Made by a program: the position numbers and the translations under genes. A stretch of 64,000 nucleotides of DNA. Origin: Balneolaceae bacterium (GTDB lineage: Bacteria; Bacteroidota; Rhodothermia; Balneolales; Balneolaceae). Location: NCBI GenBank assembly GCA_018401935.1, contig JAGYJQ010000001.1:124001-188000 (forward strand), read 5' to 3'. Below, one piece after another: positions 1-64,000 of the stretch. A model generated the notes under the pieces. The model was not told the DNA's origin. It ran no database searches and saw only the letters and a program-made list of their open reading frames with translations. Every line of letters begins with the position of its first letter. Within the stretch, counting starts at the first letter, position 1.

Positions 1-798
1 TTTTCTGCCGTTAATACTCAAAATAATAAACTATTCTATTCCTTAGCTGCTACAAATCCTTTACAAGAATCGGGTGTTTTATTGATATTAAAACTTCGAC
101 CCAAGTCTGCTCGTATTGGTCAGATTGAAATAACTGAGCATCAATTTAATGAATTAGCGGTTCAGACTGTGGCAATACGCTCCAATGTGGTCACTTTTGG
201 CAATACCCCACCAAGTTTAATAGGTTTACCGGATACCTTACGGTTCAATCAAAACGACACCTTATTTTTTGCTCTAGGTGAGGTCATTCAAGATTCGGAT
301 GATTCGTTTTCAGAACTCAATTTTGAACTCAATCTTTCGCCACCAGTAATTGTGGTAGAACTTGTAGATTCTACGGAGAGTTTACTTATTTACTCGCCCA
401 TCTATGTGGGAGAAGTGGTGCTAAGTGGCAAGGTAACGGATCAGGAAGGTTTATTTGCTGAGTTTTCGGTGATCATTATCATCGAGCAAGCTGTTTCTAA
501 TGAATCGAGTGCAGAGCAAAGTGGATTTCCAACAAGCATTCAACTTGAGCAAAATTTCCCAAACCCATTTAATCCAACTACGTCAATTAGTTTCGAAGTT
601 TTCCAAGCTAGTCATGTGAGTGTGCGAATATATGATCTAATGGGAAGGGAGGTAGATGTGTTATGGAACAAATACACTGCTGCAGGACGCTATCAGCTAG
701 CATTTGAAGCGACAAATCTTGCCACAGGTACCTATGTTTATCGCTTAGTAGCTGGTAATGGAGTAGTACAGTCAAAAAAAATGACCTTGATTAAGTAA
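1..798 (+). CDS. Secreted protein with type IX secretion C-terminal sorting domain (5' truncated by window edge)
   Basis: The frame is open from base 1, so this is the last 265 residues of a longer protein and its start is outside the window; a TTG at 82 is only an internal codon. The first ~50 visible residues look like the end of a cohesin-like beta domain (inference). About 100 residues of Ig/cadherin-like beta structure follow. The last ~88 residues are a type A T9SS sorting tail, with FPNPFNPTT, then a YDLMGREV strand and a GTYVYRL strand, ending in KKMTLIK. In this family the tail directs export across the outer membrane and is then removed or anchored. The passenger function cannot be told from this fragment. 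It is convergent with the next gene. Confidence 0.85.
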   Translation, partial: FSAVNTQNNKLFYSLAATNPLQESGVLLILKLRPKSARIGQIEITEHQFNELAVQTVAIRSNVVTFGNTPPSLIGLPDTLRFNQNDTLFFALGEVIQDSDDSFSELNFELNLSPPVIVVELVDSTESLLIYSPIYVGEVVLSGKVTDQEGLFAEFSVIIIIEQAVSNESSAEQSGFPTSIQLEQNFPNPFNPTTSISFEVFQASHVSVRIYDLMGREVDVLWNKYTAAGRYQLAFEATNLATGTYVYRLVAGNGVVQSKKMTLIK

Positions 799-830
799 GC
801 CTAAGTGCAGGCAGCTTCAAGGCACTCGCA

Positions 831-2111
831 TTATTTAGGGCCTAGCTTTATAGCATAAAGCGGATCAAAGCGGGCTCCAATTCTAGCAGGAATCCAAGAG
901 GCTAGAGTGCAAAGCGTAATGGTCACAACGGGAACAATCAAAAAATCAAGTAAGTGAGGGGACACGGGAGCAACCGACATGTAATAGTTTTCCTCTGAAA
1001 GACGAATGAGTTCGAATTCGCTTTGTAGAAAAACAAAAGCGAGACTTATTCCCATTCCAATGAGTAGGCCAATGATAGAAACCCAGAGGCCTTCGACCAG
1101 AAATATTCGTTGTATTTGTTGCTGTGTTGCCCCAAGAGTTCGAAGAACGCCTATGTCTTGCGTTCGTTCTAAGACCATCATTAGTATGGCCCCTATGAGA
1201 TTGAAGGCTGCTACTAAAATCATCACCCCTATGACTAGAGGAATGATGTTTTCTTGTAATTCGACCCAAGCAAACAGGTTTCCGTATCGATTTTCGATGG
1301 TTTCGCTGTAGTACGGGAAGCTTATTTTTTGATCTAACACCCGATCAAATGCATCAATAGAGCTGAGTGATGCATTCTGAATTCGAAGTTCAAGATCTTG
1401 GGCCTGCGGTGAGGGTATAGAAAGTAATTCGCGAACTGTTTCCAAGTTTGCAAGGGCATATTGGCCGTCAAAAAACTCAATTCCTGTATTATAAATGTGA
1501 CTAACATGAAATTGTTTTAGTTCAGGGCTTCCAAAGGTGTCACTGGTAGATTTATCTGTAACCGAGTACACAATGATTCGGTCACCTATGCTCACTCCTA
1601 AATCTTGGGCAATATCTTGTCCTAGTACCATACCATTTAGTGGGGGGCGACTCACTTCTGGTGCTGTTATTACTGCTGATGCAACTTCGGAAGTTGATGT
1701 CGGGATGGAGCTAGTCTCTAAATAGGGGCTAATAGAGGGATCTTCCAGCACATTGGGAACACCTTTTATCATTGCACCAGTAATTCGGTCTTGAAATTGT
1801 ATGATAACCTGCCCCCGTATGACTGGAGCAACGGAAGCGATACCTTCCAGATCTTGTAGATAGGTTTGAAGCGTATCGGCCCGATAAAGTGGTTGGTTAG
1901 AAAAACTGGTAACAGTAATATGTGGAGCAAAATTGATGACTTTCTCTTGAATGGTCTCTTTGAACCCATGCACAATGGATAGGGCGATTAGTAAGCCAGC
2001 CGAACCTATGGCTACCCCAGTTATAGACATAGTTTTTATGAACGATATAAAGCCATTACCACTTCGTTTACCCCAGAAGTATCGATAGGCCAAAAATCGC
2101 TCCATACCCAT
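831..2111 (-). CDS. LolC/LolE-family lipoprotein-releasing ABC transporter permease
   Basis: This is a 426-residue inner-membrane permease of the FtsX/LolCE fold. It has one N-terminal membrane segment (about 20-45), a large periplasmic domain (about 50-270) and three membrane segments in the last 150 residues, ending in the conserved PARIGARFDPLYAIK region. Known members extract outer-membrane lipoproteins from the inner membrane and hand them to LolA, using the LolD ATPase. No ATPase is adjacent; a LolD-type protein is encoded at 27534-28214. The gene lies two bases after the lysS stop, so the two are probably co-transcribed. ATG codons at 2111 and 2105 are both possible starts. LolC and LolE cannot be told apart here. 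Confidence 0.87.
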   Translation of the reverse strand: MGMERFLAYRYFWGKRSGNGFISFIKTMSITGVAIGSAGLLIALSIVHGFKETIQEKVINFAPHITVTSFSNQPLYRADTLQTYLQDLEGIASVAPVIRGQVIIQFQDRITGAMIKGVPNVLEDPSISPYLETSSIPTSTSEVASAVITAPEVSRPPLNGMVLGQDIAQDLGVSIGDRIIVYSVTDKSTSDTFGSPELKQFHVSHIYNTGIEFFDGQYALANLETVRELLSIPSPQAQDLELRIQNASLSSIDAFDRVLDQKISFPYYSETIENRYGNLFAWVELQENIIPLVIGVMILVAAFNLIGAILMMVLERTQDIGVLRTLGATQQQIQRIFLVEGLWVSIIGLLIGMGISLAFVFLQSEFELIRLSEENYYMSVAPVSPHLLDFLIVPVVTITLCTLASWIPARIGARFDPLYAIKLGPK

Positions 2112-2113
2112 GA

Positions 2114-3640
2114 TTATTCCGGCTTCATCTGTGGGAAGAAGAGTACATCCCTAATGGATTCTGAATTGGTCATAATCATGGATAGTCGATCAATCCCAAT
2201 TCCTATTCCCGCGGTAGGTGGCATACCATATTCTAGGGCTCTTAAAAAGTCTTCATCTATAGCCATCGCCTCATGATCGCCGCCCGCTCGTAGGGATGCT
2301 TGGGCTTCGAGACGTTCTCGCTGATCCACTGGATCGTTGAGCTCGGTATAGGCATTCGCGATTTCCTTGCCGTTACAAATACACTCAAAGCGCTCTACTA
2401 AACCCTCTTTGCTACGATGCTTTTTGGTCAGGGGGCTCATCTCCACAGGGTAGTCGGTAATAAAGGTAGGTTGGATGAGTTTAGGCTCTACATAGGTTCC
2501 GAATATTTCATCGATAATTTTGGCAACACCAAAGCTCTCGTCCATTTCTACATGGAGTTCCTTGGCGATATTCTTTAATTCACCCAAATTTTTACCGTAT
2601 AACTGATGCCCGGTATATTGCTCTATGGCGTCAAACATAGGGATTCTTGGCCAAGGAGAGCTGAAGTCAATGATGTGTTCTCCCACGGTAACTTTTGGAC
2701 TGCCATGAAGTTCTTTAGCTACATTTTCAATCATTTTTTCGGTGAAATCCATCATCCACTCATAATCTTTGTAGGCCACATATAATTCAACCTGAGTAAA
2801 TTCAGGATTATGAAACCGAGAAAGACCCTCATTTCTGAAGTCTTTAGAAAATTCGTACACCCCATCAAAACCGCCTACAATAAGGCGCTTTAAATACAAT
2901 TCATTAGCTATGCGCAAATACAAGTCCATATCCAGCGTGTTATGATGAGTAACAAATGGCCTGGCGGATGCTCCACCATAGATGGGTTGTAGGATAGGCG
3001 TTTCAACTTCTAGATATCCTCGTTCGTTCATGAAGTTACGCATGCTTTGCACCATTTTTGTGCGCAAAATAAAGGTTTTTTTAACCTCTGGATTAACAAT
3101 TAGGTCTACATAGCGTTGGCGGTACCGGAGTTCTTTATCCGAAAAAGCGTCGTAGGTTATTTTTTCTCCTTGCTCGTTTTCCACTTCTTTTGGGGTAGGC
3201 AGAGGACGCAGTGTTTTAGTTAATAATTGAAATTGCTCTGCATGTACAGTGGTCTCGCCTGTTCGGGTTTTAAATACAAATCCTGTTACCCCGACTATAT
3301 CACCAATATCCACCAATTTTTTGAAGACCGTATTATAGGCTTCCACGCCTACATCATCCCGTCGAATATACACTTGAAGGGTGCCTTGACTGTCTTGAAT
3401 ATGGAAAAATGCTGCTTTTCCCATAATACGACGGGCCATAACCCGCCCAGCTATTGACACTAAGGCTTTGTTCGCATCGCCTTCTTCGCTGATTAGGCTT
3501 TCATCGGAAATAACCTCTGAACTGCTGTGTGTTTGATTGAACTCCGGGGGATAGGGATTTACGCCCATTTCGATTAGTTGGGCTCTTTTTTCCCTGCGGA
3601 TTTGTTCTTGTTCAGAATGAGAGAGTTCCTGATTAGACAT
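2114..3640 (-). CDS. lysS: Lysyl-tRNA synthetase, class II
   Basis: LysS charges tRNA-Lys with lysine in the cytoplasm. The 508-residue length is normal for class II LysS. An N-terminal OB-fold anticodon-binding domain covers about 60-165. The class II catalytic core follows, with motif 2 visible as [18 protein letters not shown] (about 265-282) and motif 3 as GIGIGIDRL near 480. The C-terminus LFFPQMKPE is typical. It starts at an ATG at 3640 and is the first gene of a unit with the LolC/E permease. It is divergent from the PPTase gene across 136 bp in which I recognise no promoter element. Confidence 0.97.
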
Positions 3641-3776
3641 AAAAGATTGAGTAGTGGTTTAGACAGATAGTTAGGTAGATGATTAACTAAATCATGGAAG
3701 TACGGACTTGTACGAAGCCCGCATTATTTACCGGTGTAAAATACCGAAATCCTAACTAAGTTATGGCTATCTATTT

Positions 3777-4592
3777 ATGAGTAAGATTAGCCCCCATATT
3801 TATCTTTATATATCACCAAGATCACAAGTTCCTGTCTCGGAGCTTAGAGTGCTGGATCAACTAAACAGCTTTTTGGCCGAAGATCAATATAATCGCCTAG
3901 AAAAAATAAGCACCCAAACCAGAAAAGAAGAGTTTTTGGGCGTTCGAAGCATGTTATTAGAGTTATACCAAAATTATGAACGTAGCCTGGGGCAGTCGCC
4001 CACTTCCCGTGCTGCTGTAGAATTAACTCAGGATGCACTTGGTAGACCCTATCTTAGGCTTGCAACGGTGTTGTCTCGGGATAATGAGGGAAGTCTTAAT
4101 GCTAGAATCAGTGGGAAAGAGCTACTTAACGATACGGTTCCATCGGTATCCTTGAGCCATTCCAAACAGTGGCTAGCGGCTGCTCTAGGGGTGGGTTCCA
4201 GCATAGGTATAGACATAGAAACGCCCAATCGAACGGTTTCAGACGCTCTTAAAAGGCGATTTTTCAACCAGCAAGAAATTCAGTTGGGTGTTTTTTTTGA
4301 GCATCCAGTATGGTTATGGGTGATCAAAGAAGCAGTGGTGAAATGCATAGGGAAGGGCATTCAGGCGGACTTGACTAAGGTAGTTGTGCAGATGGCGCCC
4401 GCGGAAGCATTAACCCGGGAGAATTGGAATATTGAGTGGCATCCAAGCACGCCAAGGGGGGAGGAGATGGAGTATGGGTTTTATGCAAGCTACGCAACAC
4501 AGGAGTTGTTTGAGGGGAAGATACGTATTACTCCGTCCTACGTATGCGCATTCGCGGTTCCTATACTAAACGAAGCAGGAAATAATGAATAA
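3777..4592 (+). CDS. 4'-phosphopantetheinyl transferase superfamily protein (Sfp-like)
   Basis: This 271-residue protein should transfer 4'-phosphopantetheine from CoA to a serine on a carrier protein. The two family signatures are visible: GIDIETPNR near residue 140, holding the Mg-binding Asp and Glu, and WVIKEAVVKCIGKG near 182. The length and the N-terminal half, which starts with poorly conserved sequence, resemble Sfp/HetI-type rather than the short AcpS type. No polyketide or non-ribosomal peptide synthase gene is nearby, so the target is probably fatty-acid ACP or an unlinked carrier (inference). Its stop overlaps the next start by 8 bases, so the two are probably translated as a pair. 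Confidence 0.88.
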   Translation: MSKISPHIYLYISPRSQVPVSELRVLDQLNSFLAEDQYNRLEKISTQTRKEEFLGVRSMLLELYQNYERSLGQSPTSRAAVELTQDALGRPYLRLATVLSRDNEGSLNARISGKELLNDTVPSVSLSHSKQWLAAALGVGSSIGIDIETPNRTVSDALKRRFFNQQEIQLGVFFEHPVWLWVIKEAVVKCIGKGIQADLTKVVVQMAPAEALTRENWNIEWHPSTPRGEEMEYGFYASYATQELFEGKIRITPSYVCAFAVPILNEAGNNE

Positions 4593-5451
4593 AACAGTTT
4601 TATCGGTATGTATTATCGGACAGGGTCGGGTAGGGAAGTTTTTTGAGGCCTTGTTAAAGCCAATGAAAGGAGTTCGTGTTCTTGTCAAGCATAAGTATGA
4701 ACCGAGTTATCCTGTGGCTGATGTATTCCTGATTTGTGTACAAGATCATTGGGTATCCAAGGTGGTGGAGGAGTTGGTTTTGCACGAGCAAGATCAGGAC
4801 TTTTCTGCTGTGCATTGCTCAGGAATTCTGCCCTTGGATGTACTGGCACCTTTGGTGAAAATGAATGCTGAGAGGGGTCGAACGGAAGGGGTTGATGATG
4901 GGGATAAGTCTGAAAATGAGTTCAATAAAATTGCTGTACTGCATCCACTTGCGCCTATTAGCTCACATACAGTATCAGCTGAAAATATTCTGTTTGATGC
5001 TATTGGCGACCCCGAATTGTTATTGATTTTTGAACACTGGTGCATGGAATGGGGAGCCCGATTTTTGAAGGTGGATGGGCATCAGAAAAAAGTTCTTCAT
5101 ACCGCAGCGGTAATGAGTTGTAACTACCTTACTACTTTATATGGAATGGTGGGCGATTTCTTAGAGGCAGAACAATTTAGCAAGGTAGAAGTGAGGCAGA
5201 TTCTAGCAGCATCAATGGGGCGAACATTGGAACAACTTAATGGAATGTCTGTGGAACAAGCTATGACAGGCCCCATCATCAGAGGTGATATTGATACCAT
5301 TCGTGAGCATTTAGCAATGTTAAAACACGACCAGCAGCGTTTGGCGTTGTATAAAAACCTAGGAAATAGTACTATAGATATGATATCCCAGTTTGAACTT
5401 AAGCCAAGTGAGGATAGAATGGAAGTAATGCGTGAGTTGTTTAGTAGTTAA
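4585..5451 (+). CDS. Rossmann-like and DUF2520 domain-containing protein
   Basis: This 288-residue protein begins with a nucleotide-binding fold: IGQGRVGKFF at about 11-20, then VFLICVQDHWV. The sequence AVHCSGILPLDVL and a C-terminal helical DUF2520 domain follow, an arrangement shared with NADP-dependent oxidoreductases of the F420/ketopantoate-reductase type. The biochemical role of the family is not established. The segment around residues 98-113 (RGRTEGVDDGDKSENE) is an acidic insertion in the Rossmann half. Its ATG overlaps the PPTase stop by 8 bases (ATGAATAA), pointing to coupled expression. Confidence 0.85.
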   Translation: MNKTVLSVCIIGQGRVGKFFEALLKPMKGVRVLVKHKYEPSYPVADVFLICVQDHWVSKVVEELVLHEQDQDFSAVHCSGILPLDVLAPLVKMNAERGRTEGVDDGDKSENEFNKIAVLHPLAPISSHTVSAENILFDAIGDPELLLIFEHWCMEWGARFLKVDGHQKKVLHTAAVMSCNYLTTLYGMVGDFLEAEQFSKVEVRQILAASMGRTLEQLNGMSVEQAMTGPIIRGDIDTIREHLAMLKHDQQRLALYKNLGNSTIDMISQFELKPSEDRMEVMRELFSS

Positions 5452-5474
5452 ATGTACAGTTATAACACTATTTG

Positions 5475-6056
5475 ATGATGAGAATACATTTTTTTTTACG
5501 ACGGGTTCATTTACGAAAGGTTAATGTAAGACGGGTGGCTGTTGGTGCTGTTGTTGTTTTAGCTTTTGCACTGGCCAGCTGGTCATGTACTCAAAACCCA
5601 GACCTTGAGCTCAAGCAACAGAGTAATGAATCAGCATCCATCCTAGAAAATGCAACAGTAAATGAAATTCAAACCCATATAGCTAGGTTCAAAGGGAAAA
5701 AACCGGTGCTAGTCAATATTTGGGCTACTTGGTGTTTACCCTGTGTGGAAGAGTTTCCGTATATCATGGATCTAAAGCAGCAGTACGGTGAGGCTTTTGA
5801 GTTGGTGTTTATTTCTGCGGACTTTGAAGAGGCTAGAGCTGAAGCCACTGATTTCTTAAAGGAACAGGGAGTTGATTTCACTACCTTTTTTAAGCAGGGT
5901 AAGGACAATGATTTTATTGCAGGGATATCTGAAAAGTGGTCCGGCGCCATTCCTTATACCTTAATTATTGACAAAGATGGAGTCACTCATACCGAGTGGG
6001 AAGGAAAGGCAGATTACCAAGACTTTGAACATGCATTACTAGAAGTGATCAAATAG
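5475..6056 (+). CDS. TlpA-like thioredoxin-fold lipoprotein
   Basis: Thioredoxin-fold disulfide reductase of the TlpA/ResA group, probably anchored facing the periplasm. Counting from a TTG at 5472, an arginine-rich N-terminus leads to a hydrophobic stretch and a lipobox-like LASWSC with Cys39; the active site WCLPC sits at 87-91 inside NIWATWCLPC. The C-terminal part (YTLIIDKDG, then WEGKAD) is typical of the fold. Tandem ATG codons at 5475 and 5478 are more likely starts than the TTG at 5472. The next gene encodes a second redoxin, but 46 bp separate them. Confidence 0.88.
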   Translation: MMRIHFFLRRVHLRKVNVRRVAVGAVVVLAFALASWSCTQNPDLELKQQSNESASILENATVNEIQTHIARFKGKKPVLVNIWATWCLPCVEEFPYIMDLKQQYGEAFELVFISADFEEARAEATDFLKEQGVDFTTFFKQGKDNDFIAGISEKWSGAIPYTLIIDKDGVTHTEWEGKADYQDFEHALLEVIK

Positions 6057-6102
6057 ATCAGATTAATTCAATAAAAAAACAACGAATAATTATTTAAGCA
6101 GT

Positions 6103-6732
6103 ATGAAACAACACATGGTTCAACAAGTGCTAAAAAGTTCATTAATAATCGCATTATTCGCGGTCTCTAGCTTAGCTGCTCAGGATATTCAGCAACTCCC
6201 ATTAGGAAGCACCTTACCCCTGGGTGATGTACAAATGGAGGATATCTCAGGTCGGAACCTTAGCTTAAATGAGGTAAAGGGGGATAATGGCTTACTGGTT
6301 ATTTTTTCATGCAACACCTGCCCATGGGTTGTAAAATGGGAAGATAGGTATCCTGTGGTGCAAGAACTGGCCGAGGCAAACGATATTGGGATGATTCTGT
6401 TAAATCCAAATGAGGACTACAGAGATAAAGGAGATGGAATGCAAGACATGATTTTGTACGCGGAAAAAGCAGGGTATACTCTTCCTTATGTGTTAGACAA
6501 AAATCACCGAGTCGCCGATGCCTTTGGCGCTTCGCGCACTCCTCATGTGTATCTGTTCGACGCGAAGGATAGGCTGGTATATGTGGGTGCTATTGATGAT
6601 AATGCAAACAGCGCTGCAGAAGTGGAGGATTTTTATATAAAAGACGCTATCGAACAATTATCCGCAGGTCAAGCCATAACTCGTGCCTCTACAAAATCCA
6701 TTGGCTGTACCATTAAAAGGCTAAGTAACTAA
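6103..6732 (+). CDS. Exported thioredoxin-like/redoxin-family protein
   Basis: A 209-residue protein with a Sec signal peptide (hydrophobic to about residue 25, ending SSLAAQ) and a redoxin domain. The CxxC site is Cys70-Asn-Thr-Cys73 within FSCNTCPWVVKWEDRY, a form seen in AhpC/TSA-like redoxins of Bacteroidota that attack with a CxxC pair. SRTPHVYLFD supplies the cis-proline loop. It is probably a periplasmic thiol oxidoreductase; the substrate is unknown. It follows the TlpA-like lipoprotein on the same strand. Confidence 0.82.
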   Translation: MKQHMVQQVLKSSLIIALFAVSSLAAQDIQQLPLGSTLPLGDVQMEDISGRNLSLNEVKGDNGLLVIFSCNTCPWVVKWEDRYPVVQELAEANDIGMILLNPNEDYRDKGDGMQDMILYAEKAGYTLPYVLDKNHRVADAFGASRTPHVYLFDAKDRLVYVGAIDDNANSAAEVEDFYIKDAIEQLSAGQAITRASTKSIGCTIKRLSN

Positions 6733-6750
6733 TATGTAGAAAAAGCAGTA

Positions 6751-6786
6751 TTTTAGGGGACTATTTAATGTAACCTAGCCCCAAAA
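6751..6786 (+). promoter_or_regulatory. Candidate leader hairpin upstream of queD
   Basis: In the 71-bp gap before queD, TTTT-A-GGGG (6751-6759) can pair with CCCC-A-AAA (6779-6786), with an A-A mismatch and a 19-base loop. The right arm ends 17 bases before the queD ATG, so folding could affect translation. Queuosine genes are often controlled by preQ1 riboswitches, but I cannot recognise a preQ1 consensus here. Confidence 0.25.
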
Positions 6787-6803
6787 CTTGCCCATAGATT
6801 ACT

Positions 6804-7193
6804 ATGCCTACTTGGACACTGCACACAGAATTTAAATTTGACGCGGCCCATTATATCGATGGGTATGATGGTAAGTGCGGACGAATGCACGGTCATACCT
6901 ACAAAGTTCACATGAAAGCAAAATCACATAAACTAAATCCCTCTGCCTATTTGAAAACCTCGGATATGGTTTGTGATTTCAAAGAATTAAAATGGGCGGC
7001 AAAAGACTCCGAAAGAGGTGGCTTTGATCACGGAGTTTTAAATGATCTTATGCAGGAAAATACCACAGCCGAACGAATTGCTGAATACATTCATCAAGAA
7101 ACCAAGAAGAGAATTCCTTCCGGGATAGAACTAGAAGTCACGGTATGGGAGACGGAGACCTCATGGGTCAGTTATACCGATAAAGATGTTTAA
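6804..7193 (+). CDS. queD: 6-carboxytetrahydropterin synthase (QueD/PTPS family)
   Basis: QueD converts dihydroneopterin triphosphate to 6-carboxy-tetrahydropterin, an early step of queuosine (7-deazaguanine) synthesis. The 129-residue length is standard. The zinc ligands are visible as His16 (AAHYIDG) and His29/His31 (GRMHGHTY), with catalytic Cys25 in KCGRMHGH; the C-terminal ETETSW holds the substrate-binding glutamate region. The next gene is queE, overlapping by 8 bases, which supports the QueD rather than the PTPS assignment. Confidence 0.94.
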   Translation: MPTWTLHTEFKFDAAHYIDGYDGKCGRMHGHTYKVHMKAKSHKLNPSAYLKTSDMVCDFKELKWAAKDSERGGFDHGVLNDLMQENTTAERIAEYIHQETKKRIPSGIELEVTVWETETSWVSYTDKDV

Positions 7194-7830
7194 CACCACT
7201 GCCATAGCCAGCGACCTAAAAAGTAGTTTCATGGAAGTGCACTACCCAATAATGGAGCATTTTTATACCATTCAAGGAGAGGGCTACCATACTGGTGCTC
7301 CAGCTTATTTTATACGAACGGCTGGGTGTGATGTGCAATGTTGGTGGTGTGATGTAAAAGATAGTTGGGATGGAGAAAAACACCCTTTAATTTCGGTGAA
7401 ATACCTTTGCGAGCAAGTAAAAGACTCGGGTGCTGACAAGGTGGTAATCACTGGGGGAGAACCTTTGCTGCATGATTTGCAACCCCTCACCACCGAGCTC
7501 AAAAAGTTAGCCGTAGATGTTCATATTGAAACCAGTGGGTCATCGCCTCTCTCAGGCACACTCGACTGGGTAACCCTGTCACCCAAACGTTTTAAAAAGC
7601 CTTTACCTGAAGTGTATGAGCACGTAGATGAATTAAAAGTAGTCGTATTAACCAATAAAGATATCGAATGGGCAGAATCAGAGGCTCAAAAGTGTCCTAA
7701 AACCGCTCGGCTTTACCTTCAACCCGAATGGGATACGGCCGAATCCATTCCTTTAATCGTCGATTATGTGAAAAAAAACCCTCAATGGGCGATAAGTTTA
7801 CAAACCCATAAGTTTCTAGATGTACCATGA
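7186..7830 (+). CDS. queE: 7-carboxy-7-deazaguanine synthase (radical SAM)
   Basis: QueE is the radical-SAM enzyme that converts the QueD product into 7-carboxy-7-deazaguanine. The protein is 214 residues long. The cluster motif CDVQCWWC gives Cys48, Cys52 and Cys55 in the CxxxCxxC spacing. It is preceded by the family hallmark YTIQGEGYHTG, and a GGEP motif follows (ITGGEPLLH). An ATG at 7231 would remove 15 poorly conserved residues and may be the true start; the ATG at 7186 overlaps queD by 8 bases. Its stop overlaps the SDR start as ATGA. Confidence 0.94.
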   Translation: MFNTTAIASDLKSSFMEVHYPIMEHFYTIQGEGYHTGAPAYFIRTAGCDVQCWWCDVKDSWDGEKHPLISVKYLCEQVKDSGADKVVITGGEPLLHDLQPLTTELKKLAVDVHIETSGSSPLSGTLDWVTLSPKRFKKPLPEVYEHVDELKVVVLTNKDIEWAESEAQKCPKTARLYLQPEWDTAESIPLIVDYVKKNPQWAISLQTHKFLDVP

Positions 7831-8540
7831 TTAATTCAACGAATGCGGTATGCATTACTGGGGCTTCTCGTGGAATAGGGCGAACGATAGCTCATGCATT
7901 TTCTACCAAGGGTTTTCCTCTCATTTTGACGGCGCGTTCGGTCGATCAGTTATCCAAAGTGAAAGAAGAATGCCTAGAAGCTGGGGCGTCACAAGTGGAG
8001 ATAATAGAGGTAGATTTCTTAGCGGATAATCCACTCCGGGAGTTGGAACAAACGCAGTCTGAGCCATCTATATTAATCAATAACGCAGGAGATTTTTTAT
8101 TTAAAGATCTGCAGGACTCAACCGATCACGATTACCTACATCAATTCTCTGTAAATGCCTTAGGAACCATCCGGGTTACCGATCATCTACTGCCCGTACT
8201 CAGCAGGCAAAAGCAGTCACTTATTGTGAATATTTGTTCCAAAGCATCCGTAGTTGGTTATGCTGATGCAAGTGCATACAGCGTAAGTAAGCATGCCCTC
8301 TATGGATATGGAAAGGCATTGCGGGCTCATCTTCTACACTTCGCCCCCCACGTTGCTTGTACAAATATACTTTTAGGTCAAACACTCTCTAGTTCGTGGG
8401 ATGGCTTAGATGTGGACCACGAGTTGTTAATTGACCCGGTTGATCTAGCGGAAGTGATCATTGCTCTAACCCGATTAGGTGCTCGAACAGTAGTGGAAGA
8501 AATGACCATTATGCCATCCAAAGGAGAGCTTCCAAGATGA
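7827..8540 (+). CDS. Short-chain dehydrogenase/reductase, possibly sepiapterin-reductase-like
   Basis: A 237-residue classical SDR that should use NAD(P)H. The nucleotide motif TGASRGIG is at 11-18, NNAG at 85-88, and the catalytic residues are Ser138, Tyr151 and Lys155 (YSVSK). The C-terminus carries RTVVEEMTIMPSKGEL, which resembles the end of bacterial sepiapterin reductases as I recall them. With queD and queE directly upstream (ATGA overlap), a pterin substrate is plausible, but this is inference; general SDRs share much of this sequence. The stop overlaps a small downstream ORF, again as ATGA. Confidence 0.85.
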   Translation: MINSTNAVCITGASRGIGRTIAHAFSTKGFPLILTARSVDQLSKVKEECLEAGASQVEIIEVDFLADNPLRELEQTQSEPSILINNAGDFLFKDLQDSTDHDYLHQFSVNALGTIRVTDHLLPVLSRQKQSLIVNICSKASVVGYADASAYSVSKHALYGYGKALRAHLLHFAPHVACTNILLGQTLSSSWDGLDVDHELLIDPVDLAEVIIALTRLGARTVVEEMTIMPSKGELPR

Positions 8541-8635
8541 AAGTATGGGCAACTACATCAAGCGTATGGGCAACTGCATCAAGCGTATGGGCAACTGCTT
8601 CAACCATAAAGGTAATTGAATCCAGTTATACCTAA
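8537..8635 (+). CDS. Candidate 32-residue heptapeptide-repeat mini-protein
   Basis: The ATG at 8537 overlaps the SDR stop as ATGA, and AAGGAG at 8521-8526 lies 10 bases upstream. The peptide is MKVWATT followed by two SSVWATA units and a diverged end (STIKVIESSYT). Each heptad comes from one 21-bp tandem DNA repeat, so the repeat keeps the frame. No family is recognised. It could be a chance reading of a non-coding repeat, since AAGGAG is also SDR coding sequence. The matching coupling style (ATGA, as between queE and SDR) is the main argument for real translation. Confidence 0.4.
   Translation: MKVWATTSSVWATASSVWATASTIKVIESSYT
8540..8602. repeat. Three tandem copies of a 21-bp repeat
   Basis: Copies lie at 8540-8560, 8561-8581 and 8582-8602. 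The last two differ by one base and the first differs from the second at three. A fourth diverged unit (about 13 of 21 matches) may follow at 8603-8623. The shared core is GTATGGGCAACT. It lies between the convergent SDR and purC genes and encodes the heptad of the candidate mini-protein. Confidence 0.9.
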
Positions 8636-8683
8636 CACACACATTATTTCATTTGCTCATTAAGCTAGTTAGCCTGTTAGAAC

Positions 8684-9637
8684 TTAGCTAAGATAGGGAG
8701 AAAAGGTCGCTTTTAGATCGCTGTTGATATCTTCAATGAGAGTGGGAGAAAAGGTGGATCCGGTTAACAATTCGAATAGTTGAGCATATCGTTCGTACAC
8801 CTCTATTCGAAATGAGTCGGGTAAATCTGGAAGGACTTGGCCTTCTTTTCCCTGAAAGTTATTATTCATGAGCCATTCTCTAAGAAACTCCTTAGAGAGT
8901 TGTTTCTGAGGCTGTTGGTTATTTTGCCGTTGTTCAAAGCCATCGGCATAAAAATATCGAGAAGAATCGGTAGTATGAACTTCATCGATAAGGGTTAGCT
9001 CACCTTCATATAAGCCAAATTCATACTTGGTATCTACAAGAATAAGCCCTTGTTCACGTGCTATTTGTTGGCCTGTGCTAAATAATTCAAAGGCCTTTTC
9101 TCTTATTTCTGCCCAAAGAGTAGCACTTACAATATTCTGAGCAAGTATTTCTTGTTCCGAAATATCTTCATCATGACCTTCGGATGCCTTGGTGGCTGGG
9201 GTTAGAATGGGCTCTGGAAGAGGATCGTGTTCGTTCAGACCTTCGGGCAGGGTAACCCCACAAAGAGTACGTACCCCACTTTTGTACGTTCTCCAAGCAT
9301 GACCAGTTAAATGAGCCCGAATAACCACCTCAATCGGTATGGGAACGCATTTTTTGGCAATGGTAATATTGGGATGTGGTACCTCAATAATATGATTTGG
9401 CACAATATGAGATACCTTTTCAAATCCAAATTCTGCTAGTTGATTGAGGATTTGACCCTTAAAAGGAATAGCCTGATGCATGATGAAATCAAAGGCAGAT
9501 ATTCTGTCCGTCACCAAAATACCCAGCGTTTGGCTATTCAGGGTATAGACTTCTCTAACTTTGCCTTTGTAGGGTTCTGAAATACTAGGATGAGAACTCG
9601 TAGTAATGCAGTGTGTAAGTGCGCGCTGAAAATCCAA
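8684..9637 (-). CDS. purC: Phosphoribosylaminoimidazole-succinocarboxamide (SAICAR) synthase
   Basis: PurC joins aspartate to CAIR in de novo purine synthesis, using ATP. Visible family motifs are the N-terminal YKGKVREVYTL, then TDRISAFDFIMHQAIPFKG, and VDTKYEFG with LIDEVHTTDSSR. At 317 residues it is the longer form (about 300, as in yeast) rather than the ~240-residue E. coli form. No ATG exists before FIM near residue 53, so a TTG at 9637 is the probable start. It lies 55 bp downstream of the LacI-type regulator on the same strand. Confidence 0.96.
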   Translation of the reverse strand: MDFQRALTHCITTSSHPSISEPYKGKVREVYTLNSQTLGILVTDRISAFDFIMHQAIPFKGQILNQLAEFGFEKVSHIVPNHIIEVPHPNITIAKKCVPIPIEVVIRAHLTGHAWRTYKSGVRTLCGVTLPEGLNEHDPLPEPILTPATKASEGHDEDISEQEILAQNIVSATLWAEIREKAFELFSTGQQIAREQGLILVDTKYEFGLYEGELTLIDEVHTTDSSRYFYADGFEQRQNNQQPQKQLSKEFLREWLMNNNFQGKEGQVLPDLPDSFRIEVYERYAQLFELLTGSTFSPTLIEDINSDLKATFSPYLS

Positions 9638-9692
9638 TACGGTTTTACTTATGGGTTACAAGAAGTGAAGACTAAAGGGAAATCAGTTGAAA

Positions 9693-10703
9693 CTATGACT
9701 TCTCTGTTGACCCTCTAGGTATTAAAATAGGATTTATCATGGTCTGAAACAGCTGGGTGTCCTTACTTTTGATGATGGCTAGCAGTCGTGAAATGGCCTG
9801 AGTTCCAATAGTGTGCATCTGTTGGTCTATGGTCGTTAAGTCAAGATATTTACTCAGCTTTATATTATCGTATCCCATGATAGCCACATCTTCAGGTACT
9901 CGAAGTCCAAGTCGACTTATTGCGTGTAATGCTCCTAAAGCCATAGAGTCATTAAGGCAGAAAATAGCATCGGGAAATTCACTCATCTTAGAGTATTTGT
10001 TGATGGCTTCAAATCCAGCTTCTTCGGTGAATCCGGCATGCTTACTTGTATCACCGGTGATAAAATATTCTTTTTTAGGGCTTTTTTTGAACTTCTTGAA
10101 TGCGTCTTTAAATCCATTTTCACGCTCGATGGAAGTTCTAGTTTTAATAGGCGTGCTAATCATCCCAATCCGTTCGTATCCTGATTTAATGAGGTGCTCG
10201 CCTGCCATAAAACCACCTTGATAGTCATTGACCATAAAGTAATTATAGTCCTTGTGTTGCGAATTCACTAATACTACAGGAACCCCGCTGCTTTGCAGGT
10301 GTAAATGTGCTGTATCACTCACATCTATGGAAATGAGTATGACAGCATCCGCTGAACCACGGTCAAAAAAGTTTATCACCGCTTCTTCAGGATCCTTTGA
10401 TCCCGTGTTGTAAAGAATAATGTCCAAATCTGTTTTCTTCAGCTCATCTTTAACCCCTTTAAGTACTTCATTAAAAAAAGGGGTGGTAAAAGAGGGGACC
10501 GCAACGGCTAACATTTGAGGTTCTTTACTAGCCAATTTGCGCGCATTAACCTGTGGTCGAAAGTTCAGGGTCTTAATGGCTTCCTGTACCCGTTCTTTGG
10601 TTTTATCCGATACATTTAGTGAACCATTTAGCACCCTAGATACGGTTGATATGGCTACATCAGCCCGTTTTGCAACATCGTAGATGGTAATTTTTTTGTT
10701 CAT
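9693..10703 (-). CDS. LacI-family transcriptional regulator
   Basis: A 336-residue repressor-type protein. Residues 5-25 form the LacI helix-turn-helix (TIYDVAKRADVAISTVSRVLN), followed by the hinge helix region and a periplasmic-binding-like sensor domain with GYDNIKLSKYLDLTTIDQQ near the end. The family usually binds sugars, or purines in PurR. Adjacency to purC makes a purine link conceivable, but no PurR box could be found, so the ligand is unknown. A TATATTTG -7 element sits 23 bases upstream, giving a short leader. Confidence 0.93.
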   Translation of the reverse strand: MNKKITIYDVAKRADVAISTVSRVLNGSLNVSDKTKERVQEAIKTLNFRPQVNARKLASKEPQMLAVAVPSFTTPFFNEVLKGVKDELKKTDLDIILYNTGSKDPEEAVINFFDRGSADAVILISIDVSDTAHLHLQSSGVPVVLVNSQHKDYNYFMVNDYQGGFMAGEHLIKSGYERIGMISTPIKTRTSIERENGFKDAFKKFKKSPKKEYFITGDTSKHAGFTEEAGFEAINKYSKMSEFPDAIFCLNDSMALGALHAISRLGLRVPEDVAIMGYDNIKLSKYLDLTTIDQQMHTIGTQAISRLLAIIKSKDTQLFQTMINPILIPRGSTEKS

Positions 10704-10725
10704 GAGTCTTTAATTTTCTTAACAC

Positions 10726-10733
10726 CAAATATA
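10726..10733 (-). promoter_or_regulatory. Bacteroidota-type -7 element upstream of the LacI-type gene
   Basis: The minus strand reads TATATTTG, an exact match to the TAnnTTTG -7 consensus known from Bacteroidota. Transcription would start about 16 bases before the ATG at 10703. No clear TTTG -33 element is seen at the expected distance. Confidence 0.5.
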
Positions 10734-10883
10734 GGTACAGATCGTTTGTAGAAGTAGGTTTAATCAGCCTTGGTTTGAGCTTAGCTGAGTGTTATTTTCA
10801 TCAGACGGAGACACTGTTCTACTCATTATCAGGTTTAATTCTGTGCGCTTATAACCTGTGATTACTAAATAAAAAAGGCTATA

Positions 10884-10891
10884 TAGTTTTG
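10884..10891 (+). promoter_or_regulatory. Possible -7 element for crtB
   Basis: TAGTTTTG matches TAnnTTTG and would start transcription about 150 bases before the crtB ATG. It lies in the loop of a stem (10873-10899), and no TTTG -33 element is evident, so the call is weak. Confidence 0.25.
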
Positions 10892-11049
10892 CGCCTTTTG
10901 TTTATTAGTTAAATTTTCATTCCGTTCTATATAAACAAATAACTAGACAGAATATAACAAACTTTCTGAAGATATGGTATGTATAAGAGGTATTAATTAA
11001 AATTTATTAATGAGGGAACTATTTGCGCCGCAACGTACTTTAGTACTAC

Positions 11050-12027
11050 ATGAGTGCACTTATTAAATATCCAGTCAGTTTAATTCGACCTCTATATGAG
11101 CGAACTTCCTTTCATCGTTCCGTGATAGATGAGATGAACAACGATATGCTCAAGCCCGCTTATTCACATTGCCGTGCCATTACTCGCTATTATGCCAAAA
11201 CCTTTTATATGGCAACACGGTTCTTACCAAATGATAAGCAAAGAGGCATATTTGCGATTTACGGTTACTGCCGTTATATAGATAATCTGGTTGATGATAA
11301 TGTTGATTTGATCAACAACCAGTGTGTAGCTAATGAACAGCTTTCTGGTCAATTGGAAAAGCTCAGAACTAAGATAGTAGATATATACGCGGGCAACATT
11401 GAATCTGATGATCCAATTTTTACCGCTTTTGCCGACACCTTCCTTCACTATGAAATTCCCCAAGAACTCCCATTAATGCTCATTGATGGAGTGGAACAGG
11501 ATTTGCACAAAACTCGCTTCCAAAACTTTAAAGAAATTTACGATTACTCATTCAAAGTAGCCTCTGTCGTTGGTTTAATGACCACACCTGTCTTTGGTTA
11601 CAAAGATGAGCAAGCGCTGAATTACGCTGCAGATTTGGGTATTGCCATGCAGTTAACCAACATATTACGAGATGTGGGTGAGGATATTGATCGTGACCGA
11701 ATTTATTTGGCACAGGATGAACTTACTGCTTTTGGGCTAACAGAGCAGGATATCCTACACCGACGTTTGGATGATAGGTTTGTAGAGTTTATGAAATATC
11801 AAATAAAGAGAGCCAGAGAATATTACCAGCGCGCAGAAAAAGGTATCTCTATGCTAGATCGAAATGCACGACTTCCTGTTTACTTAGCACGATATAATTA
11901 TGCCAAGATTTTAGATAAGATAGAGGAGAACAACTACGATGTTTTCACTTCTAGAGCCTATCTCACTAAATTTGAGAAGCTTAGTATACTCCCTCAGATA
12001 CTATACAAAATCAACAGAGCCTCGTAA
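11050..12027 (+). CDS. crtB: Phytoene/squalene synthase family protein
   Basis: CrtB condenses two geranylgeranyl-PP molecules to phytoene, the first committed carotenoid step. The 325-residue protein has both aspartate-rich motifs of the family: DNLVDD at 78-83 and DVGEDIDRDRIYL near 208-220. The first 30 residues look like a non-conserved extension; MNNDML at residue 29 is an alternative start. A desaturase of the CrtI family is encoded at 45729-47300, which supports phytoene rather than squalene synthesis. The two genes are not clustered, unlike many crt operons. Confidence 0.88.
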   Translation: MSALIKYPVSLIRPLYERTSFHRSVIDEMNNDMLKPAYSHCRAITRYYAKTFYMATRFLPNDKQRGIFAIYGYCRYIDNLVDDNVDLINNQCVANEQLSGQLEKLRTKIVDIYAGNIESDDPIFTAFADTFLHYEIPQELPLMLIDGVEQDLHKTRFQNFKEIYDYSFKVASVVGLMTTPVFGYKDEQALNYAADLGIAMQLTNILRDVGEDIDRDRIYLAQDELTAFGLTEQDILHRRLDDRFVEFMKYQIKRAREYYQRAEKGISMLDRNARLPVYLARYNYAKILDKIEENNYDVFTSRAYLTKFEKLSILPQILYKINRAS

Positions 12028-12168
12028 TTTAGCCTTTCTATAAATACGATTTTTGAACATTCTACAACTTCGACTTAGTTAAAAGTGTGCAGTTTAGTAT
12101 CTTGTCAATCCATTCAGGATACAACCATCTTTTAGTGTACAGATCATAATCTCATACCCTACTGTATT

Positions 12169-13701
12169 ATGAGGCAGATTAATAAAATACTTATTGCGAA
12201 CCGTGGTGAGATAGCTGTTCGCATTATCCGGAGTTGTTCCTCCCTCGGTATTGAAACAGTGGCTGTGTACAGCGAGGCAGATGTATTTGCACCGCATGTT
12301 CGAATGGCTGACGAATCGGTATGTATTGGTCCTGCCGCTTCTTCTCAGAGTTACTTGGTCATGGATACTATTTTAGATGCCGCAGTTAGTACAGGCGCAC
12401 AAGCCATTCATCCCGGATATGGTTTTTTGAGCGAAAATGCCCTTTTTGCCACCAAATGTGAGGACGCGGGTATTATATTTATTGGACCATCGGCCAGTGC
12501 CATTGAGTTAATGGGGGACAAAATGAAAGCTCGTGCATTGGTCCAAGAGCATGGAATACCTTTTCCGCCTGGCTTAGTTGAGCCTATACTCCCAGAGGAT
12601 AATGTTGAACAAATCGCCAGCGAAATTGGATACCCCATTCTTATAAAAGCAGCGGCTGGTGGGGGTGGCAAAGGTATGCGTATAGTTTACGAGGAGTCGG
12701 AGCTTAGAAAGGCCGTAAAAATGGCGGCTTCAGAGGCGCAAAATGCCTTTGGGGATGCGCGGGTCTACATAGAGAAATATCTTGAAAACCCTCGACATGT
12801 GGAAATACAAGTCTTAGCGGATGAGCATGGGCAATATTTTCACTTATTTGACAGAGAATGTTCCATACAACGGCGGCATCAAAAGGTGATAGAGGAAGCA
12901 CCTTGCGCTATTTTAACCGATGATTTACGAGAAAAAATGGCACAATCAGCCATCCAGATCGCCAGAGGTTGTGATTACCATGGTGTGGGTACCGTTGAAT
13001 TCCTGGTGGACAAACATCTGGATTATTACTTTTTGGAAATGAATACTCGGTTGCAAGTGGAGCATCCGGTAACAGAAATGATTACAGGTTTAGATTTAGT
13101 TGAATTGCAAATACGGGTAGCAAAAGGAGAGAAATTAGATTTGTTGCAGAAAGATATTCAGATACAAGGTCATGCCATCGAATGTAGAATTTATGCCGAG
13201 GACCCATTTCATAACTTTTTGCCAGACATTGGATTTTTAGCCAAGCATCGGATTCCATCTGGCATGGGAGTTCGTGTCGATAGTGGGGTAGAAGAGGGAG
13301 CTGAGGTACCTATTCACTATGATCCTATGATTTCAAAACTGAGTGTACATGCTCCAACTCGAGAAAAAGCCATTCAAAAGATGAAAACGGCACTTAGTGA
13401 ATATGAAATTGAAGGATGCCAGACCACTATTTCCTTCTGCGACTATTGCATGCAGCATCCCAGCTTTATTCAGGGGCACTATGATACTCATTTTGTCTCG
13501 GATTATTTCACTCCTGATCTTGAGCATAACCGACTCAGTAATAAACACTCAAAAAGCCTACCTGATTCAAGTGTTATTGCATTAATGGCAGGGGTGCTTT
13601 TTGAACATAAAGCCACCAAAAAAGAACATAAAACATCTACAATCACCTCATCAGCTTCACCTGCCAGTACCCCTTGGTGGACGGCAAGAAGAGCCAACTA
13701 A
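12169..13701 (+). CDS. Biotin carboxylase (acyl-CoA carboxylase biotin carboxylase subunit)
   Basis: This enzyme carboxylates biotin on a carrier protein using ATP and bicarbonate. The N-terminal domain begins KILIANRGEIAVRII. The ATP-grasp loop AAAGGGGKGMRI is at about 161-172 and EMNTRLQVEHPVTEM near 286-300. AccC is normally about 450 residues; this protein has 510. The extra tail includes SVIALMAGVLFEH, reminiscent of propionyl-CoA carboxylase-type subunits, and ends in a low-complexity Ser/Thr/Pro stretch. No biotin carrier or carboxyltransferase gene is adjacent. It is therefore uncertain whether it serves acetyl-, propionyl- or another acyl-CoA carboxylase. The murQ ATG is four bases downstream. 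Confidence 0.9.
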   Translation: MRQINKILIANRGEIAVRIIRSCSSLGIETVAVYSEADVFAPHVRMADESVCIGPAASSQSYLVMDTILDAAVSTGAQAIHPGYGFLSENALFATKCEDAGIIFIGPSASAIELMGDKMKARALVQEHGIPFPPGLVEPILPEDNVEQIASEIGYPILIKAAAGGGGKGMRIVYEESELRKAVKMAASEAQNAFGDARVYIEKYLENPRHVEIQVLADEHGQYFHLFDRECSIQRRHQKVIEEAPCAILTDDLREKMAQSAIQIARGCDYHGVGTVEFLVDKHLDYYFLEMNTRLQVEHPVTEMITGLDLVELQIRVAKGEKLDLLQKDIQIQGHAIECRIYAEDPFHNFLPDIGFLAKHRIPSGMGVRVDSGVEEGAEVPIHYDPMISKLSVHAPTREKAIQKMKTALSEYEIEGCQTTISFCDYCMQHPSFIQGHYDTHFVSDYFTPDLEHNRLSNKHSKSLPDSSVIALMAGVLFEHKATKKEHKTSTITSSASPASTPWWTARRAN

Positions 13702-13705
13702 TGTT

Positions 13706-14617
13706 ATGAACGAAGTATTATTTAAACAGTTAACCAATTTAAAGACAGAGCAGCGAAATCCGAACACTCAAGACATCGATTTAGATGATGCGCTGAGTAT
13801 CGCTCAAAAAATTAACAATGAAGACCAAAAAGTGGCAGAAGCTGTTGGTGAAAAGCTGCCTCAAATAGCTCAGGCTATCGATTGGGTGGCTCAAGCCTTA
13901 TCTCTTGGTGGGCGATTACTCTATTTTGGGGCGGGAACCAGCGGGCGATTAGGGGTATTGGACGCCGCAGAATGTCCTCCCACATTTGGAACAAAGCCCG
14001 AACAGGTTCAGGGATTTATTGCTGGCGGTGAGGCGGCCATGTTTGTAGCTCAAGAAAAGGCAGAAGACAAAGAAGATATTGGAATCGCTGATTTGAATGC
14101 GGTTCATCCCACACGGGCCGATGTGATTTGTGGACTAGCTGCAAGCGGACGAACTCCTTATGTACATGGAGCACTAAAGCGAGGAATGGAACTTGGCTGC
14201 AAAACCATATTTGTTACTACCGTTCCTAAGGAGCAGCTCACCATTTCTCCAGACCTGGTGATTGATGTGCCGGTAGGCCCTGAAGTAATCATGGGGAGTA
14301 CTAGAATGAAAAGTGCCACTGCTCAAAAAATGGTGTTGAATATGATTACTACTGGCGCTATGATTCGTCAAGGTAAAGTCTATGAAAATGTGATGGTTGA
14401 CCTCATGCTAACCAATGCCAAATTGGTAGAACGGGCAAAGCGAATAATCATGAATTTCAGCTCACTGGATTATAAAGGGGCCTCTGAAGTATTAGAGCAG
14501 GCTAATGGGCATGTTAAAACAGCATTGGTCATGGCACTGGGTGGGCATTCAAAAGAACAAGCGGAATCATTGCTTGAAGCTCATCAGGGATTTATTAGAA
14601 AGGCTTTAGAATCATAA
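13706..14617 (+). CDS. murQ: N-acetylmuramic acid 6-phosphate etherase
   Basis: MurQ cleaves the lactyl ether of MurNAc-6-phosphate, giving GlcNAc-6-phosphate during cell-wall recycling. The family block GAGTSGRLGVLDAAECPPTF is present and includes the catalytic Glu region. MGSTRMKSATAQKMVLNM later marks the SIS domain. The open frame reaches back to 13601, but MNEVLFKQL at 13706 gives the normal length (303 residues) and avoids a 101-base overlap with the biotin carboxylase gene. No MurNAc kinase or transporter is nearby. Confidence 0.95.
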   Translation: MNEVLFKQLTNLKTEQRNPNTQDIDLDDALSIAQKINNEDQKVAEAVGEKLPQIAQAIDWVAQALSLGGRLLYFGAGTSGRLGVLDAAECPPTFGTKPEQVQGFIAGGEAAMFVAQEKAEDKEDIGIADLNAVHPTRADVICGLAASGRTPYVHGALKRGMELGCKTIFVTTVPKEQLTISPDLVIDVPVGPEVIMGSTRMKSATAQKMVLNMITTGAMIRQGKVYENVMVDLMLTNAKLVERAKRIIMNFSSLDYKGASEVLEQANGHVKTALVMALGGHSKEQAESLLEAHQGFIRKALES

Positions 14618-14626
14618 CATTAGGTA

Positions 14627-15370
14627 ATGGGGATGTCAATCAGACTATTTAGTATCTACATGTGGCTGTATTATAGCCTACTTTTTATAGTTTTTTTCGT
14701 GCTCATATCCCTCACCTTTCTACTCACATTCCCCTTTGATCCCTACCGTCGTATACCCAATAGAGTGCTTTCTTGGATGGCTTGGTGTATGATGCATCCG
14801 AGTCCAAGTTGGCAGATTCAGATCGAACATACGGAACTACTCAATAAGACAACCCCAACAATCTATGTGTGTAACCACGAAAGTTTTTTGGATATCCCTC
14901 TAATTTACCAGTTACCAATTCAGATGAAATGGGTGGTTAAGCATAGTATGACCTACATTCCAATAATGGGGTGGATGGTTAGACTGACGGGACATTTAAC
15001 CATTAACCGATCCAAAAAATCGGCCCTTAAGAAGTTGAACAACCTAGTTCAACCACTAAAATCTGGTATTCCAGTGATGCTTTTTCCAGAGGGTACACGC
15101 TCACTTGATGGAAATCTGCAACCCTTTAAAAATGGGGCCTTCTTATTAGCAATGGAACATGGTTTTCCCATTCAACCTCTGGTGATAGAAGGGGCTTTTG
15201 AAGTGTTGCGATCCGGGAGTTCCTTATTTCGGCCGAAGGCCCATTTTCGGTTGCGAGTTCTTCCAAGCGTTGATTCCAAAGAATTTGCTTCTATGTCCGA
15301 GCTAAAACAAACTGTGCAAAGGAACATGACGGATGCGTTGACAGAGTTGGAATCCACTCAGCAGAATTAA
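14627..15370 (+). CDS. 1-acyl-sn-glycerol-3-phosphate acyltransferase (PlsC family)
   Basis: A membrane enzyme that acylates lysophosphatidic acid or a related acceptor. An N-terminal hydrophobic helix covers about 10-35. The acyltransferase motif NHESFLD is at 83-89 and the phosphate-binding FPEGTRS near 150-156. The 247-residue length is normal for PlsC. It begins nine bases after murQ, so they are probably co-transcribed. Family members vary in acceptor (phospholipid or ornithine lipid), and the sequence alone does not decide this. Confidence 0.9.
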   Translation: MGMSIRLFSIYMWLYYSLLFIVFFVLISLTFLLTFPFDPYRRIPNRVLSWMAWCMMHPSPSWQIQIEHTELLNKTTPTIYVCNHESFLDIPLIYQLPIQMKWVVKHSMTYIPIMGWMVRLTGHLTINRSKKSALKKLNNLVQPLKSGIPVMLFPEGTRSLDGNLQPFKNGAFLLAMEHGFPIQPLVIEGAFEVLRSGSSLFRPKAHFRLRVLPSVDSKEFASMSELKQTVQRNMTDALTELESTQQN

Positions 15371-15440
15371 CCCAAACCGAGTCAAGACAGCCCAATCTAC
15401 CCATTTCTATCTAGCCATTTTAAACACTAGATTACACCGT

Positions 15441-16133
15441 ATGTGGTTCGATTCATCATCCATTTATTGGTTATCGTATAAAAAAGCATATCCACTGCGT
15501 ATGATGGGAGCGGTGTGTGGGATTTTGGTTTTATTTATTGCATTATTTAAATGGCCAATGGAACCTAGGTTAAACCCAAACCAGCAAAAAATAAACTCCA
15601 TTTCTAAGGAAGAATTGGTGCTTCAACCCATGATAATAACTCGCCAAAATGTTGGTGTAGCAGCCCCACCGAAACCAGTTATCCCAGCTTTAGCGCCCGA
15701 ATATCGACTCATTGAGGAAGATTTCTTACCCATTGAGCGACCGAACCTTCTGGTTACTGAGTTTGAGCAATCTCAAAATGCCAGCACGGGATGGATGGGC
15801 GATGAGCAAAAAATTACGGGTGACCCGGATCGCTTAGCTCGCATAAAAAAAATAGTAGAGCCTTCTTATACCAACGAAGCATTAGCGAGCAATGAACAAT
15901 ATAGAATTGGGGTAGAAATGGTCATAGATTCATCCGGTAGAGTCGTAGAAGCTTATGTATCTTCCATCGAACAGCTGCTCTCTAATGGCGAACGACTCAA
16001 GCGAGAGCAGGTTCAGTATGGAATTTTGGAAGCCATTATAGAGGCTGCTTTTTTGTGGGAATTTAGTCCAGCGGTTAAAGATGGACGGCCGGTTAGAACC
16101 CAGAGAACCGAGCTTTTTCTTTTTGGCATGTAG
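15441..16133 (+). CDS. TonB-like energy transducer protein
   Basis: A 230-residue protein with one N-terminal membrane helix (about 22-38), a proline-containing periplasmic linker (PPKPVIPALAPE), and a C-terminal alpha/beta domain. That domain, from about 140, has VVEAYVSSIEQ, FLWEFSPAVKDGRPV and RTQRTELFLFGM, which match the TonB C-terminal pattern. It would link the proton-motive force to TonB-dependent receptors such as the one at 48754-51198 (inference). No ExbB or ExbD gene is in the window. The linker is short compared with classical TonB. Confidence 0.78.
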   Translation: MWFDSSSIYWLSYKKAYPLRMMGAVCGILVLFIALFKWPMEPRLNPNQQKINSISKEELVLQPMIITRQNVGVAAPPKPVIPALAPEYRLIEEDFLPIERPNLLVTEFEQSQNASTGWMGDEQKITGDPDRLARIKKIVEPSYTNEALASNEQYRIGVEMVIDSSGRVVEAYVSSIEQLLSNGERLKREQVQYGILEAIIEAAFLWEFSPAVKDGRPVRTQRTELFLFGM

Positions 16134-16134
16134 A

Positions 16135-16165
16135 TTGTGAATGCCTAGTAATAGGCGTATATTTG
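16135..16165 (+). promoter_or_regulatory. Promoter of tRNA-Ser (TTG-N20-TATATTTG)
   Basis: TTG at 16135-16137 and TATATTTG at 16158-16165 are separated by 20 bases, matching the Bacteroidota-type -33/-7 arrangement. The mature tRNA starts 10 bases after the -7 box. The -33 part overlaps the end of the TonB-like gene. Confidence 0.65.
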
Positions 16166-16175
16166 CCTACCTTTT

Positions 16176-16264
16176 GGAGAGGTGCCGGAGCGGTCGAACG
16201 GGCTCGCCTGGAAAGCGTGTGTGCCCCCACCGGGGTACCGAGGGTTCGAATCCCTCCCTCTCCG
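16176..16264 (+). tRNA. tRNA-Ser (GGA anticodon)
   Basis: The acceptor stem GGAGAGG (16176-16182) pairs with CCTCTCC (16257-16263), with discriminator G at 16264. The anticodon loop CTGGAAA (16208-16214) gives anticodon GGA, reading UCC and UCU serine codons. A long variable arm (class II tRNA) and the GGTTCGAATCC T-arm are present. CCA is not encoded. The anticodon stem CTCGC/GCGTG has one T-T mismatch (pair 28-42). Confidence 0.96.
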
Positions 16265-16382
16265 CTGTTTTTGAAGTATTTTTTTGAAGTATTAACATAT
16301 CATTACTACCCAAATGGGCAGTATTCAATTACCATATATATAGTATATTTTGGTAGCTACTATCTACAATTAATTTACCATT

Positions 16383-18671
16383 ATGAAGATTACACGTCTT
16401 AGGACTGTCTTGGGGTTTAGCCTACTTTTTGTTTGGGCTTGTGAAACTCCGCAGCAACCCAATTTTACGACCTCACAAAAAGTTGAGGCTCCGCTGCTCA
16501 CCAACAAAACATTGCAATTTCTTGGTGGGGGAGGAGATGTGGAAGTATTAATAGATACGACCATGGCTGAATTTGATTCGGTATTTACGGTCACACAAAG
16601 CGGCCCTGATGCAGGATTTTTAACCATCAGTAAAACCGAAAGCTTTGAATTCGGAGATCTGAACGACGCTATCCCAGAAATTAGTGCCGAAGGTACTGAG
16701 TTCAGCGCCGAAGTAGGGGAACTGTCTTTAGGGAGCTTCTCTTCGGGTAATGGTGCCTTGGGTGAAGCTAATTTTGAGGAATTAACCGGTCTAAACCCTA
16801 GTTTAGTACCCCCAGGTACTCCGTTATTTGGCGCTGCTTCTCCTACTGTTAATATAGAGGTGGGAGCTAATACAGACTTCTTTAGCAGTGCAACGATTAA
16901 ACGGGGTGCTATCGAAGTGGGTTTGACAAACAATCTGGGCTTTGACATTAACCAGTTAACACTAACGTTGAAATCAGGCTCAACAGAAGTTAGCACCACG
17001 ACCGTCACGTCATTTGAAGCTAGTTCCAATAGAACAGCTACCTTAGCCTTCGAAACAGGCGATGTATTAGAAGACATCAACATCGATGTACAAATGTCGT
17101 GGTTAACTCAAAATACCTCAGAGGTGCCCACTGCACTTATAGTTGAAAGTATTGATGGGGTGGATTTAGTTGCCTCAGAGGTAGTTGCTGCCCTTGAGGC
17201 TCAAGATTTTTCATCGACCAGTACCACCAGCTTTGACGCTACTGAGTTTCAGTTTACCGACGCTGATCACTACATCGAATTGGAATCTGGAAGTATTAAC
17301 ATAGCCCCAATAGTTAACGGCTTAGATCTTGACATAGAAGAATTGGTGATTTCTTTTCCTGGCATTAGAACGTCACCTTATGGTGTTGGTAATAGCTTGG
17401 TGATTTCGTACTTAGGGGCTGAAAAAGTAAGCCGAAACGCATCATCCATTGCAAAAAATATTGATTTGGCTGGATATCGTTTGTATGCCTTGAATAACGA
17501 GATTAGTTATACTACTAAAGCGTTAACAGAGAATACTCAGCTTGCAGCACCCGCTGATCAAAATAGAACCATAAATGAACTGCAGTCCATTAGTTCAAGC
17601 GTGGCTATTGAGAATCTAAAGATTGCCGAAGCATTTGGGCAGGTTAAGCCACAAACTGTGTTACTTGGTGACGATGATATCAGCAACAACGTTGGCGAGG
17701 AACAGGTAATTGACATTATGAATGATACCGAGGCCGAACTCACCGAGATTGATGGGTTAGAAGATTTGTCGTCTCAGCTGGATGGCTTAGAGTTTACACA
17801 AGCCCGATTATCGATAGATTACACGAGTAACATTGGGATACCTACTACCATATACGCAGCAATCATGGGTGTGGATGGTGATGGGAACGAGTTTTTTCTA
17901 ACGGGAACGCCTGGCAGTGATAAAGAAGTGAAGCAGTCTGATTCGATTGAAGGCTTGGTCATGGATGGCGTAGCTCTTGAAACCAATCAACTTATTAAGT
18001 TTAGTCTAGAAACTCCACCTAATGGCCAAACCATAACGAGCAGTGTTGAATTTAATGGTGATAACTCTACTGTAGTAGACTTTTTGAATGAACTTCCCAA
18101 CGAAATACGATTTGTTGGTAAAGCCATTATTAATGAAGATGGGCAGGCTGCAACCATAGCGACGCCGCTTGAATTTAGTCCTTCTTTTGCCGTTGACTTA
18201 CCCTTAGCATTCCAAACCACTACCGCTGCTACCTACAGTGATACGACCGAGACCGACGCGCTTGAAGGTTTACCTGGTGCGGATGATGAAGGTGCAGCTA
18301 GTATCAGTGGGGGTCAAATCATCATCAACTATGAAAATGGTCTTCCTCTTGGTTTTGGCCTAGATTTGGAGTTTTTAGATCAAAATAATGAGGCAATCAC
18401 TACTATTCCTTTGGGAAATGAGGATCCCATAGTACTAACTGCTGCTTCTGTTGATGCGGTAACTCGATATGTGAGTTCTCCAACCGTTTCTTCGACCATC
18501 TTGTCTTTGAGTAAAGCACAATTTGACGAGCTTAACAAAACCAAATCAGTGGTTATTTCTGCTCGATTAAATTCTACTAACAACGAGGAAGTGAAATTAA
18601 AAACAACCGATTATATCACGATTAATATTTCGGTGAGCTTACAATTAGAAACAAACGTAGGCGACAATTAA
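16383..18671 (+). CDS. Large beta-rich lipoprotein of unknown function
   Basis: I do not recognise a family. The 762-residue protein has a lipoprotein signal peptide (LLFVWAC, lipid-modified Cys20). A Gly/Ser/Thr/Asn/Asp-rich sequence follows, with alternating hydrophobic residues and no further membrane helix. It looks like several stacked beta-sandwich domains, acidic and low in Cys and Trp. Only 13 bases separate it from the DUF5723 barrel gene, and the pair ends in a terminator, so it is probably a surface or periplasm-facing outer-membrane lipoprotein working with that barrel (inference). An antisense frame at 16370-17083 is a shadow. Confidence 0.85.
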   Translation: MKITRLRTVLGFSLLFVWACETPQQPNFTTSQKVEAPLLTNKTLQFLGGGGDVEVLIDTTMAEFDSVFTVTQSGPDAGFLTISKTESFEFGDLNDAIPEISAEGTEFSAEVGELSLGSFSSGNGALGEANFEELTGLNPSLVPPGTPLFGAASPTVNIEVGANTDFFSSATIKRGAIEVGLTNNLGFDINQLTLTLKSGSTEVSTTTVTSFEASSNRTATLAFETGDVLEDINIDVQMSWLTQNTSEVPTALIVESIDGVDLVASEVVAALEAQDFSSTSTTSFDATEFQFTDADHYIELESGSINIAPIVNGLDLDIEELVISFPGIRTSPYGVGNSLVISYLGAEKVSRNASSIAKNIDLAGYRLYALNNEISYTTKALTENTQLAAPADQNRTINELQSISSSVAIENLKIAEAFGQVKPQTVLLGDDDISNNVGEEQVIDIMNDTEAELTEIDGLEDLSSQLDGLEFTQARLSIDYTSNIGIPTTIYAAIMGVDGDGNEFFLTGTPGSDKEVKQSDSIEGLVMDGVALETNQLIKFSLETPPNGQTITSSVEFNGDNSTVVDFLNELPNEIRFVGKAIINEDGQAATIATPLEFSPSFAVDLPLAFQTTTAATYSDTTETDALEGLPGADDEGAASISGGQIIINYENGLPLGFGLDLEFLDQNNEAITTIPLGNEDPIVLTAASVDAVTRYVSSPTVSSTILSLSKAQFDELNKTKSVVISARLNSTNNEEVKLKTTDYITINISVSLQLETNVGDN

Positions 18672-18684
18672 GGAGTACCGAATC

Positions 18685-20193
18685 ATGAAACGTATATTTA
18701 TACTAGCTTTTTTACTAATTAGCGCTGTTCAAACCAACTCTTGGGCACAGAATAGACATTACAATACCATGACCTTAGGAATGGGGGGCGGCGGTGTGGC
18801 CGTGATCGATGGATACCACGCTAACTTTTTGAACCCAGCAAACCTCATGATCAACAAAGATCGAGTCCCTTCTCATCAAGTGGGGATATTTGGGGGATTT
18901 GGGTTACATGCGGGTGGTTCCTTGCTCAACGTCAACGTTTACAATGACTACCTAACAAAAGGGTTAACCATTGAAGGACAAACACGGGAAGACATGTTGG
19001 ATGCTTGGTTTGGGAGCAGCTCTTCGAATACTCGTGATATTGGCTTTACCAATGATATTGTTCCCTTTGGTTTCTCCAAAAGAACCTCAAAAGCGGCGTT
19101 TTCTTTAGCTACACGAGTTCGTACTATTCAAGATTTCACCTTAAACAAAGGTGCGGCTGAGGTGTATTTTTATGGTCTAGATTCTGATAAATTCTCTGAC
19201 CCGGTACCCTTTAATATAAATTCTAGAACCTTATCCTTTGCAGAGATATCTATTGGATATGCAATGGCACTACCCATTCCTTTGGAAGGTTTCATTGAAA
19301 AATTGCCATTCATTAATGAAATAGATCTTTATGCCGGTATTGCTCCAAAATTTCTGATTGGACTTCAATCATTTGAAATGGACTTTCAGTCAACCCTAGA
19401 AGTTAATTCTCCCTTGGAAGTTGGAAATACCATCAATCACGATTTTGCCTACACCATTTATTCGTACGGCGATATTTCTACACAACTCAATAACTTTGTC
19501 CAAGCTAAAGAAAATAACCCTGATGCCGTACTTGATGACTATCTGGATTACTCAGGCTCCGACATCGGTTCTCTTGGCTCTGGCTTTGGGTATGATTTAG
19601 GAGTAACTCTAGACTTAGATGTTTCTCTTCCAATATTGAGTGTGTTAAGTGAGGAACAGCATTTAAGAATTAGTGCAGCACTTTCTGATATGGGCAGTAT
19701 CTCTTATGATAGCAACTCACGGACGTTCTCAGCAAGTAGCACATTCAGTTTTGATGCGGATGCAGGTGGAGAAGAAGTCGGGGACTTTTATGACAATCTT
19801 TCCGATAGTTTATCCAATGATATATATGGTGACTTCAATTCCAATTCAGCAAACGCTCGGACCTACGACTTATTAAGTACATTTAATTTTGGTGCCGCTC
19901 TAGTAGTAGGTAAACTTACCGCCTCAATAGATATTGCGAAGGGTTTTAATGATTTGGGTAGTAATACAAAAGAATCTGTTATGACCGCTGGAGCCGAATA
20001 TAGGCTATTTAATTTTATCCCAATTCGATTTGGTACTCGTCTTGGGGGAGGGACTGCCGTCGCTTACTCTTTTGGTACTGGAATAGACATTAAAAATTTA
20101 GAGTTATCCATTAGTGGGATGGCCGTTAATGATTCTAGTGTGGGTGGAACTTCTGCAACAGTAGCAATGAGTGGCCTAGTGCTTAGATTCTAG
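18685..20193 (+). CDS. DUF5723-family outer-membrane beta-barrel protein
   Basis: A 502-residue protein with a signal peptide (MKRIFILAFLL to SWAQ), then a glycine-rich start (LGMGGGGVAVIDGYHANFLNP) typical of FadL/PorV-like and DUF5723 barrels. Amphipathic strands run to the end, and the last residues are MSGLVLRF with a C-terminal Phe, the usual barrel-insertion signal. AAGGAG at 18670-18675 is placed well for the ATG at 18685. Co-transcription with the upstream lipoprotein is likely. The transported substrate, if any, is unknown. Confidence 0.83.
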   Translation: MKRIFILAFLLISAVQTNSWAQNRHYNTMTLGMGGGGVAVIDGYHANFLNPANLMINKDRVPSHQVGIFGGFGLHAGGSLLNVNVYNDYLTKGLTIEGQTREDMLDAWFGSSSSNTRDIGFTNDIVPFGFSKRTSKAAFSLATRVRTIQDFTLNKGAAEVYFYGLDSDKFSDPVPFNINSRTLSFAEISIGYAMALPIPLEGFIEKLPFINEIDLYAGIAPKFLIGLQSFEMDFQSTLEVNSPLEVGNTINHDFAYTIYSYGDISTQLNNFVQAKENNPDAVLDDYLDYSGSDIGSLGSGFGYDLGVTLDLDVSLPILSVLSEEQHLRISAALSDMGSISYDSNSRTFSASSTFSFDADAGGEEVGDFYDNLSDSLSNDIYGDFNSNSANARTYDLLSTFNFGAALVVGKLTASIDIAKGFNDLGSNTKESVMTAGAEYRLFNFIPIRFGTRLGGGTAVAYSFGTGIDIKNLELSISGMAVNDSSVGGTSATVAMSGLVLRF

Positions 20194-20258
20194 CCAATCG
20201 TGTTGTGTTGAATAAGCTATTAATAGCCTGAAACACCTGTGAACATACTTATTGATCA

Positions 20259-20287
20259 ATGGAAGCTCTAGGGCTTCCATTTTTTTT
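20259..20287 (+). terminator. Rho-independent terminator after the DUF5723 gene
   Basis: ATGGAAGC (20259-20266) pairs perfectly with GCTTCCAT (20273-20280) across a 6-base loop and is followed by seven T residues. It closes the lipoprotein and barrel unit on the plus strand. Confidence 0.88.
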
Positions 20288-20322
20288 ATGACCTTTTAAC
20301 GGCTGGTTCTATTTTTGCAGGT

Positions 20323-21513
20323 TTAGTTATTTCTAAACTCCTTGAACCGATCTAATTTTACTTCAGGTGGAAGCACAGTGTTAGTGGCTAGGGAAACGGC
20401 AAATAGTTGCGCATAGTAATGACTATATAAAAGCCCTTTTGAGCCTAAGCCTCGAAATACATAATGTCCTTTACAGGTAGGTAATTCATCTATAATAGGC
20501 ATTCTATCTGGGGTAGAGAATCGGAAGCCCGCCCACATGGATTCTTGCGCAATTCTGCTGGATAGCCTCTCATGTATTCTATCCAGTTTGTTTTTTAGAT
20601 AGAGGTTGCCTTTTGAGTCCGGTCCTGGGCTGGAAAATCGATGTTCATAGGTGCTTCCCATCACCAAGTTATTACCATCCAAGGAACATAAGTATCCCTG
20701 TGCACTAATGGCATATTCTTTTAGAAATGAATTCCAGCTATTCGTTTGGTTGTCTTGCTTTTTTACCACATGCGTGGGTGAAATTGCCTCATAAGTTGAG
20801 TCTACTAACTGAAATTGCAAGGTTTGCCCCTTAACTATGACACCAGGTATCATTGCATTAATGATTTCCTCTGCACCGGTACAATGGATGAGTACATTGG
20901 CTTGCATCTCATCTTCCTTACCTTTAAACACCCAGGATAATGGGTCTGCAAGTTGATTAGTATGACTTGTCCCAACTGATTGAGGGGTGAAACCCTTATA
21001 CTCTTCCAGTAGTGTAAAATTGGGCTGATCTTTTAGCCAATTTATTAGATTGTGAAGGTACATTTTGGGATTAACTACATACCCATTATGTACAACCAAG
21101 GCCCCAAAGCTAGGGTTAATCAAAGGAAATCGTTCAGCTACTTCATCTGGAGTTACCCATTCTGCAACTCCTTTTCCCCATTGATCCGCAAGATAATTTT
21201 GCTGGGTTTTTTGAGCAATTTCAGGATCAAAGCAAGGTCGGATTATACCTCTGTTTTGAATAAAATCCTGCGCCTTGGTAAACGGATTTATCTGCTGTAA
21301 GGCGTCTATTTGGGCAATAGACTCTAGGCTTTTAAACCCTTTTTTAGCAAATCTACCGGTTGCCGGATTTATCATGGCCAGAGGAGTACCTGAAGCCCCA
21401 GATCCAATGGTATTACGTTCAACTAAAAGTACTCGTCTGCCTTGCATTATTAAATAATACGCAAGCAAACAACCCGAGAGTCCTCCGCCTATGATACCGT
21501 AGTCAAAACGCAT
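20323..21513 (-). CDS. FAD-dependent oxidoreductase, DAO/glycine oxidase family
   Basis: The FAD-binding motif DYGIIGGGLSGCLLAYYL is at the N-terminus, with LLVERNTIGSGASG after it and VFRGLGSKGLLYSHYYAQL near the C-terminus, as in D-amino-acid oxidase/DadA-like enzymes and the MnmC oxidase domain. The open frame extends to 21552, but MRFDYGIIGGG at 21513 puts the dinucleotide motif at the usual position and gives 396 residues. The substrate is unknown; glycine, sarcosine or a tRNA-uridine side chain are family possibilities. No MnmC methyltransferase domain is attached. Confidence 0.82.
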   Translation of the reverse strand: MRFDYGIIGGGLSGCLLAYYLIMQGRRVLLVERNTIGSGASGTPLAMINPATGRFAKKGFKSLESIAQIDALQQINPFTKAQDFIQNRGIIRPCFDPEIAQKTQQNYLADQWGKGVAEWVTPDEVAERFPLINPSFGALVVHNGYVVNPKMYLHNLINWLKDQPNFTLLEEYKGFTPQSVGTSHTNQLADPLSWVFKGKEDEMQANVLIHCTGAEEIINAMIPGVIVKGQTLQFQLVDSTYEAISPTHVVKKQDNQTNSWNSFLKEYAISAQGYLCSLDGNNLVMGSTYEHRFSSPGPDSKGNLYLKNKLDRIHERLSSRIAQESMWAGFRFSTPDRMPIIDELPTCKGHYVFRGLGSKGLLYSHYYAQLFAVSLATNTVLPPEVKLDRFKEFRNN

Positions 21514-21632
21514 AAAGTGAACCTTTTTTTGATTGAACAGTAGCCTACGCATCGATGCATTAGTCTACCAAGTATCTAGCAGATTGGTGCTACATTATCT
21601 AGCCGTTATCGAGTTTAGGGGAAATGGTATAG

Positions 21633-22241
21633 TTAGCCGCGATAGTTTCTTCGCTCGATCAGTTTTTTAATTTTTTTGTTCCCAATCCAAACTTTTACGT
21701 TCGTTTCTATATCGATAAGCTCCAAATTTACGGTATAGAATATAGCGGTAGTCCGACCATCGGGTGCATCATCCAGAATGGAGCTGATATTGCCAATGAG
21801 CATATAATTAGCTCCCAGCTCTTTTGCCATAGCACTCATACTCTCAAGGGAAGAGTAACTTTGCTGGTCAAGTCGCTCATCTCTAATTTCCATTCGCTCT
21901 GATGCATTTGCAACTAAGGTTACTGATCCGGAATTAACGAACGCCCGTTCCATTTCTTTAGTGATTACTTCGGTATCGATGTGTTCCATGCTTTCGTTTC
22001 GAACGGTTCCAACGATGACTACGGGTGGTTTTTCTGCGGATTCTGTGAAGTTGCTTAACCATCGATTACCAAGGGCATCACCGATCATTTCTTCGGAGAC
22101 CAGCCGAGCGTCTGTATCGTTCCATTTGCCGGATAATTCGGTAGTGCTATCGGGGGATATTCGGCTGATAGTGTTTACTGGTTTACATTGAATGCCAATG
22201 ATTAGAAGAACAAAAAGGCTAAGGCTAATGGTTGTTTTCAT
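21633..22241 (-). CDS. LpoB-like penicillin-binding protein activator lipoprotein
   Basis: A 202-residue lipoprotein (lipid Cys19 after LLIIGIQ). The LpoB pattern is visible: ARLVSEEMIGDAL, then PVVIVGTVRNESMEHIDTE, then KELGANYMLIGNISSI, and finally VNLELIDIETNVKVWIG. In Enterobacteria LpoB crosses the peptidoglycan to stimulate PBP1b; that role here is inferred by homology. The upstream COG3014-type gene on the same strand is a frequent partner. Confidence 0.87.
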   Translation of the reverse strand: MKTTISLSLFVLLIIGIQCKPVNTISRISPDSTTELSGKWNDTDARLVSEEMIGDALGNRWLSNFTESAEKPPVVIVGTVRNESMEHIDTEVITKEMERAFVNSGSVTLVANASERMEIRDERLDQQSYSSLESMSAMAKELGANYMLIGNISSILDDAPDGRTTAIFYTVNLELIDIETNVKVWIGNKKIKKLIERRNYRG

Positions 22242-22309
22242 AGTGGGATTATTTTGCGTTAGTAATCTGTGTATAATAATACGGGTTCATGTGCTTAGTA
22301 GCTATTGCA

Positions 22310-23668
22310 TTAATATGCTAGATGCGTTTCAAGCAGATGGATCGAATGCCTCTTCGTGATTTGAACGTCTCTAAATTCGGAGTATATGGGTAGTCCTTGT
22401 TTGTTTATATACCGAAACTCGATTTCATATGATCCTGGATCTAATTGGAAGGCATGGGCAAAGACATTTCCCGGAAGGCTGGACCAAGAACGTAGATCTG
22501 CTTTTTCAGAACCTTCTTTGTAAAGAAAACCTGCAAATTCGAGCATATGGGCAAAAAACGAATCTTCCTCTTCCGGCATCTTCTCAACCCAACGTGTCCC
22601 AGAATATTTTGATATGGCTCGTAGTACTGCTCGCCCGTATATAATGGGCATTTTTGAGCTGTAGACTTCTTGTGCTACTTCGTGCATGGATTCAAGTAAT
22701 ATACTGTGCCCCATTAGTGAGTCTCCAACCCAAATTTGAACTCCCCTTATCTCGGATCGATAGGGATTAAGTATGGGTAGGGAGACTTTTAGTTCGGTCT
22801 CCCAATACTCATTATAGACTCGCAGGTCTTGTTGTATTTTTTCAGGGGCCATACCTGTGAAACTCAGTAGAAGTACGTTATTATTTGGGCCTAGACTCCA
22901 TTCAGGTGTTTCATTTCTTTGTGATTGTGTTAGGCTGGTATCCGATGGTAATGAAAAATCGATTAGGCGGTAGTGTTCATGAATGGCTCTATTGAATTGT
23001 TCACGCTCTATCCGAGCGGCATCTACATCACCCAGGGCTGCAAATAGATTGGCAGCTAGATATCGAGCAAAAGGGGAGTTTTGGACATTCGTGTCCTGAG
23101 GATCCCAATCAATCGAGCTCTCAAGGGTGTCGGTACTGGCATAGGTGTCTGCAAGGCCTCGTAGTTGAATATTGAGTTGTTCGATTTTATAGACCATTTT
23201 TCTAATTTCGACAAGACTAGCATCTATTTTGTTTAAATGTATATAATTTAATGCCTTGAAGGCATGAAGATAAAATTCTTCGTAGGGTTCTCCGTCGTAT
23301 TGGAGTTGATTGTCGTTTCCAAGGAACGCATATACCCCCCGACTGACACTCTTGGTAAAGGCCTGTTCAATGGCCATTTCAGCTTCTGAAAAATATGAGT
23401 TACTTTCTTTATAGGCTCCGTTGTAGTGGTTTAGCATGCCCATTTCAAGATTCCAGAGAATAAAATCCTTTTCTTTGTAAATCTCTTTATCGCGCGATTC
23501 CTCTAAGCTAAGAATAGCTTCACTATAGCGCTGATCATAGACTGCGTCTTTAATCTCCTTTTGTGTTTCATCTAAAAGGTATGAGGCACAGGAAACCTGA
23601 AATAAAAATAAACACAGTAACCAAAAAACTGAAGTCATTCGTCGTTTTAAGAAGAATACGTAAGGCAT
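22310..23668 (-). CDS. COG3014-type TPR-like lipoprotein, LpoB partner
   Basis: A 452-residue protein with a lipoprotein signal (LFQVSC, Cys27 from the ATG at 23668; MTSVFW at residue 11 is an alternative start). Helical repeats follow (YSEAILSLEESRD; YKESNSYFSEAEMAI), then the conserved YEEFYLHAFKALNYIHLN that marks COG3014 proteins, and a beta-rich C-terminal region. The function is not established. It sits 68 bp upstream of the LpoB-like gene, a pairing I also know from other phyla, which suggests a joint cell-wall role. Confidence 0.78.
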   Translation of the reverse strand: MPYVFFLKRRMTSVFWLLCLFLFQVSCASYLLDETQKEIKDAVYDQRYSEAILSLEESRDKEIYKEKDFILWNLEMGMLNHYNGAYKESNSYFSEAEMAIEQAFTKSVSRGVYAFLGNDNQLQYDGEPYEEFYLHAFKALNYIHLNKIDASLVEIRKMVYKIEQLNIQLRGLADTYASTDTLESSIDWDPQDTNVQNSPFARYLAANLFAALGDVDAARIEREQFNRAIHEHYRLIDFSLPSDTSLTQSQRNETPEWSLGPNNNVLLLSFTGMAPEKIQQDLRVYNEYWETELKVSLPILNPYRSEIRGVQIWVGDSLMGHSILLESMHEVAQEVYSSKMPIIYGRAVLRAISKYSGTRWVEKMPEEEDSFFAHMLEFAGFLYKEGSEKADLRSWSSLPGNVFAHAFQLDPGSYEIEFRYINKQGLPIYSEFRDVQITKRHSIHLLETHLAY

Positions 23669-23775
23669 TTTAACTACGGATGAAGTTGATAATTGTAGTA
23701 TTATTCATCGGTGGAAGTATACAAAACTTTCAGTGCAACCTTTTATATTGTAGTGTGAAACATGAAAAAATTACC

Positions 23776-25410
23776 ATGAATTATTTGTCCGGTTTAACGA
23801 AGGTTTACCTGGTTTTGTTACTGTTTTTTTTGCATTCCTGTGCAACTCCTCTTGCTCCGACGGGAGGGCCAACGGACAAAGAAGGTCCTAGTATAATTCG
23901 GACTGTACCGAAAAATCTACAAACAGGCGTTAACTCGCAACGCGTAGAAATTGAGTTTTCAGAATATGTGAATCGAAACTCTTTGTCGTCTAATTTACAA
24001 ATCGAGCCTGATATCGGTATTGATTATCAATTAACCTGGAAAAAAAAGACATTATTCATCGATTTTGACTCACCTTTACCTGATTCAACCACACTCTTAA
24101 TTACCTTAGGTAATAAAGTCGCAGATACACGTAATAATGCCATGGGTGCCTCTGAGGTCATTGCTTTTTCAACAGGGGATCAAATAGACACTGGTGGCTT
24201 GATAGGTAAAGTATTGAATGCAGAAACGGGAAAAGGCCTTGAAGGAAGGGAAGTTTTTTTGTTTTCCTATCCATATGATGTACAGCAAAAAGCACTTTAT
24301 CGCGCGGAAACAGACACCGGAGGTACGTTTCGGTTTAATTATATACGAGAAACGGAGTACAGTGTGGTCCATTTTGATGATCGTAACAGAAACAAAATCT
24401 GGGACTCATCATTGGAATCTGCTCATGCATTTAATGCTCATTCCGTTACTATACGGAATGAGGTTACGGATACTTTAGCCGCCGTTTATGTTATGGAGTC
24501 AGATACCGTGGGTCCAGAAGTTTTAGGGGTTGGATTACTTTCGAGCAGTCGACTTAGACTTCGTGTTTCCGAGGCACTTGCGAATGAATTTACCGGTCAA
24601 ATTACCTTAGAAGCAGGCTTTGATGAAAATGAGTTTTCAGCTACACCTTTGTATATATCACCAGCGGATCCTAGCATTGTTTTTGCACAATCCAGTAAGC
24701 CGCTTCTGCAGGATAGCACGTATGTATTAAGAGTAAATGGTTTTGAGGACTTGTTTGGTAATGCTATGGAACCCTTTACTCAAGATCTAATTGGTTCAGG
24801 AGCGGCAGACACAACGATTCAACGATTTATTGGCGTACGTCCTAAGGGTGTTTTAGGCATGAGGGATTCGGTGGAGTTGCAGTACGCTGCGCCTATTCGT
24901 AATGCTGCCATTATCGACTCACTGCGAATTATAGAAGGTGTGGTTGAACGCGAGAGCTGGTCTAAGGGCGTTGTTACATCGAATCGTCTAGTTCTGTATC
25001 CTGACGAGGAGTGGTTGGATGGGGTAGATTATCAATTTCTGGCCTGGAACCCGAGAACGCAGCGAAGGGTGTTGGCACCTTTTACCATTTCAGGTCCTAG
25101 TAATTGGGGTGCTATAGAGCTAGTGGACATGATCAATACAAATGATTCTGTATCCTTTGAACCTGTCACCTTTGAACTATACGGTCAACAGGGTCGACTA
25201 CTTAAGCGAGGCCAGTTCGTTGAACGCATTCAATTAGATTCACTGAGCGCATCTACCTATAGCCTTAGGTTATATTCAGATACTAATGCTAATGGGCGAT
25301 GGGATGCAGGCAGTTGGTTGCCTTACAGTAAACCAGAGAGCCTAATCATTCGTAGGTCGGTTACTATTCGACCAGGATTTAGTTCCACCATTCGATTTAG
25401 CTTTAATTAA
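23776..25410 (+). CDS. Ig-like domain lipoprotein
   Basis: The frame is open from 23680, but MNYLSGLTKVYLVLLLFFLHSC at 23776 is a proper lipoprotein signal (Cys22), so this start is preferred; it gives 544 residues. After the lipid Cys comes CATPLAPTGGPTDKEGP and a bacterial Ig-like (Big_5/SbsA) domain: VEIEFSEYVNRNSL, then LLITLGNKVADTRNN. A carboxypeptidase-regulatory-like fold and more beta structure follow. Such proteins are common in Bacteroidota with no assigned role. The stop overlaps the glycosyltransferase ATG by one base. Confidence 0.83.
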   Translation: MNYLSGLTKVYLVLLLFFLHSCATPLAPTGGPTDKEGPSIIRTVPKNLQTGVNSQRVEIEFSEYVNRNSLSSNLQIEPDIGIDYQLTWKKKTLFIDFDSPLPDSTTLLITLGNKVADTRNNAMGASEVIAFSTGDQIDTGGLIGKVLNAETGKGLEGREVFLFSYPYDVQQKALYRAETDTGGTFRFNYIRETEYSVVHFDDRNRNKIWDSSLESAHAFNAHSVTIRNEVTDTLAAVYVMESDTVGPEVLGVGLLSSSRLRLRVSEALANEFTGQITLEAGFDENEFSATPLYISPADPSIVFAQSSKPLLQDSTYVLRVNGFEDLFGNAMEPFTQDLIGSGAADTTIQRFIGVRPKGVLGMRDSVELQYAAPIRNAAIIDSLRIIEGVVERESWSKGVVTSNRLVLYPDEEWLDGVDYQFLAWNPRTQRRVLAPFTISGPSNWGAIELVDMINTNDSVSFEPVTFELYGQQGRLLKRGQFVERIQLDSLSASTYSLRLYSDTNANGRWDAGSWLPYSKPESLIIRRSVTIRPGFSSTIRFSFN

Positions 25411-26690
25411 TGAAAGTGCTGTTTTTTTGTTTGGTGTGGCCTGAACCATCCTCATCTGCAGCCGGGGTACGGTTGGATTATCTAATACGTTTGTTTAATC
25501 GAGAAGGCTTTGAGCTTCATCTTAGTTCTACTGCGGAACGGGGGGCTCATTCTGCCTTGTATGAAGACATAGAAGGGGTTTATAGGCATTCCCTAGATCC
25601 TAACAGTAGTGAGGCTGAGGCTACATTAGCCCAAATAAATCCAGATGTCGTAGTTTTTGATCGATATCCTACCGAAGAGCAATTTTCGTGGAAGGTAATG
25701 CAAGTATGTCCTGAAGCAATTCGGATATTAGATACCGAAGACCTACACGGGTTACGTCGTGCTAGACAAATAACCCTTGAAGAACTTGATCAACAAGGGC
25801 ATGCAACTCACTTATATGTGGCTGATCATTTAGTTAAAACAAGATCTGTGTACAATACCATAGCGTTACGCGAAATGGTAAGTATGCATCGATCAGACCT
25901 GAGTCTTGTGGTATCTGATGTTGAACTCTCGTACGCACAGCAGTACTACGCCATCGCGTCTAATCAACTGCTGTACCTGCCAATATTATCTAGTAGACCG
26001 GTGGGGCACTTTGGGGCAATAAATGATGAAGCGCTCGCTCACGCATTTTTTATCGGTAACTTTAGGCATGCACCCAATAGAGATGCCGTACACTTTTTAC
26101 GGTATCAATTATGGCCAAATATTAATGAAAGGTTGCGTGGACAAGGGATTAACGATATTGAGTGTCATATCTATGGAGCGTATATGGATGCAACAATGGA
26201 GCGCCTACATAATCCATCCATAGGTTTTCATATGAAGGGTAGGGTGGATGATGTTTTTTCAACAATGGAAAGGTATCGAGTTTTGTTAGCTCCCTTACGC
26301 TTTGGTGCAGGAGTAAAGGGAAAAATCTTGGATGCCATTTCCATGGAATTACCGGTCGTAACTACGCCCATAGGAAGTGAAGGGCTTAGCGTGCATCTTG
26401 ATGGGGTAGATTTCCCAGGCTATGTAGCCAAGACGGTAGAAGAATTTGAGCACACAGCTGTTCAATGCTTGAGTATGTCGGCACCAAACAGATGGGATTT
26501 TCCTGCCCAGAAAAAGGAACTACAGGCTCGTTTAGACGCTGAGTATGGGGTTACATTCTTGAATCAAGTAAAAAACTTGGTGAAACGGAAAAATCGTATT
26601 CTACATCCCATCAAAGTTATGCTTGAACAGAACTCACAGTTAGCGCATCGCTACTTATCGAAATACATTCAGCTTAAAAATGAGAATTGA
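25410..26690 (+). CDS. Glycosyltransferase, GT-B fold (GT4-like)
   Basis: A 426-residue enzyme expected to transfer a sugar from a nucleotide donor. The N-terminus is Rossmann-like (VLFFCLVWPEPSSSAAGVR). The C-terminal donor-binding half has FGAGVKGKILDAISMELPVV and TTPIGSEGLSV, the GT4-type region with its conserved Glu. The acceptor is unknown. It shares a TAATG junction with the Ig-like lipoprotein gene and converges with the TPR gene only four bases away. Confidence 0.87.
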   Translation: MKVLFFCLVWPEPSSSAAGVRLDYLIRLFNREGFELHLSSTAERGAHSALYEDIEGVYRHSLDPNSSEAEATLAQINPDVVVFDRYPTEEQFSWKVMQVCPEAIRILDTEDLHGLRRARQITLEELDQQGHATHLYVADHLVKTRSVYNTIALREMVSMHRSDLSLVVSDVELSYAQQYYAIASNQLLYLPILSSRPVGHFGAINDEALAHAFFIGNFRHAPNRDAVHFLRYQLWPNINERLRGQGINDIECHIYGAYMDATMERLHNPSIGFHMKGRVDDVFSTMERYRVLLAPLRFGAGVKGKILDAISMELPVVTTPIGSEGLSVHLDGVDFPGYVAKTVEEFEHTAVQCLSMSAPNRWDFPAQKKELQARLDAEYGVTFLNQVKNLVKRKNRILHPIKVMLEQNSQLAHRYLSKYIQLKNEN

Positions 26691-26694
26691 GCAA

Positions 26695-27375
26695 TTATTG
26701 AATGGCTAAGCTGCCTTTAAGGAATTCAGCCCTTGCCTCTTGGCTACTGCTAGGAAATTGAGTTAAAATCTCGGTAACTAGGTCGGTTGCTTTGGTGGTA
26801 TTTCCCAATTCAGCGTACAATTCCGCTGCGCTTAATAAATTGTTTGGAGTGGTTGCTTCATTGTTGTCCCACCGTGCAGCAGCCTCAAATGTTTTAGCCG
26901 CTGACTCCAAACTACCGTTGGCTAAGTATAGTTTGGCATGCAGATTTTTAGCCCCCACACCTAGAATACCTTCTGGCACCTCAAATTCTTCGATATAGCC
27001 TATTGCCTGATCAATATTACCTAACTGATAGGCTGAAATGGCAGAATAATAGCTTGCTAGATTACCTGCATCGGTACCAGAAAAATCGTTGGCAATGGCA
27101 CGAAAACCATAAGTGAGCTCAAAGCTATCCCCATCTAAGGCTTTTTGGTAGTCACCTTGAGCATAGTAGCCTTCAGCAATTGATAGAAGCTGCTGAGCTT
27201 GTTCTTCTTGAGCTGTAGAATAAAACGAATACCCTATGATTGATCCCGTGATAACCACTACAGCAACCGCAATTCCAATGATGGAAGTTTTATTGGTTTG
27301 TAGATATTCGCTGCTTTTTTCAAACCACTGAATGAGAGGGTCTTGAGTTAGTTCGTCTTTTTTAGAATCTGCCAT
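26695..27375 (-). CDS. Tetratricopeptide-repeat inner-membrane protein
   Basis: A 226-residue protein with a charged cytoplasmic N-terminus, one membrane helix (about 34-56, SIIGIAVAVVVITGSIIGYSF) and a periplasmic helical domain with TPR-like repeats (AEGYYAQGDYQKAL; LASYYSAISAYQLGNIDQAI; AAELYAELGNTTKATDL). The layout resembles YfgM-type TPR anchors, but assignment to that family is uncertain. It has the best promoter in the window directly upstream and appears to be a single-gene unit. Confidence 0.82.
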   Translation of the reverse strand: MADSKKDELTQDPLIQWFEKSSEYLQTNKTSIIGIAVAVVVITGSIIGYSFYSTAQEEQAQQLLSIAEGYYAQGDYQKALDGDSFELTYGFRAIANDFSGTDAGNLASYYSAISAYQLGNIDQAIGYIEEFEVPEGILGVGAKNLHAKLYLANGSLESAAKTFEAAARWDNNEATTPNNLLSAAELYAELGNTTKATDLVTEILTQFPSSSQEARAEFLKGSLAIQ

Positions 27376-27404
27376 GGTACGTGTGATGTTAAGATTTTAG
27401 TAGC

Positions 27405-27436
27405 CAAAAATACGGCGCTTTATGCTTTAAGCAAAA
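27405..27436 (-). promoter_or_regulatory. Promoter of the TPR protein gene (TTTTG-N19-TATTTTTG)
   Basis: On the minus strand TTTTG (27436-27432) is followed after 19 bases by TATTTTTG (27412-27405), an excellent match to the Bacteroidota -33/-7 pattern. The start site would be near 27398, giving a leader of about 23 bases before the ATG at 27375. Confidence 0.75.
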
Positions 27437-27533
27437 CCTAAATTGCCCAGTTTGAATAGATTTATAATGAGTCTTGTTTAGTTCGTCGCTGGTATTGTAT
27501 TAACGGAATATCCATAGTTGTTTAGAGTGAACT

Positions 27534-28214
27534 TTATACGGATAATACTATTCCATCGGTCATTTCGTATACAAAATCACCACCCTCGGCAATGCTCTTA
27601 TCATGGGTTACCATGAGTATAGACACATTAAAACGATCTCTAAGGGTGAGTAAATGATTAAGTACCGTGGTTGAATTTTTTTCATCTAAATTACCCGTTG
27701 GCTCATCCGCTAGCAGAAGGGCAGGGGTATTAATGAGAGCCCTAGCCATAGCTACTCTTTGTTGTTCCCCACCAGAAAGTTGATTGGGTCGGTGCTCGAT
27801 TCTGTGACCTAGTCCAAATTCTCCTAGTAGTTCTCTAGCTAGGCGATTACTTTCTCTTTCTGATTTACCTTGAATGATGGCAGGGATCATGACGTTTTCA
27901 ATTGCACTGAATTCGGGCAACAAGTGATGGAATTGGAAGATAAAGCCCATTTCAGTATTTCTGAAAGCGGCCATTTTCTGATCATCCCATTGTGTTATAT
28001 CATCTCCCTTCCATTCTACCACGCCTGAATCTACCTGATCTAAGCCCCCAATAATATGTAAGAGAGTACTTTTTCCACAACCAGAGGAACCAATGATAGA
28101 GGTAATCGTTTTCGGGTTAATATGAAGATTCACTCCATTGAGTACACGGACTACTCCATTTTCTGGGGCAGTAAAGCTTTTTTTGACATCTGTAATACGA
28201 AGTAGTGTACTCAA
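27534..28214 (-). CDS. lolD: ABC transporter ATP-binding protein, LolD family
   Basis: A 226-residue ATPase with Walker [10 protein letters not shown] near 43-51, signature [15 protein letters not shown] and Walker [13 protein letters not shown]. The sequence [19 protein letters not shown] after the Q-loop is characteristic of LolD. It would power release of lipoproteins with LolC/E permeases; a LolC/E-like permease is encoded at 831-2111. It is the last gene of the pheST-zapA-ymdB run, 11 bases after ymdB. Confidence 0.87.
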
Positions 28215-28225
28215 GAAATATAGGG

Positions 28226-29038
28226 TTATTCGGCTATTTGATTAAATTCTGGAAAGATTACTGGGCGTATTTCCATGCATTTTCCACTTTCAACATCAAT
28301 TTTTGCTAAAACTGCACTTATATGAGCGTCTCCGGTAGCTGCTTTATATTTTTGATGCACTCCTGTTGTAAATCGTTTGATTGCTACCTTAATATCCATT
28401 CCCAATGATCCGCCATAGGAACCGGTCATCCCAGCGTCGGTTACATATCCCAAGCCTTTGGGAAGAATACGGGCATCATTAGTCGGGATGTGGGTGTGGG
28501 TTCCAATCAAAACAGAAGCCCGGCCATCCACATGCCAGCCCATAGAGACTTTTTCTGCCGTAGCTTCGGCATGAAAATCGATAAAAATAAGTGAGGTTTC
28601 TTTTTGAATTTGTTCAATAGCCCAGTCAACCGCTTTAAATGGATCATCAATGGCCTTCATAAAGGTTCGACCTTGAATATTAATAACTCCAATAGGAATA
28701 TTAATGGATGGTATGGAATAAATACCATAGCCAAAACCTGCGTTGCCTGAAGGGTAGTTAAGAGGGCGTAAAATATGGTTGTTGCTTCTCATATAAGGAA
28801 ACACTTTCCATTTATCAAATGAGTGGTCCCCACCTGTAACCACATGAATACCTAAGCTCAGTAGTTCTTTGATAATAGCATCGTTAATTCCATGCCCTTC
28901 GTGGGAATTTTCGCCATTTGCAATAACAAAATCGGCTTTGTGTTTTTGAATAAGCGATGGCAAAAAACTACGTACGACCCCTAAACCTTCTTCGCCAACA
29001 ATGTCTCCAATAAATAGGGTAGTTACATATTTAGGCAC
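28226..29038 (-). CDS. YmdB-family metallophosphoesterase (TIGR00282)
   Basis: A 270-residue cytoplasmic phosphoesterase. Metal-site motifs are GDIVGEEGL at the start, ANGENSHEGHGI, VVTGGDHSFDKW, IDFHAEATAEK and GTHTHIPTNDARILP. Studied members hydrolyse 2',3'-cyclic nucleotides and influence RNA turnover and biofilm state in Bacillus; that role is not shown here. It follows zapA by three bases. In many Bacteroidota and Firmicutes the ribonuclease Y gene lies nearby; none is in this window. Confidence 0.9.
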   Translation of the reverse strand: MPKYVTTLFIGDIVGEEGLGVVRSFLPSLIQKHKADFVIANGENSHEGHGINDAIIKELLSLGIHVVTGGDHSFDKWKVFPYMRSNNHILRPLNYPSGNAGFGYGIYSIPSINIPIGVINIQGRTFMKAIDDPFKAVDWAIEQIQKETSLIFIDFHAEATAEKVSMGWHVDGRASVLIGTHTHIPTNDARILPKGLGYVTDAGMTGSYGGSLGMDIKVAIKRFTTGVHQKYKAATGDAHISAVLAKIDVESGKCMEIRPVIFPEFNQIAE

Positions 29039-29041
29039 GAA

Positions 29042-29335
29042 TCAACCTCTAATATCTTCGAGTAGTTGTTCAATTTTTGAATTCACTCGTTTCATCATTA
29101 CGGTTTCATTCTTTTCGGACTCGGAAAGTTGTTGCCTTAACTCAAACAATTCCTCTGCAATACTTAAGGCGGCTAGAACCATTACCGTTGATTCGGGTTG
29201 TTTAATTAATTGATGCCGATATTCTTGGAATTTTTCGTCTACATACCGACATATATTCAGCATATTTTCCTCTTCATGGTCTTCAACCATGAGTGGGTAC
29301 TGCTTTCCTAATATGGATATTTTAAGAGATTTCAC
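29042..29335 (-). CDS. zapA: Cell division protein ZapA
   Basis: A 97-residue protein starting MKSLKISILGKQYPL, with EEENMLNICRYVDEKFQEYR and a C-terminal coiled coil (ELFELRQQLSESEKNE), the ZapA layout. ZapA cross-links FtsZ filaments at the division ring. It lies between a small coiled-coil gene and ymdB in a compact unit downstream of pheT. A 6S RNA gene is often near zapA in Proteobacteria; no room for one exists here. Confidence 0.88.
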   Translation of the reverse strand: MKSLKISILGKQYPLMVEDHEEENMLNICRYVDEKFQEYRHQLIKQPESTVMVLAALSIAEELFELRQQLSESEKNETVMMKRVNSKIEQLLEDIRG

Positions 29336-29353
29336 AATTGTCCATTCAACAAG

Positions 29354-29605
29354 TTAGTTGCCTTCTAGGTGTCGGTCAATTTTATGGATCATAGAGGTAA
29401 TTTGCTGCCGCATTGCCAAGCGTTCAGATTCGCTGATTGCTGAAAAAATATCCGTTTGTTTTCCGCGCTCTTCCTCTAGTTTTTTAATGAGATGGTGCTG
29501 TTCTCTTTTAGCTTCTTTGAGCTGTTTTTTGAGTAGTTCTACCTCAGTATATACTTCTTCTAAGAGTTCTTTAAAGCGTTCTGTATGTTCGGACGGTGCG
29601 TTCAT
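29354..29605 (-). CDS. Small coiled-coil protein, ZapB-like candidate
   Basis: An 83-residue charged protein, almost entirely helical, with heptad-like EVELLKKQLKEAKREQHHL and HLIKKLEEERGK. No catalytic motif is visible. It lies 18 bases upstream of zapA and four bases after the pheT stop. Its size and position between pheT and zapA suggest a division-associated coiled-coil protein, analogous to ZapB (inference). A plus-strand frame at 29358-29621 is its shadow. Confidence 0.7.
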   Translation of the reverse strand: MNAPSEHTERFKELLEEVYTEVELLKKQLKEAKREQHHLIKKLEEERGKQTDIFSAISESERLAMRQQITSMIHKIDRHLEGN

Positions 29606-29609
29606 AGAA

Positions 29610-32021
29610 TTAAGATCTTAATTCTATAGTATACTTCTTATTTAATGATCTTACAACCGTATCAATTATAGGCTCTATATCACTGAGATTCAATGTCTTA
29701 TTTGGGTCTGAAAAGTATAATCGGTAGGCAACACTTTTTTTGTTGTCAGGTATATTTTTCCCTTCATAGACATCAAAAATACGGATCTTATTAAGTAGCT
29801 TTGTACCCATCTGACTAATTTCAGTCTCAATGGTGCCCGCAGCGATTTCCTTGTCCATAACCAAAGCGATATCGTATTCGATACCAGGATATTTGGGTAT
29901 TTTTGAGAATGTCGGTTGTCCAACTTGGCGCCTAGCTTCGTGGATTAATTGAACATTGAACTCTGCAAAATAAACGGCTTCGTCTAATTCATAAATAGTT
30001 TGAAGAGATTTATGTACTTGGGATAGGTTACCTATGTATTGTTTGCCAATATAATAGTGTAGGCTGTTGTGACCATCTAGTTTCTCTTTGATTTTATGAT
30101 GTAGTCCTAGAGAAACCCATAGCGATTGTACTGCTGATTTTAGGTCCATTAAGGTATATTGTAACGAAGGACTTAGCCAGTGGTCTTCTTGTTTTTGACC
30201 AGCGATACCAATTAGAACGTGCGTTTGTTCTCCAATACCTTTGTGATATGTACCCTGTTCATCGTTAAAAAATACATTGCCCAATTCAAAAAACCGTAGG
30301 CCCTTTGCATTACGATTTTTGTTATAAGAACTAGCTTTTAAGAACCCAGGTAACAAAGACGGTCGTAGCGTGGTCATATCTTTGGTAAGTGGATTTAAGG
30401 TGGCTATCATTTGATCAAGATCACCAAATTGAGAAGCTTCAGCCTCCGATATTAAGGAGTTTGAATAAATCTCGTTGAAGCCTAATCCGACAAGGGTCTC
30501 AATAATTTTTTGCTTGTCTAATTCCCAATCTGAAAAAGGACTGGATGATAGGTTGACCCCATTGGTTGGTGAGGGGATGTTGTTATAATCGTACAGTCTA
30601 CCAACTTCCTCAACCAGATCAATTTCGCGTTCAATATCGGGTCTAAAACTAGGAATAGTACACTCAATTGTTCCAGAACCGATGCTTTTACTCTTAATCT
30701 CTAGTCTGTTTAGCTGGTTGATGATCCATTCTTCATCGATCTCTACCCCTAAAATTTGATGAACACGTGACACTCTAAGAGTTAATACCAAGGGTTTCTT
30801 GGGATTAGGGTGTAGGTCAATAGTTTCTGTGATGCGAGCACCAGGGATTATTTCTTTAATCAAATCAGCCGCACGAATGGCCGCCGTACCTTGGATATTG
30901 GAATCTATACCGCGTTCAAACCTGTAAGAGGCGTCGGTCTGTAGGCTAAGTTGTTTTGAGCACTTTCTGATGGTACTTGGATCGAAGTAGGCGCTTTCCA
31001 GTACAATAGTAGTTGTAGATCCGCTTACCTCTGAGTTTTCACCACCCATAATACCAGCTATGGCCACCGCCTGTTCATTGTCACAGATAAAAAGACTTCC
31101 ACTAGGTACTTCTCTAGTAACCCCGTCTAATGTGGTAAATACATAGGGGGCCTCAAAGCTTTTGACGTGAATAGAAGACCCTACTAAGTTGTCTGCATCA
31201 AATGCATGTAACGGCTGTCCCCATTCATACATAACATAATTTGTCACATCAACTATGTTGTTAATTGAACGAAGGCCTATTGCTTCTAATCTATTTCTCA
31301 ACCAAGCAGGGGAAGGGGATACTTGAATGTTTTCCATCACAACGCCCACATAACGGCCGCATTTTTGAGGATCTTCAATCGAAATAGTAAAGTTCTTACC
31401 TTGGCTAGCTACCTGTTCAGGGGTTGATACGCTTGGGATGGTAAGAGGGAGTCCCCATTTTGCCGAAAGATCACGGGCCACTCCGATGTGCGAGGTTGCA
31501 TCTGGTCGGTTGGGTGTTATCGCAATTTCAATTACACTATCCTGATAACTACTAATAAGTTCACTTAATGGTATTCCTGGGGTAGAATCTGGGGGGAGCA
31601 CCATAATACCTGCATGATCATCGGAAATGCCCAGTTCATCTTCGGCACAAATCATTCCTTCCGAGATAACACCACGTAATTTTGTTTTTTTAATTTTTAT
31701 TGAACGACCTTGTTCATCTTGAACTGGAAGGGTAGAATTAACGGGTGCCACCGGTACTTTTTGACCAGATGCTACATTTTTAGCTCCACATACAATTTGT
31801 AATTCTTTATCTCCGTCAAATACCGTGCATATCGACAGGCGTTCAGCATCCGGATGAGGAGTAACAGCACGAATTTCTCCAACAATAATTTGATCCAGAG
31901 ACACACCGATATGTTGAATTTCTTCTTCTTCAAGTCCAATCAAGGTTAGCGTATCGGCAGTCTCTTGGACGTTGTCGGGCAGGGATATATATTCTTTTAA
32001 CCAGTTATAGGATAATTTCAT
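29610..32021 (-). CDS. pheT: Phenylalanyl-tRNA synthetase beta subunit
   Basis: With PheS this forms the alpha2-beta2 enzyme that charges tRNA-Phe. The 803-residue length is standard. Visible are the N-terminal LSYNWLKEYI, the EMAP-type tRNA-binding OB domain (about 40-150; LQIVCGAKNV), the B3/B4 editing region (GLRSINNIVDVTNYVMYEWG), the B5 domain, the core near 470-680, and the C-terminal FDX-ACB anticodon-binding domain (YRLYFSDPNKTLNLSD). pheS is 72 bp upstream. Confidence 0.97.
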   Translation of the reverse strand: MKLSYNWLKEYISLPDNVQETADTLTLIGLEEEEIQHIGVSLDQIIVGEIRAVTPHPDAERLSICTVFDGDKELQIVCGAKNVASGQKVPVAPVNSTLPVQDEQGRSIKIKKTKLRGVISEGMICAEDELGISDDHAGIMVLPPDSTPGIPLSELISSYQDSVIEIAITPNRPDATSHIGVARDLSAKWGLPLTIPSVSTPEQVASQGKNFTISIEDPQKCGRYVGVVMENIQVSPSPAWLRNRLEAIGLRSINNIVDVTNYVMYEWGQPLHAFDADNLVGSSIHVKSFEAPYVFTTLDGVTREVPSGSLFICDNEQAVAIAGIMGGENSEVSGSTTTIVLESAYFDPSTIRKCSKQLSLQTDASYRFERGIDSNIQGTAAIRAADLIKEIIPGARITETIDLHPNPKKPLVLTLRVSRVHQILGVEIDEEWIINQLNRLEIKSKSIGSGTIECTIPSFRPDIEREIDLVEEVGRLYDYNNIPSPTNGVNLSSSPFSDWELDKQKIIETLVGLGFNEIYSNSLISEAEASQFGDLDQMIATLNPLTKDMTTLRPSLLPGFLKASSYNKNRNAKGLRFFELGNVFFNDEQGTYHKGIGEQTHVLIGIAGQKQEDHWLSPSLQYTLMDLKSAVQSLWVSLGLHHKIKEKLDGHNSLHYYIGKQYIGNLSQVHKSLQTIYELDEAVYFAEFNVQLIHEARRQVGQPTFSKIPKYPGIEYDIALVMDKEIAAGTIETEISQMGTKLLNKIRIFDVYEGKNIPDNKKSVAYRLYFSDPNKTLNLSDIEPIIDTVVRSLNKKYTIELRS

Positions 32022-32093
32022 AAAGACCTAATCAATAGAGTGTTCAGCAGGATGAGTGTTTAGAAATTTGTTGTTCTTTAGATGAATTGATCG

Positions 32094-33101
32094 TTAGATG
32101 AATTGATGAAGAAATCGTATATCATTTTCATAAAAAGTACGAATGTCATCAATCCCATATTTTAGAATGGCAATACGTTCTACGCCCATACCCCAGGCAA
32201 AGCCAGAATATATTTCAGGGTCTACCCCTGCTGCCATAAATACATTAGGGTCAACCATTCCTGAGCCTAGAATCTCCAACCATTTTCCTGTGTTTTTACT
32301 ACCCCACCAAATATCCATTTCAAGACTGGGCTCTGTAAAAGGGAAGTAACTAGGACGTAAGCGGTAGGTAACATCAGAGCCATACATCAGCTTTACAAAA
32401 GTAATCAGAGACTCTTTCAAATCGGCTACACTTACATGGCGATCAACGTACAGTGCTTCTACTTGATGAAATAAGAAGTACGATTTAGGTGAAACGGCTT
32501 CATTTCTATAGACTCTACCGGGCATTATAGATCGAATGGGCGGAGCCTGTTTTTCCATTAGTCGTATTTGCACTGGGGAGGTGTGGGTCCTCAGTACGAG
32601 ATCCGGTATAGCTGGATCCTCGTCTTTTCTAACAAAAAAGGTGTCTTGAGTATCTCTTGCTGGATGATTTGTGGGGAAATTTAAGGCCGTGAAGTTGTGG
32701 AAATCATCTTCCACTTCTGGGCCATCTGCAATATTAAATCCAAGTCGATAAAAGATCGTCTTCATTTCTTGAAGCGTCTTTGTCAATGGGTGTACAGAGC
32801 CAACAGCTAAGGGTGCGGGAGTTAAGCTTATATCGTCAATTGCAGATATCGAAGCAACATGATGCTCGCTTTGGGCCGCCTTTGCTTGATCGAAGGTGTG
32901 TTGGGCTAATTTCTTCACTTCATTTAAGGATTTGCCAAAAGCTGCTTTTTCTTGCTTTGGTACCGTCCCCATCAACTTGAATAATTCCTGGATAGAGCCC
33001 TTTTTGGAAAGAAACTGAAGTCTAAAAGATTCTAATTCGTCCGAATTGGAAATCGTATAATTCTTGATTTGTTGCTCTAATTTGGCAATTTCTGGATTCA
33101 T
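32094..33101 (-). CDS. pheS: Phenylalanyl-tRNA synthetase alpha subunit
   Basis: A 335-residue catalytic subunit. An N-terminal coiled-coil arm (about 1-85) precedes the class II core: HPLTKTLQEMKTIFYRLGF, GPEVEDDFHNFTALN, HTSPVQIRLM, FHQVEALYVD, RPSYFPFTEPSLEMDI, and motif 3 GFAWGMGVERIAILKYGI near the end. It starts the unit pheS-pheT-coiled coil-zapA-ymdB-lolD. No T-box or leader-peptide attenuator was recognised upstream. Confidence 0.97.
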   Translation of the reverse strand: MNPEIAKLEQQIKNYTISNSDELESFRLQFLSKKGSIQELFKLMGTVPKQEKAAFGKSLNEVKKLAQHTFDQAKAAQSEHHVASISAIDDISLTPAPLAVGSVHPLTKTLQEMKTIFYRLGFNIADGPEVEDDFHNFTALNFPTNHPARDTQDTFFVRKDEDPAIPDLVLRTHTSPVQIRLMEKQAPPIRSIMPGRVYRNEAVSPKSYFLFHQVEALYVDRHVSVADLKESLITFVKLMYGSDVTYRLRPSYFPFTEPSLEMDIWWGSKNTGKWLEILGSGMVDPNVFMAAGVDPEIYSGFAWGMGVERIAILKYGIDDIRTFYENDIRFLHQFI

Positions 33102-33182
33102 ATAAGAAAATTCTACGTGCTAGAAGTAGGTCGTAATTGATGATACACTGTATGCAAATTGATCTCCATAACATACGAAAAT

Positions 33183-33230
33183 AAAAAAACCGGCACACCT
33201 TACAATACAATAGATTGAGGTATACCGGTT
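33183..33230 (-). terminator. Rho-independent terminator of infC-rpmI-rplT
   Basis: On the minus strand AACCGGTATACCT (33230-33218) pairs with AGGTGTGCCGGTT (33200-33188), 13 bp including two G-U pairs, across a 17-base loop. It ends in a run of seven U residues (two in the stem). It lies 21 bases after the rplT stop. Confidence 0.92.
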
Positions 33231-33250
33231 TTAAATGATCTTAGATCTTA

Positions 33251-33598
33251 TTATGCGTGAGCTTCCGTAACAATGGCAGCAAAAGTCTCTGGATCATGAA
33301 CCGCTAAATCGGCTAATACTTTACGGTTGATAAGCATATTTTTTTGGCTCATTGCATGAATGAGTTTAGAATAGGTTGAACCGTGAAGTCTAGCTCCTGC
33401 ATTTATACGAGCTATCCATAATCTTCGAAATACACGTTTGCGGTTTTTTCTATCACGGTACTGGTACTGAAGACCTTTTTCTACCGCATTTTTTGCAACC
33501 GTGTACACATTTTTTCGCTTACCCCAATAACCTTTCGCTTGATTTAAAATCTTTTTGCGACGGCGACGGGAAGCCACTAGGTTTAGTGAACGTGGCAT
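33251..33598 (-). CDS. rplT: 50S ribosomal protein L20
   Basis: A 115-residue basic protein beginning [18 protein letters not shown], with [19 protein letters not shown] and [15 protein letters not shown], the L20 pattern. L20 is needed early in 50S assembly and in other bacteria represses translation of its own operon. It is the last gene of infC-rpmI-rplT and is followed by a strong terminator. Confidence 0.98.
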
Positions 33599-33623
33599 TT
33601 TTTATGTGTTTAGAGAGTTAAGT

Positions 33624-33818
33624 TTAATGGCTTAAGAGCTGTCTTACGCGAGGAACATCGGCGGTAGCAACTAGTGTGCTTTGGCCCAATTGCCTCTTGG
33701 TCTTACTGCTCTTTTTAGTTAGAATATGACGCTTAAAAGCCTTCTTGCGTTTAATCTTACCGGAACCGGTCGTTTTAAATCGCTTCTTTGCGCCACTATT
33801 ACTTTTCATTTTTGGCAT
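33624..33818 (-). CDS. rpmI: 50S ribosomal protein L35
   Basis: A 64-residue basic protein, [20 protein letters not shown], followed by RRKAF-like and [15 protein letters not shown] sequence typical of L35. The frame opens at 33824, but the ATG at 33818 matches the conserved MPKMK start. It sits between infC and rplT. The gap before it holds a 9-bp inverted repeat that may regulate it. Confidence 0.97.
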
Positions 33819-33840
33819 AATCAATCACAAATTGATGAAT

Positions 33841-33874
33841 TTAACATAGACCCGTAAGATACGCACTATGTTAA
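33841..33874 (-). promoter_or_regulatory. Inverted repeat between infC and rpmI, possible L20 control element
   Basis: TTAACATAG and CTATGTTAA form a perfect 9-bp stem with a 16-base loop (33850-33865) in the 78-bp infC-rpmI gap. No U-run follows, so it is not a usual terminator. In E. coli and Bacillus, L20 controls this operon through leader RNA structure; a similar role here is inference. Confidence 0.45.
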
Positions 33875-33896
33875 GGCCAAGCAATACGAAGATGTA

Positions 33897-34466
33897 TTAT
33901 TTAGTAGGGGTCAGAATCATGATCATCCGACGGCCTTCCATGTTTGGCTTAGATTCAATTTTAGCCACGTCTTCCAAACTTTTAGCTAAACGTAATAATA
34001 GTAATTCACCTTTTTCGGTGTATAACATATCACGCCCACGGAATTGAACCGATGCTTTTACTTTATCGCCACCTTCCAAAAACTCCCGAGCATGACGAGT
34101 CTTGAATTCTAAATCATGGTCATCGGTGTTGGGGCGAAATCGGAGCTCTTTAACACTAACGGTGTGTTGCTTTTTCTTAGCTTCTTTTTCTTTTTTCTTT
34201 TTCTCGTATTGATACTTTCCGTAATCAATTATTTTACAAACAGGAGGGCTGGCATTTGGTGAAATTTCCACCAGATCCAAATTGTACATTTCTGCGAGTT
34301 GCATACCTCTCTCAGGTGTAGTGAGTTCGTGGCTGTTATCTGGTTTTATAAGCCGAATCTGTGGCACTCTAATTTGTCCGTTCAGTCGGGGGCCTTGTGG
34401 TTCAGGTTTTCCTCGAAAATGTCTCTTAGCGATAGTTAAATCCTCAATGGTTGTTAATGTGTTCAA
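33897..34466 (-). CDS. infC: Translation initiation factor IF-3
   Basis: IF-3 keeps ribosomal subunits apart and checks start-codon pairing. The 189-residue protein has the IF-3 N domain (NGQIRVPQIRLI, then MQLAEMYNLDLVEISPNASP), the lysine-rich linker (KYQYEKKKKEKEAKKKQ) and the C domain (VSVKELRFRPNTDDHDLEFK). No ATG is available: an in-frame stop lies just upstream, and the first internal Met is near residue 54. Candidate starts are TTG (34466), ATT (34448) and ATC (34433). A rare start codon is the known autoregulation device of infC in E. coli. Confidence 0.96.
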   Translation of the reverse strand: MNTLTTIEDLTIAKRHFRGKPEPQGPRLNGQIRVPQIRLIKPDNSHELTTPERGMQLAEMYNLDLVEISPNASPPVCKIIDYGKYQYEKKKKEKEAKKKQHTVSVKELRFRPNTDDHDLEFKTRHAREFLEGGDKVKASVQFRGRDMLYTEKGELLLLRLAKSLEDVAKIESKPNMEGRRMIMILTPTK

Positions 34467-34550
34467 TCAATAATACTAAATTATTGAATTTATCTCTAAA
34501 TAGGTAAAGAATGATTTGTTGAAATAGGTAAAAGCTTTTCTTGTATGGGT

Positions 34551-36497
34551 TTAAGACTCGGATGGAAGGTCTTTTTCATTGATTTCCCTTAATAAATCCG
34601 CTTTGAACTGATTCATTGGTACACTTCCGATGTCTCCCATTTTGTGTCGCCGCAACGAAACATGGTTATTTTCGACCTCTTTAGCTCCTAGGATAACCAT
34701 GTAGGGTATTTTTTCAGTTTCTGAAAGCCGAATTTTTCCACCAATCTGTTCGGATCGAATATCCACTGTAACTCGAACCCCTTCTTCTAATAGCTCATTG
34801 CATAGGTTTTGTGCTGCTTCATTTTGATGATCAGATATAGGTAGAATCCTGACTTGCTCTGGAGCAAGCCATAAGGGAAAATTACCGGCAAAGTGTTCAA
34901 TTAAAATGGAAGTGAAGCGTTCCATGGAACCGAATGGTGCTCGGTGTATAATCACGGGTCTATGTTTTTTGTTGTCAGAGCCCACATAAGTTAAGTTAAA
35001 ACGCTCTGGCATAACATAATCGACTTGAACAGTACCTAATTGCCATTTTCTACCAATCGCGTCACGAATAATAAAATCAATTTTTGGGCCATAAAAACTA
35101 GCTTCACCGGGAGCAATGGTATATTCCAGCTCCATGTCATTGGCAACTTCTTGGATCTCTTGCTGTGCACGATCCCAATAACGCAAATCCCCACCATATT
35201 TTTGATCATTATCGTCTCTGAAAGAAAGTCGTATATCCACGGGCATGCCAAAGGTGCTGAATACAAATTGAGTAAGCTCAATGGTATTTTTAATCTCTGA
35301 TTTTAATTGATCATGAGAACAATATATGTGTGCATCGTCCTGAGTGAACCCGCGTACTCTAGAAAGCCCACTTAATTCTCCCGATTGTTCATAGCGATAT
35401 ACCGTACCAAATTCTGCTAGCCTTATAGGTAGTTCTCTGTAGGAACGTAGGGATGAATCAAAAATTCGGTGATGATGAGGGCAGTTCATGGGTTTAAGCA
35501 TGTACTGCTCGTCGTCTACTTCAATAGGATCGAACTGTGAGTCTTTGTAATAGGGATAATGTCCCGATGTTTTATATAATTCAATATTACCAATATGCGG
35601 CGTGATTACTTCCTGGTAACCTCTTTTGATTTGCTCGTCTCTTAAAAAGGCCTCAAGAGTTCTTCGCAAGGTGGTACCTTTGGGCAACCATAAAGGCAAT
35701 CCACTTCCGACCATTTTGTCGATCATGTAGATGCCCATTTCTTTACCTAACTTTCGATGATCCCGCTTCTTTGCTTCCTCAACTTGGTTTAGATACTCTT
35801 CCAGTAGTTTTTGTTTGGGAAAGCTAATTCCATAGATTCTCGTCAACTGTTTAGAATCAACATCTCCTCTCCAATAGGCTCCAGCTATGCTAGTTAATGC
35901 AACAGCTTTAACGATACCTGTATTAGGAATATGAGGGCCTCGACATAAATCGGTAAAACCACCCTGTGTGTAAAAGGTTATCTCACCATCCTCCAAGCCT
36001 TCGATCAGGTCAACTTTATACTCGTTCCCGATGTTCTGATAATGCGTGAGAGCGTCAGATTTAGAAATGGATGATCGTGAAAATTGATTTTTCTGTCGAG
36101 CTACCTCTAAGAATTTTTTTTCCAGAGCCTGTAGATCTTCTTGTTGAAGAGTATGATCCCCAAAATCGACATCATAGTAGAACCCATTTTCAATAGGAGG
36201 TCCTATACCAAACTTTGCACTTGGAAAAAGTTCTTGAATAGCTTCGGCTAAAAGGTGGGCAGATGAGTGCCAAAAGGTATATTTCCCTTCTTCATTGTCC
36301 CAAGTATGAAGTTGAATGTGAGCATCTTCGTAGATAGGGCGGTCCAAATCCCATATCTCCCCATTTACAGTAATACTCAAAGCTACACGTGCAAGACCAG
36401 CAGAAATAGATTCTGCAATAGCCATTCCAGTGATTCCTTTAGAACATTCTTTTGTAGTATTGTCGGGTAGGGTAATGCGAATTGAATCAGTAGACAT
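34551..36497 (-). CDS. thrS: Threonyl-tRNA synthetase
   Basis: A 648-residue class II synthetase of normal length. The domains in order are TGS (about 1-65), the editing domain with HSSAHLLAEA near 77 and FTDLCRGPHIP, and the catalytic core with MNCPHHHRIF, RVRGFTQDDAHIYC and PVIIHRAPFGSMERF. The C-terminal anticodon-binding domain follows (VRILPISDHQ). It starts 28 bases downstream of the tRNA-Val 3' end on the same strand, so the two are probably on one primary transcript. infC follows 84 bp later. Confidence 0.97.
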   Translation of the reverse strand: MSTDSIRITLPDNTTKECSKGITGMAIAESISAGLARVALSITVNGEIWDLDRPIYEDAHIQLHTWDNEEGKYTFWHSSAHLLAEAIQELFPSAKFGIGPPIENGFYYDVDFGDHTLQQEDLQALEKKFLEVARQKNQFSRSSISKSDALTHYQNIGNEYKVDLIEGLEDGEITFYTQGGFTDLCRGPHIPNTGIVKAVALTSIAGAYWRGDVDSKQLTRIYGISFPKQKLLEEYLNQVEEAKKRDHRKLGKEMGIYMIDKMVGSGLPLWLPKGTTLRRTLEAFLRDEQIKRGYQEVITPHIGNIELYKTSGHYPYYKDSQFDPIEVDDEQYMLKPMNCPHHHRIFDSSLRSYRELPIRLAEFGTVYRYEQSGELSGLSRVRGFTQDDAHIYCSHDQLKSEIKNTIELTQFVFSTFGMPVDIRLSFRDDNDQKYGGDLRYWDRAQQEIQEVANDMELEYTIAPGEASFYGPKIDFIIRDAIGRKWQLGTVQVDYVMPERFNLTYVGSDNKKHRPVIIHRAPFGSMERFTSILIEHFAGNFPLWLAPEQVRILPISDHQNEAAQNLCNELLEEGVRVTVDIRSEQIGGKIRLSETEKIPYMVILGAKEVENNHVSLRRHKMGDIGSVPMNQFKADLLREINEKDLPSES

Positions 36498-36525
36498 GAA
36501 ATAGTTAAGCCTGAATAGTTATGTG

Positions 36526-36599
36526 TGCGTCCTACTGGATTCGAACCAGTGACCTCCACGATGTCAACGTGACGCTCTAACCAACTGAGCTAAGGACGC
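36526..36599 (-). tRNA. tRNA-Val (GAC anticodon)
   Basis: On the minus strand the acceptor GCGTCCT (36599-36593) pairs with AGGACGC (36533-36527), with discriminator A at 36526. The D-arm is GCTC/GAGC, the anticodon loop TTGACAT gives GAC (valine codons GUC and GUU), and the T-arm is ACTGG-TTCGAAT-CCAGT. The 74-base length without encoded CCA is normal. Confidence 0.96.
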
Positions 36600-36615
36600 A
36601 GGACACTAAAGATAC

Positions 36616-36623
36616 CAAACATA
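36616..36623 (-). promoter_or_regulatory. -7 element for tRNA-Val and thrS
   Basis: The minus strand reads TATGTTTG, an exact TAnnTTTG match, ending 16 bases before the tRNA 5' end. No convincing TTTG -33 element lies at the usual spacing. Confidence 0.55.
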
Positions 36624-36656
36624 ACTAATATGTTTCAATGCTATATCAGCATTCTG

Positions 36657-36664
36657 TATCTTTG
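36657..36664 (+). promoter_or_regulatory. Possible -7 element for nusB
   Basis: TATCTTTG matches TAnnTTTG and would give a leader of about 90 bases before nusB. It is divergent from the tRNA-Val element. No clear -33 partner was found. Confidence 0.35.
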
Positions 36665-36761
36665 TTGGCATTTTGTATGAAACTAATCATCCTATAAGTT
36701 AAGAAGACATATACGGTGACACAGTACACACAATTCATTCACATAAAAGTATTATTTGATT

Positions 36762-37211
36762 ATGATTCAGCGACGTTTTGTTCGCGAAACTGTTCTTCAA
36801 GCAGTCTACGCATATCTTCAAAGTGGGGAATCTGTTTCTCACATTATATCGACCTTGCTAAACGATAATTTAAAGGAGGATGCAGAAGCCCTGCGCTTTG
36901 GAGAGCGCTTATTTGTATTAACCTTAGAACAGACCGATGATTGGGACGCAATTATTGAACAACACATAAAAAATTGGGAAATAGGTCGGTTGGCCCTTAT
37001 TGATAAGATTATTTTGTACATAGCCCTCAGTGAACTTACCAATTTCCCTGACATACCCACTAAGGTTACAATCAATGAGGCTATCGACATAGCCAAAAAA
37101 TATTCTACGGCTAAATCGGGCCGTTTTGTGAACGGTATTTTAGACGCATCGCTTATACAATTACAAAAAGAACAAAAAATCTCGAAAACAGGAAGAGGTC
37201 TAATTGGATAA
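36762..37211 (+). CDS. nusB: Transcription antitermination factor NusB
   Basis: NusB binds boxA RNA with NusE/S10 to promote antitermination of rRNA operons. The protein has RRFVRETVLQAVYA at the N-terminus and the conserved C-terminal TKVTINEAIDIAKKYSTAKS with GRFVNGILD. The frame opens with TTG at 36756, but the ATG at 36762 (MIQRRFVRE) gives the usual start and 149 residues. It is followed by an overlapping phosphatase gene. Confidence 0.94.
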   Translation: MIQRRFVRETVLQAVYAYLQSGESVSHIISTLLNDNLKEDAEALRFGERLFVLTLEQTDDWDAIIEQHIKNWEIGRLALIDKIILYIALSELTNFPDIPTKVTINEAIDIAKKYSTAKSGRFVNGILDASLIQLQKEQKISKTGRGLIG

Positions 37212-37893
37212 GAATAAGAGTGTGAATTTCCCTGACTCATATGTGGCAATAGGGGATATTCATGGGTGTATCAAAAGTTTAGAAGTACTTATGACGGATT
37301 TATTGGCTCAATTTGGTACCGATCGGACCTATGTGTTTCTAGGCGATTATGTGGATAAAGGCCCCCATTCTAAAGAGGTTGTGGACTATTTAATTGCACT
37401 AGACAAAGAATATAGTTGCGTATTTATACGAGGTAATCATGATGCAATGCTGCTGAATTATGTTGAGGATAAAACATGGTTAAAATGGTTCGAAAATGGA
37501 GGTACTGCAACCATGGAATCGTATCGAAAAGCGTTTGGGAAAGAGCAGATACCATTGGAACATCTACGTTTTTTTACGAACACACGCTTGTTTTATGACA
37601 CCCCGGAATATTTCTTTGTTCATGGTGGTCCACCTATTGATCAGCCTATTTCAGAGTCGATTCAAAATGAGTCACTCTATAGCAGTTTTTTATGGAGTAG
37701 AGATCATTTAAACTCTGCCTACAATCAATGGGAAAAAACCGTGATATTTGGACACACTCCCGTCCGAAGCCCAATACAACAGGCCAATATGATTGGGATA
37801 GATACGGGTTGTGTGTATCCTCAATTTGGTAAATTAACGGCCGTAAGTTTACCTGAAAGACATTTTTTTCAACAAAAACGAATCGATTTTTAA
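37204..37893 (+). CDS. PPP-family metallophosphoesterase (Ser/Thr phosphatase or diadenosine tetraphosphatase-like)
   Basis: A 229-residue phosphatase with the classic PPP motifs GDIHG (near 18), GDYVDKGPHS, RGNHDAMLL and the later FGHTPV and GIDTGCVYP. These occur in both protein phosphatases and PrpE/ApaH-type nucleotide hydrolases, and the substrate cannot be decided here. The start is TTG at 37204, overlapping nusB by 8 bases, with GGAAGAGG at 37191-37198 as ribosome binding site. A GTG at 37222 is an alternative. Confidence 0.87.
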   Translation: MDKNKSVNFPDSYVAIGDIHGCIKSLEVLMTDLLAQFGTDRTYVFLGDYVDKGPHSKEVVDYLIALDKEYSCVFIRGNHDAMLLNYVEDKTWLKWFENGGTATMESYRKAFGKEQIPLEHLRFFTNTRLFYDTPEYFFVHGGPPIDQPISESIQNESLYSSFLWSRDHLNSAYNQWEKTVIFGHTPVRSPIQQANMIGIDTGCVYPQFGKLTAVSLPERHFFQQKRIDF

Positions 37894-37902
37894 CGAGTTA
37901 TT

Positions 37903-38991
37903 ATGAGTTTAACCTGTGGAATAGTGGGCTTACCTAATGTAGGGAAGTCGACTTTATTTAATGCTTTAAGCAATACAAAAGCCGAATCAGCAAACTTCCC
38001 ATTTTGTACTATTGAACCTAATGTTGGATTGGTTTCCATTCCTGATCAGCGTCTTCTCACCTTGGCAAAGATTGCCCAGTCCGAGCAAATTGTACCAACT
38101 ACTATTGAATTTGTAGACATAGCAGGTTTAGTAAAGGGTGCAGCAGAAGGGAAAGGAAAGGGAAATGCTTTTTTGTCAAATATTAGAGAAGTGGACTTAA
38201 TCATTCATGTAGTTCGTTGTTTCGATGATGATGATATTATACACGTGGAAGGTTCAGTGGATGTTCAAAGAGACATTTCAATTATTGAGTATGAATTAAT
38301 TCTCAAAGACATTGAAAGTTTGGAGAAAAAGATTCAAAATCTTTCGAAGCAATCTAAGAGTGGCGATAAAGAAGCAAAATCTGCTTTAGATGATGCAAAA
38401 GAATTACTAGCACATTTAGAGGAAGGCAATAGCGCCAGAAGCTTCAGAGAAGGGGAAGTTCTATTTCGTGATTTATTTCTCTTATCGCAGAAACCGGTGC
38501 TATATGCCTGTAACGTGAGTGAAGAAGATATTGTAGCAGGAGAGAACTCTTATGTTAAACAGGTTACTGAGTATGCTCATTCACAGGGTGATGAAACCGT
38601 TAGTTTTTGTGCAAAAATTGAGGCCGAATTAGCTGAACTTGATGATGATGAGCGCTCCATGTTTTTGGAAGAATTGGGAATAGATCAAGCAGGGCTTGCC
38701 CGACTCATTACAGCAGCCTATGCCAACTTGGGATTGATAACCTATTTCACTGCAGGTCCTAAAGAGGCTCGAGCGTGGACAATTCGTTCAGGCCTAAAAG
38801 CACCTGCGGCAGCGGGAGTTATTCATACTGATTTTGAGCGTGGCTTTATTCGAGCGGAAACCATTGCATTTGACGATTACGTTTCATTTAACGGTGAAAA
38901 AGGGGCAAAAGAAGCCGGCAAAATGCGACAAGAGGGTAAAGAGTATGTTGTCAAAGATGGGGATGTGCTTCTTTTCCGTTTTAACGTATAG
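37903..38991 (+). CDS. ychF: Redox-regulated ATPase YchF (OLA1 family)
   Basis: A 362-residue P-loop protein of the Obg-related YchF family that prefers ATP to GTP and binds ribosomes. G1 is GLPNVGKST at 8-16, G3 is DIAGLVKGAAEGKGKGN, and a C-terminal TGS domain includes FTAGPKEARAWTIRSG and GDVLLFRFNV. The length is standard. It starts 9 bases after the phosphatase gene, so nusB, phosphatase and ychF probably form one unit. Confidence 0.97.
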   Translation: MSLTCGIVGLPNVGKSTLFNALSNTKAESANFPFCTIEPNVGLVSIPDQRLLTLAKIAQSEQIVPTTIEFVDIAGLVKGAAEGKGKGNAFLSNIREVDLIIHVVRCFDDDDIIHVEGSVDVQRDISIIEYELILKDIESLEKKIQNLSKQSKSGDKEAKSALDDAKELLAHLEEGNSARSFREGEVLFRDLFLLSQKPVLYACNVSEEDIVAGENSYVKQVTEYAHSQGDETVSFCAKIEAELAELDDDERSMFLEELGIDQAGLARLITAAYANLGLITYFTAGPKEARAWTIRSGLKAPAAAGVIHTDFERGFIRAETIAFDDYVSFNGEKGAKEAGKMRQEGKEYVVKDGDVLLFRFNV

Positions 38992-39054
38992 AGGAGTAAC
39001 CTAGACAAGAAGTATACAGGACTGCTAGCAGGAGTTCATCCGGTAAACAGACTA

Positions 39055-39819
39055 TTACCTTATATCTTTTCCCATATTAGTTTGCTGGCCTTGTTCATTC
39101 TGGCCTATGGACATGAGTTCATGGCGCTTGAAATACAGAACAATTAACCCAATAAGTCCCAAAACTGCGAACATTCCAACATAGGTATATAGTGCTGGTG
39201 TAGGATTATCAACCGTACTTATTGACCCGGAATACACAGCTATAGCAGAGTAAGGAAGACTTCCTAAAGCATAGTATAAGACATATTTCCAGTAAGGCAT
39301 TCGTGTAGTGCCGGCCAAGCAGGAAGTGATTTCTGGTAACATCGGGGCCGCCCTACAAAGCAAAAGAGATAGAGGCCCGAGGGTTTGGAACAAATGAATC
39401 ATCCCTTTTTGTTCGGCTTCATTTTTACATACCCAATTCAATAATTTTGCTCCGTGGTATCGACTAATTAGATAGCCTAACGATCCAGCCAACATTAATC
39501 CAAGAGATGAAAAAAGGATGCCCATTTCTAAACCCAGAAAAAAACCAGAGAGTATGGTTAACGATAGGGTTGGCACCGCTATGAAAAGATCTACCAATAA
39601 AAGTGCAACTATAAGACTACCTACCCACATAGGAGACCATTGTTGAGCCTCTTGTAGCCATTTTTTTATGTCTTCAAGGCTCAATACATCCAATCCTTTA
39701 AAAAGTAATAAGGTCAGCGTGAACATTAGTACCAATATTCCTACAAATCTCATTATTGCTTTAATACCCGCATTGAAGTACCAATTTTTTGTTAATAATT
39801 GTAGCGGATTAGGATTCAT
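39055..39819 (-). CDS. TVP38/TMEM64 (VTT domain) membrane protein
   Basis: A 254-residue inner-membrane protein with about six hydrophobic segments. The VTT/DedA-like core includes ILSGFFLGLEMGILFSSLG, a GSLGYLISRYHG loop and LCRAAPMLPEITSCLAGTTR, followed by WKYVLYYALGSLPYS. Family members are thought to act in lipid scrambling or flipping, but the role here is not known. It is the last gene of the minus-strand run starting with GT2 and lies 89 bp after the SPOR lipoprotein gene. Confidence 0.87.
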   Translation of the reverse strand: MNPNPLQLLTKNWYFNAGIKAIMRFVGILVLMFTLTLLLFKGLDVLSLEDIKKWLQEAQQWSPMWVGSLIVALLLVDLFIAVPTLSLTILSGFFLGLEMGILFSSLGLMLAGSLGYLISRYHGAKLLNWVCKNEAEQKGMIHLFQTLGPLSLLLCRAAPMLPEITSCLAGTTRMPYWKYVLYYALGSLPYSAIAVYSGSISTVDNPTPALYTYVGMFAVLGLIGLIVLYFKRHELMSIGQNEQGQQTNMGKDIR

Positions 39820-39908
39820 GAAAATAAAGAAAAGTGTGAAATAGGTTAAAAGATGATGTTACAAGCAGGAAATAATCATTAGAAGCAGATAGTTGTATTA
39901 TAAATAGG

Positions 39909-40598
39909 CTAGTTTCGTTGAAAACGAATAAGCACAGAATCTGCTGGAGCGTTCCAAGGTATTACCCGATCATACACAACCCATGCATCTGGAAATTGGC
40001 GTTTGATGATTTGGGATACCGAATAGGCTCTTGTACGATCATGGAAATCTCCTACATGAACTCTATAGTATGGGGCCTTAAAAAACGTGTATGTTTCTGG
40101 TGAATACCCTGTAATATGTTGGATCGACCAGGTTCTGAACTGTTTAGATACCGTATCTGCCATCGATGGGGAAGGCCCTGAATAGATTTGAATTCTAAAG
40201 CCCTCGTAGAGATTTTTTTCCTCATTCTCAGCATTTTCTACTTCTAAACTTGCTCCAAGTTCGACCGGTAATCCAGGGCGTACTTGAGCGTAGAAATCCG
40301 CCCAGCTCAATAATGGAATGTTCGGTTCTTCTGGTACATTGGCATCCGCTTCACTCTCTAATATAGCTGCTGATGAAGGTGCTTTTTCTTCATTAGAGTT
40401 AGCCGTTTCTGTGGGTAATTCGTCTTCTTGATTGTATGTCTCGGAGTTGGTAGAGCTCGGCTCCTGTTGTCTGGATACATCTTTTTGGACCGAATTCATA
40501 GAGTTGCAACCAGTCACATTGAAACTGATCCAAAGTAACACAAGGGTTGTTGTATAACCAAGAAAAGGTGGCTCGTTGGTAGGTAGACTTAAGAACAT
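39909..40598 (-). CDS. SPOR-domain lipoprotein
   Basis: The C-terminal ~80 residues form a SPOR domain (FRIQIYSGPSPSMADTVSKQ, then YYRVHVGDFHDRTRAYSV), which in known proteins binds denuded septal peptidoglycan. The start at 40598 gives a lipoprotein signal (lipid Cys31 in SFNVTGC) and leaves a 4-base gap from the preceding gene. The longer frame from 40646 would overlap it by 44 bases. An acidic low-complexity linker separates the lipid anchor and the SPOR domain. Confidence 0.83.
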   Translation of the reverse strand: MFLSLPTNEPPFLGYTTTLVLLWISFNVTGCNSMNSVQKDVSRQQEPSSTNSETYNQEDELPTETANSNEEKAPSSAAILESEADANVPEEPNIPLLSWADFYAQVRPGLPVELGASLEVENAENEEKNLYEGFRIQIYSGPSPSMADTVSKQFRTWSIQHITGYSPETYTFFKAPYYRVHVGDFHDRTRAYSVSQIIKRQFPDAWVVYDRVIPWNAPADSVLIRFQRN

Positions 40599-40602
40599 GC
40601 GT

Positions 40603-41547
40603 TTATTCAGAGATGGGATGCCACGTAGTTTTAACTTCTTGGACATGTAAAATATGGTAGGGATCTTTTAGCGAGTGTACACAGGTAGATATTGTTTCAT
40701 TAGGTGAAGAATTAAGTTCATCTAACGAAATAAACGACTCCCAAAAATACACCCTTTTCATATTTGATGCACTTTCTACTTCACACAAAACGCGAAACTC
40801 AGTATCCAACGAAACATCACCAACCAATACATCTACATCCATGTGTTGAGAAATAGGAGGTATGAGCTCACTTTTTAAGCCTGTAATGATATTAACAGTT
40901 CCCGCTGGAACATCAGAGGTTGCCAAAACCTCTGCAAATGTACAAGTGGGTAGAGGGAATTGTTTAGAGGCAATAATCACCTGGCTATTGCCAGCAACCA
41001 TATTGGGAAGTAGTAATCCTAGCATTCCCAAAAGACTAGGTGTTTCTGGACTAATAATTCCTACTACCCCAACAGGCTCATGTCTGCTAAAGTTGAAATG
41101 ATCACTTGCCACAGGATTTACACTTCCAAAAACCTGATCTATTTTATCTGTCCATCCAGCAAAGTACACAATGAGTTCAATACAGGCGTTGATTTCAAGT
41201 TCCGCTGCTTCTTGTGAATATCCAAGTAGAATCATTTCATTGATGAATTGCTCACGTCTACCGGATAAAATTTCAGCGATTCTATACATAATTTGCCCAC
41301 GATTATACGCTGTTTTTTGGGCCCAGGTTGCTTGCGCTTTTCGAGCAGCTTGAACAGCATTCCGTACATCTTTTTTGCTCGAAAGGCCGACGTTGGCAAT
41401 ATGTTTACCATCTAATGCTTCAACAGAATAATAGCGTCCAGATTCGGTACGAGGAAACTCTCCATTAATATAGTTTTTGTATGTTTTTGGAATAGAATTC
41501 ATCGTAGTAGCCTGAGATGTAGGATGATTGGTTTGTTCGTTGGCCAT
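40603..41547 (-). CDS. Catalytically dead partial aldehyde dehydrogenase (ALDH16-like second domain)
   Basis: A 314-residue ALDH-superfamily protein. The N-terminal region (YKNYINGEFPRTESGRYYSV) and the Rossmann region (HEPVGVVGIISPETPSLLGM, VPAGTVNIITG) are kept. The PWN, KPAE and FTGSTEVG motifs are replaced (SPETP, ASKQF, LVGDVS), the catalytic Glu motif ELGGK is missing, and no catalytic-Cys domain exists. The start overlaps the stop of the complete ALDH by one base, with a strong GGAGGAG 7 bases upstream. Human ALDH16A1 and bacterial ALDH16 carry such a dead second domain fused after a first ALDH domain; here it is a separate gene. A degraded pseudogene is less likely given the clean start, ribosome site and spacing. 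Confidence 0.8.
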   Translation of the reverse strand: MANEQTNHPTSQATTMNSIPKTYKNYINGEFPRTESGRYYSVEALDGKHIANVGLSSKKDVRNAVQAARKAQATWAQKTAYNRGQIMYRIAEILSGRREQFINEMILLGYSQEAAELEINACIELIVYFAGWTDKIDQVFGSVNPVASDHFNFSRHEPVGVVGIISPETPSLLGMLGLLLPNMVAGNSQVIIASKQFPLPTCTFAEVLATSDVPAGTVNIITGLKSELIPPISQHMDVDVLVGDVSLDTEFRVLCEVESASNMKRVYFWESFISLDELNSSPNETISTCVHSLKDPYHILHVQEVKTTWHPISE

Positions 41548-43058
41548 TAGTAGACTCCTCCATTATTATCTAGTTTTACATAGGCATGCAAGCCTGAAAG
41601 GCCACCTTCTCGACCCTTTCCACTTTCTTTATACCCACCAAATGGGGATGTTGGGTCAAATTTGTTGTACGTATTTGACCACACGACGCCAGACTTTAAC
41701 TTACTACCCACATAAAATATTTTAGACCCTTTATCTGTCCAAATACCATTAGCTAGTCCATAAGGAGTGTTGTTTGCTTTTTCAATGGCCTCATCGGTAG
41801 TTCTGAATGTTTGAATGGTTAAAACAGGTCCAAAAATTTCTTCTTGCACTACCGATGAGGATTGTGATACACCGGTTAAAATAGTTGGAGGAAAATAATA
41901 TCCTGAGGTAGGTAAGGAGCTTGAACACTCAAAACAGGTAGCACCTTCCTGTATGCCTGTTTTTACATAGCGTTGAATGGTTTCAAGTTGTTCTTTAGAG
42001 TTAATTGCTCCAATATCGGTATTTTTATCAAGGGGGTCGCCAACGATGAGGTGTTGCATTCGTTTTTTTAACAGATCAATTACTTTTTCCGCCACACCTT
42101 CTTGAACTAAGAGTCGAGAACCTGCACAGCAAACATGTCCTTGATTAAAGAATATAGCATTGACTATGCCTTCAACTGCTTCATTGAGGGCGGCATCATC
42201 AAAAAGAATAAATGCTCCCTTACCACCGAGTTCAAAGGTCGAGGGTAGCTGCCTTTCAGCAATGGATCGCTGAATCACTTTTCCAACCTCAGTTGAGCCG
42301 GTGAAGGCTATTTTATCAATGTCAGGATGCTGAACCAGATACTCACCGGTTTTTGCCGCTCCTGTTACAATATTAACCACTCCATCAGGTAATCCAACAT
42401 CTTGGAGTAATTCACAAAACTTGAGAGCGGTTAAGGAGGTCGTTTCCGCTGGTTTTAATACGACGGTATTCCCACATGCTAGGGCAGGAGCAATTTTCCA
42501 GGCAAGCATGAGAAGCGGGAAATTCCACGGAATAATTTGAGCACAAACTCCCAATGGCTTGGGGGTTTTCCCAGGAAAAGCATAGGATAATTTATCGGCC
42601 CACCCAGCATAGTAAAAGAAGTAAGCCGCTGCTAACGGAATATCGATATCCCTGGATTCTCGAATGGGTTTCCCACCATCCATACTTTCAAGTACGGCAA
42701 ACTCTCGAGCACGTTCTTGAAGTAATCTTGCTATGCGATATAAGTAATGCGAACGCTGGGTCCCTGAGTAGTTTCCCCATACACCCTCAAATGCTGTTCT
42801 AGCAGCTTTGACAGCGGCATCAACATCTGATTCGCTGGCTTCCGTGCAACGATATAAGCACTCACCATTTGCTGGGTTAGTGCTTTCGAAAGATTGGTTT
42901 TCGTTATATTCTGTAAAGCTACCATTGATGAAAAGACCATAGCTTTTATTGAATGTAACATGGGAGATACTTTCAGGCGCCTCTGCATAGGACCAATCTA
43001 TTGGAACAGTTGTTTGTTTTGATTGGGTAGGTAGAACAGATGAATTCTTTTCTGACAT
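41547..43058 (-). CDS. Aldehyde dehydrogenase (NAD-dependent, complete)
   Basis: A 503-residue ALDH with all key motifs: IIPWNFPLLM, KPAETTSLTAL, FTGSTEVGKVI, the catalytic Glu in FELGGKGAF and the catalytic Cys in QGHVCCAGSR. EEIFGPVLTI and SPFGGYKESGKGRE follow. It oxidises an aldehyde to an acid. Downstream of deoC (gap of 5 bases) a likely substrate is the acetaldehyde released by deoxyribose-phosphate aldolase (inference). The first domain of ALDH16 proteins has similar size and ends where this protein ends. Confidence 0.93.
   Translation of the reverse strand: MSEKNSSVLPTQSKQTTVPIDWSYAEAPESISHVTFNKSYGLFINGSFTEYNENQSFESTNPANGECLYRCTEASESDVDAAVKAARTAFEGVWGNYSGTQRSHYLYRIARLLQERAREFAVLESMDGGKPIRESRDIDIPLAAAYFFYYAGWADKLSYAFPGKTPKPLGVCAQIIPWNFPLLMLAWKIAPALACGNTVVLKPAETTSLTALKFCELLQDVGLPDGVVNIVTGAAKTGEYLVQHPDIDKIAFTGSTEVGKVIQRSIAERQLPSTFELGGKGAFILFDDAALNEAVEGIVNAIFFNQGHVCCAGSRLLVQEGVAEKVIDLLKKRMQHLIVGDPLDKNTDIGAINSKEQLETIQRYVKTGIQEGATCFECSSSLPTSGYYFPPTILTGVSQSSSVVQEEIFGPVLTIQTFRTTDEAIEKANNTPYGLANGIWTDKGSKIFYVGSKLKSGVVWSNTYNKFDPTSPFGGYKESGKGREGGLSGLHAYVKLDNNGGVY
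41555..41561 (-). promoter_or_regulatory. Strong ribosome binding site of the dead ALDH gene
   Basis: The minus strand reads GGAGGAG, seven bases before the ATG at 41547, inside the 3' end of the complete ALDH gene. It is the strongest Shine-Dalgarno match noticed in the window and argues that the downstream half is translated on its own. Confidence 0.8.
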
Positions 43059-43063
43059 AATAG

Positions 43064-43948
43064 TTAATCGTTTGAAAAATAGTTTAGCGATTGATAGCGT
43101 CCTGTTTTCTCTTTAACCCATTGCATAAGTACATCATTTGCTAATGAGCTTGCACCAAAACGAAATAAAGAAGGATCCAACCAATCATTTCCGAGAGTTT
43201 CTTTGACCATAACTAAGTATTGAATGGCTTGCTTTGAACTTCGAATTCCACCTGCTGGTTTCATTCCTATTTTTTTCCCGGTAGCCACATGAAAATCTCG
43301 AATGGCTTGTAACATGACTAAAACTACCGGCATGGTTGCAGCAGGAGTAATTTTCCCAGTAGATGTTTTTATAAAGTCCGCACCCGCTTTCATTGCTAAA
43401 TCACTGGCCATTCTCACATTTTCTAGAGATCCGAGTTCCCCTGTTTCCAATATTACTTTTAAGTGCGCAGTACCACAGGCCTCTTTAATTTGTGCAATTT
43501 CGTCGTACACCCTCGCATACTCACCTGACAAAAACGCTCCTCTGGAGATCACCATATCTATTTCATCTGCCCCTTCAGAAACGGCATAATTCACATCATC
43601 CAGTTTGATTTGTAATGACGACATGCCACTTGGAAATGCGGTGGCAACGCTGGCAATTGAAATGGAGGAGTCTTTTAGGATGGATTTCGCTAATGCCACA
43701 CGATTGGGATAGACACAGACCGCCGCTACGGAAGGTATGTTGGGAAGTTCGGTGTAAGGATGCAATGCTTTATTGCATAATTGGCGGACTTTTCCCTCCG
43801 AGTCACTACCCTCTAGAGTGGTGAGGTCCATCATGCGAAGAGCTAGGTCAAGAGCCTGTAATTTGGATTCTTTTTTAATGCTTCTAGTGCATAGTCGTGC
43901 TACCCGCTCTTGAACTCCGACAGCATCTATAGGTATGCGATCAATCAT
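43064..43948 (-). CDS. deoC: Deoxyribose-phosphate aldolase
   Basis: DeoC cleaves 2-deoxyribose-5-phosphate to acetaldehyde and glyceraldehyde-3-phosphate in deoxynucleoside breakdown. Key motifs are AAVCVYPNRVALAK, EGADEIDMVISRGAFLSG, the Schiff-base lysine in DFIKTSTGK and the second lysine in KIGMKPAGGIRSS. At 294 residues it is the longer form, with a ~50-residue N-terminal extension. It shares a TAATG junction with the GT2 gene upstream and lies five bases ahead of the aldehyde dehydrogenase gene. Confidence 0.95.
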   Translation of the reverse strand: MIDRIPIDAVGVQERVARLCTRSIKKESKLQALDLALRMMDLTTLEGSDSEGKVRQLCNKALHPYTELPNIPSVAAVCVYPNRVALAKSILKDSSISIASVATAFPSGMSSLQIKLDDVNYAVSEGADEIDMVISRGAFLSGEYARVYDEIAQIKEACGTAHLKVILETGELGSLENVRMASDLAMKAGADFIKTSTGKITPAATMPVVLVMLQAIRDFHVATGKKIGMKPAGGIRSSKQAIQYLVMVKETLGNDWLDPSLFRFGASSLANDVLMQWVKEKTGRYQSLNYFSND

Positions 43949-45000
43949 TAACTTTTTGGTTGTCGTTCTTGAATTTTACTGAAAGTTGTATTCTTTTTGA
44001 AGAAAAACTCCCAGACTAAAAAAGGCCGTTGTGAGGCAGCGTTTGTGCTTGGGACATCGGTATACGTTTTAGGGTGAGTAGGTGCATTTAAAGACCTTTT
44101 ATCTAATAAGTTAGGTATTTCTTTAACCAAAGATAAATGAGCGTAAAGAATGGCCTTTGCCTCAATGAATTTGCCGGTGAATAGCGCTCTTTTAAGAGCT
44201 ATGATATCCAATAGATATCTAATAAATAGTACTCGAAATAGGTCATGCTTTGGTAGATTTTTTATAAGCATATACCAGTTATTTCTAAAATTATACCAAA
44301 TTTTTCTATAGGATCCTTGGGCAAGTGATCCCCCTCCAATATGGTACACCTTCGCGCTATGACAGTAGGTTATGGTATGCCCATTATGGCGGGCTCGCCA
44401 GCATAAGTCAATTTCTTCCATATGCATTTCGAAATCTTCGTCAAATCCATTCAGATCCTGAAACAACGTTTTTTTTATCACCATAGCGGCTCCTGATGCC
44501 CAATCAATGGTACTATCCGTGTCGTACTGACCTCTATCTTCCTCAACTACATCGAAAATCCTACCTCTACAGTAAGGGTACCCGTAACGGTCTATAAATC
44601 CTCCAGCCGCTCCTGCATAGTCAAAATGTGTAGGCTTTCTGGCAGATAAAATCTTAGGCTGAAATAGTTGGCTTTTTGGGTTCTTTATGATGCAGTTGTG
44701 AAGGGAATTGAGCCACATAGGGTCAACTTTGACGTCATTATTTAAAAAAATCAAATAATCATGCTCGCAATGCCCTATAGCACGGTTATTTCCTCCTGCA
44801 AAAAAATGATTTTCTTTCAGTTCGACTACTGAAATATCAGGAAAATGCTGTTTAACCCAAGCAAGGCTTTCATCTGTTGAACCATTGTCTGCCAAAATAA
44901 TTTCCATGGAGGGATAGCTTGTTTCGTACACACTTTGCAGGCACTCTTGAAGGTGTGTTATCCCATTCCAATTAAGTATGATAATGCTAAATGAGGTCAA
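43948..45000 (-). CDS. Glycosyltransferase family 2 protein
   Basis: A 350-residue GT-A enzyme. The N-terminus FSIIILNWNGITHLQECLQS, the nucleotide-binding ADNGSTDESL, the DxD-like FLNNDVKVDP and a catalytic ED-type region (HMEEIDLCWRARHNGHTI) resemble rhamnosyltransferase-like GT2 proteins. The C-terminal part holds hydrophobic helices (HDLFRVLFIRYLLDIIALK). The acceptor is unknown. It is the first gene of the deoC run although its function looks unrelated, so its transcript may be shared by position only. Confidence 0.9.
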   Translation of the reverse strand: MTSFSIIILNWNGITHLQECLQSVYETSYPSMEIILADNGSTDESLAWVKQHFPDISVVELKENHFFAGGNNRAIGHCEHDYLIFLNNDVKVDPMWLNSLHNCIIKNPKSQLFQPKILSARKPTHFDYAGAAGGFIDRYGYPYCRGRIFDVVEEDRGQYDTDSTIDWASGAAMVIKKTLFQDLNGFDEDFEMHMEEIDLCWRARHNGHTITYCHSAKVYHIGGGSLAQGSYRKIWYNFRNNWYMLIKNLPKHDLFRVLFIRYLLDIIALKRALFTGKFIEAKAILYAHLSLVKEIPNLLDKRSLNAPTHPKTYTDVPSTNAASQRPFLVWEFFFKKNTTFSKIQERQPKS

Positions 45001-45098
45001 GTATTTCGGTCGTTTTGTTAAAAAACTTGTACTTTGGAATTAGTCAGTTAGGTATGCCTAATGCCGCTGTAATGTACGCTACATGATACTAATTAATT

Positions 45099-45611
45099 AT
45101 GAAAATAGGCTTAATTTCAGATACACACAGTTATTTCGATCCGCAGTTACGTTCATATTTTTCGGATTGTGACGAAATCTGGCATGCCGGAGACTTTGGT
45201 ACAGTTAAAGTAGCAGAGGAGCTTGAAAAAATTGCACCGCTACGTGGGGTATATGGCAATATTGATGGACAAGATATACGGCAGGAGTATCCGCTTCATT
45301 TGCGGTTTAATTGTGAGGGAATAGATGTTTGGATAACACATATTGGAGGTATACCAGGGAGATATTGCTTACCCATTAGGAATGATATTATGCAAAATCC
45401 ACCAAATTTATTCATTTGTGGTCATTCGCATATTTTGAAGATTGTTAGGGATAAGGAATGTAAGAATATGCTGTACATGAACCCTGGAGCAGCCGGCAAG
45501 CAGGGTTTTCAGCAATATAGAACGGTTGTAACATTTGAAATTAACCAGGGAAAGTTGTCCGATGCGCAAGTCGTTCATTTGGGTGAATTGGGTAAAAAAC
45601 AACCTCTGTAA
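45099..45611 (+). CDS. YfcE/MJ0936-family metallophosphoesterase
   Basis: A 170-residue phosphodiesterase with the calcineurin-like motifs: GLISDTHSYFD, WHAGDFGTVKV, YGNIDGQDIR, ITHIGGIPGR and CGHSHILKI. YfcE and MJ0936 hydrolyse phosphodiesters in vitro; the physiological substrate is unknown. It appears to be a single-gene unit, divergent from GT2 and convergent with crtI. A 63-codon frame after it (45535-45726) has no support. Confidence 0.9.
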   Translation: MKIGLISDTHSYFDPQLRSYFSDCDEIWHAGDFGTVKVAEELEKIAPLRGVYGNIDGQDIRQEYPLHLRFNCEGIDVWITHIGGIPGRYCLPIRNDIMQNPPNLFICGHSHILKIVRDKECKNMLYMNPGAAGKQGFQQYRTVVTFEINQGKLSDAQVVHLGELGKKQPL

Positions 45612-45728
45612 TCGAACTAGCTTACATGAACTCGAGGTACATGCACCTAAATGCATGGCACTAGATAGCTTGGAAATCGATTTATACGAAGTGCTAAGCA
45701 GCTTGGTTGTGAGAAACAAAGGCTAAAA

Positions 45729-47300
45729 TCAGGACTCTTTTAAAAGTTTTTGGACGTTAAATGCCGATTGTAGAACCAATGGTATTCCCCCTCCCGGATG
45801 GACAGAACCTCCCGTTAAAAAGAGTCCATCAATCGTTTTGGAGCGATTTCTTGGTCGTAGAAATGCTGATAAAAGACCATTAGAGGAGGTGCCATAGATA
45901 CTGCCTTTGTTCGATCGATAGCGGTCGTAAAAATGAAATGGAGATCGTATTTCTTGATATTGAATGTGTTCTGATAGTCCGGTTAAGCCTCGTTCTTCAA
46001 GTTCGGAGATGATTTTTTGTGCATAATCTGGTGTTTTAGGATCTTCAGCCAACTTGTTGATGTAAGGTGCATTAACTAGAATAAATAGATTTGAACCACC
46101 ATTTGGAGCGTCCTCAGCTTCGGAGAAGGAGGTATTGGCAACATAGATAGTGGGATCATCTGGCAACTGCTTCTTGTTGAAAATGTCATGGAATTCCTGC
46201 TTATAGTCTGCGCTGAAAAATATGTTGTGATGTTTTAGCTGGTCGTAGGTATGATTAAGTCCTAGTAACAAGACAAAACCTGAGCATGAAGGCTCAGAAT
46301 AGCGGGTTTGTAGTTGTTGAATTGTTGGGCGTACACTGCTAGGCAGGAGGTGTTGGTAGGTTTCATAGGCGTCACTGTTAGAAACCACCTTATTACAATA
46401 AAATCTAGATACGGGTAGCTGTTCTGACTCCATAGAGGGGGTGTATGGTGTCAGTTTTTTAGTGTTTATATATTCAATCCCCTGAATTTTCTTTCTAGCA
46501 CTGCTTGTGTCTACCAAGATCCTACGTACATCACAGTGGGTATATAGCTGGACCCCTAACTTATTTGCGAGTTTCTGTAATTGTTTTACCAAGGTATGCA
46601 TGCCCCCTTGTATGTAATACCCTCCAATATTAAGCTCGACATGTGGAATTACATTAAGGGTTCCAGGTGCTGAGTAGGGGGAAGAGCCATTATACGTTGT
46701 GAAACGTTTAAAGAACTGACGTAAGTAGGGCGAGCTAAAACGGTCGTCAATCACTTTGCTTACGCTTTTGAAAGCATCAATACTAAAGAAAGAAGACAGG
46801 TTGAGCCCTTTTAAATCGGAAAGACTGCTCAGTGTATTGAACAAAAATGCATCGGCTGTCTTATCGTAGAGATGCCGTATATAGTCTAAAAAATCCAGGT
46901 AAGCTTGACGATCTTCTGGAGCAATACGATCTATTTCTTGGACTGTTTGAATGGGATCGTCATAACAATCGAAATGTTGGCCATCGGCATAATTGTATCG
47001 GCAAATTGGATGAACTTCTTTAAGCACTAGCCATTCGTCTAATGGCTCCCCGCAAGCCTTAAAGAAGGCTTCCAACAAAAAAGGCATGGTCAGTAGGCTA
47101 GGCCCGGTATCAAAACGGTAGCCTTGAATACGTTGCTCATCCATTTTTCCACCCAATTGAGCATTTTTTTCAAACAAAGAAACCTTGTAGCCATCTGCGG
47201 CAAGTAAACATGCGCTCATAAGCCCACCGATACCACCACCAATAATACCAACGGTGTTGGAGTCGGTTCTGGGTTCATCCTTTGTTGGAGTTTGATGCAT
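45729..47300 (-). CDS. crtI: Phytoene desaturase family protein (CrtI/CrtD-like)
   Basis: A 523-residue FAD enzyme introducing double bases-conjugation into phytoene-type carotenoids. The FAD motif is VGIIGGGIGGLMSACLLAADG, followed by FEKNAQLGGKM and GYRFDTGPSLLTMP. The C-terminal signature GLFLTGGSVHPGGGIPLVLQ is the CrtI hallmark. It pairs with crtB at 11050-12027, though far away. Whether it desaturates phytoene or a later hydroxylated intermediate (CrtD) is undecided. Confidence 0.9.
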   Translation of the reverse strand: MHQTPTKDEPRTDSNTVGIIGGGIGGLMSACLLAADGYKVSLFEKNAQLGGKMDEQRIQGYRFDTGPSLLTMPFLLEAFFKACGEPLDEWLVLKEVHPICRYNYADGQHFDCYDDPIQTVQEIDRIAPEDRQAYLDFLDYIRHLYDKTADAFLFNTLSSLSDLKGLNLSSFFSIDAFKSVSKVIDDRFSSPYLRQFFKRFTTYNGSSPYSAPGTLNVIPHVELNIGGYYIQGGMHTLVKQLQKLANKLGVQLYTHCDVRRILVDTSSARKKIQGIEYINTKKLTPYTPSMESEQLPVSRFYCNKVVSNSDAYETYQHLLPSSVRPTIQQLQTRYSEPSCSGFVLLLGLNHTYDQLKHHNIFFSADYKQEFHDIFNKKQLPDDPTIYVANTSFSEAEDAPNGGSNLFILVNAPYINKLAEDPKTPDYAQKIISELEERGLTGLSEHIQYQEIRSPFHFYDRYRSNKGSIYGTSSNGLLSAFLRPRNRSKTIDGLFLTGGSVHPGGGIPLVLQSAFNVQKLLKES

Positions 47301-47367
47301 AGCGTTGTGCGGGGTAATATTTACGGGTAGTCGAGTAGGAAATATCTTATTTTGAACTGGAAATTAC

Positions 47368-48666
47368 ATGAGGCAGCATATGTATTCACAAGATATTGAA
47401 TCTATAATAGCAGAATATAATTCCGATTATACGGATTTCTTAGAGGCCTTTAGCGACGGTTCAATAGAAGATCTAATCCTTTCAAAGTCGTTTCCCAGTA
47501 GCTTACCAAAAGATTTTTTGATTGATCAATTGATCAGCTATAAAAAAGTACAACAGAAAATCCCTTCTTGGGCCTCAATCAAGGGCCTAGTTTATCCACC
47601 ACCCATTCATGTTGAGCAGAGTTCTTCGGAGTGGACAGCAACTTATAAAGCAAAATTAGTAGAGACTGAAATCATCATTGACGGTACGGGTGGAATGGGG
47701 GTAGATAGTTATTTTTTCGCAAAAAGAGGAATGAAGCTTTGGTACGTAGAATCTAATGAACATTTGAGTGGTATTACTCAGAATAATTTTACCAATTTGG
47801 GAATAGATGCTACGCTCATAACGGGTAGGCTGGAAGATTTCTTGGCATCGCCTAAGTTTGAGGATTTAAGGGAATCCTCGTCTTCGCTAACGTTATTTAT
47901 CGATCCATCCAGACGGGTGCAAGGAAATAAGGTAGCTGGATTAGCGGATTCTGAACCAAACATGTTTAGGTTGTGGGATCGAATTGTTTCAAGCGTTGAT
48001 CAACTCATAGTAAAGGCTTCGCCTATGGCGCATGTCGAGGAAGTCCTAGCTAAGGAATATTCTCCAGATAGCATTCACGCGGTATCCGTGAACAATGAGC
48101 TCAAAGAACTACTCTACCATTATCGGTTTAAACCAGTTGAACAGAAAGCTGATAATGAGGGGAAAATATGGTATAAATCGGTTGATATCAGGAAGAATGA
48201 AAGCGTGGAGCAAGGCCAGCACAGCTTTGCTATTCTAGCCGATAAACAGGGATTAGAACCGGTAAGCGTACCATACATTCAAAGTGAATTATTGACTAGT
48301 ATTTGCACCATTACTAATTCTACTTCTAATAATACAAAAGAAAAGGGGAGTGCTGTTAGCTTGAACTCATACCTGTATGACCCTATGGTTGGCGCGAAAA
48401 AGCTAGCTTGTATGGATCATATTGCTTTAAAATATGGGTTAATGAAATTGAATACGCATACCCACCTGTACTTTTCGACAGACTTGGTAGAGTATTTCCC
48501 TGGACGCATTTTTGAAATTCTGGATGGATTTTCTCCTTCTCATAAATTTCTAAAAAAGTGGATTAAAGCAAACGTATCTAAGTATATTAACATATGGACG
48601 TTGAATTATCCACTCTCAAGCCAAGCTATTAAGAAAAATACGGTATTCAGGACGGGGGAGAGTTAA
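47368..48666 (+). CDS. Class I SAM-dependent methyltransferase with THUMP-like C-terminal domain
   Basis: A 432-residue protein. The SAM motif IIDGTGGMGVDSYFFAKRG lies near 108-126, LFIDPSRR near 178-185 (in place of a DPPY-type catalytic motif) and a THUMP-like region in the last ~100 residues, including LNSYLYDPMVGAKKLACMD. This arrangement is found in Bacteroidota as a conserved hypothetical RNA methyltransferase; substrate unknown. A second ATG (MYSQDIESI, four residues on) may be the start. It is divergent from crtI. Confidence 0.82.
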   Translation: MRQHMYSQDIESIIAEYNSDYTDFLEAFSDGSIEDLILSKSFPSSLPKDFLIDQLISYKKVQQKIPSWASIKGLVYPPPIHVEQSSSEWTATYKAKLVETEIIIDGTGGMGVDSYFFAKRGMKLWYVESNEHLSGITQNNFTNLGIDATLITGRLEDFLASPKFEDLRESSSSLTLFIDPSRRVQGNKVAGLADSEPNMFRLWDRIVSSVDQLIVKASPMAHVEEVLAKEYSPDSIHAVSVNNELKELLYHYRFKPVEQKADNEGKIWYKSVDIRKNESVEQGQHSFAILADKQGLEPVSVPYIQSELLTSICTITNSTSNNTKEKGSAVSLNSYLYDPMVGAKKLACMDHIALKYGLMKLNTHTHLYFSTDLVEYFPGRIFEILDGFSPSHKFLKKWIKANVSKYINIWTLNYPLSSQAIKKNTVFRTGES

Positions 48667-48753
48667 CCCTTATTTTTACCCGAATTTATCCTGATCAACA
48701 TTGGGTTTTTGTAGTAAAAAGAGTGACTTGCCTGAGCTAGATTAGCTTTGGTC

Positions 48754-51198
48754 TTAAAAATTGATTACTAAACCGATAGAAGGCAAAATATTCACCGAGG
48801 TATTCGTATTAACTTGTACTAAGCGCTCTGGAATCACTATTTCTCCGGTTTCATCACGAGCTAAGCCATAGCTGGGTTCTTCAGGATTAGCATTACCCAA
48901 GATGTTTTGCACTTCCAAAAAGACATCCAAGCTCCACGCTGCGTAACTCCATTTTTTATCGACCCGTATATCTACTTGATTGTATGCATTTAGTCTGTTC
49001 TCTCCTACAGAGCTGTAATCTTTTATGATAGCTGGATAAAACTCTAACGTTTGCTCTAAGTTGGTTGGAATAAATGGGGCCCTACCTAAATACCGGTATC
49101 GAGAGCTTATTTCCCAATTGTTTCGGAGTTTATACCCTGCTAAAGCAGAAACTAGGAATTGATTATCCCAAAGAGAGGGCCGGTAGACTAAATCACTCCC
49201 GCTAAATTCACTTTTGAACCAGGTAAATGATGCAATTCCATACCACTTCCCAGTAAATTTTTGCTGATATAATAGTTCTAATCCTTGAGTTCTTCCTAAC
49301 CCATTACTTTGAATTAATTCACTTCCAAATACTTCAAAACCGCCCCCTTTATTCGCTAATGAAACCTCATCGATTACAGATACGGGATAATTAGAATATT
49401 TTTTATAAAAGGCTTCTAAAGAGACTCTTGAGGATTCATCGATGACATATTCAAAGCCCCCAACAAAGTGTTCACTACGAATATACTTGGCCTTTCTGTT
49501 AGCCCAAATACCCACGTTATCTTCAAATCCCAGTATGGTGTATGGGGGGATTTTGTAGTAGACACCCCATGCCTGATTCCACTTCCATTTTCCCCCAGCA
49601 TCGAGCTTATAAGAATATGATATTCGTGGACTAATTTGCCCAAATAAACCCACTTCATCTCTCATGAAATCGTTGTCATCGACTCTTAATCCAGCTGAAA
49701 ATTGTAATCGATCTTTTAACCCTTTTGCGGATGCCTGAAGGTGAGCGCCGTATCGAATGAAGCTTAAATCCGTGACGAAATTTCTATCGTTAACTAAATC
49801 CTCTGTGGTATTATCGTAGGCAACTTGCTGAACAGAGTATCCAAATGCATAGGTCCATGGTCCAGAAAAAAGCTTGACTTGATGCCTTAATTTACGCTCT
49901 AGTTCATTGGCATCGTTTTGAAAATACAGGCCTTGTTCATTGACGTTATCAGTAAATCGGGAAAACTTGTTATAAAGACTATTTTGGCTCACAATAACAT
50001 CCATTAGTCCATTATTGTTTGAGAATCTATGACGCCATCGAATTCCAATGGTGTTACTTTGTTGTTCTAGCACAGGAACTTGATCCTGAATGGCTTTTTG
50101 TTCGGCGTCAAAATCATCCAGTTCATTTACCGAAGAGTTGTCAATGGAACCCACTCCCGTAAAAAGCAATTCATTGTTTGCGTTTATTTGATGAGTTACT
50201 TTGTATTGATAGTCCCAGTAATCGGGTAAAAAAGGCAGACCAATAGCCTGAAAAAGAAGCTGGAGGTAGGAGCGTCGTACACTTACTATATAGCTGGTTT
50301 GAGCCTCGGACTCATCTGCTTTAAAAAGTGGTCCTTCAAAAGTTAGGGCAGACTCAGAGGAGCCTAAGCGAAAGTTCCCAACAAACTCTCTAGTATTCCC
50401 ATTGCGTTGGTCGAATTCTAATACCCCACTTAGAACATTATCATACGATGCGGCAAAAGAACTAGCACTTAACGTGACCCCTTCAAAGAATGAGACATTT
50501 AGTAAACCTACGGGGCCACCAGCGCTACCTTGAGTCGAAAAATGATTGATGGTGGGAATTTCAATTCCATCTAGATAGTACACATTTTCATTGGGGGCTC
50601 CACCCCGAATAATTACATCATTTCTAAATCCAGCAACCGAACCTGATACACCTGGAAATGACTGTATTACTTTAGCTATATCATTATTTCCACCAGGATA
50701 AGAAGCAATTTCTTGTTGGTTTAAATTCTGAATAGAGAGGGGAGTGGTTTCAAGCTTAGTGAACGGATTTACGCTAACTACTACCTCATCCAATCCAACT
50801 TCAGCTTGTTCCAATTGCACGTCGATATCTATGTTCCCCTCCGAGCGAATTACCACGTTATAAATGATTTGCGAACGATAGCCTATGAAGCTAACTCGTA
50901 TGTTATAGGTGTTCGGGGGAATATTGGAGAGAACATATTCTCCTTCGAAATTGGTGGCCGCACCAAAGTCAGTATCAACCAGGAAGACGGTGGCGCCAAA
51001 AAGTGGTTCGCCTGTTTTTTGATCGGTGATAGAGCCCCTTAATTCGCCATTTTGTGCGGCTAAGTCCTGGGAATATCCTAGCATAATTAGGAAGACAAGT
51101 AGGCTTGCAAATAAACCTTTTGAATGAGCTATACCCACTAAGGGTATTCCACAATTAAACCCGTTAACGTAACAAAAGTGGGGAAAATACGATTTCAT
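48754..51198 (-). CDS. TonB-dependent receptor with carboxypeptidase-regulatory-like domain
   Basis: An 814-residue outer-membrane transporter. The signal region is followed by a CarboxypepD_reg-like domain (GSITDQKTGEPLFGATVFL, ~50-135). The plug domain comes next (IASYPGGNNDIAKVIQSFPG; RGGAPNENVYYLDGIEIPT), then a 22-strand-type barrel ending in PSIGLVINF. The substrate is unknown; nearby genes do not hint at one and no SusD homologue is present. It follows the RlmD-type gene by 11 bases. The TonB-like protein at 15441-16133 could energise it. Confidence 0.92.
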   Translation of the reverse strand: MKSYFPHFCYVNGFNCGIPLVGIAHSKGLFASLLVFLIMLGYSQDLAAQNGELRGSITDQKTGEPLFGATVFLVDTDFGAATNFEGEYVLSNIPPNTYNIRVSFIGYRSQIIYNVVIRSEGNIDIDVQLEQAEVGLDEVVVSVNPFTKLETTPLSIQNLNQQEIASYPGGNNDIAKVIQSFPGVSGSVAGFRNDVIIRGGAPNENVYYLDGIEIPTINHFSTQGSAGGPVGLLNVSFFEGVTLSASSFAASYDNVLSGVLEFDQRNGNTREFVGNFRLGSSESALTFEGPLFKADESEAQTSYIVSVRRSYLQLLFQAIGLPFLPDYWDYQYKVTHQINANNELLFTGVGSIDNSSVNELDDFDAEQKAIQDQVPVLEQQSNTIGIRWRHRFSNNNGLMDVIVSQNSLYNKFSRFTDNVNEQGLYFQNDANELERKLRHQVKLFSGPWTYAFGYSVQQVAYDNTTEDLVNDRNFVTDLSFIRYGAHLQASAKGLKDRLQFSAGLRVDDNDFMRDEVGLFGQISPRISYSYKLDAGGKWKWNQAWGVYYKIPPYTILGFEDNVGIWANRKAKYIRSEHFVGGFEYVIDESSRVSLEAFYKKYSNYPVSVIDEVSLANKGGGFEVFGSELIQSNGLGRTQGLELLYQQKFTGKWYGIASFTWFKSEFSGSDLVYRPSLWDNQFLVSALAGYKLRNNWEISSRYRYLGRAPFIPTNLEQTLEFYPAIIKDYSSVGENRLNAYNQVDIRVDKKWSYAAWSLDVFLEVQNILGNANPEEPSYGLARDETGEIVIPERLVQVNTNTSVNILPSIGLVINF

Positions 51199-51209
51199 AC
51201 ACGATGCGG

Positions 51210-52610
51210 TTATGATGTTAAGGTCAAAGCAGCAACCGTTTCTATGTGATAGGTTTGAGGGAACATATCCACAGGCTGAATAGCGTCAATGGTGTACCCT
51301 TTAGAGAGTAAGGCTAGGTCTCGCGCCAAGGTCGAACTATCACAACTAACATAAATGATTTTTGGCGCCCTCAGTTCTAAGAGCTGAGTAATGACGTCTG
51401 GGTGCATACCTGCTCTTGGTGGGTCTGTAATCAATACATTAGGATGACCATGTTGCTGTATTAAGGTTTCATTGAAGGTATCTTTCATATCACCTTTGAC
51501 AAAAAAAGCATGCGTGACCCCATTTTTAGATGCATTAATGCGGGCATTTTCAATGGCTTCGTCCACCAATTCTATTCCTACCACCTTTGAGGCATGTTTA
51601 CTTAGGTACAGACTTAGGGTTCCAACTCCACAGTATAAATCATAGACTACATCGGCTGGTTGTATGTCAGCAAAATCAGCCACTACGGAGTATAAGGCTT
51701 CTGCCTGAGCGGTGTTGGTTTGGAAAAAAGCCTTTGGGTCAATGGTAAAACGGTAAGGACCAATATGATCTTCTATATTCCCTGGACCATGCATTACGCG
51801 CTGGTACCGCCCTGTTGCGGTCGGGTTTGGTTGATCATTGATGCTGACTATAAAGGTACTAATAGAGGGAAATTGCACCATCATTTTAGCATATAGATCC
51901 TCAATGATACCTTGATCCTCATAATAACAGACCAGATTAACCATTAGATCACTGGTATGATACGATGTACGAACAACCAAATGCCGAAAGAATCCAGTCT
52001 TCTCAAAGGTATCAAAAGCCTCAATATTGTGCTTTAAGGCATAGCTTCGAACAAAATCTAAGAGCTCAAAAGAAATCGAATCTTGTAGATGACATTCATT
52101 TAGATTCAAAATTTTGTCAAACCGACCCGGGGCATGTAAACCGGCTGCAAATCCGCTATCATCGACAAATTCTTCCCGGTGAATTTCTTCATCGCTTAGC
52201 CATCTCCTAGGGCTGAAGCTATATTCCATTTTATTTCGATAATAAAAAGGTTGTTCACAAGGGAGGGTATCATTCACGGGGGTATCGCATTTGCCAATTC
52301 GACGAATATGATCCTCTACCTGCTGCCGCTTATATGCTAGTTGTTTCTCGTAAGGTACCTGTTGCCAACTACATCCACCACATACACCTGCATGTTGACA
52401 TTTTGGGGTGATTCGGTCCTCAGAAGCTTCTATAATCTCAAGTAACTTGGCCTCTAGAAAGCTTTTCTTTTTCTTGATGATGCGTGCCTTAACCACATCA
52501 CCAGGGACCGCACCTTTTACAAAAACAGCTCGTTCCTCATAACGACCTACACCTTTACCTTTAAATGCAGTACCATGAATGGGAAGCTCAATTTGTTGAC
52601 CTTTTTTCAT
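51210..52610 (-). CDS. rlmD: 23S rRNA (uracil-C5)-methyltransferase RlmD/TrmA family
   Basis: A 466-residue RNA m5U methyltransferase. A TRAM domain covers the first ~60 residues. An iron-sulfur cluster is suggested by CQHAGVCGGC near 72 plus a later Cys in LNECHLQ. SAM motif is VYDLYCGVGTLSLYLSKHA, then ITDPPRAGMHPDVI, and the catalytic Cys lies in YVSCDSSTLARD. RlmD modifies U1939 of 23S rRNA in E. coli; RlmCD-type dual specificity cannot be excluded. Its start overlaps the stop of the cNMP-binding gene by one base. Confidence 0.91.
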   Translation of the reverse strand: MKKGQQIELPIHGTAFKGKGVGRYEERAVFVKGAVPGDVVKARIIKKKKSFLEAKLLEIIEASEDRITPKCQHAGVCGGCSWQQVPYEKQLAYKRQQVEDHIRRIGKCDTPVNDTLPCEQPFYYRNKMEYSFSPRRWLSDEEIHREEFVDDSGFAAGLHAPGRFDKILNLNECHLQDSISFELLDFVRSYALKHNIEAFDTFEKTGFFRHLVVRTSYHTSDLMVNLVCYYEDQGIIEDLYAKMMVQFPSISTFIVSINDQPNPTATGRYQRVMHGPGNIEDHIGPYRFTIDPKAFFQTNTAQAEALYSVVADFADIQPADVVYDLYCGVGTLSLYLSKHASKVVGIELVDEAIENARINASKNGVTHAFFVKGDMKDTFNETLIQQHGHPNVLITDPPRAGMHPDVITQLLELRAPKIIYVSCDSSTLARDLALLSKGYTIDAIQPVDMFPQTYHIETVAALTLTS

Positions 52611-53155
52611 TAATCAAGCTTTTCGTCGTCGTAGTAGGCATCAAATTCTATTTGAGCGGCAATTCTAGGGTCATGATTCTCTTCAATGGTGGTAAGCGCA
52701 GTCTCTAGTTGACGCAGGGCTATATTCGTTAACATCTGCAGAAACTTAACAGCAATTTGAGGATGACGATCCATTAATACTTCGAAATCTGGCTTAAAGA
52801 ATCCCAATAAGGTGCAGTCCGTTTTACATAGTGCGGATGTTTTACGCTTTAGATTATACCCAATGGATAAAGCTCCAAAACTATCGGGGGAGCTTAATAA
52901 GAAAGCATTTGAATGATCCTGTATTTCTTGCTCAACTTCCTGACTCGACATCACTGTTAGTTCAACCGATCCGTCTTCGATGAAATACATTCCAGTTCCT
53001 GGATCATTTCGGTAAAATATATACTCCCCTGATTTGTATGTTCGACGATGGCATAGTTGTAAAAACTCATATCGTTCAAACGTGCTAAGATTTTGTAAAA
53101 ATCTAGACTGAAGGACTATTTTGGATTGTTGTTTAATACGCTTGTATGTACTCAT
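52610..53155 (-). CDS. Cyclic nucleotide-binding domain protein without a DNA-binding domain
   Basis: A 181-residue protein with a Crp/PKA-type sensor domain (LCHRRTYKSGEYIFYRNDPG; GMYFIEDGSVELTVM; SPDSFGALSIGYNLKRKTS) ending in a helix. No helix-turn-helix follows, so it is not a Crp-type activator. The role is probably ligand sensing or protein interaction. The phosphate-binding cassette is not the standard RxxxR form, so cNMP binding is uncertain. It sits 10 bases after the BamA/TamA-like gene and overlaps the RlmD-type gene. Confidence 0.8.
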   Translation of the reverse strand: MSTYKRIKQQSKIVLQSRFLQNLSTFERYEFLQLCHRRTYKSGEYIFYRNDPGTGMYFIEDGSVELTVMSSQEVEQEIQDHSNAFLLSSPDSFGALSIGYNLKRKTSALCKTDCTLLGFFKPDFEVLMDRHPQIAVKFLQMLTNIALRQLETALTTIEENHDPRIAAQIEFDAYYDDEKLD

Positions 53156-53165
53156 AATGTAATCC

Positions 53166-55682
53166 TTAAAAAGAGTGACCTATTCCAAAACTAAAATACA
53201 ATTTCTTGTCGTTAAACCATCCCAAATTCACATCATGAGCTCTGAGGGTGAAATCGAGGCGAATAACCACATAATCCCAATCGATGCGAATCCCTGAACC
53301 TGTACCAAGTGCAATTTGCCTATAAAAGTTCGAAAACAAAAACCGTCCTTGTTCCAATTGATCCTTGTTGTCTTGGGATCGAAAATCATTTCTAGGTCCA
53401 TACCATATGTTACCCGCATCGGCAAACAAAGCTCCATACCAATTAGCACCCAATAGGTTCTGAATAAGAACTTGTCTACTCTCCACAAATCCCGCAAGTT
53501 TTATTTCCCCGCCGTTAATGGTCACTTGATCCGAGCTAATAGTTCCCGGGCCTAACTGAAAAGGAGCCCAACCTCTTATATCATTGCTTCCACCCGCAAA
53601 AAAGCGACGATTGAGCGGGATAGAAGTGTTTTTTCCGAAAGGATGCGCAATTCCACCAAATAGGCGATAGGATAGAATAGTACCAGAAGCCAATGGAATG
53701 TACTGACGAAGATCCATGGTGAATATTGCAAACTGAGAGTATAACAGTTGGTTATCACTTAGCTTGAATAGGGTAGGTAGTTCTCCTTCAAGATCGCCTG
53801 GTGTGACTAAAAACCGATCAACTAAGTAGGGTAGATTACCACCAGCGGATAGGGAGAATTCTCTAAAATAACCGTTATTTCTTTTAATCAGACTGGTGGT
53901 GTAATCCCTAAAGCTATACCTAATAATAGAGGAGATTTGAGGCTCAAAATCTTGCAGTATACGAATATACTCTAAACTATTTTGACCAAACTCATCAATT
54001 AGATTCTTTTTGAATTCAGTAGATGGATTGGTATCGATAATATCTAATTCAAATAGATCAAGGGTGGAGAGTCTGGAATTAGAATGAGGTACTTCTAGCC
54101 TATAATTGAACTGTAAATCGGAATTTATATCAAAATAAAGTTGATCGGAGCGACTGTATGATAGTGAATAGGTTGAACGGGCACTTACAAAATTAGGCAC
54201 ATCATTTAAGCTTCTAAAAGGACGTGCTAATCTAGGTAGGGTGTATTCTCCTCGTAATTCATAGCTACGAAATAGTGAGGATTGAACCTGGTCCTTAGGA
54301 GTGATTTGCTGTATGGTTTCTTCACTCACAAATTCAAAACTTGAGTTTACACTTATATTAAGCCGTTCCGCAAGGCCATTGACATTTATATTACTATAAT
54401 CAATGCCCACACCCGTCCCGAATCCGTACCGCTTCATCCCGAAAAGCTCTGTGGTAATGCGATGCGGAGTAATGCTTTCTAGCTCGATATACACCGGAAT
54501 AATTTCGGCGCTAAAATCGGGATTAATCCCAAACTCGGATAATCCAAAGCGTTTTATGGTTATCATACCCAGGTTTTGTAATTCCCTAATACTCTGTAGA
54601 TAATCCGTTTCCGAATACAAATCCCCAGGTGTTATTGCGATTTGATCTATAATAACCTGATTTTTTGTAGGAAGGTTGGTCGATTTAGTGAGATTGATAG
54701 TGGCGGGTAGGCTTTGTTTGGATACAAGGGTTGTATCTTCCAATGTGGTGGTAGAGGTAGGCGTTAGCACAATTTTGTCACTACTGTAACGTAAACTGCT
54801 TACTTCGTTGCTTGGATTCTGTGCGTTGTTGTAGACAATATTTACATCACCAAACCTATATGAAGGTCCTGCGGCCACATAAAAAAGGGCTTTAAGTCCA
54901 TGATTTTGTTCTCCAGGTTGAATAAAAGCAATAACCGAGTCACGACTAGCAGAAGCATAGCCGTTGTTTTTTAAGAAAGACAAGATACGCTCTTGTTCCT
55001 GTCTTAGTTCTGTAGCATTATAGGCTTCAAATAACTGAAAAGTAGAGTCATTGATAGCCGTCTTAGTTAGAGGACTTCGAGCGTAAAAGCGTGTTTTTGT
55101 TTCTTTGGATAAGGTGGATGGGAATCCAGTGAATCCTACTGACTCGATGAAGTATCGAGGACCCTCTTGTATGATGTAGGATACTTCAACTTTGCTTTCC
55201 CGTAAGCTAACGATAGTGGTATCGACCTGCACATCCCTGTATCCAAGTGACTCATAATACAATCGTATTCTTTCCAAATCATTGCCCACTATAGATCGGT
55301 CGAGCAGGGAGGGATTCTCACCCACGCGACCATTACTCAGTGTATGAAGATACAGCCATGGTGTGAAGCGTGGTATGGCGAGAAACTCTCTATTTGTTCG
55401 GGTTTTAATCAAACCCTCTAGAACTCTGTCTTTTATGCTGGAATTGCCGCTAAAGCGAATTTTTCTGATTAGGACTTCCGTGTTTGAGCTAGCCTTTACC
55501 TCTTGCGCTGTTTGGGTTGAAATTTGAGCGTAGACATTCACGGTGCCAAGGCTAGCAACCAAGCAAAAAATAAAAAGAAAACATGTTGTGCTCAAAAGCG
55601 GGAAATATATGCAATCAAATAGGGTTAAAATGTACCTGAAAGGTATGAAAAATAAGATCGGCAAACCGTTTTTCGAATACAC
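53166..55682 (-). CDS. BamA/TamA-family outer-membrane protein
   Basis: An Omp85-type protein: POTRA-like repeats (VLIRKIRFSGNSSIKDRVLE, then YFIESVGFTGFP) precede a surface-antigen barrel (RRFFAGGSNDIRGWAPFQLG) ending in SFGIGHSF, with C-terminal Phe. Members insert or assemble outer-membrane proteins. No ATG is available at the N-terminus: the frame opens with GTG at 55682 (838 residues), while TTG at 55595 would give a cleaner signal peptide (STTCFLFIFCLVASLG) and 809 residues. It heads a four-gene unit. Confidence 0.88.
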   Translation of the reverse strand: MYSKNGLPILFFIPFRYILTLFDCIYFPLLSTTCFLFIFCLVASLGTVNVYAQISTQTAQEVKASSNTEVLIRKIRFSGNSSIKDRVLEGLIKTRTNREFLAIPRFTPWLYLHTLSNGRVGENPSLLDRSIVGNDLERIRLYYESLGYRDVQVDTTIVSLRESKVEVSYIIQEGPRYFIESVGFTGFPSTLSKETKTRFYARSPLTKTAINDSTFQLFEAYNATELRQEQERILSFLKNNGYASASRDSVIAFIQPGEQNHGLKALFYVAAGPSYRFGDVNIVYNNAQNPSNEVSSLRYSSDKIVLTPTSTTTLEDTTLVSKQSLPATINLTKSTNLPTKNQVIIDQIAITPGDLYSETDYLQSIRELQNLGMITIKRFGLSEFGINPDFSAEIIPVYIELESITPHRITTELFGMKRYGFGTGVGIDYSNINVNGLAERLNISVNSSFEFVSEETIQQITPKDQVQSSLFRSYELRGEYTLPRLARPFRSLNDVPNFVSARSTYSLSYSRSDQLYFDINSDLQFNYRLEVPHSNSRLSTLDLFELDIIDTNPSTEFKKNLIDEFGQNSLEYIRILQDFEPQISSIIRYSFRDYTTSLIKRNNGYFREFSLSAGGNLPYLVDRFLVTPGDLEGELPTLFKLSDNQLLYSQFAIFTMDLRQYIPLASGTILSYRLFGGIAHPFGKNTSIPLNRRFFAGGSNDIRGWAPFQLGPGTISSDQVTINGGEIKLAGFVESRQVLIQNLLGANWYGALFADAGNIWYGPRNDFRSQDNKDQLEQGRFLFSNFYRQIALGTGSGIRIDWDYVVIRLDFTLRAHDVNLGWFNDKKLYFSFGIGHSF

Positions 55683-55831
55683 TTTCTTGGAAAAATAACG
55701 CCCTTGTGATGGGGCATGGTATCCGCATTATAGTAAATGAAAGCTAGATGGATTGAAGCGGTGATGCCGTTTGCAATTACAATTCGAAAAGTGTTTAGCT
55801 TGGTAAAAAAAATGTGTAGTGGATGTAGTAT

Positions 55832-55853
55832 GCGCTATCTCAAATGATAGCGC
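55832..55853 (-). terminator. Hairpin, possible terminator of the DUF2795 gene
   Basis: GCGCTATC (55832-55839) and GATAGCGC (55846-55853) form a perfect 8-bp stem with a 6-base loop, 14 bases after the DUF2795 stop on the minus strand. The U-rich tract lies ~20 bases further on, so this is not a standard intrinsic terminator. Confidence 0.45.
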
Positions 55854-55867
55854 TTGTACTACGCTAG

Positions 55868-56122
55868 TTACACATCATCATAGTCAAATCCTTCGTCTTC
55901 TTCGTTGTGAAAGAAGTCTTCCTTTCTAATGTAATCTGGCCAAATATCCTCAATACCCTCGTAAATGATTTCTTCGCCCTCATCAATTTCCTCGAGCTCT
56001 TCCAAGTTTACAATAACTTGATTAGGTAAGCCATTTCTCTCTGCCCATTCTATAAGCTCTTCGCGAGTTGCTGGAAAAGGTGCCTCGTCTAGAGCGGCGG
56101 CTAATTCAACGGTCCAAATCAT
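55868..56122 (-). CDS. DUF2795 domain-containing small acidic protein
   Basis: An 84-residue protein: MIWTVELAAALDEAPFPATREELIEWAERNGLP is the DUF2795 region, followed by QVIVNLEELEEIDEGEE and a very acidic tail (NEEDEGFDYDDV). The family is widespread in Bacteroidota and Chlorobi and has no established role. It is divergent from tatA. A minus-strand TATTTTTG at 56246-56239 could be its -7 element, about 110 bases upstream. Confidence 0.82.
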   Translation of the reverse strand: MIWTVELAAALDEAPFPATREELIEWAERNGLPNQVIVNLEELEEIDEGEEIIYEGIEDIWPDYIRKEDFFHNEEDEGFDYDDV

Positions 56123-56275
56123 AATTTTATACGTACGTTAAGATTGATAGTATATTAAACGAGAGAGTAGGTAAAAATTCAAGTCTTTCCCAGAATTTTT
56201 TTTATACTCAATTCGTGCCGAAAATATTGCTATCTTAGCAAAAATACATCATCGAATTAACGAATATACATTTTT

Positions 56276-56491
56276 ATGTTTAATTCATTAGGACCAACCG
56301 AAATTATCATCATTGCACTCTTCATATTAGTTTTCTTTGGAGCTAAGAGAATTCCAGAGTTGGCTAAAGGTTTAGGGCAAGGGATACAAGAGTTTAGAAA
56401 AGCCTCTCGCGATATTAAAAAGGAAATCGAAGAAAGTTCCCGCGATATTGAAGAGACGGTAAAGAACGAAGATAAAGAATCAGCAAAATAA
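56276..56491 (+). CDS. tatA: Sec-independent protein translocase TatA
   Basis: A 71-residue protein with the TatA layout: an N-terminal membrane helix (GPTEIIIIALFILVFFGAKR), a hinge with FGAKRIPELAKGLGQGI, then an amphipathic charged helix (FRKASRDIKKEIEESSRDIE). TatA forms the pore of the twin-arginine export system for folded proteins. No tatC is in the window. It precedes gatA by 12 bases. Confidence 0.93.
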   Translation: MFNSLGPTEIIIIALFILVFFGAKRIPELAKGLGQGIQEFRKASRDIKKEIEESSRDIEETVKNEDKESAK

Positions 56492-56503
56492 GAAGGCGTT
56501 ATT

Positions 56504-57958
56504 TTGTCTAAACAAACGATACGATCCGTCCAAAAACGCATCGCCAATGGAGAACTTCGGCTACGAGATTTGGTAGCCGAACACCTAGAAACTATTGAAA
56601 AAAATAACACGGTCATTAATGCGGTTACCCATCTTGATATGCTTGGAGTCTATGAGAAGGCAGACCGTATTGAAACAAAAATTAAAGATGGTACCGCAGG
56701 ACCACTAGCAGGAGCCGTTGTGGGAATAAAGGAAGCTATTTGTGAAGCTGGAAAACCCGCTACCTGTGCTTCGAATATGCTCCGTGATTTCAAGAGTGTG
56801 TATAATGCCACAGTCGTTGATCGAATGCACAACGACGATGCTCTTTTTTTAGCCCGGCTCAATATGGATGAATTTGCCATGGGTTCTACCAATGAATACT
56901 CCATACACGGACCAGCAAAAAATCCTCACCATACTGATTTTGTAACAGGTGGTTCATCCGGCGGTAGCGCGGCAGCAGTAGCGGCGAATTTTGTCCAAGC
57001 CAGCCTTGGTTCAGATACTGGCGGATCTATACGTCAACCAGCTGCTTATTGCGGTGTGGTAGGGCTTAAACCATCTTATGGGAGAGTCTCACGATATGGT
57101 TTGATTGCCTATGCCTCTTCATTTGATTCTATTGGACCATTGACCAATACGGTGGAAGATGCGGCATTACTATTAGGAAGCATTGCCGGTCATGATAAAA
57201 ATGATATGACATCGGTTGCAGCGCCCGTGGCTGATTATATGGATGCAGTCGATAACCCTAATCAACATCTCCGAATAGGTATCCCCGAGGAATATTTTGG
57301 AGAAGGTTTAGATGTCGAAATTCATCAAGAGATCATGAACATGATGAGTCAGCTAGAGGCGGAGGGCGCTACATTAGTACCCATTAAACTTCCTCACAGT
57401 GAGTATGCAATAGCTACCTACTACATTTTGGCTACTGCCGAGGCTTCAAGTAATCTAGCGCGCTACGATGGTGTGCGATTTGGGCACAGAGCTTCCGCCG
57501 ATGCGATTAAAAAGCTTGAGAGTGAAGATACCGCCCTGAACAAGATGTATAAACTAAGCCGTACAGAAGGCTTTGGTTTAGAGGTGAAACGCCGCATCAT
57601 GCTCGGCACCTATGTACTGAGTTCTGGGTATTATGATGCTTATTATGCTAAGGCACAGAAAGTACGGCGATTGATTCAGCAAGATTTCCTACAAGCGTTT
57701 GAACAGGTTCATGTAATTGTTAGCCCCACAGCACCCACAACCGCATTTCCGGTTGGAAGTAAATTAGACGATCCTGTTCAAATGTATCTCAATGATATAT
57801 ATACTATCTCAGCTAATTTAGCGGGAATTGGTGGGATTAATGTGCCGATTGGGTTTCATACCAATGGTTTGCCCATGGGATTACAATTTATGGCACCCGC
57901 ATGTAAAGAAGAAAGGTTGATTGCAGCAGCCAGACTAATAGAACGCCTTCAGGCTTAG
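56504..57958 (+). CDS. gatA: Glutamyl/aspartyl-tRNA amidotransferase subunit A
   Basis: GatA releases ammonia from glutamine for GatCAB, converting Glu-tRNA-Gln or Asp-tRNA-Asn. The 484-residue amidase has the catalytic lysine region GAVVGIKEAIC, and the serines in TGGSSGGSAAAVAANF and SDTGGSIRQPAAYCGVVGLK. The start is TTG at 56504 with AGAAGG at 56491-56496; the next in-frame Met is near residue 46. gatB and gatC are not adjacent. prmA follows. Confidence 0.94.
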   Translation: MSKQTIRSVQKRIANGELRLRDLVAEHLETIEKNNTVINAVTHLDMLGVYEKADRIETKIKDGTAGPLAGAVVGIKEAICEAGKPATCASNMLRDFKSVYNATVVDRMHNDDALFLARLNMDEFAMGSTNEYSIHGPAKNPHHTDFVTGGSSGGSAAAVAANFVQASLGSDTGGSIRQPAAYCGVVGLKPSYGRVSRYGLIAYASSFDSIGPLTNTVEDAALLLGSIAGHDKNDMTSVAAPVADYMDAVDNPNQHLRIGIPEEYFGEGLDVEIHQEIMNMMSQLEAEGATLVPIKLPHSEYAIATYYILATAEASSNLARYDGVRFGHRASADAIKKLESEDTALNKMYKLSRTEGFGLEVKRRIMLGTYVLSSGYYDAYYAKAQKVRRLIQQDFLQAFEQVHVIVSPTAPTTAFPVGSKLDDPVQMYLNDIYTISANLAGIGGINVPIGFHTNGLPMGLQFMAPACKEERLIAAARLIERLQA

Positions 57959-57968
57959 GATAATTTTC

Positions 57969-58811
57969 ATGAACCAAGCCTATCTAGAGCTACAGCTTCA
58001 GCTGCACAGCACAGACCCCTCAATAATTATTGCTGAGCTTAATGAACTGGGATTTTCAGGCTTCGACGATACAGAAGAGTTATTAAAGGCATATATTGAA
58101 CATTCTGTTTGGACTGAAGTACAAAAAGAGGTAGAGATGATTTTGGCCACCTTTCCTGAGCTAACCATTGTTGCTAAACAAATCATAGAGCAAAAAAATT
58201 GGAATGAGGAATGGGAAAAGAGTATTCAGCCACAGTTAATTGGGCCCTTTTATGTGTATCCTAGTTGGAATAAAAAAGTAATTCCCACAAATACCATTCC
58301 GCTCATGATTGATCCAAAAATGGCTTTTGGGACTGGTACTCATGAAACGACGAGGTTACTGCTATCTTGGTTGCCATCAGCGGTGAATAAAAAGGATACC
58401 GTTTTAGATGCGGGTACAGGAACAGGTATTTTAGGAATAGCCGCTAGCAAACTCGGAGCAAGTTCGATAGAGGGTTTTGATATTGATCCATGGAGTGTTG
58501 AAAATGTAGCCGAAAATATGGAGAAAAATGAGGTACATAACTTCAAGGCGTATTTTGGAAGTATGGAACAAATTAATCCAGCTCAAACATTTGATGTTAT
58601 CTTGGCCAACATTAATATAGTTGCACTTAGAGAACTAGTTCCTGTATTTAAAAAGCACCTAAAGAAAGATGGTTCATTACTAATATCTGGCTTGTTGAGC
58701 ATCGATATAGATTTGTTCACCGATCAGGTAATTCGAGACGAATTTACTGTTCGTGAGCAAAATGACTTAGGAGAGTGGTCTGCACTTTGGTTAAAGCCCG
58801 TTGTTTACTAA
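57969..58811 (+). CDS. prmA: Ribosomal protein L11 methyltransferase
   Basis: PrmA trimethylates L11. The 280-residue protein has an N-terminal substrate-recognition domain (about 1-90; DDTEELLKAYI) and a SAM domain with VLDAGTGTGILGIAASKLGA near 139, plus ILANINIVALRELVP, the PrmA form of the NIxxxxL motif. The MIDPKMAFGTGTHETTRL stretch is highly characteristic. The length is normal. It is 10 bases after gatA, so they probably share a transcript. Confidence 0.95.
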   Translation: MNQAYLELQLQLHSTDPSIIIAELNELGFSGFDDTEELLKAYIEHSVWTEVQKEVEMILATFPELTIVAKQIIEQKNWNEEWEKSIQPQLIGPFYVYPSWNKKVIPTNTIPLMIDPKMAFGTGTHETTRLLLSWLPSAVNKKDTVLDAGTGTGILGIAASKLGASSIEGFDIDPWSVENVAENMEKNEVHNFKAYFGSMEQINPAQTFDVILANINIVALRELVPVFKKHLKKDGSLLISGLLSIDIDLFTDQVIRDEFTVREQNDLGEWSALWLKPVVY

Positions 58812-58886
58812 ATTTAGTAGCGTTTTTAATCAAGCTTAGTTTAGCTTCCATTAATCTTAAAAGCTTCTCTTTCATAGGATGAACTA

Positions 58887-59798
58887 GTGTATACAGCATC
58901 AATTGATATAGGTACTAATTCTGTTTTACTGCTCATTGCCGAGCGTACAGGACAAGGATTACGCGTACATCAAGAAGTGCAGCGTTTACCTAGATTGGGT
59001 GCCATGGTAGATTCGAATGGGTTTCTCGCTAGGCATAGCATAGATAAAGTGGTCGAGGTGTTAACGGAGTATGCCGATATTATCCAAACCTATGGTGATG
59101 GGGTACTCAAAAAAACACGGGTCACGGCAACTAGTGCTGTTCGAGATGCAGCCAATAAGAAAGAGTTTCTAGCACTAGTGAAGGAGGCCGTAGGCTTAGA
59201 GATTCAGATACTAAGTGGGGAAGAGGAAGCAAAATACACCTATTTAGGAGCGATCAGTCAAACGAAGTTAGCATCAACTTCCATACTAGTAGTAGATATT
59301 GGCGGGGGTAGTACCGAATTAGCGATGGGTGACTCAACTCAGTGGCTACGTGGAATTTCAGTTGATATGGGATGTGTTCGGTTCAATGAACGTTATTTAT
59401 TACATAATCCCCCATATCAAGAAGAGATAGGAGAGTGCAGGCGTTCAATAGAAGCATTATTAGAGTCGACCAAATTACGATTTCCTCCTGATACACAGAT
59501 TGTTGCAGTCTCTGGTACGGCTACCTCATTAGCAGCTATTGATCAACAACTGTTTCCATATCAATCTTCCCGAATAAATAATTATCGATTAAACACCGAT
59601 AAATTAGCCAAGAGTATTGAGGTATTCAGCTTACATACCTATGAACAATTGGTTGAATTACATCCCGAAGTAATGAAAGGTAGAGCAGATGTTTTTTTAG
59701 CTGGCTTACTGATACTAGAGGGGGTACTTCGATTCGCAGGGGTGGAGGAATTCGTTGTGTCTAGTGGTGGAATTAGACATGGTATACTGCTAAGTTAA
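58887..59798 (+). CDS. Ppx/GppA-type phosphatase
   Basis: A 303-residue ASKHA-fold protein that hydrolyses polyphosphate or pppGpp in its family. Motifs are the N-terminal SIDIGTNSVLLLIAER, ATSAVRDAANKKEFL, LSGEEEAKYTYLGA, VVDIGGGSTELAMG, VSGTATSLAAID and the final SSGGIRHGIL. It lacks the C-terminal HD domain of the long GppA form and resembles the short Ppx/GppA type. The start is GTG at 58887 with AGGATG upstream. The ECF sigma gene follows six bases later. Confidence 0.91.
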   Translation: MYTASIDIGTNSVLLLIAERTGQGLRVHQEVQRLPRLGAMVDSNGFLARHSIDKVVEVLTEYADIIQTYGDGVLKKTRVTATSAVRDAANKKEFLALVKEAVGLEIQILSGEEEAKYTYLGAISQTKLASTSILVVDIGGGSTELAMGDSTQWLRGISVDMGCVRFNERYLLHNPPYQEEIGECRRSIEALLESTKLRFPPDTQIVAVSGTATSLAAIDQQLFPYQSSRINNYRLNTDKLAKSIEVFSLHTYEQLVELHPEVMKGRADVFLAGLLILEGVLRFAGVEEFVVSSGGIRHGILLS

Positions 59799-59803
59799 GC
59801 TAT

Positions 59804-60424
59804 ATGTCTACACAAAACTCCGAACATACCATTCGCCAAGATGCCTCCATTAGTTCATTACAAGATGATCAATGGGTAGTATTGGCAGTTAAAGGAGATG
59901 AAAAAGCCTACTCTGAACTAACTCAAAAATACCAAAAACCTCTTTATTTCCACGTGCGTAAAATGATTAGGAATACCGATTTTGCGGAGGATTTGGTTCA
60001 AGATATATTTTTTAAAGCATTTAAAAGCTTAAAAAACTACAAGAACGACTATGCTTTTTCGACTTGGCTGTATCGAATAGCAACAAATCATACCATCGAT
60101 TATTTGCGAAAAAAAAAGCTTGAAACCCTAAGTATTCATGCAGATGATTCTGATGATACCCATGCTGCCATTCAGCTCGCAGATCAAGATAGTTTTACCG
60201 ATGAGCCCATGATCCGGCGGGAACGGAAAAATAAAGTCCACGAAGCCATTGATCAATTGCCTGAAAAATATCGAGAGGTCATATTAAAACGTCATATTGA
60301 AGAGAAAAGCTATCAAGAAATTTCCGAAGAGATGGATATACCGCTAGGCACGGTAAAGGCACATATATTTAGAGCAAGAGAGTTATTATATAAGTACATG
60401 AAGGATACCATTAAAGATTATTAA
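59804..60424 (+). CDS. ECF-type RNA polymerase sigma factor
   Basis: A 206-residue sigma-70 family protein with region 2 (DFAEDLVQDIFFKAFKSLKN; FSTWLYRIATNHTIDYLRKK) and region 4 (LPEKYREVILKRHIEEKSYQ; EEMDIPLGTVKAHIFRARE). No anti-sigma factor gene follows: the next gene, queG, is convergent and overlaps it by four bases. It is close to the Ppx/GppA gene, and a shared stress role is possible but unproven. Confidence 0.92.
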   Translation: MSTQNSEHTIRQDASISSLQDDQWVVLAVKGDEKAYSELTQKYQKPLYFHVRKMIRNTDFAEDLVQDIFFKAFKSLKNYKNDYAFSTWLYRIATNHTIDYLRKKKLETLSIHADDSDDTHAAIQLADQDSFTDEPMIRRERKNKVHEAIDQLPEKYREVILKRHIEEKSYQEISEEMDIPLGTVKAHIFRARELLYKYMKDTIKDY

Positions 60425-61359
60425 TGATTGTTTAAAACGATGGTAGCATTTCGTATAAAATCCTTGTATTTCACACGGCGAATAGCTGTCCCATTAAAAT
60501 AACCCTCATACTCTTCTTCTTGAAGTTGAGACCAATCCAGTGGACTAAGAGTGATCCAGCTTTCGTGGGGTTGAAATTCGGGCCAATGCCCTAATAGAGC
60601 TTTTCTGTTCCAAGGACATACTTCTTGGCAGATATCACAGCCAAAAATCCAGTTCCCCATTTTTTCCTGAAAGAATGATGGTATTTCTCCATCATGTTCA
60701 ATATTCCAGTGTGAAATACACTTAGCCCCATCAATTTTTTGTGGCTCATAGATTGCATCGGTAGGGCAGGCGTCTATACAGCGTGTGCATGTGCCACAAT
60801 GGTCGGTGGTAGGATGATCATATAACAAAGGGATATTCAACAGCATGTCAGCAATAAAGAAGTACGAACCAAGCTGTTTGTTAAGTAAGTTGCCATTTTT
60901 ACCAATCCACCCAAGGCCCGACCGTTGGGCCCAACTTCGTTCAAGTACTGGAGCTGAATCTACAAAATAGCGCCCCTCTGCAATAGGTATTTCTTGTTGA
61001 ATTCGTTGGTAAAGCAACTTGAGCTTTTTTTTGATTACGCGGTGATAATCTCGTCCTTGGGCATATCGAGCAAAAGATACGCTTTCGTTTGTATGAGATT
61101 GGTCTTCTTTTCTATGATAACTCACCAATAAGGAAATAACGCTTTGTGTACCTGGAACAAGTAGGCGGGGATCAACGCGTTTATCATGATTGTTTTCCAT
61201 CCATGACATAGATCCATTACGCCCTTGTTCGAGCCATATACTAAGTCGTCTATCGTCATCTTCTAAATAGGTCGCCTGTGCAAATCCAATGGCATCAAAG
61301 CCCATTTCAAGGGCACTGTTCCGAATAAACTGTGTCCATCGCTCTTGTTCTTGGGTCAT
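60421..61359 (-). CDS. queG: Epoxyqueuosine reductase
   Basis: QueG reduces epoxyqueuosine in tRNA to queuosine, the last step of the pathway begun by QueD and QueE at 6804-7830. The 312-residue protein has a cobalamin-binding N domain with SFARYAQGRDYHRVIKKKL, and two [4Fe-4S] motifs: CGTCTRCIDACP near 190 and CDICQEVCPWN near 243. The length matches the short QueG form without HEAT repeats. Its 3' end overlaps that of the ECF sigma gene. Confidence 0.95.
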   Translation of the reverse strand: MTQEQERWTQFIRNSALEMGFDAIGFAQATYLEDDDRRLSIWLEQGRNGSMSWMENNHDKRVDPRLLVPGTQSVISLLVSYHRKEDQSHTNESVSFARYAQGRDYHRVIKKKLKLLYQRIQQEIPIAEGRYFVDSAPVLERSWAQRSGLGWIGKNGNLLNKQLGSYFFIADMLLNIPLLYDHPTTDHCGTCTRCIDACPTDAIYEPQKIDGAKCISHWNIEHDGEIPSFFQEKMGNWIFGCDICQEVCPWNRKALLGHWPEFQPHESWITLSPLDWSQLQEEEYEGYFNGTAIRRVKYKDFIRNATIVLNNH

Positions 61360-61381
61360 AATGATTGAGTCTGTTGTACTC

Positions 61382-61426
61382 TTTTATGCTCTGTTGTATT
61401 CTGAAATGCTGTTTTATGCTCTGTTG
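61382..61426. repeat. Two 15-bp direct copies (TTTTATGCTCTGTTG) 30 bp apart
   Basis: Copies are at 61382-61396 and 61412-61426, identical over all 15 bases. They lie in the 144-bp gap upstream of queG and downstream of the FtsE-like gene. A regulator binding pair is possible but nothing else supports it. Confidence 0.6.
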
Positions 61427-61503
61427 AACGGATATATGGTGATTTATTAATTTAACGAGTAATGGTGCTAGCTAATTAATTACACGAATAGGATACGGAC
61501 TAC

Positions 61504-62175
61504 TTAGATATCCAAATCATTAATTTTTCCATCCTTGAGCATAACCGTTCGACTTGGGTATTTCTTTACCAGACTATGATCGTGGGTAACCATTAGAATC
61601 GCTGTACCTCTTTTGTGAATACTCAGTAGTATATCCATGATTTCTCTTGAGGCATCGGGGTCTAAATTCCCAGTGGGTTCATCGGCCAGTAATAGTCGAG
61701 GTTCATTGGCCAAAGCACGAGCGATAACTACTCGTTGTTGCTCTCCGCCCGAAAGATCTTGTGGCATCTGTTTAAAACGATGGCTAAGACCGACTAGAGC
61801 CAGCAATTCATTTACTTTTGCAGGTATCTTTGACGAAGGAAAGCCTGTTACATGCAGAGTAAAAGCCACATTTTCAAAAATATTACGATCCATGAGCAAT
61901 TGGAAATCTTGAAAAACAATACCCATACTTCGTCGAAGTTCAGGTATTTTTTTGGCTTTTAGGCTATTTAATTGATATCCATTCACCACAACTTCACCGG
62001 ATTGTGCAATGACATCGCGATATAATAACTTTAAAATACTGCTCTTTCCAACACCTGTTGGGCCAATTAAATACACAAACTCCTGTTGAACTAGTTTGAA
62101 ATTAGCACCGATTAAAATACTTCTATGGTCGTAATTCAACGAAACGTTTTTTAACTGAACTATGGGTTCTGACAT
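61504..62175 (-). CDS. FtsE-like ABC transporter ATP-binding protein
   Basis: A 223-residue ATPase: Walker [18 protein letters not shown] near 38, signature [20 protein letters not shown], Walker [16 protein letters not shown]. The spacing, with [17 protein letters not shown] after the Q-loop and [11 protein letters not shown] at the end, resembles FtsE of the FtsEX complex, which controls septal peptidoglycan hydrolases. No ftsX is adjacent, so a different permease partner is possible. It overlaps the methyltransferase gene by 16 bases. Confidence 0.87.
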
Positions 62176-62936
62176 CTGGCTACAACGGTTATTCGGGTTG
62201 ATGTGGACCTTGCTTCATTAAAGGAAAAGGCATCATAAAAAGCTAAAGGTTTTAGAGGACTTTTATTCAATAGTTTCTTTATCTGATCCAGTTCGTACGC
62301 TCTTTGCTGATGCACTTCAATCCATGTTTGATTGTCTGATAGTTTTCGATCAATAATTTCAAAAGAATTGGTATGAATGTTTTGTTTTGGGTCGAAGGAA
62401 CTGGTCCTATAATAACGCAGGTCATGATAGTCACCTTCGATTTCATTTAAATGCTGTACGGCTTCAATAGAATTTTTTGGCGTGGAAAAGTCAAAAATTA
62501 GCAGTCCATTTACTGTTAAGCATTTTGCTGCTTCATGAAAAAAATGTTCAATTTCTCCTGGTTGTAACAAATAATTAATACTGTCAAAGACACTTATTAG
62601 GGCATCTTGATCCCTAATGGCCATTAAATTATTAAATGAGGCCTGAAAACAAGAAATAGGACTAGCTAAAGCGGTTAGTTTTTTCCTCCCAACACGAACC
62701 ATATCCTGGGATGCATCACACGCTTGTAGGGTATAATCTCCTAATTTACTTAATTCTAAGGTCAAAGAAGCAGTACCACAGGAGAGTTCGGTTATCGTGG
62801 TTGGAGCTGGATGATGTTGATGCAATAGATCATCAATATATTCAGCCCAATACGCATAGTCCACATCACTCATGATATGATCATAGAGTTCTGCAAGTTT
62901 TGAATAGATAGGCTGTTTTTGGATATTATTTTTCAT
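62160..62936 (-). CDS. Class I SAM-dependent methyltransferase
   Basis: A 258-residue small-molecule type methyltransferase: ITELSCGTASLTLELSKLGD (motif I near 47), then LQACDASQDMVRVGRKKL, ALISVFDSINYLLQ, and NGLLIFDFSTPKNSIE. The substrate is unknown. It overlaps pdxA by 4 bases and the FtsE-like gene by 16, so the three are translated as one unit. A role near vitamin B6 is not supported by the sequence itself. Confidence 0.85.
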   Translation of the reverse strand: MKNNIQKQPIYSKLAELYDHIMSDVDYAYWAEYIDDLLHQHHPAPTTITELSCGTASLTLELSKLGDYTLQACDASQDMVRVGRKKLTALASPISCFQASFNNLMAIRDQDALISVFDSINYLLQPGEIEHFFHEAAKCLTVNGLLIFDFSTPKNSIEAVQHLNEIEGDYHDLRYYRTSSFDPKQNIHTNSFEIIDRKLSDNQTWIEVHQQRAYELDQIKKLLNKSPLKPLAFYDAFSFNEARSTSTRITVVARCQNP

Positions 62937-63979
62937 GATTGACCGTATCTATTTGCCTTACTTATATACGCTAAAGCAACATTATACGCTTCTAGCATGG
63001 AGTCGTGCTCGGCAATCCATTTTCCTGCGATGTCGAAGGCGGTTCCGTGATCGGGAGACGTTCGAATAAATGGTAAACCTAAGGTGCAATTAACTCCTCT
63101 CCCCATCGACCATAATTTAAAAGGGGCTAAGCCCTGATCATGGTAGGCTGCAAGAACAACGTCCACCTCTAAGAATTGCTTTCTGCCGAAGAAAGCGTCA
63201 GCAGGGAAGGGCCCCGTTAGTTCGAGTGTTGGGTCATGTAAAAAGCTTCGCAGTATAGGCGCAAAAATCTCTTGCTCCTCTGTACCTAGTACTCCACCGT
63301 CCCCTGCATGAGGGTTTATACCCAATAAGGCAATCTTAGGCACCCTGTCAGGATAGTAGGTGCTAAAATGAGTACGAATGACCCTGATTTTAGACTGTAT
63401 GGTAGATTGATCAATATGCTCAACCACCGATTTTAGTGGCACATGAGTGGTGAGCAAGCACACATGTAACCCATTACCAGAAAGCATCATGACCACATCT
63501 TCGGCTCCCGTTTGTTCCATTAAATACTCAGTATGCCCGGGCACAGTATAACCAGCAAGGTGAATACTCTCTTTTGAAATAGGAGCGGTTACAAGGGCTT
63601 GTGCATGTTCGTTGAGGCAGAGTTGAATTCCTGTAAACACCGATTGCATACTTAACATACCGGACAACGAGTTATTTTGCCCATAGTTACTACTAGAAAA
63701 GTCTAATTCGGACCAGGAGTCAAAAGACTCAAGCACATTAATTGCTCCTTCAACTACCTCAGTTTGGTCTGTTATATAGTGTAGGGTTGGCAGTGGATTT
63801 GATGACGTTGAGAAATAACTTTTATGTTCCTCGATAAGTCTACGAATAAGGCGGTGAGGGGCTACTACTATGGGGGTGGATAGAGATAGATCAAGGGTTG
63901 ATAGCGTTTTCAAAGTGACCTCTGGACCAATACCATTTGGGTCACCTATTGAGACGACTAAACGAGGCTTAGTGCTCAA
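62933..63979 (-). CDS. pdxA: 4-hydroxythreonine-4-phosphate dehydrogenase
   Basis: PdxA oxidises 4-phosphohydroxy-threonine in pyridoxal-phosphate synthesis. The 348-residue protein has the start VVSIGDPNGIGPEVTLK, TAPISKESIHLAGYTVPGHT and GINPHAGDGGVLGTEE, with AAYHDQGLAPFKLW and LPFIRTSPDHGTAFDIAGK, all typical. The frame stays open to the window edge, but TTG at 63979 has AGGAG at 63992-63988, eight bases upstream, so this start is preferred. pdxJ is not in the window. Confidence 0.95.
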   Translation of the reverse strand: MSTKPRLVVSIGDPNGIGPEVTLKTLSTLDLSLSTPIVVAPHRLIRRLIEEHKSYFSTSSNPLPTLHYITDQTEVVEGAINVLESFDSWSELDFSSSNYGQNNSLSGMLSMQSVFTGIQLCLNEHAQALVTAPISKESIHLAGYTVPGHTEYLMEQTGAEDVVMMLSGNGLHVCLLTTHVPLKSVVEHIDQSTIQSKIRVIRTHFSTYYPDRVPKIALLGINPHAGDGGVLGTEEQEIFAPILRSFLHDPTLELTGPFPADAFFGRKQFLEVDVVLAAYHDQGLAPFKLWSMGRGVNCTLGLPFIRTSPDHGTAFDIAGKWIAEHDSMLEAYNVALAYISKANRYGQS

Positions 63980-63987
63980 TACTAATT

Positions 63988-63992
63988 CTCCT
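63988..63992 (-). promoter_or_regulatory. Ribosome binding site deciding the pdxA start
   Basis: AGGAG on the minus strand, eight bases before the TTG start of pdxA. Codons upstream are open in frame to the window edge, so this site is the evidence that translation starts at TTG. Confidence 0.6.
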
Positions 63993-64000
63993 GATTTGCG

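Follow-up and report, generated by a model that had tools for sequence, protein, structure and literature searches.

Head-to-tail arrays of short repeat units are usually accounted for by slippage or short-homology recombination in a little-constrained spacer. PMC2884548 characterises bacterial minisatellites by a minimum unit length of 20 bp, a minimum of two copies and an identity of at least 90%, and regards slippage between short repeats as a likely process behind many of the small variable segments in bacterial genomes. Other short direct repeats have been described as well, including the TAACTGA heptamers of Beggiatoaceae, Cyanobacteria and Bacteroidetes (PMC4679880).

Here, we describe a 21-bp tandem array just past the stop codon of an SDR gene, together with the 32-codon open frame that runs through it. 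The array is an ordinary repeat of a known kind, and it is highly probable that the frame is a chance open frame over a minisatellite-type expansion in the spacer that separates the 3' ends of two convergent genes. The locus is not named in the literature found, in searches that were not directed at it by name.

The array and the frames it opens

The window (the whole 64-kb stretch of DNA analysed, from genome G000) carries three genes head to tail at 6804-8540. These encode a QueD/PTPS-like protein (6804..7193, forward strand; above the PF01242 cut-off and below the curated NCBIfam QueD cut-off), a QueE-like radical SAM protein (7186..7830, forward; below curated NCBIfam cut-offs) and an SDR family oxidoreductase (7827..8540, forward; PF00106), for which 79 of 92 family genomes hold a match at E <= 1e-40. 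The purC gene for SAICAR synthase (8684..9637, reverse strand) is convergent with the SDR gene across a 143-base spacer.

Three near-identical 21-bp units (8543-8563, 8564-8584 and 8585-8605; 8543..8605 as a whole, with no strand assigned) stand in tandem in this spacer, as established by a repeat finder, shuffles and unit comparison. They are followed by a fourth, diverged unit (8606..8626, likewise without a strand), so that the three copies plus one diverged copy of the original prediction are confirmed. Tandem Repeats Finder describes 8543-8603 as a period of 21 with 2.9 copies and 95% matches, and its score of 108 is the highest of the 23 rows returned for the 64-kb window. Units 1 and 2 are identical at 20/21 bases (95%), units 2 and 3 at 19/21 (90%) and units 1 and 3 at 18/21 (86%). 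Unit 4 matches units 1-3 at 11-13 of 21; its identity with unit 3 was reached by 3 of 2000 shuffles and that with unit 2 by none of 2000. Sequence matching the unit appeared in 0/100 shuffled windows, which places the array far beyond chance. Arrays of comparable strength do occur elsewhere: outside the window, 300 kb of the same contig hold one with a score of at least 100. A point against an ordinary repeat is that the SDR-adjacent array outranks nearly all others observed, being second by score among the arrays of the window and this sample. A two-copy, 36-bp tandem repeat on the same contig (L105:9175-9245) scores 114. Another imperfect tandem repeat lies within the window at 61370-61447, with rows of periods 10, 20 and 30 and scores up to 70.

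The frame at 8537..8635 (forward) is probably not a gene. It begins on the SDR stop as ATGA, ends at TAA and translates into the 32 residues MKVWATTSSVWATASSVWATASTIKVIESSYT. As predicted, the repeat stays in frame and yields SSVWATA heptads, which in the array's own phase read VWATTSS/VWATASS/VWATAST. This openness follows from the unit itself, since a period of 21 is a multiple of three and none of the forward frames of the unit contains a stop. Four of the six frames are open across the array, and the ORF list and a frame scan also give an antisense frame of 32 codons over it (8509..8607, reverse), which shows that more than one frame is opened by the array. If the SDR stop were read through, G000 would yield YGQLHQA-like heptads, but in the congener G004 the next stop comes after one codon.

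Copy number in related genomes

The genus sample comprised nine genomes, G000 included, and close SDR, queE and purC genes were found in six of them. The other three (G002, G003 and G007, with completeness of 86%, 67% and 63%) are uninformative: at the limits used, their SDR matches are all distant, and for queE and purC they have none. By purC identity, G004 is 94.7% identical to G000 and G005, G006 and G008 are 81.5-83.4% identical.

The 21-bp segment just past the SDR stop is present in one copy in each of G005, G006 and G008, in two copies in G004 and in four in G000. The spacers are correspondingly shorter than that of G000, by 40 bases in G004, 58 in G005 and G006 and 59 in G008, where two and three units would amount to 42 and 63. 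In G001, the spacer is gone and purC extends into the SDR end. At three mismatches or fewer, the 21-mer has three sites in G000, all at the array, and none in the eight congeners. The best match to unit 4 is 17/21 in G004, 15/21 in G005, 14/21 in G006 and 17/21 in G008, values reached by 0, 0, 9 and 0 of 500 shuffles, respectively. In G005, G006 and G008, units 1, 2 and 3 also each match best at this same place. Unit 4 is the older copy, orthologous to the single unit of these three genomes and to unit two of the G004 pair.

These observations suggest an order of events. Units 1-3 are identical to one another at 18-20 of 21 bases, compared with 15/21 between unit 3 and its counterpart, the first unit of G004, which argues that their multiplication postdates the separation from G004. 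Unit divergence thus supports an origin of the three youngest copies by tandem duplication within the G000 lineage, most likely through replication slippage or another short-homology event, to judge from copy numbers and unit divergence. The resulting array leaves the frame open, with a start supplied by chance where the last SDR codon and the stop (AGA and TGA) spell ATG, and no peptide function is needed to account for the feature.

The direction from one to two to four copies rests on unit divergence. In a protein tree of purC, queE and SDR (780 columns, with the distant G001 as outgroup), G005, G006 and G008 group with a support of 100 and G000 and G004 with only 53, so that the root and a strict 1-2-4 order are unproven. 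In an SDR-only tree with a distant outgroup, resolution is poor and G000 and G004 are ungrouped when rooted on G001.

The source of the unit was also sought outside the spacer. Matches to the 21-mer occur in 8 of 92 family genomes, and each of the seven outside G000 has one match with three mismatches; about five would be expected from base counts, and a backward control gave one. Those of G093 and G108 fall in queD, in a conserved VWETETS/VWETESS stretch resembling VWATASS. A derivation of the array from the queD tail was considered and rejected: at its own queD site (7143), the window agrees with units 1, 2 and 3 at only 10, 11 and 12 of 21 bases, a level that shuffled units also attain, and unit 2 is matched at 13-14 of 21 in several further places of the window. 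Five genomes gave 15 unit-by-genome comparisons with queD, of which a single one stood out (unit 3 and the queD of G008, 14/21, reached by 1 of 300 shuffles). The value for unit 3 in G004 was reached by 31/300 shuffles and those of the remaining 13 comparisons by at least 40/300. Comparing the whole spacer with the window's queD gave a 10-base match, which 44 of 500 shuffles reached and which other places exceed. The resemblance between array and queD is taken as chance. A mobile or viral source found no support either: the exact 20-mer had no matches in viral contigs, and the 601-base region had no match in plasmid records.

The 32-codon frame as a possible gene

The original prediction offered two readings, an as yet undescribed small protein, which is the one its title names, and a repeat in frame by chance. 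The former would be a real heptapeptide-repeat protein, coupled to the SDR by termination-reinitiation at the ATGA and conserved at least within the species. We regard such a protein as very unlikely. Points in its favour lie at the start of the frame. The ATG overlaps the SDR stop at 8537-8540 exactly as described, being formed by the last codon, AGA, and the TGA stop, and the same ATGA overlap joins queE to the SDR gene, where it is kept in all 6 genus genomes in which the pair was found. The predicted AAGGAG is also present at a plausible distance, within AAAGGAGA (8520..8527, forward), a Shine-Dalgarno-like sequence.

The SDR 3' end reads AAA GGA GAG CTT CCA AGA TGA, so that AAAGGAGA lies within the codons for Lys-Gly-Glu at the C-terminus of the SDR. 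All five genomes with the spacer retain it, those lacking the frame included, and it is absent from G001. The supposed ribosome site is thus part of the coding sequence of the SDR and is retained in relatives without the frame. Moreover, among the ORFs of at least 150 aa in the window that start with ATG (taking the first ATG as the start), SD-like cores precede only 3/51, with 0/51 at a control distance; given this rarity, the motif is not the usual start signal of the G000 genome. The scarcity of such cores before the window's long ORFs recalls Bacteroidia, whose ribosomes reportedly do not recognise SD sequences (PMC9976891).

Conservation of the frame, the property expected of a coupled small protein, is likewise missing. 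The original prediction took frame-breaking repeat numbers or indels, or loss of the ATG, in relatives as counting against the protein; among the relatives the copy number does differ, the ATG is lost and stops come early. In three of the four congeners with a spacer (G005, G006 and G008) the counterpart is missing: the junction is GTGA, owing to a synonymous AGG in place of AGA, and a stop ends the frame three codons in. In G001 the frame is lost with the spacer. Only G004 has a counterpart, which counts in favour of the protein, but it is 18 codons long and its sequence, MNLRVAASTIQANESSYT, differs from that of G000. The wider family gives a similar picture. Of the 79 genomes with an SDR match, 30 SDR loci were examined, and a frame of at least 15 codons starting at -4 on the SDR stop was found in three (the window, G004 and L063), that of L063 being an unrelated sequence of 20 codons with a TTG start. 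A further eight loci have unrelated frames of 16-41 codons that start 11-37 bases past the SDR stop, and such downstream frames are therefore common.

The original prediction had also proposed asking whether substitutions are synonymous, and G004, the only relative with a comparable frame, shows no synonymous excess. With the G000 array collapsed to one copy, 12 of 57 bases differ, distributed 4/3/5 over the codon positions, and the change is nonsynonymous in 8 of the 11 changed codons. Residues are identical at 10 of 18 positions against 10.5 expected (P = 0.78), although a test over 18 codons has low power. Differences between the SDR genes of the same two genomes fall mainly at third positions (28/7/64). 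Those of the frame fit the expectation without selection, unlike those of the SDR, and no purifying selection is detected, again within the low power of 18 codons. One point against a chance frame is that G000 and G004 are both open from ATGA to TAA and share the last residues ESSYT. This is weak counter-evidence, as placing the same substitutions at random leaves the frame open in 79% of cases.

Length gives no support for a gene. Frames of at least 32 codons arise in 17% of shuffled spacers and in 44% of tiled arrays of a shuffled unit, so that under either null the open frame, unlike the array, is not beyond chance. That the repeats keep frame is a further point for the protein. The 32-residue peptide has no Pfam or NCBIfam match, which at such a length says little. 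In summary, none of the tests of length, selection, start signal or Pfam/NCBIfam matches supports a gene, the selection test having low power on so short a frame. On sequence comparison, the small-protein reading is not supported, and the relatives and shuffles side with the other half of the prediction, a repeat in frame by chance.

A variant of the protein reading, which we also consider very unlikely, is that the peptide is very young. In the G000 lineage, slippage would have extended an SDR-coupled frame of 18 codons, one that is available when the SDR's final codon is AGA and not AGG, into a translated heptad peptide of 32 residues before selection could leave a mark. Were the peptide made, slippage would here have given birth to a gene. 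It is extremely unlikely that the array works as DNA or RNA, whether by binding protein at its repeats, as a terminator or as a processing element. It does sit in a 3' spacer between convergent genes, and its unit of 21 bp comes close to two helical turns of DNA. However, the folding of either strand is no better than that of shuffles (z 0.08 and -0.62), no terminator-like site was found in the SDR-purC spacer, units 1-3 are not conserved in relatives and the genome does not carry scattered copies of the 21-mer.

Comparison with known repeats and coupled frames

A chance frame over an expanded spacer repeat, the reading preferred here, is of slight significance in itself. It nevertheless offers a clean case of a tandem repeat with a period that is a multiple of three mimicking a small gene. 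Both the apparent start codon and the ribosome-site-like sequence are borrowed from the SDR, which calls for caution in small-ORF annotation. With translationally coupled small ORFs, a generally familiar kind, the locus shares the ATGA junction and an SD-like sequence; unlike them, its frame is unconserved and without detectable purifying selection, and its SD-like sequence comes from SDR codons. The TAACTGA repeats of PMC4679880 are similar in being short direct repeats that adjoin genes, but they differ in having a 7-bp unit of another sequence and many sets per genome, compared with the single site here.

The closest likeness is to bacterial minisatellites and VNTR loci. Variation here is between species only, at one genome per species, and follows the pattern of these loci, with head-to-tail copies whose number differs at the same site among related genomes (1, 1, 1, 2 and 4). 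By the size and identity values given in PMC2884548, the array also conforms, with a unit of 21 bp and two of the three unit pairs at least 90% alike.
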